Source: Synechococcus sp. PL34863bin_39
GTDB lineage: Bacteria > Cyanobacteriota > Cyanobacteriia > PCC-6307 > Cyanobiaceae
Reading direction: 5' to 3'
Length of the DNA: 12,874 nt
Assembly (NCBI GenBank): GCA_011523155.1
Contig: WTHL01000207.1
Span: 1-12,874, forward strand
Part shown: positions 1 through 12,874 of the stretch, piece by piece
Numbering within the stretch: the stretch's first letter is position 1
Layout: each line of letters starts with the position of its first letter
Notes under the pieces: model-generated
What the model was told of the DNA's origin: nothing
Database searches by the model: none
The model's input: the letters and a program-made list of their open reading frames with translations, nothing else
Made by a program: the position numbers and the translations under genes

Positions 1-888
1 GACTTCGACTTTGACGAGGATGCCTTTCTCGCCGCTCTCGATGAAAACGAGCCGGTCGGCACCACCGGGGACGTGGTGACCGGCACCGTGATCGGAATGG
101 AGAGCGACGGCGTCTATGTCGACATCGGGGGCAAGGCCCCTGGTTTCATGCCGAAGAGTGAATGCGGCCTTGGTGTGATCACCAATCTCAAGGAGCGTTT
201 CCCCAAGGGTCTTCAGATCGAAGTGCTGGTGACGCGTGAGCAGAACGCCGATGGCATGGTCACGATCAGCTGCCGGGCCCTGGCATTGCGCCAGAGCTGG
301 GACAAGGTCAAGCAGCTTGAGAAGGAAGGAAAGGTTGTTCAGGTGAAGGTGACCGGATTCAACCGCGGTGGCGTCACCTGTGATCTCGAGGGTTTACGCG
401 GCTTCATCCCCCGCTCCCAGCTCCAGGACGGCGAGAACCATGAAGCGCTGGTCGGCAAGACCCTGGGCGTCGCCTTTCTGGAGGTCAACCCGGAGACCCG
501 CAAACTGGTTCTCTCCGAGAAACGTGCTGCAACAGCTGCCAGGTTCTCCGAACTGGAAGTGGGACAGCTGGTGGAGGGCACGGTGGTTGCCGTGAAGCCC
601 TACGGATTCTTCGTTGACCTCGGAGGCATCAGCGGTCTGCTGCATCAATCGGTGATCACCGGCGGCAGCATGCGCTCCCTGCGTGAGGTCTTCGATCAGG
701 GCGATGTCGTGAAGGCGCTGATCACAGAGCTGGATCCCGGTCGCGGGCGCATCGCCCTCAACACGGCCATGCTCGAGGGTCAACCCGGTGAACTTCTCAT
801 CGAAAAAGACAAAGTGATGGCCGAAGCCGTCGATCGGGCCAATCGTGCTCGTAACGTCCTGAGGCAGCAGGAACAGCAAGCCGGATGA
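1..888 (+). CDS. rps1b: S1-domain RNA-binding protein, ribosomal protein S1 homologue (Rps1b/Nbp1 type), 5' partial
   Basis: The frame is open from base 1, so the start lies upstream; 295 residues are visible. The visible N-terminus is acidic (DFDFDEDAFLAAL), resembling the lead-in of cyanobacterial S1 proteins. Three S1 (OB-fold) RNA-binding repeats follow at about residues 21-94, 109-174 and 186-256. Each has the S1 pattern of G-x-V and a GxxVD-type strand, clearest in the third (VKPYGFFVDLGG). A basic, Gln-rich tail ends the protein. S1 proteins bind mRNA and bring it to the 30S subunit; cyanobacteria carry more than one paralogue, and this three-repeat form is often labelled Rps1b or Nbp1 in marine Synechococcus. 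The stop overlaps the next start (ATGA), suggesting coupling to the Tab2-family gene. The S1 family is certain; the paralogue name is from memory. Confidence 0.9.
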   Translation, partial: DFDFDEDAFLAALDENEPVGTTGDVVTGTVIGMESDGVYVDIGGKAPGFMPKSECGLGVITNLKERFPKGLQIEVLVTREQNADGMVTISCRALALRQSWDKVKQLEKEGKVVQVKVTGFNRGGVTCDLEGLRGFIPRSQLQDGENHEALVGKTLGVAFLEVNPETRKLVLSEKRAATAARFSELEVGQLVEGTVVAVKPYGFFVDLGGISGLLHQSVITGGSMRSLREVFDQGDVVKALITELDPGRGRIALNTAMLEGQPGELLIEKDKVMAEAVDRANRARNVLRQQEQQAG

Positions 889-1784
889 TCGCGGCAGATC
901 AGCCCTCCATCACATCAGTCGATCGTCGGGCGGACTGGGAACTCGATTTCTATTCGAGGCCCATCATGGAACCCGACGGCAAGAAACGCTGGGAGTTGCT
1001 GGTCAGCGGCACTCCCCCGCTGAGCGGAGAGCAACCATTCCGCTATGCAAGGCGCTGTCCGGCCGGAGACGTGAACTCCACCTGGCTGGCGGAGGCCCTG
1101 CGCGATGCCCTCAGGCAAGCGGAATCCGAGGGATGGCAACCACCGAGGCGACTGCGTTCCTGGCGCAGCGCCATGCGCACGATGGTGCAGCGAGCGGCGA
1201 CCGCTCTCGATCTGGAGATGGTGCCCAGCCGCAGAACCTACGCGCTGATCGATTGGATGGCGGAGCGGGATCGCGAGGTGTATCCCCAGGAGGAGGGCTA
1301 CATGGCCGGACCCCTGGCTCCACCCCCGGTCCCGATCAGCACCCCGGCAATCCCTCTCCCTGAAGCGGTTCGCGGCGATGCCTGGAGCTGGGCGACGCTT
1401 CCTCTCGCAACGCTTGCAGAGGCTGCGGAGTGGCCGATGGGGTTCAACGACCTCCTGCCGATCCCTTCAGGCCTGGACCCCTCACTGCCGATCCCAGGGT
1501 TGCGCCTGTTCAGCAGTTCACGGGCCCTGGCCCTGGCCGGATGGCTCGGCGGCCTGGAGCCGGTGCGACTCCGCGTCCACCAAAAGCAACTGATTCTTGA
1601 TGCTGGGCAGGACGACAGCTGGTTGGTGACCGACCTCGATGAGGCTGGCGCCCACGCAGCCCTGGAGGCGCTTGATGCCACGCGGACCGCAGGTGCTGGA
1701 CTGCAGTTCATCGCCGTCCAGACGACTCCTGACAATCCCAGGTTTGAGGGGTTCTGGATGCTGAGGGACCAGCCCGAACCATGA
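885..1784 (+). CDS. Tab2/Atab2 family (DUF1092) RNA-binding protein
   Basis: This 299-residue protein has the hallmarks of the Tab2/DUF1092 family: an N-terminal WELDFYSRPI block followed by KKRWELLV (about residues 18-44), a central RRTYALIDWMAERDREVYP block (about 116-135), a WPMGFNDLLPIP segment, and a C-terminal GLQFIAVQ...FEGFWMLRD block (about 272-295). In Chlamydomonas (Tab2) and Arabidopsis (Atab2) family members are A/U-rich RNA-binding proteins needed for translation of photosystem I psaB mRNA; in cyanobacteria the role is presumed related. The ATG overlaps the upstream S1-gene stop (ATGA), and its own stop overlaps the pgeF start in the same way. Sitting directly behind an S1 protein fits a role in translation initiation on selected mRNAs, but that is inference. 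Length is normal for the family. Confidence 0.88.
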   Translation: MIAADQPSITSVDRRADWELDFYSRPIMEPDGKKRWELLVSGTPPLSGEQPFRYARRCPAGDVNSTWLAEALRDALRQAESEGWQPPRRLRSWRSAMRTMVQRAATALDLEMVPSRRTYALIDWMAERDREVYPQEEGYMAGPLAPPPVPISTPAIPLPEAVRGDAWSWATLPLATLAEAAEWPMGFNDLLPIPSGLDPSLPIPGLRLFSSSRALALAGWLGGLEPVRLRVHQKQLILDAGQDDSWLVTDLDEAGAHAALEALDATRTAGAGLQFIAVQTTPDNPRFEGFWMLRDQPEP

Positions 1785-2623
1785 GCGAGCCCGGCATCCA
1801 TGCCGTCCCCTCAGCCAATGATCCCTTTGCTGGCCCCGACAGCCTGTTCAATCGTCTCGAGGGCTGGACCTGGATCGGTTGCTACGGGGGCTACTACCTG
1901 AGCAGTGACCTGCTTGCGGAGGCCGGGTTTGAGCAGGGGTTCTTCACACGCCGGTGGCAGGGGCGCGAGCCGGATGCGCTGACCACCTATCTCTCGGCTG
2001 GTGTCACTGTCCATCGTCCGAGACAGGTGCATGGCAGCACTGTTCTCAACGCCTCAAAGGCCGATCGTTCCCCCTGGCCTGATGCCGATGGGCTGGTGAG
2101 TGACCGGGGCAGCCAGAGTCTCTGGGTCTGTGGTGCTGACTGCACTCCCGTGCTGATCGCCGATCCCCTGTCTGGCCATGTCGCGGCCTGCCATGCCGGC
2201 TGGCGTGGCGTCGCAGGTCGGATTCTTCCGGAGGCGATCAGCCGTCTGGAGGAACGGGGCGGAGACAGGGGACAGCTGCTGGTGGCGCTTGGCCCAGCGG
2301 TCAGTGGTCCCAACTATCAGGTGGAGGAATCCGTCGCGGCCCAGGTGCGGAAATCGCTGACGGGCGACAGCCTCGTGGACGAGCCCACGGAGGTGTCGGC
2401 ACTGCTTGACCAGGTGGTTCAGCCCGATGAGGAAGCGGGACATTGCAGACTTGACATCCGCGCTGCCGCGGCCCTGCAACTGATGGCAGCCGGTGTTGAT
2501 CCGGCCCACATCAGTCGCTGTCCACTCTGCACCGTGGCAGAGCCGGATCTGTTTCATTCCTGGAGACGCGATCAGGTGAAGGCTGTCCAGTGGAGCGGGA
2601 TTGTCTCCCAGGCTCCCGACTGA
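1781..2623 (+). CDS. pgeF: Peptidoglycan editing factor PgeF (YfiH/laccase-domain, Cu/Zn-type oxidoreductase fold)
   Basis: The 280-residue protein shows the whole PgeF/YfiH signature: QVHGSTV (His84), DADGLVSD, GADCTPVLIADP (Cys121) and ACHAGWRG (His138). The His-Cys-His trio corresponds to the metal ligands of E. coli YfiH. Further blocks are ALGPAVSGPNYQVEE (about 169-183) and the C-terminal DIRAAA...CPLCT. In E. coli PgeF removes wrongly incorporated amino acids from the muropeptide stem; relatives including human LACC1 also have purine nucleoside phosphorylase/adenosine deaminase activity. No signal peptide is seen, so it is cytoplasmic. The start overlaps the Tab2-family stop (ATGA). 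The gene ends one base before the stop of the convergent oxidoreductase gene, so there is no room for a terminator between them. Family assignment is secure; which activity matters here is not known. Confidence 0.93.
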   Translation: MSEPGIHAVPSANDPFAGPDSLFNRLEGWTWIGCYGGYYLSSDLLAEAGFEQGFFTRRWQGREPDALTTYLSAGVTVHRPRQVHGSTVLNASKADRSPWPDADGLVSDRGSQSLWVCGADCTPVLIADPLSGHVAACHAGWRGVAGRILPEAISRLEERGGDRGQLLVALGPAVSGPNYQVEESVAAQVRKSLTGDSLVDEPTEVSALLDQVVQPDEEAGHCRLDIRAAAALQLMAAGVDPAHISRCPLCTVAEPDLFHSWRRDQVKAVQWSGIVSQAPD

Positions 2624-2624
2624 C

Positions 2625-4307
2625 TCACGACACGGGGTGGGTGACCTCAGCCATCAGGCGCAGGGCAACCGCTTCAGCAGCCCTGATCCCGTCGATCGCT
2701 GCGGAGAGAATGCCTCCGGCATAACCGGCACCCTCTCCGGCGGGGGTGAGGCCTGCGGTGTTGACCGATTCCAGATCGGAGGTGCGTGGCAGACGCAACG
2801 GTGATGACGTGCGTGTCTCCACGGCCGTGAGCAGGGCATCGGGATGGTTGTAGCCGGGCAGCCGCCGTGCGAACGCAGGCAGAGCCTCCTGCAGCGCCTC
2901 GATCATGGCGTCCGGGAGAGCCTGTCGCAGATCCGCCGCTCTGATACCAGGTTGGTAAGACCCCTGAATGGTCCCGAAGGCCTGGGTCGGACGGTCGGAA
3001 AGAAAGTCATCCAGTCGCTGGGCCGGCGCGCAGTAATCAGCACCTCCGAGAGCAAACGCCTTCTCCTCGAGGGCACGTTGCAAGGCGACACCAGCCAGTG
3101 GGTCACCGGGAAAGCGCTGATAGGGCTCAAGGTCTTCCTCCAGCACAGGCACCACAAGCCCACTGTTGGCATTGCGTTCATTGCGGGTGTGCTGACTCAT
3201 GCCATTGGTCACGACGCGTCCGGGCTCGCTGGTGGCGCCCACCACCAGGCCACCGGGGCACATGCAGAAGCTGTAGACGCAGCGCCCGTTTTCCGCATGG
3301 TGGACCAACTTGTACTCAGCGGCACCGAGTTGCGGATGGCCGGCCTGCGATCCCCAGCGAGCCTGATCAATCAGAGCCTGGGGATGCTCGATGCGGAAAC
3401 CGACAGCAAACGGCTTCGGCGTCATGGCCACGCCACAGCGTTCCAGCATGGCGAAGGTGTCGCGGGCCGAGTGCCCCGGCGCCAGAACCGCATGGCGACA
3501 GGAAATGTCAACCCCGTCCTCGAGACGAACCCCAACAAGCTGGCGGCGATCGCTCGGATCACCGGCTCCCGGCAGAGGCTCGAGAATCAGCTCATCCACC
3601 CGCGCTCCGAAGCGCACCTCACCGCCGAGCTGCTCGATACGCGATCGGAGGCCTCGCACCACCGTCGCCAGCTTGAAGGTGCCGATATGGGGACGATGCA
3701 CGGTGAGGATCTCGGGATTGGCACCGCTGGCCACGAGCTCCTCAAGAACCTTGCGCCCGTAGTGCTCAGGATCGCTCACCTGGCTGTAAAGCTTCCCATC
3801 CGAAAAGGTGCCGGCCCCTCCCTCCCCGAACTGGACGTTGGACTCAGGCTTGAGAGCACCTGTGCGACGCCAGAAACCGAATGTGTCCGACGTTCGCTGC
3901 TTGATGGGCTGGCCACGTTCCAGGAGCAGGGGACGAAACCCCATCTGCGCAAGAACAAGGGCGGCGAAGTAACCGCAGGGGCCGGCACCGATCACCACCG
4001 GGCGACCGGTTCCCGTTCGTCCGAAGTCCGGAGGAGCCGTCGCCACGGGGCGATAACGGGTATCCGGCGCCTGCCTGAGCCGCTTGTCAGCACGATGCTT
4101 GCGGAGAAGGGCGGATTCACCTTTCACCTCGACATCCAGGCTGTAGATGAGCTGAATCCGGTCACGCTTTCGCGCATCAATACTGCGCTTGATCAGACGA
4201 TGGCTGATCAGGCGCTCCGGAGGAATGCGCAATCGTTTCAGGATCGCCGCGTCAAGGTCGTCGGGACCATGATCGAGGTGCAACCGAACCTCGCTTAAAC
4301 GCAACAC
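2625..4307 (-). CDS. FAD-dependent oxidoreductase/dehydrogenase (COG2509-like)
   Basis: This 560-residue protein begins with a small domain (about residues 1-80; MLRLSEVRL...LKRLRIP...SIDARKRD) typical of the COG2509 FAD-dependent dehydrogenases. A Rossmann dinucleotide-binding motif follows (VVIGAGPCGYFAA, glycines 107-112, acidic Glu130 ending the second strand). Downstream family blocks include FGEGGAGTFSDGKLYSQ, VLAPGHSARDTF, KPFAVGFRIEHPQ, CMCPGGLVVGATSE and, near the C-terminus, LTPAGEGAGYAGGILSAA. The family is widespread in bacteria and plastids, but its physiological substrate is not established. The start is GTG, chosen because MLRLSEV is the usual N-terminus of such proteins. It is the last gene of the minus-strand run, 32 bases after the binding-protein-like gene, and ends one base from pgeF. 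There is no signal peptide or membrane helix, so it is probably cytoplasmic. Confidence 0.87.
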   Translation of the reverse strand: MLRLSEVRLHLDHGPDDLDAAILKRLRIPPERLISHRLIKRSIDARKRDRIQLIYSLDVEVKGESALLRKHRADKRLRQAPDTRYRPVATAPPDFGRTGTGRPVVIGAGPCGYFAALVLAQMGFRPLLLERGQPIKQRTSDTFGFWRRTGALKPESNVQFGEGGAGTFSDGKLYSQVSDPEHYGRKVLEELVASGANPEILTVHRPHIGTFKLATVVRGLRSRIEQLGGEVRFGARVDELILEPLPGAGDPSDRRQLVGVRLEDGVDISCRHAVLAPGHSARDTFAMLERCGVAMTPKPFAVGFRIEHPQALIDQARWGSQAGHPQLGAAEYKLVHHAENGRCVYSFCMCPGGLVVGATSEPGRVVTNGMSQHTRNERNANSGLVVPVLEEDLEPYQRFPGDPLAGVALQRALEEKAFALGGADYCAPAQRLDDFLSDRPTQAFGTIQGSYQPGIRAADLRQALPDAMIEALQEALPAFARRLPGYNHPDALLTAVETRTSSPLRLPRTSDLESVNTAGLTPAGEGAGYAGGILSAAIDGIRAAEAVALRLMAEVTHPVS

Positions 4308-4339
4308 CTCTGTCCACGTCCCGGAGCGCCTCCAAAACC

Positions 4340-5602
4340 TTACTCAGCCGCGACCAGGCTCACCTTGGCAGTCCCGGAGGGAGCCTGTCCTGGCCTCAGC
4401 GCAAAGTCGCTGGCAACACCCCTGAGCCGGGTGGCCTGGCCGGATCGCCGGAGGTCGATCGCCCCGCAGAGTTCCTGCGGCTCCGCGGAGGGATCCAACC
4501 AACCAAGCGGATCACGGCGACCATCACTGGCGAGGGGAAGAGGTCCGGCCATGGTCAGTGCCAGCACCCTTGCGGTTTCAAACCCTGCCGCAGCCATCAG
4601 CCCAGGCTCGGTCCCCCAGCGCCGCAGGAAGGCATCGGCAAAGCTCGACCAGGCAGGGCCTTGGGCTGGTTGTTCAAGCGCCAACTGCGTCCAATCCTGG
4701 GCGGGGAGGTGACGGGAGCGGTGGGCGCTGAGAAGCCAGATCCAAGCCAAACGTCGTCCAGCAACGTCCTGCTCCTGGCGCTGTCGCAACTGGCGGACGA
4801 GATCGCCATCAGGATCGGCCGCCACCACGAGGGCATCAGGGCCCAGCCAGGCGATGTCCTGATCAAGACGTGCGAGATGCTCAGGGGAGTCGCCCGTCAG
4901 CAGCTGGACTTTCTGCTCGGTGTAGGAGAGAACTTCACCACCTAGCTCCTCGAACAGAGTGACGAAATCAATCGCCCTGTCGGCGTCGATGGAAGGATCT
5001 CGCACCACGAACACCCTCGTCCAGCCACGGCTGATGGCGCCTTCCGCCAATGCTTGCCAGTCATCACGATGGGCTGGCAGCAGGGGCCATAGGCGCGACC
5101 GACTCTCCAGCCTCTGAAGGCGGTCCAGGGAAGAGCCCCGTTGATGACCGAGAATCAGTTGAGCATCACCGGCATCCGCGAGACGGCCATAGGTGTCGAG
5201 ATCAGCGGCATAGGGTGCCACCAGAAGCGGTGGGAGGATCGGGGTTCCGCTTGTTCCACGGGGAAACAACGAGGCTGGATCGGCATCGCCTGGCAGGGAG
5301 TGGAGATCAAGAGCGGGAGCGTCGGCACGGCAGGCCAGCACGGACTCTTCACCGAGCCTGAGCCCCTGAAGAAAAACCTGTTTCGCGCCCTGCAGACCGT
5401 CGGGCATCACAACCGCCACCGGGGACCGGGTCAGCCGGCTTGCTGCCATGGCCTGACACCCGAGGACACTGGCGATCACCACCGCAACGGTCTTGAGACG
5501 CAACGGAGCCGGTCGGTTCCAACGCAGACCCCGAAGACGTTGCATCAGTCCAGTTCGCTGACCACGGGAAGGATCGTCGGCAGACGGGAGCATCGGGACC
5601 AT
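4340..5602 (-). CDS. Periplasmic-binding-fold protein (type I, Leu/Ile/Val-binding or LppC-like), exported
   Basis: This is a 420-residue protein with an N-terminal export signal: a basic stretch (RLRGLRWNRPAPLRLK) then a hydrophobic core (about 38-53) ending VLGC at Cys49, which could be a lipobox, or AMA-A for ordinary signal peptidase. The mature part resembles type I periplasmic-binding proteins: RGWTRVFVVRD followed by FEELGGEVLSY, an alternation typical of the second lobe, and a late FLRRWGTEPGLMAAAGFETAR block like the end of branched-chain amino-acid binding proteins. No permease or ATPase genes are nearby, so a transport role is not supported; a cell-envelope role like LppC/LpoA is an alternative. 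Start choice is uncertain: ATG at 5602 lies 15 bases after the upstream TAG, and a later in-frame ATG at 5545 also keeps the signal peptide. Neither has a strong ribosome-binding site. Confidence 0.72.
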   Translation of the reverse strand: MVPMLPSADDPSRGQRTGLMQRLRGLRWNRPAPLRLKTVAVVIASVLGCQAMAASRLTRSPVAVVMPDGLQGAKQVFLQGLRLGEESVLACRADAPALDLHSLPGDADPASLFPRGTSGTPILPPLLVAPYAADLDTYGRLADAGDAQLILGHQRGSSLDRLQRLESRSRLWPLLPAHRDDWQALAEGAISRGWTRVFVVRDPSIDADRAIDFVTLFEELGGEVLSYTEQKVQLLTGDSPEHLARLDQDIAWLGPDALVVAADPDGDLVRQLRQRQEQDVAGRRLAWIWLLSAHRSRHLPAQDWTQLALEQPAQGPAWSSFADAFLRRWGTEPGLMAAAGFETARVLALTMAGPLPLASDGRRDPLGWLDPSAEPQELCGAIDLRRSGQATRLRGVASDFALRPGQAPSGTAKVSLVAAE

Positions 5603-5617
5603 CCCAGCTGCTTCACG

Positions 5618-5836
5618 CTAGGGAGAGTGGTTCTCGCCGTCTGGTTTTGTGACAGGGCCTGATCCAGGCAGGAGATAGGCCAGGCCTCCGGCCGCCATGA
5701 GAGCCACACCAAGGCCGATGGCCAGAGGGCGGTTGGGACCGGCCGCCTCCGTCCACAGCGCCGTGCTGAGAAACGCCGCCCCCAGAAGAAGGCAGGGCAC
5801 CATCACGACACCGGCAGCAACGCTGTTCCTCGCCAT
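5618..5836 (-). CDS. Small two-helix membrane protein, unknown function
   Basis: The 72-residue product has two hydrophobic segments, about residues 6-29 (AAGVVMVPCLLLGAAFLS) and 36-56 (PLAIGLGVALMAAGGLAYLL), separated by a short polar turn, and a polar Pro/Asp-rich tail. It is probably an inner-membrane or thylakoid hairpin. I do not recognise a family. It starts two bases after the stop of the nuclease-like gene and ends 15 bases before the binding-protein-like gene, so it is almost certainly co-transcribed with both. It ends in TAG, and the downstream gene is in the same reading frame with no other stop between them. An overlapping frame on the same strand (5613-5855) gives a low-complexity product and was not preferred. 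Reality of the gene is supported by its hydrophobic pattern and tight spacing. Confidence 0.68.
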   Translation of the reverse strand: MARNSVAAGVVMVPCLLLGAAFLSTALWTEAAGPNRPLAIGLGVALMAAGGLAYLLPGSGPVTKPDGENHSP

Positions 5837-5838
5837 GG

Positions 5839-6225
5839 TCAGGTGGTGGGGGCACAGCCAGGCCTGGCCAACCCGGCAGCGACCAGGGTCGTGGTCAGAT
5901 CCTGGTCCTGACCCAGGGGGGTGACGCGGGCCACGAGCGCGCCATCGACCGAACCTTCGGGCCTCAGGTTGACCCGCTGACGGCGAGGCAGGGCCTTCCT
6001 GAGAAAGTCAACGGCTGCGGTCTCATCATCAGGGGAGACATCCACACACGCGAGTTGAACGGTGTAATTCCTGTTGTGATCACCAATCTGAAGAATCGAG
6101 GAGGTGCGGACCTGAAGGACTTCAGCGGCCATGACGGGGAGGACTGCCATGGCCAGCGCCAGCACGAGCAGTCCACAGGACAAGACACCTCGGACGAGCA
6201 GGGTGGGGGATGGACGCCATCGCAT
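5839..6225 (-). CDS. Small exported protein with degenerate staphylococcal-nuclease-like domain
   Basis: The preferred start is the ATG at 6225, whose A is also the last base of the ilvB TGA (TGATG), giving 128 residues; the open frame extends further upstream but only antisense-like within ilvB. Residues 1-34 are a signal peptide: basic [12 protein letters not shown], hydrophobic core to about 31, cleavage likely after VMA. The mature part (VLQVRTSSILQIGD...YTVQLACVDVSPDDETA...GSVDGALVARVTPLG...LVAAGLARPGC) follows the order of strands in staphylococcal-nuclease (SNase/thermonuclease) domains. However, the active-site Arg expected in the VRLxGID-like strand is Gln (VQLACVD), and the Arg of the G-R-x-L-A motif is Ala (DGALVAR). 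It is therefore probably not an active nuclease. Cys60 and Cys124 could form a disulfide after export. The fold assignment is inference from motif order. Confidence 0.72.
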   Translation of the reverse strand: MRWRPSPTLLVRGVLSCGLLVLALAMAVLPVMAAEVLQVRTSSILQIGDHNRNYTVQLACVDVSPDDETAAVDFLRKALPRRQRVNLRPEGSVDGALVARVTPLGQDQDLTTTLVAAGLARPGCAPTT

Positions 6226-8078
6226 CAGAGCGACGCGCCACAGGACGGACAGAAGCGGTGGTCGTGGTCGGTCACCGAGCCGCAGGCACCACAGGTTCTG
6301 GTCGCATCCATGGCCAGCTCCGGGTGAGAGGGGAGGCCCACCATCTGCGCATTGCTGCATCCCGGTGGCACCATCGGGTAACAGTTTTCGCCACGCCGAA
6401 CCCGGACATCAATGAGCATCGGTCCCGGGGATGCCAGGGCCTCACGCAATCCGGACACCAGCGCATCGCGGCTGTCGATCCGGACACCCCCGACACCGAA
6501 GGATCTGGCGAGAGCGACGAAATCAGGCATCCCTGTCTGCATGTTGGATGCCGAATAACGCTCGTCGTAGAAGCTTTCCTGCCACTGACGCACCATCCCC
6601 TGCCACTGGTTGTTGACGATCACAACCTTCACCGGCAGTTGGTACTGGGCCAGGGTCCCCAGTTCCTGGATGTTCATCAGGATGCTGGCATCACCGGCCA
6701 CACAGACCACGGTGCTGTCGGGGCAGGCCGCCTGGGCACCCATGGCGGCAGGCATCCCGAATCCCATGGTGCCAAGGCCTGCGCTGCTGATCCACTGACG
6801 AGGGCCATTGCGCAGATACTGGGCCGACCACATCTGGTGTTGGCCGACGTCAGTGGTGACGATCGCTCCTGCAGCCAGATCACGCAGGGCGATCAACACT
6901 TCCTGGGGATAGATCTCACCCTCCGGCTGAGGAACGGTCAAGGGATAGCGCTGCTTCCAGGTCGCGATCGTTCCAAGCCAGGTCGACGTGGAAGGTTTGA
7001 GCTCCCGTTGTCGGCTGTGATCGACGAGTTGCGCCATGCTGACTGCTAGATCACCAAGCACAGCCACATCAGCCCGGCGGGTTTTACCGATCTCAGCGGG
7101 ATCGATCTCGAAGTGAATCACCTTGGCCCTGGGCGCAAAGGTGTCGAGCTTCCCGGTGACGCGATCGTCAAACCGTGCACCGACAGCAATCAGGAGATCG
7201 CACTCGGTGACGGCGAAGTTCGCGTAGGCAGTCCCGTGCATGCCGAGCATGCCGACGGACAGGGGGTCATTCTCATCGAAGGCACCCTTCCCCATCAGCG
7301 TGGTGGTGACAGGCAGTTGATGCAGACGGGCCAGCTCGGCGAGAGAGGCATGGACACCGGCAGAGATCGCCCCGCCTCCGACGTAGAGGAGCGGCCGTTG
7401 CGCGGCCTGAATCAGATCAAGGGCGGCGTCCAGAGCGGCCGGATCAGGTCTGATCGGCAGGCGGAATCCCGGGGGGACAACGGAACCGGGCTCAACGGGC
7501 ACGTAATCGAACGTCTCCTGCCCGACATCCTTGGGGATGTCGATCAGGACAGGACCGGGACGGCCTGAGGCGGCAATGAAAAACGCCTGGGCCACCACGG
7601 ATGCCAGGTCAGCCGGGTCGCGCACCACCCAGGAATGCTTCACGATCGGCAGGGTGATGCCGAAGATGTCGGTTTCCTGAAACGCATCGGTCCCGATCGC
7701 CGGACGGGGCACCTGACCGGTGATCACGACCATCGGTACGGAATCCATCTGGGCGGTGGCGATGCCGGTCACCAGGTTGGTGGCACCCGGTCCCGATGTG
7801 CCGAAACAGACCCCGACCCGGCCCGTGGCTCGGGCGTAGGCATCGGCCGCATGGGTGCCGGCCTGTTCATGACGAACCAGGATGTGCCGCACCCAACCCT
7901 GCGCCTCAGCGATGTGGAGGGCGTCATAGATCGGCAGGATCGCGCCGCCTGGATAACCAAAAATCGTGTCGACGCCGTGACGTCGCAGGGCGTCCATCAG
8001 GGCCTCAGCACCGGTGATCCTTTGTTTGCCGTCCTCGCGGGAGGCACCAGGGATCGTTGGCGCGGAAGTCAGGGTCAC
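6225..8078 (-). CDS. ilvB: Acetolactate synthase large (catalytic) subunit with C-terminal zinc-ribbon-like tail
   Basis: This enzyme condenses two pyruvates to acetolactate, or pyruvate with 2-oxobutyrate, as the first shared step of Val/Leu/Ile synthesis, using thiamine diphosphate, Mg2+ and FAD. The 617 residues contain the N-terminal ThDP domain ([16 protein letters not shown]; catalytic Glu71 in [19 protein letters not shown]), the central domain ([38 protein letters not shown]) and the C-terminal ThDP-binding motif ([12 protein letters not shown]...VNNQWQGM, about 462-494). After the normal end (CYPMVPPG) comes an extra segment with CGACG at 596-600 and CPSCG at 610-614, which looks like a zinc ribbon. 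The start is GTG at 8078; the next in-frame ATG (residue 28) would cut into the conserved domain. No ribosome-binding site is evident, and a potential hairpin lies 14 bases upstream. The small regulatory subunit is not in this window. Confidence 0.96.
6240..6293 (-). other. Zinc-ribbon-like CxxC...CxxC motif at the IlvB C-terminus
   Basis: Within the ilvB frame, Cys596, Cys599, Cys610 and Cys613 form two CxxC knuckles ten residues apart (C-G-A-C, then C-P-S-C-G at the very end). The spacing and the FCPSCG ending are like small zinc-ribbon domains. A typical acetolactate synthase ends soon after the CYPMVPPG block, so this is an added element. Zinc binding is inference. Confidence 0.75.
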
Positions 8079-8091
8079 AGCGTCGTCACAC

Positions 8092-8121
8092 AGGGCCGAC
8101 CCTCAATTTAAGGGCCGACCC
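8092..8121 (-). promoter_or_regulatory. Paired 11-base direct repeat / potential mRNA hairpin between hemH and ilvB
   Basis: AGGGCCGACCC occurs on the + strand at 8092-8102 and again at 8111-8121. On the minus-strand transcript each copy core reads GGGUCGGCCC; because this sequence is nearly self-complementary, the two copies can pair as a 10-bp stem (eight Watson-Crick and two G-U pairs) around the 9-base loop UUAAAUUGA. The opposite-strand RNA would have A-C mismatches instead, so the fold favours the hemH-ilvB direction. The hairpin starts 22 bases after the hemH stop and ends 14 bases before the ilvB GTG. No U-run follows, so it is not a standard intrinsic terminator. It could be a processing or translation-control element, or a tandem protein-binding site. 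Confidence 0.6.
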
Positions 8122-8143
8122 GCCGAGTGGAGTCAATCGAGGC

Positions 8144-9319
8144 TCAGAGGAGTCCCAGAGCGTGCAGTGGGCCATGGCCACTGAACACCTCCAGCAGAAA
8201 TGCGGAGAATCCGAGCATGGCCAGACGACCGTTCCAGACCTCGGAACTGTTGTTCCATCCCCATTCCCACTTTTCCTGGGGGTAGAGCTTCACGGTGGTG
8301 GGAAGCTCAGCAGCCTGATCCAGGTTCACCTCAGGGCCATCAAGACTTGCGGACACCATGTCGGCCAGCCCCTTGATGAAGGGTGGGTAGGTGTCCAGGG
8401 CACGGACACGCCGGAAATTGACGACGCCTGACTCCGTGGCGAGCTCCCTGTATTCGATATCAATCTCCTCGAGCGTCTCGATGTGCTCGCTGACGAAACT
8501 GATGGGAACCACCACGAGATCGCGGGTCTTGGCTTCACCGAGAGCCTCCAGTGCCTCTTCGGTGTAGGGCTTGAGCTATTCCACGGGGCCGACCCGACTC
8601 TGATAGGCAAGGGTATGGGGATTGGAGGTTCCGAGAATTGATTTGAGCTCCTCAATGATCAGGGCAGTGCATGCCTCGATCTGCTGCTGATAGGGATCAC
8701 CGGCCTCTTCCACATAGCTCTTGGGAACGCCATGGGCACTGAAGAACACGTGGGCCTCCTCTGGCACGTCGGAAGCGCGGATCTCTTCCGCAATCAGTTC
8801 GGCCATCGATCGGACGTAGCCCGGATGATCGAACCAGCTACGGATACAGCGAAGAGGAAGCTTCTGGAAGTCGGGGTCGAGGAGGCGGAGGCGCTGCAGC
8901 TCGCGGAAGCTGGATCCGCTGGTGCTGATGGAGAAATGGGGGTAAAGGGGCAGAACCACCACCTCATCAATGCCATCGGCCTTGATGTCGGCAACGGCCG
9001 ACTCGGTGAAGGGGTGCCAGTAACGCATGGCCACATAAGAGGTGGCCTCGATCCCGCGTTGCCTGAGCTCACTCTGCAGTTCACGGGCCTGCTGCTCCGT
9101 GATGCGCCGCAGGGGCGAGCCTCCGCCGATCGAGCGATAGGCCTCCTGCGATTTGCTGCTGCGCAGCGTGCTGATCAACCAGGCGAGAGGCTTCTGAAGG
9201 GCCGGATTGGGGAGACGAATGATCTCCGGATCAGCGAAGAGGTTGTAGAGAAACGGGCCGACGTCCTGAATCCGTTCCGGCCCCCCGAGGTTGAGAAGAA
9301 GGACACCGACTCGGGCCAT
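8144..9319 (-). pseudogene. hemH: Ferrochelatase with C-terminal CAB/HLIP helix, interrupted by an in-frame amber codon
   Basis: Ferrochelatase inserts Fe2+ into protoporphyrin IX to make haem. Read through the stop, the frame encodes 391 residues, the normal length of the cyanobacterial/plastid form. It has [15 protein letters not shown] at the start, [12 protein letters not shown] (63-74), [11 protein letters not shown], the catalytic His196 in [11 protein letters not shown], a GP-V-E-x-L-K-P-Y-T block (244-252) and catalytic Glu281 in [19 protein letters not shown] chlorophyll-binding helix lies at about 359-380 ([12 protein letters not shown]). Codon 248 (8576-8578) is TAG where the family has Trp (GPxxWLxPxT). 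The frame is unchanged and both sides are well conserved, so a single G-to-A change of TGG explains it. The truncated product would lack Glu281 and be inactive. Sequencing error, a recent mutation or suppression are all possible. It lies upstream of ilvB on the same strand and is divergent from the recombinase gene. Confidence 0.9.
8576..8578 (-). other. In-frame TAG codon inside hemH
   Basis: The + strand reads CTA here, giving TAG as codon 248 of hemH. The neighbouring codons encode G-P-V-E before it and L-K-P-Y-T after it, matching the ferrochelatase motif in which this position is Trp. One base (C to T on the + strand at 8577) separates it from TGG. Confidence 0.95.
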
Positions 9320-9397
9320 GGATAGCCGCTCGCTGAAAGGGACTTGAGCGTAACCCCCACAGACGGCATGGTGGCTGCGTCATACCGGCGGCGCCCA
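9320..9397. promoter_or_regulatory. Shared upstream region of divergent hemH and recombinase genes
   Basis: Only 78 bases separate the hemH ATG from the preferred recombinase start, so promoters for both transcription units must lie here or inside the coding ends. I cannot assign -35/-10 boxes with confidence: the minus strand has a TATGAC-like hexamer around 9381-9386, but no convincing partner. Neither start has a strong ribosome-binding site. Confidence 0.4.
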
Positions 9398-10600
9398 ATG
9401 GGATCGAGCGAGGATCTGGCTGGTGCGATTTCCTCCGTGAACTCCGACCTTGAAGGTGAGGGGATTCGACTGCGGATCGAACAACGCGGCCAGCGTTTGA
9501 ACCTGCGAGGCCCTCTGCCGTGTCGCACAACAGCGGAACGAACCAGAGTTCAGCGGATCAGCCTTGGGGTGCAGGCGGATCCCCAGGGTCTGCAGGAAGC
9601 CCGGCAATTGCTGCACATGGTGGACCTGCAGCTGCGGCGCGGCCAGTTCGACTGGGGCCAGTGGCGTCGCGACAGGCCCCTCCGGGATCCAGGCACAGCC
9701 CCCCCCGCCGCGGCCAAGGACCTCCACCGCCGCGAGCGGCTCAGCCATCAGGTGGAGAGTTTCGAGCAGGCCTTTTTCAGTGATCCGATGCGCCGGCGTT
9801 CCGCATCAGGAAGTCGCACCACCTGGACATCGGCCTATCGCCCCTATCTCCGGCGCCTGCTGAAAATTGCCGGGGACAACGACCGTGAACTTGATACAGA
9901 ACTTTTGGCGCAGACCCTGAACAGCTACGCCGATGGCAGTCGCAGTCGTCAGCAGTGCGCCACGAGTCTGGGCGCCTTCGCCAGGCACGTGGACGTGAGC
10001 CTGCCCGAGAACTGGCGTGCCGAAGCCGCCGGATACGGCCTGCATCGCGCACGGTTCCGACACCTCCCGGGTGACACCCAGATCCTTGAAACGGTGCTGC
10101 AGATCCCGAATCCCGGCTGGCGATTCGCCTTTGGTCTGATGGCCACCTATGGATTGCGCAACCACGAGGTGTTCTTCACCGACCTGAGCGCTCTCGCGCC
10201 GGGAGGGGACAGGGTGATCCGCGTTCTGCCCACCTCGAAAACGGGCGAACATCAGGTCTGGCCGTTTCATCCCGACTGGGTTGACCGTTTCGGCCTGCTG
10301 GAGCTGGGGCTGGACCCAAAGCGACTGCCCGCCGTCTGCACCGATCTCAGGCGCACGACGCTGCAACAGGTGGGGCGCAGAGTCGCGGAGCAATTCCGGC
10401 GTTACGACCTGCCACTCACCCCCTATGACCTGCGGCATGCGTGGGCGGTCCGCACCATTCACATCGGCCTGCCAGACACTGTCGCCGCCAGGATGATGGG
10501 CCACTCCGTTGCGATCCACACGCGGACCTACCACCACTGGATCACCCGACGTGATCAGCAACAGGCGGTGGATGCAGCGTTGGCACGCCACCCGGCTTGA
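9398..10600 (+). CDS. Tyrosine recombinase/integrase-like protein, apparently chromosomal resident
   Basis: The 400-residue product has an N-terminal part (LRIEQRGQRLNLRGPLP), an SAM-like core-binding segment (about 125-190) and a C-terminal catalytic domain of the phage-integrase family. Visible catalytic positions are Arg254 (TYGLRNHEVF), Lys281 (LPTSKTGEH), Arg346 (TPYDLRHAW), His369 (MMGHSVAIHT) and the nucleophile candidate Tyr378 (RTYHHW), nine residues after the GHS His as in XerC/D. The box II His of HxxR is Tyr343 instead. A DNA strand-exchange activity is plausible but unproven. The start is uncertain: ATG at 9398 is preferred by resemblance of the N-terminus; ATG 9368 and TTG 9344 are in frame. 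No att site, tRNA or other phage gene lies nearby. It sits three bases before a methyltransferase gene, pointing to a shared operon with housekeeping genes rather than recent insertion. Confidence 0.82.
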   Translation: MGSSEDLAGAISSVNSDLEGEGIRLRIEQRGQRLNLRGPLPCRTTAERTRVQRISLGVQADPQGLQEARQLLHMVDLQLRRGQFDWGQWRRDRPLRDPGTAPPAAAKDLHRRERLSHQVESFEQAFFSDPMRRRSASGSRTTWTSAYRPYLRRLLKIAGDNDRELDTELLAQTLNSYADGSRSRQQCATSLGAFARHVDVSLPENWRAEAAGYGLHRARFRHLPGDTQILETVLQIPNPGWRFAFGLMATYGLRNHEVFFTDLSALAPGGDRVIRVLPTSKTGEHQVWPFHPDWVDRFGLLELGLDPKRLPAVCTDLRRTTLQQVGRRVAEQFRRYDLPLTPYDLRHAWAVRTIHIGLPDTVAARMMGHSVAIHTRTYHHWITRRDQQQAVDAALARHPA

Positions 10601-10603
10601 TTC

Positions 10604-11251
10604 ATGACGTCATTTCTGCGACCCCTCGCTTACCGCTACCGCTGGATCTACGACGCGGTCACCGCAATCTCCTCCTTGAGCGTTGGCGGTGTGGACCGTC
10701 TGCGGCGGCTGGGTGTGGATGCGTTGGGTCATCGCCTCCCACCCGCAGCCGAGGTGCTTGATCTCTGCTGCGGGAGTGGCGAAGCGGCTGCTCCATGGAT
10801 TGCAGCCGGGTTCAACGTGACCGGGCTTGACGTATCACCACGGGCGCTGGATCTGGCGCAGATCCGCCATCCCCGGATGCAGCGCGTTGAGGGCCTTGCA
10901 GAGCAGCCACCCCTGGAGCCAGAACGCTTCGATGCCATTCAACTGAGTGTGGCCCTGCACGAATTTCCCCGTGACGCCAGGCAGGAGGTGCTTCAGGGAT
11001 GCCTCCGACTGCTCCGTCCAGGCGGATGGCTCGTCCTTGTGGACCTGCACCCGGCGGGCGCTCTGCTGAAGATCCCCCAGCAGATTTTCTGCGCCTTGTT
11101 TGAAACCGACACGGCCACCGCCATGCTGGAGGACGATCTGCCGTCCGAGCTGCGGAGGCTCGGCTTCATCTCCGTCGACCAGGAGCTGCTGGCCGGAAAC
11201 GCTCTTCAGCGGATCACCGCAGCTCGCCCCATGCGATCCGAACAACCATGA
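10604..11251 (+). CDS. Class I SAM-dependent methyltransferase
   Basis: This 215-residue protein has a Rossmann-type methyltransferase core: motif I VLDLCCGSGE (51-60), an acidic residue ending the second strand (Asp76 in GLDVSPRALDLA), motif II-like RFDAIQLSVALHEFP (108-122) and the LLRPGGWLVLVDLHP strand (136-150). The LHEFP and LRPGG blocks resemble the ubiquinone/menaquinone (UbiE-like, Methyltransf_11) group, but the substrate cannot be told from the sequence. The length is about that of a stand-alone methyltransferase. There is no signal peptide; the N-terminus (LRPLAYRYRWIYDAVTAISSL) is mildly hydrophobic and may touch a membrane. It starts three bases after the recombinase stop, and its stop overlaps the CobO start (ATGA), so it is very probably translated from the same mRNA as both. 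Confidence 0.87.
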   Translation: MTSFLRPLAYRYRWIYDAVTAISSLSVGGVDRLRRLGVDALGHRLPPAAEVLDLCCGSGEAAAPWIAAGFNVTGLDVSPRALDLAQIRHPRMQRVEGLAEQPPLEPERFDAIQLSVALHEFPRDARQEVLQGCLRLLRPGGWLVLVDLHPAGALLKIPQQIFCALFETDTATAMLEDDLPSELRRLGFISVDQELLAGNALQRITAARPMRSEQP

Positions 11252-11913
11252 CCAACAGCAACCTGGACAAGACGGCGGCTGAGCTGGGGATGGGTGGAAA
11301 CCTGGCACCGGAACAGGACGATGCCGGCTACCGCAGACGGATGGAACGTCGCCAGGAGGTGCAGCGCCAGCGGGTGGAGGAACGCAACAAGGAAAAAGGT
11401 CTGGTGGTGGTGACAACGGGCCATGGCAAAGGCAAAACCACCGCTGGCCTTGGACTTGTGCTGCGAACCCTCGGCCATGGCGAGCGGGTCGCCGTGGTTC
11501 AGTTCATCAAAGGTGGCTGGGAGCCGGGGGAAGCCAGGGCCCTCAAGGCATTCGGAGACCAGGTCGCCTGGCATGCCCTCGGCGAAGGCTTCACTTGGGA
11601 GACCCAGGATCGGCAGCGTGATCAGGACCTGGTGGCCAGGGCCTGGGACACGGCGCTTGGTTACCTTCGCGATCCCGGGATCAAGCTGGTGCTTCTCGAC
11701 GAGCTGAATGTGGCCCTGAAGCTCGGTTACATCGACGTGGAGACGGTGATCACAGGGCTGCGTGAGCGTCCCGAGCTTTGCCACGTGGCGGTGACCGGAC
11801 GGGGAGCACCCGAAGCCCTGATCGAAGCGGCCGACCTTGTGACCGAAATGAGCCTGATCCGTCACCCCTTCCGCGAACAGGGGGTGAAGGCGCAGGCGGG
11901 GATTGAGTACTGA
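11248..11913 (+). CDS. cobO: Cob(I)yrinic acid a,c-diamide adenosyltransferase (CobO/CobA/BtuR type)
   Basis: The 221-residue enzyme transfers the adenosyl group of ATP to the cobalt of a corrinoid, a late step in (pseudo)cobalamin synthesis or salvage. It shows the family ATP-binding P-loop GHGKGKTT (58-65), VVQFIKGGW (about 84-92), WETQD, the LVLLDELNVALKLGYID block with the conserved DELN (about 150-165), RPELCHVAVTGRGAP and the terminal HPFREQGVKAQAGIEY, which is very typical. A charged N-terminal stretch (residues 28-50, RRRMERRQEVQRQRV) precedes the P-loop, as in CobO proteins. Its ATG overlaps the methyltransferase stop, implying coupled translation. Marine Synechococcus generally make pseudocobalamin, which fits. 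It ends three bases before the stop of a convergent small gene. Confidence 0.95.
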   Translation: MTNSNLDKTAAELGMGGNLAPEQDDAGYRRRMERRQEVQRQRVEERNKEKGLVVVTTGHGKGKTTAGLGLVLRTLGHGERVAVVQFIKGGWEPGEARALKAFGDQVAWHALGEGFTWETQDRQRDQDLVARAWDTALGYLRDPGIKLVLLDELNVALKLGYIDVETVITGLRERPELCHVAVTGRGAPEALIEAADLVTEMSLIRHPFREQGVKAQAGIEY

Positions 11914-11916
11914 TGT

Positions 11917-12102
11917 TCAGACCGGCTTGAGATCGTCCTTGAGCAGACCTGCTGCCGCGGTCAGGACCGAGAGTCCACTCACCAGCAGAGCGCGATGCAC
12001 GACAGGGTCACTCCAGCAGGAGGGATCCTGACTGGCACGATCCAGGGCTGACAGCGTCAGTCGGGCCAGCACACCGCTGCGGGGTTTGCCTTCGTCTGAC
12101 AT
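11917..12102 (-). CDS. Small hypothetical protein with one hydrophobic segment
   Basis: The 61-residue product reads as a genuine small protein: a polar start (MSDEGKPRSG), an amphipathic stretch (VLARLTLSALDRASQDPSC), and one hydrophobic segment at about 37-54 (HRALLVSGLSVLTAAAGL) followed by a charged end (LKDDLKPV). It may be a single-pass or peripheral membrane protein. I do not recognise a named family. It is transcribed towards cobO, with three bases between the two stops, and away from pyrH, sharing the 114-base spacer as its upstream region. Compact fit between neighbours and balanced composition support it; short length keeps confidence moderate. Confidence 0.6.
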   Translation of the reverse strand: MSDEGKPRSGVLARLTLSALDRASQDPSCWSDPVVHRALLVSGLSVLTAAAGLLKDDLKPV

Positions 12103-12128
12103 GGGGCGATCCCGGTTACGCCATCAAA

Positions 12129-12175
12129 GCGCTTTTTGCACGGCTGACCAGACCCTCTGACGTGCTGAAAAAGGC
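12129..12175. repeat. Interrupted inverted repeat in the spacer upstream of pyrH
   Basis: The left arm GCGCTTTTTGCACG (12129-12142) and the right arm CGTGCTGAAAAAGGC (12161-12175) pair over 13 positions with a one-base and a two-base bulge, around an 18-base loop. A perfect 10-base palindrome AAAGCGCTTT (12126-12135) overlaps the left arm. It lies between the divergent starts of the 61-residue gene and pyrH, so it may be an operator or a leader structure. Function is not established. Confidence 0.4.
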
Positions 12176-12187
12176 TGCAAAGGCACT

Positions 12188-12196
12188 TGCTACTGT
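12188..12196 (+). promoter_or_regulatory. Candidate extended -10 element for pyrH
   Basis: TGCTACTGT matches an extended -10 (TG, one base, then TAnnnT). It would place transcription start near 12203, giving a very short leader ahead of the AGGTGG ribosome-binding site at 12207-12212. No good -35 hexamer is seen at normal spacing, so this is a weak call. Confidence 0.25.
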
Positions 12197-12216
12197 CAAA
12201 AAGATCAGGTGGATGA

Positions 12217-12874
12217 ATGGCTTACAAGCGTGCCCTGCTCAAACTCAGCGGCGAAGCGCTGATGGGTGACCAGGGATATGGGATTGATCCGGCGATCGTC
12301 CAATCCATCGCCTCGGACGTCGCCAAGGTGATGGCTGGAGGAACGGAACTGGCGATCGTGGTCGGTGGAGGCAATATCTTCCGCGGCCTCAAGGGCTCCG
12401 CCGCCGGCATGGACAGAGCCACAGCGGACTACGTCGGAATGCTTGCGACCGTGATGAACGCCATCACCCTCCAGGACGGGCTTGAACGGGCGGGCGTGCC
12501 GACCCGGGTGCAGACCGCGATTGAGATGCAGGAAGTCGCGGAGCCCTACATCCGCCGCAAGGCCATCCGCCACCTCGAGAAGGGGCGTGTTGTGGTGTTC
12601 GGAGCTGGCTGCGGCAACCCTTTCTTCACCACTGACACCACCGCGGCCCTGCGGGCCGCCGAGATCAGCGCCGATGTGGTGTTCAAGGCCACGAAGGTGG
12701 ATGGGGTCTACGACAAGGATCCCGCCAAGCACGACGACGCTGTCAAACATGAGCACCTGACCTTCCAGCAGGTCCTCAGCGGGGAACTGGCCGTCATGGA
12801 CAGCACCGCCATCGCCCTCTGCAAAGACAACAACATCCCCATCGTGGTCTTCAATCTGTTTGAACCTGGCAACA
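12217..12874 (+). CDS. pyrH: Uridylate (UMP) kinase, 3' partial
   Basis: PyrH phosphorylates UMP to UDP in pyrimidine nucleotide synthesis, usually as a GTP-activated, UTP-inhibited hexamer of the amino-acid-kinase fold. The first 219 residues are present and the window ends inside the gene, probably about 20 residues short. Family motifs are clear: LLKLSGEAL (7-15), the GGGNIFRG nucleotide loop (50-57), [16 protein letters not shown] (75-90), [19 protein letters not shown] (129-147), [14 protein letters not shown] (156-169) and [12 protein letters not shown] (194-205). The start is the ATG at 12217, preceded by a good AGGTGG ribosome-binding site; the ATG at 12213 is out of frame. At residue 132 the usual GTGNPFF Thr of E. 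coli-type enzymes is Cys. Confidence 0.97.

Follow-up and report, generated by a model that had tools for sequence, protein, structure and literature searches.

The stretch of DNA analyzed here (the window, 12,874 bases) contains a ferrochelatase gene, hemH, in which an amber codon, TAG, stands in place of a tryptophan codon. Comparison with relatives indicates a private one-base change, for which an error in the record is the most likely explanation and a rare null mutation a less likely one. The TAG is probably a sequencing, amplification or assembly error that entered the consensus of a single record; on this explanation, an otherwise normal chromosomal hemH, TGG at this codon in relatives versus TAG here, would differ at one base, and the host would be a marine Synechococcus-like cyanobacterium. 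We infer that the record, rather than a living cell, is at fault and that the gene is functional. None of the other copies examined carries the TAG allele, the haplotype also occurs with Trp at this site, and the sequence that follows the stop is unchanged.

The hemH frame occupies positions 8144–9319 on the minus strand, with its ATG at 9319 and its terminator TGA at 8144, and encodes a ferrochelatase with a C-terminal CAB/Hlip-like helix. It comprises 391 codons, giving a product of 391 amino acids when the TAG is counted as a residue. The plus strand reads cta at 8576–8578, which is TAG on the minus strand and forms codon 248; a count of the frame finds no second internal stop, so that this codon is the sole interruption, as a preliminary description of this DNA had stated. 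That description had also called the gene otherwise intact, which the domain match bears out: Pfam family PF00762 spans residues 4–324 of the read-through HemH (E = 6.4e-116), covering profile positions 2–315 of 317 with a score of 387 bits versus a cut-off of 27. In an alignment with mitochondrial ferrochelatase structures (2qd3 among others), which we take to be human, codon 248 pairs with the Trp of the sequence VGPMPWLGP, and Trp occupies this site in all 120 listed database proteins, in agreement with the earlier claim that the residue lost is a conserved Trp. Residue 281 of the read-through frame, downstream of the TAG, pairs with the Glu of the HIETL motif in the same structures (e.g., 2qd3), presumably the catalytic Glu. 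As had been proposed, Glu281 and the CAB helix both fall beyond the stop, within the downstream part of 143 codons (8147–8575, minus strand).

According to one report, the catalytic domain of the Synechocystis ferrochelatase consists of residues 1–324, and ferrochelatase that lacks only its CAB helix stays active (PMC3563542). A HemH product that terminates at residue 247, which would contain only the part encoded upstream of the stop (247 codons, 8579–9319, minus strand), should be dead. A split gene was also considered, in which translation re-initiates at the GTG at 8515; such an arrangement would omit residues 248–268.

A protein database search reveals 16 proteins with 99–100% identity to the read-through HemH, the next best match being at 94%. 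These 16 proteins sit on 74 contigs, with P0002 on 51, P0005 on 8, P0001 on 2, and 13 of the 16 on one contig each. P0001 matches the read-through product at every letter, having both W248 and I222, whereas the 15 other variants (99–100% identity, 72 contigs) have W248 and Met at residue 222. Codon 222 of the window copy (8654–8656, minus strand) is ATT (Ile), and Met is present in 15 of the 16 near-identical proteins; I222 is thus shared only with P0001 and marks a haplotype. The window shares this residue with two other contigs and so represents a real haplotype rather than a generally garbled sequence. The longest P0001 contig has 12,610 bases, fewer than the 12,874 of the window, and the record of the window itself is therefore unlikely to be either of the two; these two contigs may stem from the same sample.

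Measured against P0002, the commonest protein of the population, the part upstream of the stop carries one difference (M222I) and the part downstream none (0 of 143 residues). This result upholds the earlier claim of family-like flanks free of decay, and it rules out an old pseudogene. When the 247-residue form was used as the query, which would tie at the top with full-length relatives, no protein of that length was found among the best 120 of 7899 matches. When the post-stop part served as the query and a length filter removed full-length relatives, the C-terminal fragments among the best 120 of 718 matches did not exceed 95% identity; because the database groups proteins at 90% identity, a further truncated copy could hide inside a cluster.

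The DNA of relatives gives the same picture at codon 248, which is TGG in each of the 106 loci holding the motif (128 loci fetched; 93 distinct stretches), the remaining 22 having been obtained with a tRNA pattern or with bases 11248–12874 as the query. Matches to hemH are present in 386 of 400 family genomes, at least 10 of which match only weakly (E of ~1e-6 to 1e-3), and there is no internal stop in hemH among the matches listed from these 400 genomes. The closest genomes among 31 of the genus of genome G001 show 82–83% DNA identity over hemH and 80–81% over 11248–12874, with 94–95% protein identity for HemH. Over 2174–12874 the window aligns collinearly with Synechococcus sp. UW140 (L001), with the same locus and gene order, and its hemH lies at the usual chromosomal locus.

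In five comparisons (L001, L002, L085, L086, and L087), dN/dS is 0.022–0.047 before codon 248 and 0.017–0.027 after it; the values for L002 and L085 are identical, leaving four independent comparisons, and synonymous differences are near saturation, with L003 saturated and L007 lacking a frame. Relative to these more distant relatives, purifying selection on hemH is strong both before and after codon 248. Purifying selection and an unchanged post-stop sequence together imply that the TAG is either very recent or not real.

If very recent, the TAG would be a genuine nonsense mutation confined to a single cell or clone, which would destroy the ferrochelatase, would be disappearing from the population, and would have been caught by low-coverage or single-cell sequencing. 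We consider this unlikely, although it has clear points in its favor: a single base is changed, the sequence after the stop is without decay, I222 ties the window to a real haplotype, and about 0.048 nonsense changes are expected in hemH for each missense change. Against these stand the strong purifying selection that flanks codon 248 and the single hemH found in 14 of 14 relatives, which suggests that selection would be expected to act against a dead copy. Judging also by its copy number, hemH is presumably essential in cyanobacteria. A consensus, moreover, is normally built from several reads, and a lethal allele would seldom provide that many. In the literature, we found no report on a premature stop codon in a Synechococcus ferrochelatase.

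The near-identical proteins also provide a background against which the TAG can be judged. Among the 74 contigs, the 13 with single-contig variants account for 16 private amino-acid changes. Three of these changes cluster in a stretch of four residues and several introduce proline or serine; changes of these kinds look error-like. Single-base changes in hemH yield 0.047–0.049 nonsense changes per missense change (transition weights of 1, 2, and 4), such that ~0.8 nonsense change is expected beside the 16 private changes if unselected, a rough figure as the independence of the contigs is not established. Where errors or rare mutations occur at this rate, one internal TAG is unremarkable. Counting against an error in the record, the 12 frames of the window contain no further internal stop or frameshift, and the record shows no outward sign of poor quality. 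The preliminary description had listed four explanations, namely error, recent mutation, a second hemH, and read-through. The first two are favored by the Trp haplotype on two contigs, the TGG in 106 of 106 loci, and the ~0.8 nonsense change expected; the last two are not favored.

The function could be supplied by another, intact hemH at a different place in the genome, the window copy being newly dead. By analogy with relatives, we judge this very unlikely: PF00762 finds one match in each of 14 relative genomes, 29 of the 31 genomes of the G001 genus have one match that spans at least 1161 of the 1176 bases (of the other two, G325 has no match and G335 one of only 35 bases), and the window hemH, collinear with UW140, is the usual chromosomal locus. 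Two genomes from the 400-genome family draw speak for a second copy, G127 and G189, each of which has at least two full-length hemH matches among the matches listed. These double matches are at 82–83% identity, and two of the fetched loci, L054 and L056, both from one Vulcanococcus MAG, fit the places in G189. The copies in G127 and G189 may be true duplicates or the product of mixed bins.

Translation through the TAG, whether a suppressor tRNA or read-through were responsible, would yield a full-length ferrochelatase, and the frame does stay intact 3′ of the stop. This explanation appears less probable still, since none of the 120 listed proteins and none of the 106 loci has the TAG in common with the window, and programmed read-through is ruled out by the same observation; the stop is not conserved, with Trp in 120 of 120 listed proteins and TGG in 106 of 106 loci. 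Least probable of all is a lineage with an amber suppressor tRNA, for instance a phage-borne one or a mutated tRNA-Trp, that would tolerate TAG at a conserved Trp as an early stage of codon capture. The codon does not recur at other Trp positions, as reassignment of UAG to Trp would predict: the 12 frames of the window hold 65 in-frame TGG codons versus 1 TAG. Genes that end in the window do so with TGA (10) or TAA (1; n = 11), and the use of TAG as a terminator is accordingly not shown by the window alone; hemH itself, however, ends in TAG in 14 of 82 loci of relatives. A reassigned code is ruled out by these two results together, the 65 TGG versus 1 TAG and the TAG-ended hemH loci.

The search for a decoding tRNA points in the same direction. 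No tRNA was found within the window, and in 14 relatives a pattern for a tRNA with a CUA anticodon gave 101 matches versus 323 with a reversed control. ARAGORN, applied to 20 of the 101 candidate places, identified seven tRNAs, five Arg(tct) and two Glu(ttc), none with a CUA anticodon. Titles and the opening lines of abstracts in the literature on read-through, amber codons, and suppressor tRNAs in cyanobacteria describe no such case.

With respect to the origin of the DNA, a viral source is rejected, as relatives of hemH are absent from viral_contigs and there is no phage match, and a plasmid source is rejected as well, the lone match in plasmids covering 4% of the query and lying in ilvB. 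The ilvB frame (acetolactate synthase, 6225–8078, minus strand) carries a short zinc-ribbon-like tail at residues 593–615 that matches PF13248 at E = 7e-4, below the cut-off. Of the first 12 relatives, L001, L002, L006, L008, and L013 have a similar CxxC...CPxCG tail, which is missing or broken in others, e.g., L003, L004, L007, and L011. Directly adjoining hemH is a divergent integrase-like ORF (9344–10600, plus strand; PF00589 at E = 9e-6, just below the cut-off). As far as 10590 the DNA aligns collinearly with that of Synechococcus sp. UW140 (72% DNA identity), and this ORF therefore looks like a resident gene. Two further frames, 4340–5602 and 5839–6210 (both minus strand, the start of the latter set arbitrarily), have no Pfam match at E = 0.001. 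Within hemH, bases 1083–1113 (8207–8237, minus strand) find matches of ~30 bases at 82–100% identity at second places in many of the 31 genomes of the genus; these probably reflect the Hlip/CAB helix that HemH has in common with small high-light-inducible proteins.

An error in the record thus being the reading that we prefer, the case is of value mainly as a warning: before recoding is invoked for a single stop in an essential gene from an environmental record, near-identical copies of that gene should be consulted. Were the TAG borne out by reads, the gene would become a test case for the tolerance of null alleles, or for suppression, in marine picocyanobacteria.

In-frame stops are recoded in several known settings, including UAG read as pyrrolysine, UGA read as selenocysteine, and reassigned UAG. 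The window hemH resembles such genes in having an in-frame stop that is followed by intact sequence. Unlike in recoded-stop genes, the stop here is unconserved, the homologues have Trp, hemH ends in TAG in 14 of 82 loci, and no decoding tRNA is seen in the window or in the 20 places of relatives submitted to ARAGORN. The closer likeness in sequence is to the HemH of marine Synechococcus with its CAB/Hlip-like helix: read through, the protein has 94–95% identity to Synechococcus sp. RS9916 and UW140 and 99–100% to the population of database proteins. From these marine Synechococcus HemH proteins, the window copy is set apart solely by TAG in place of the Trp codon 248 and by I222, the latter shared with P0001.
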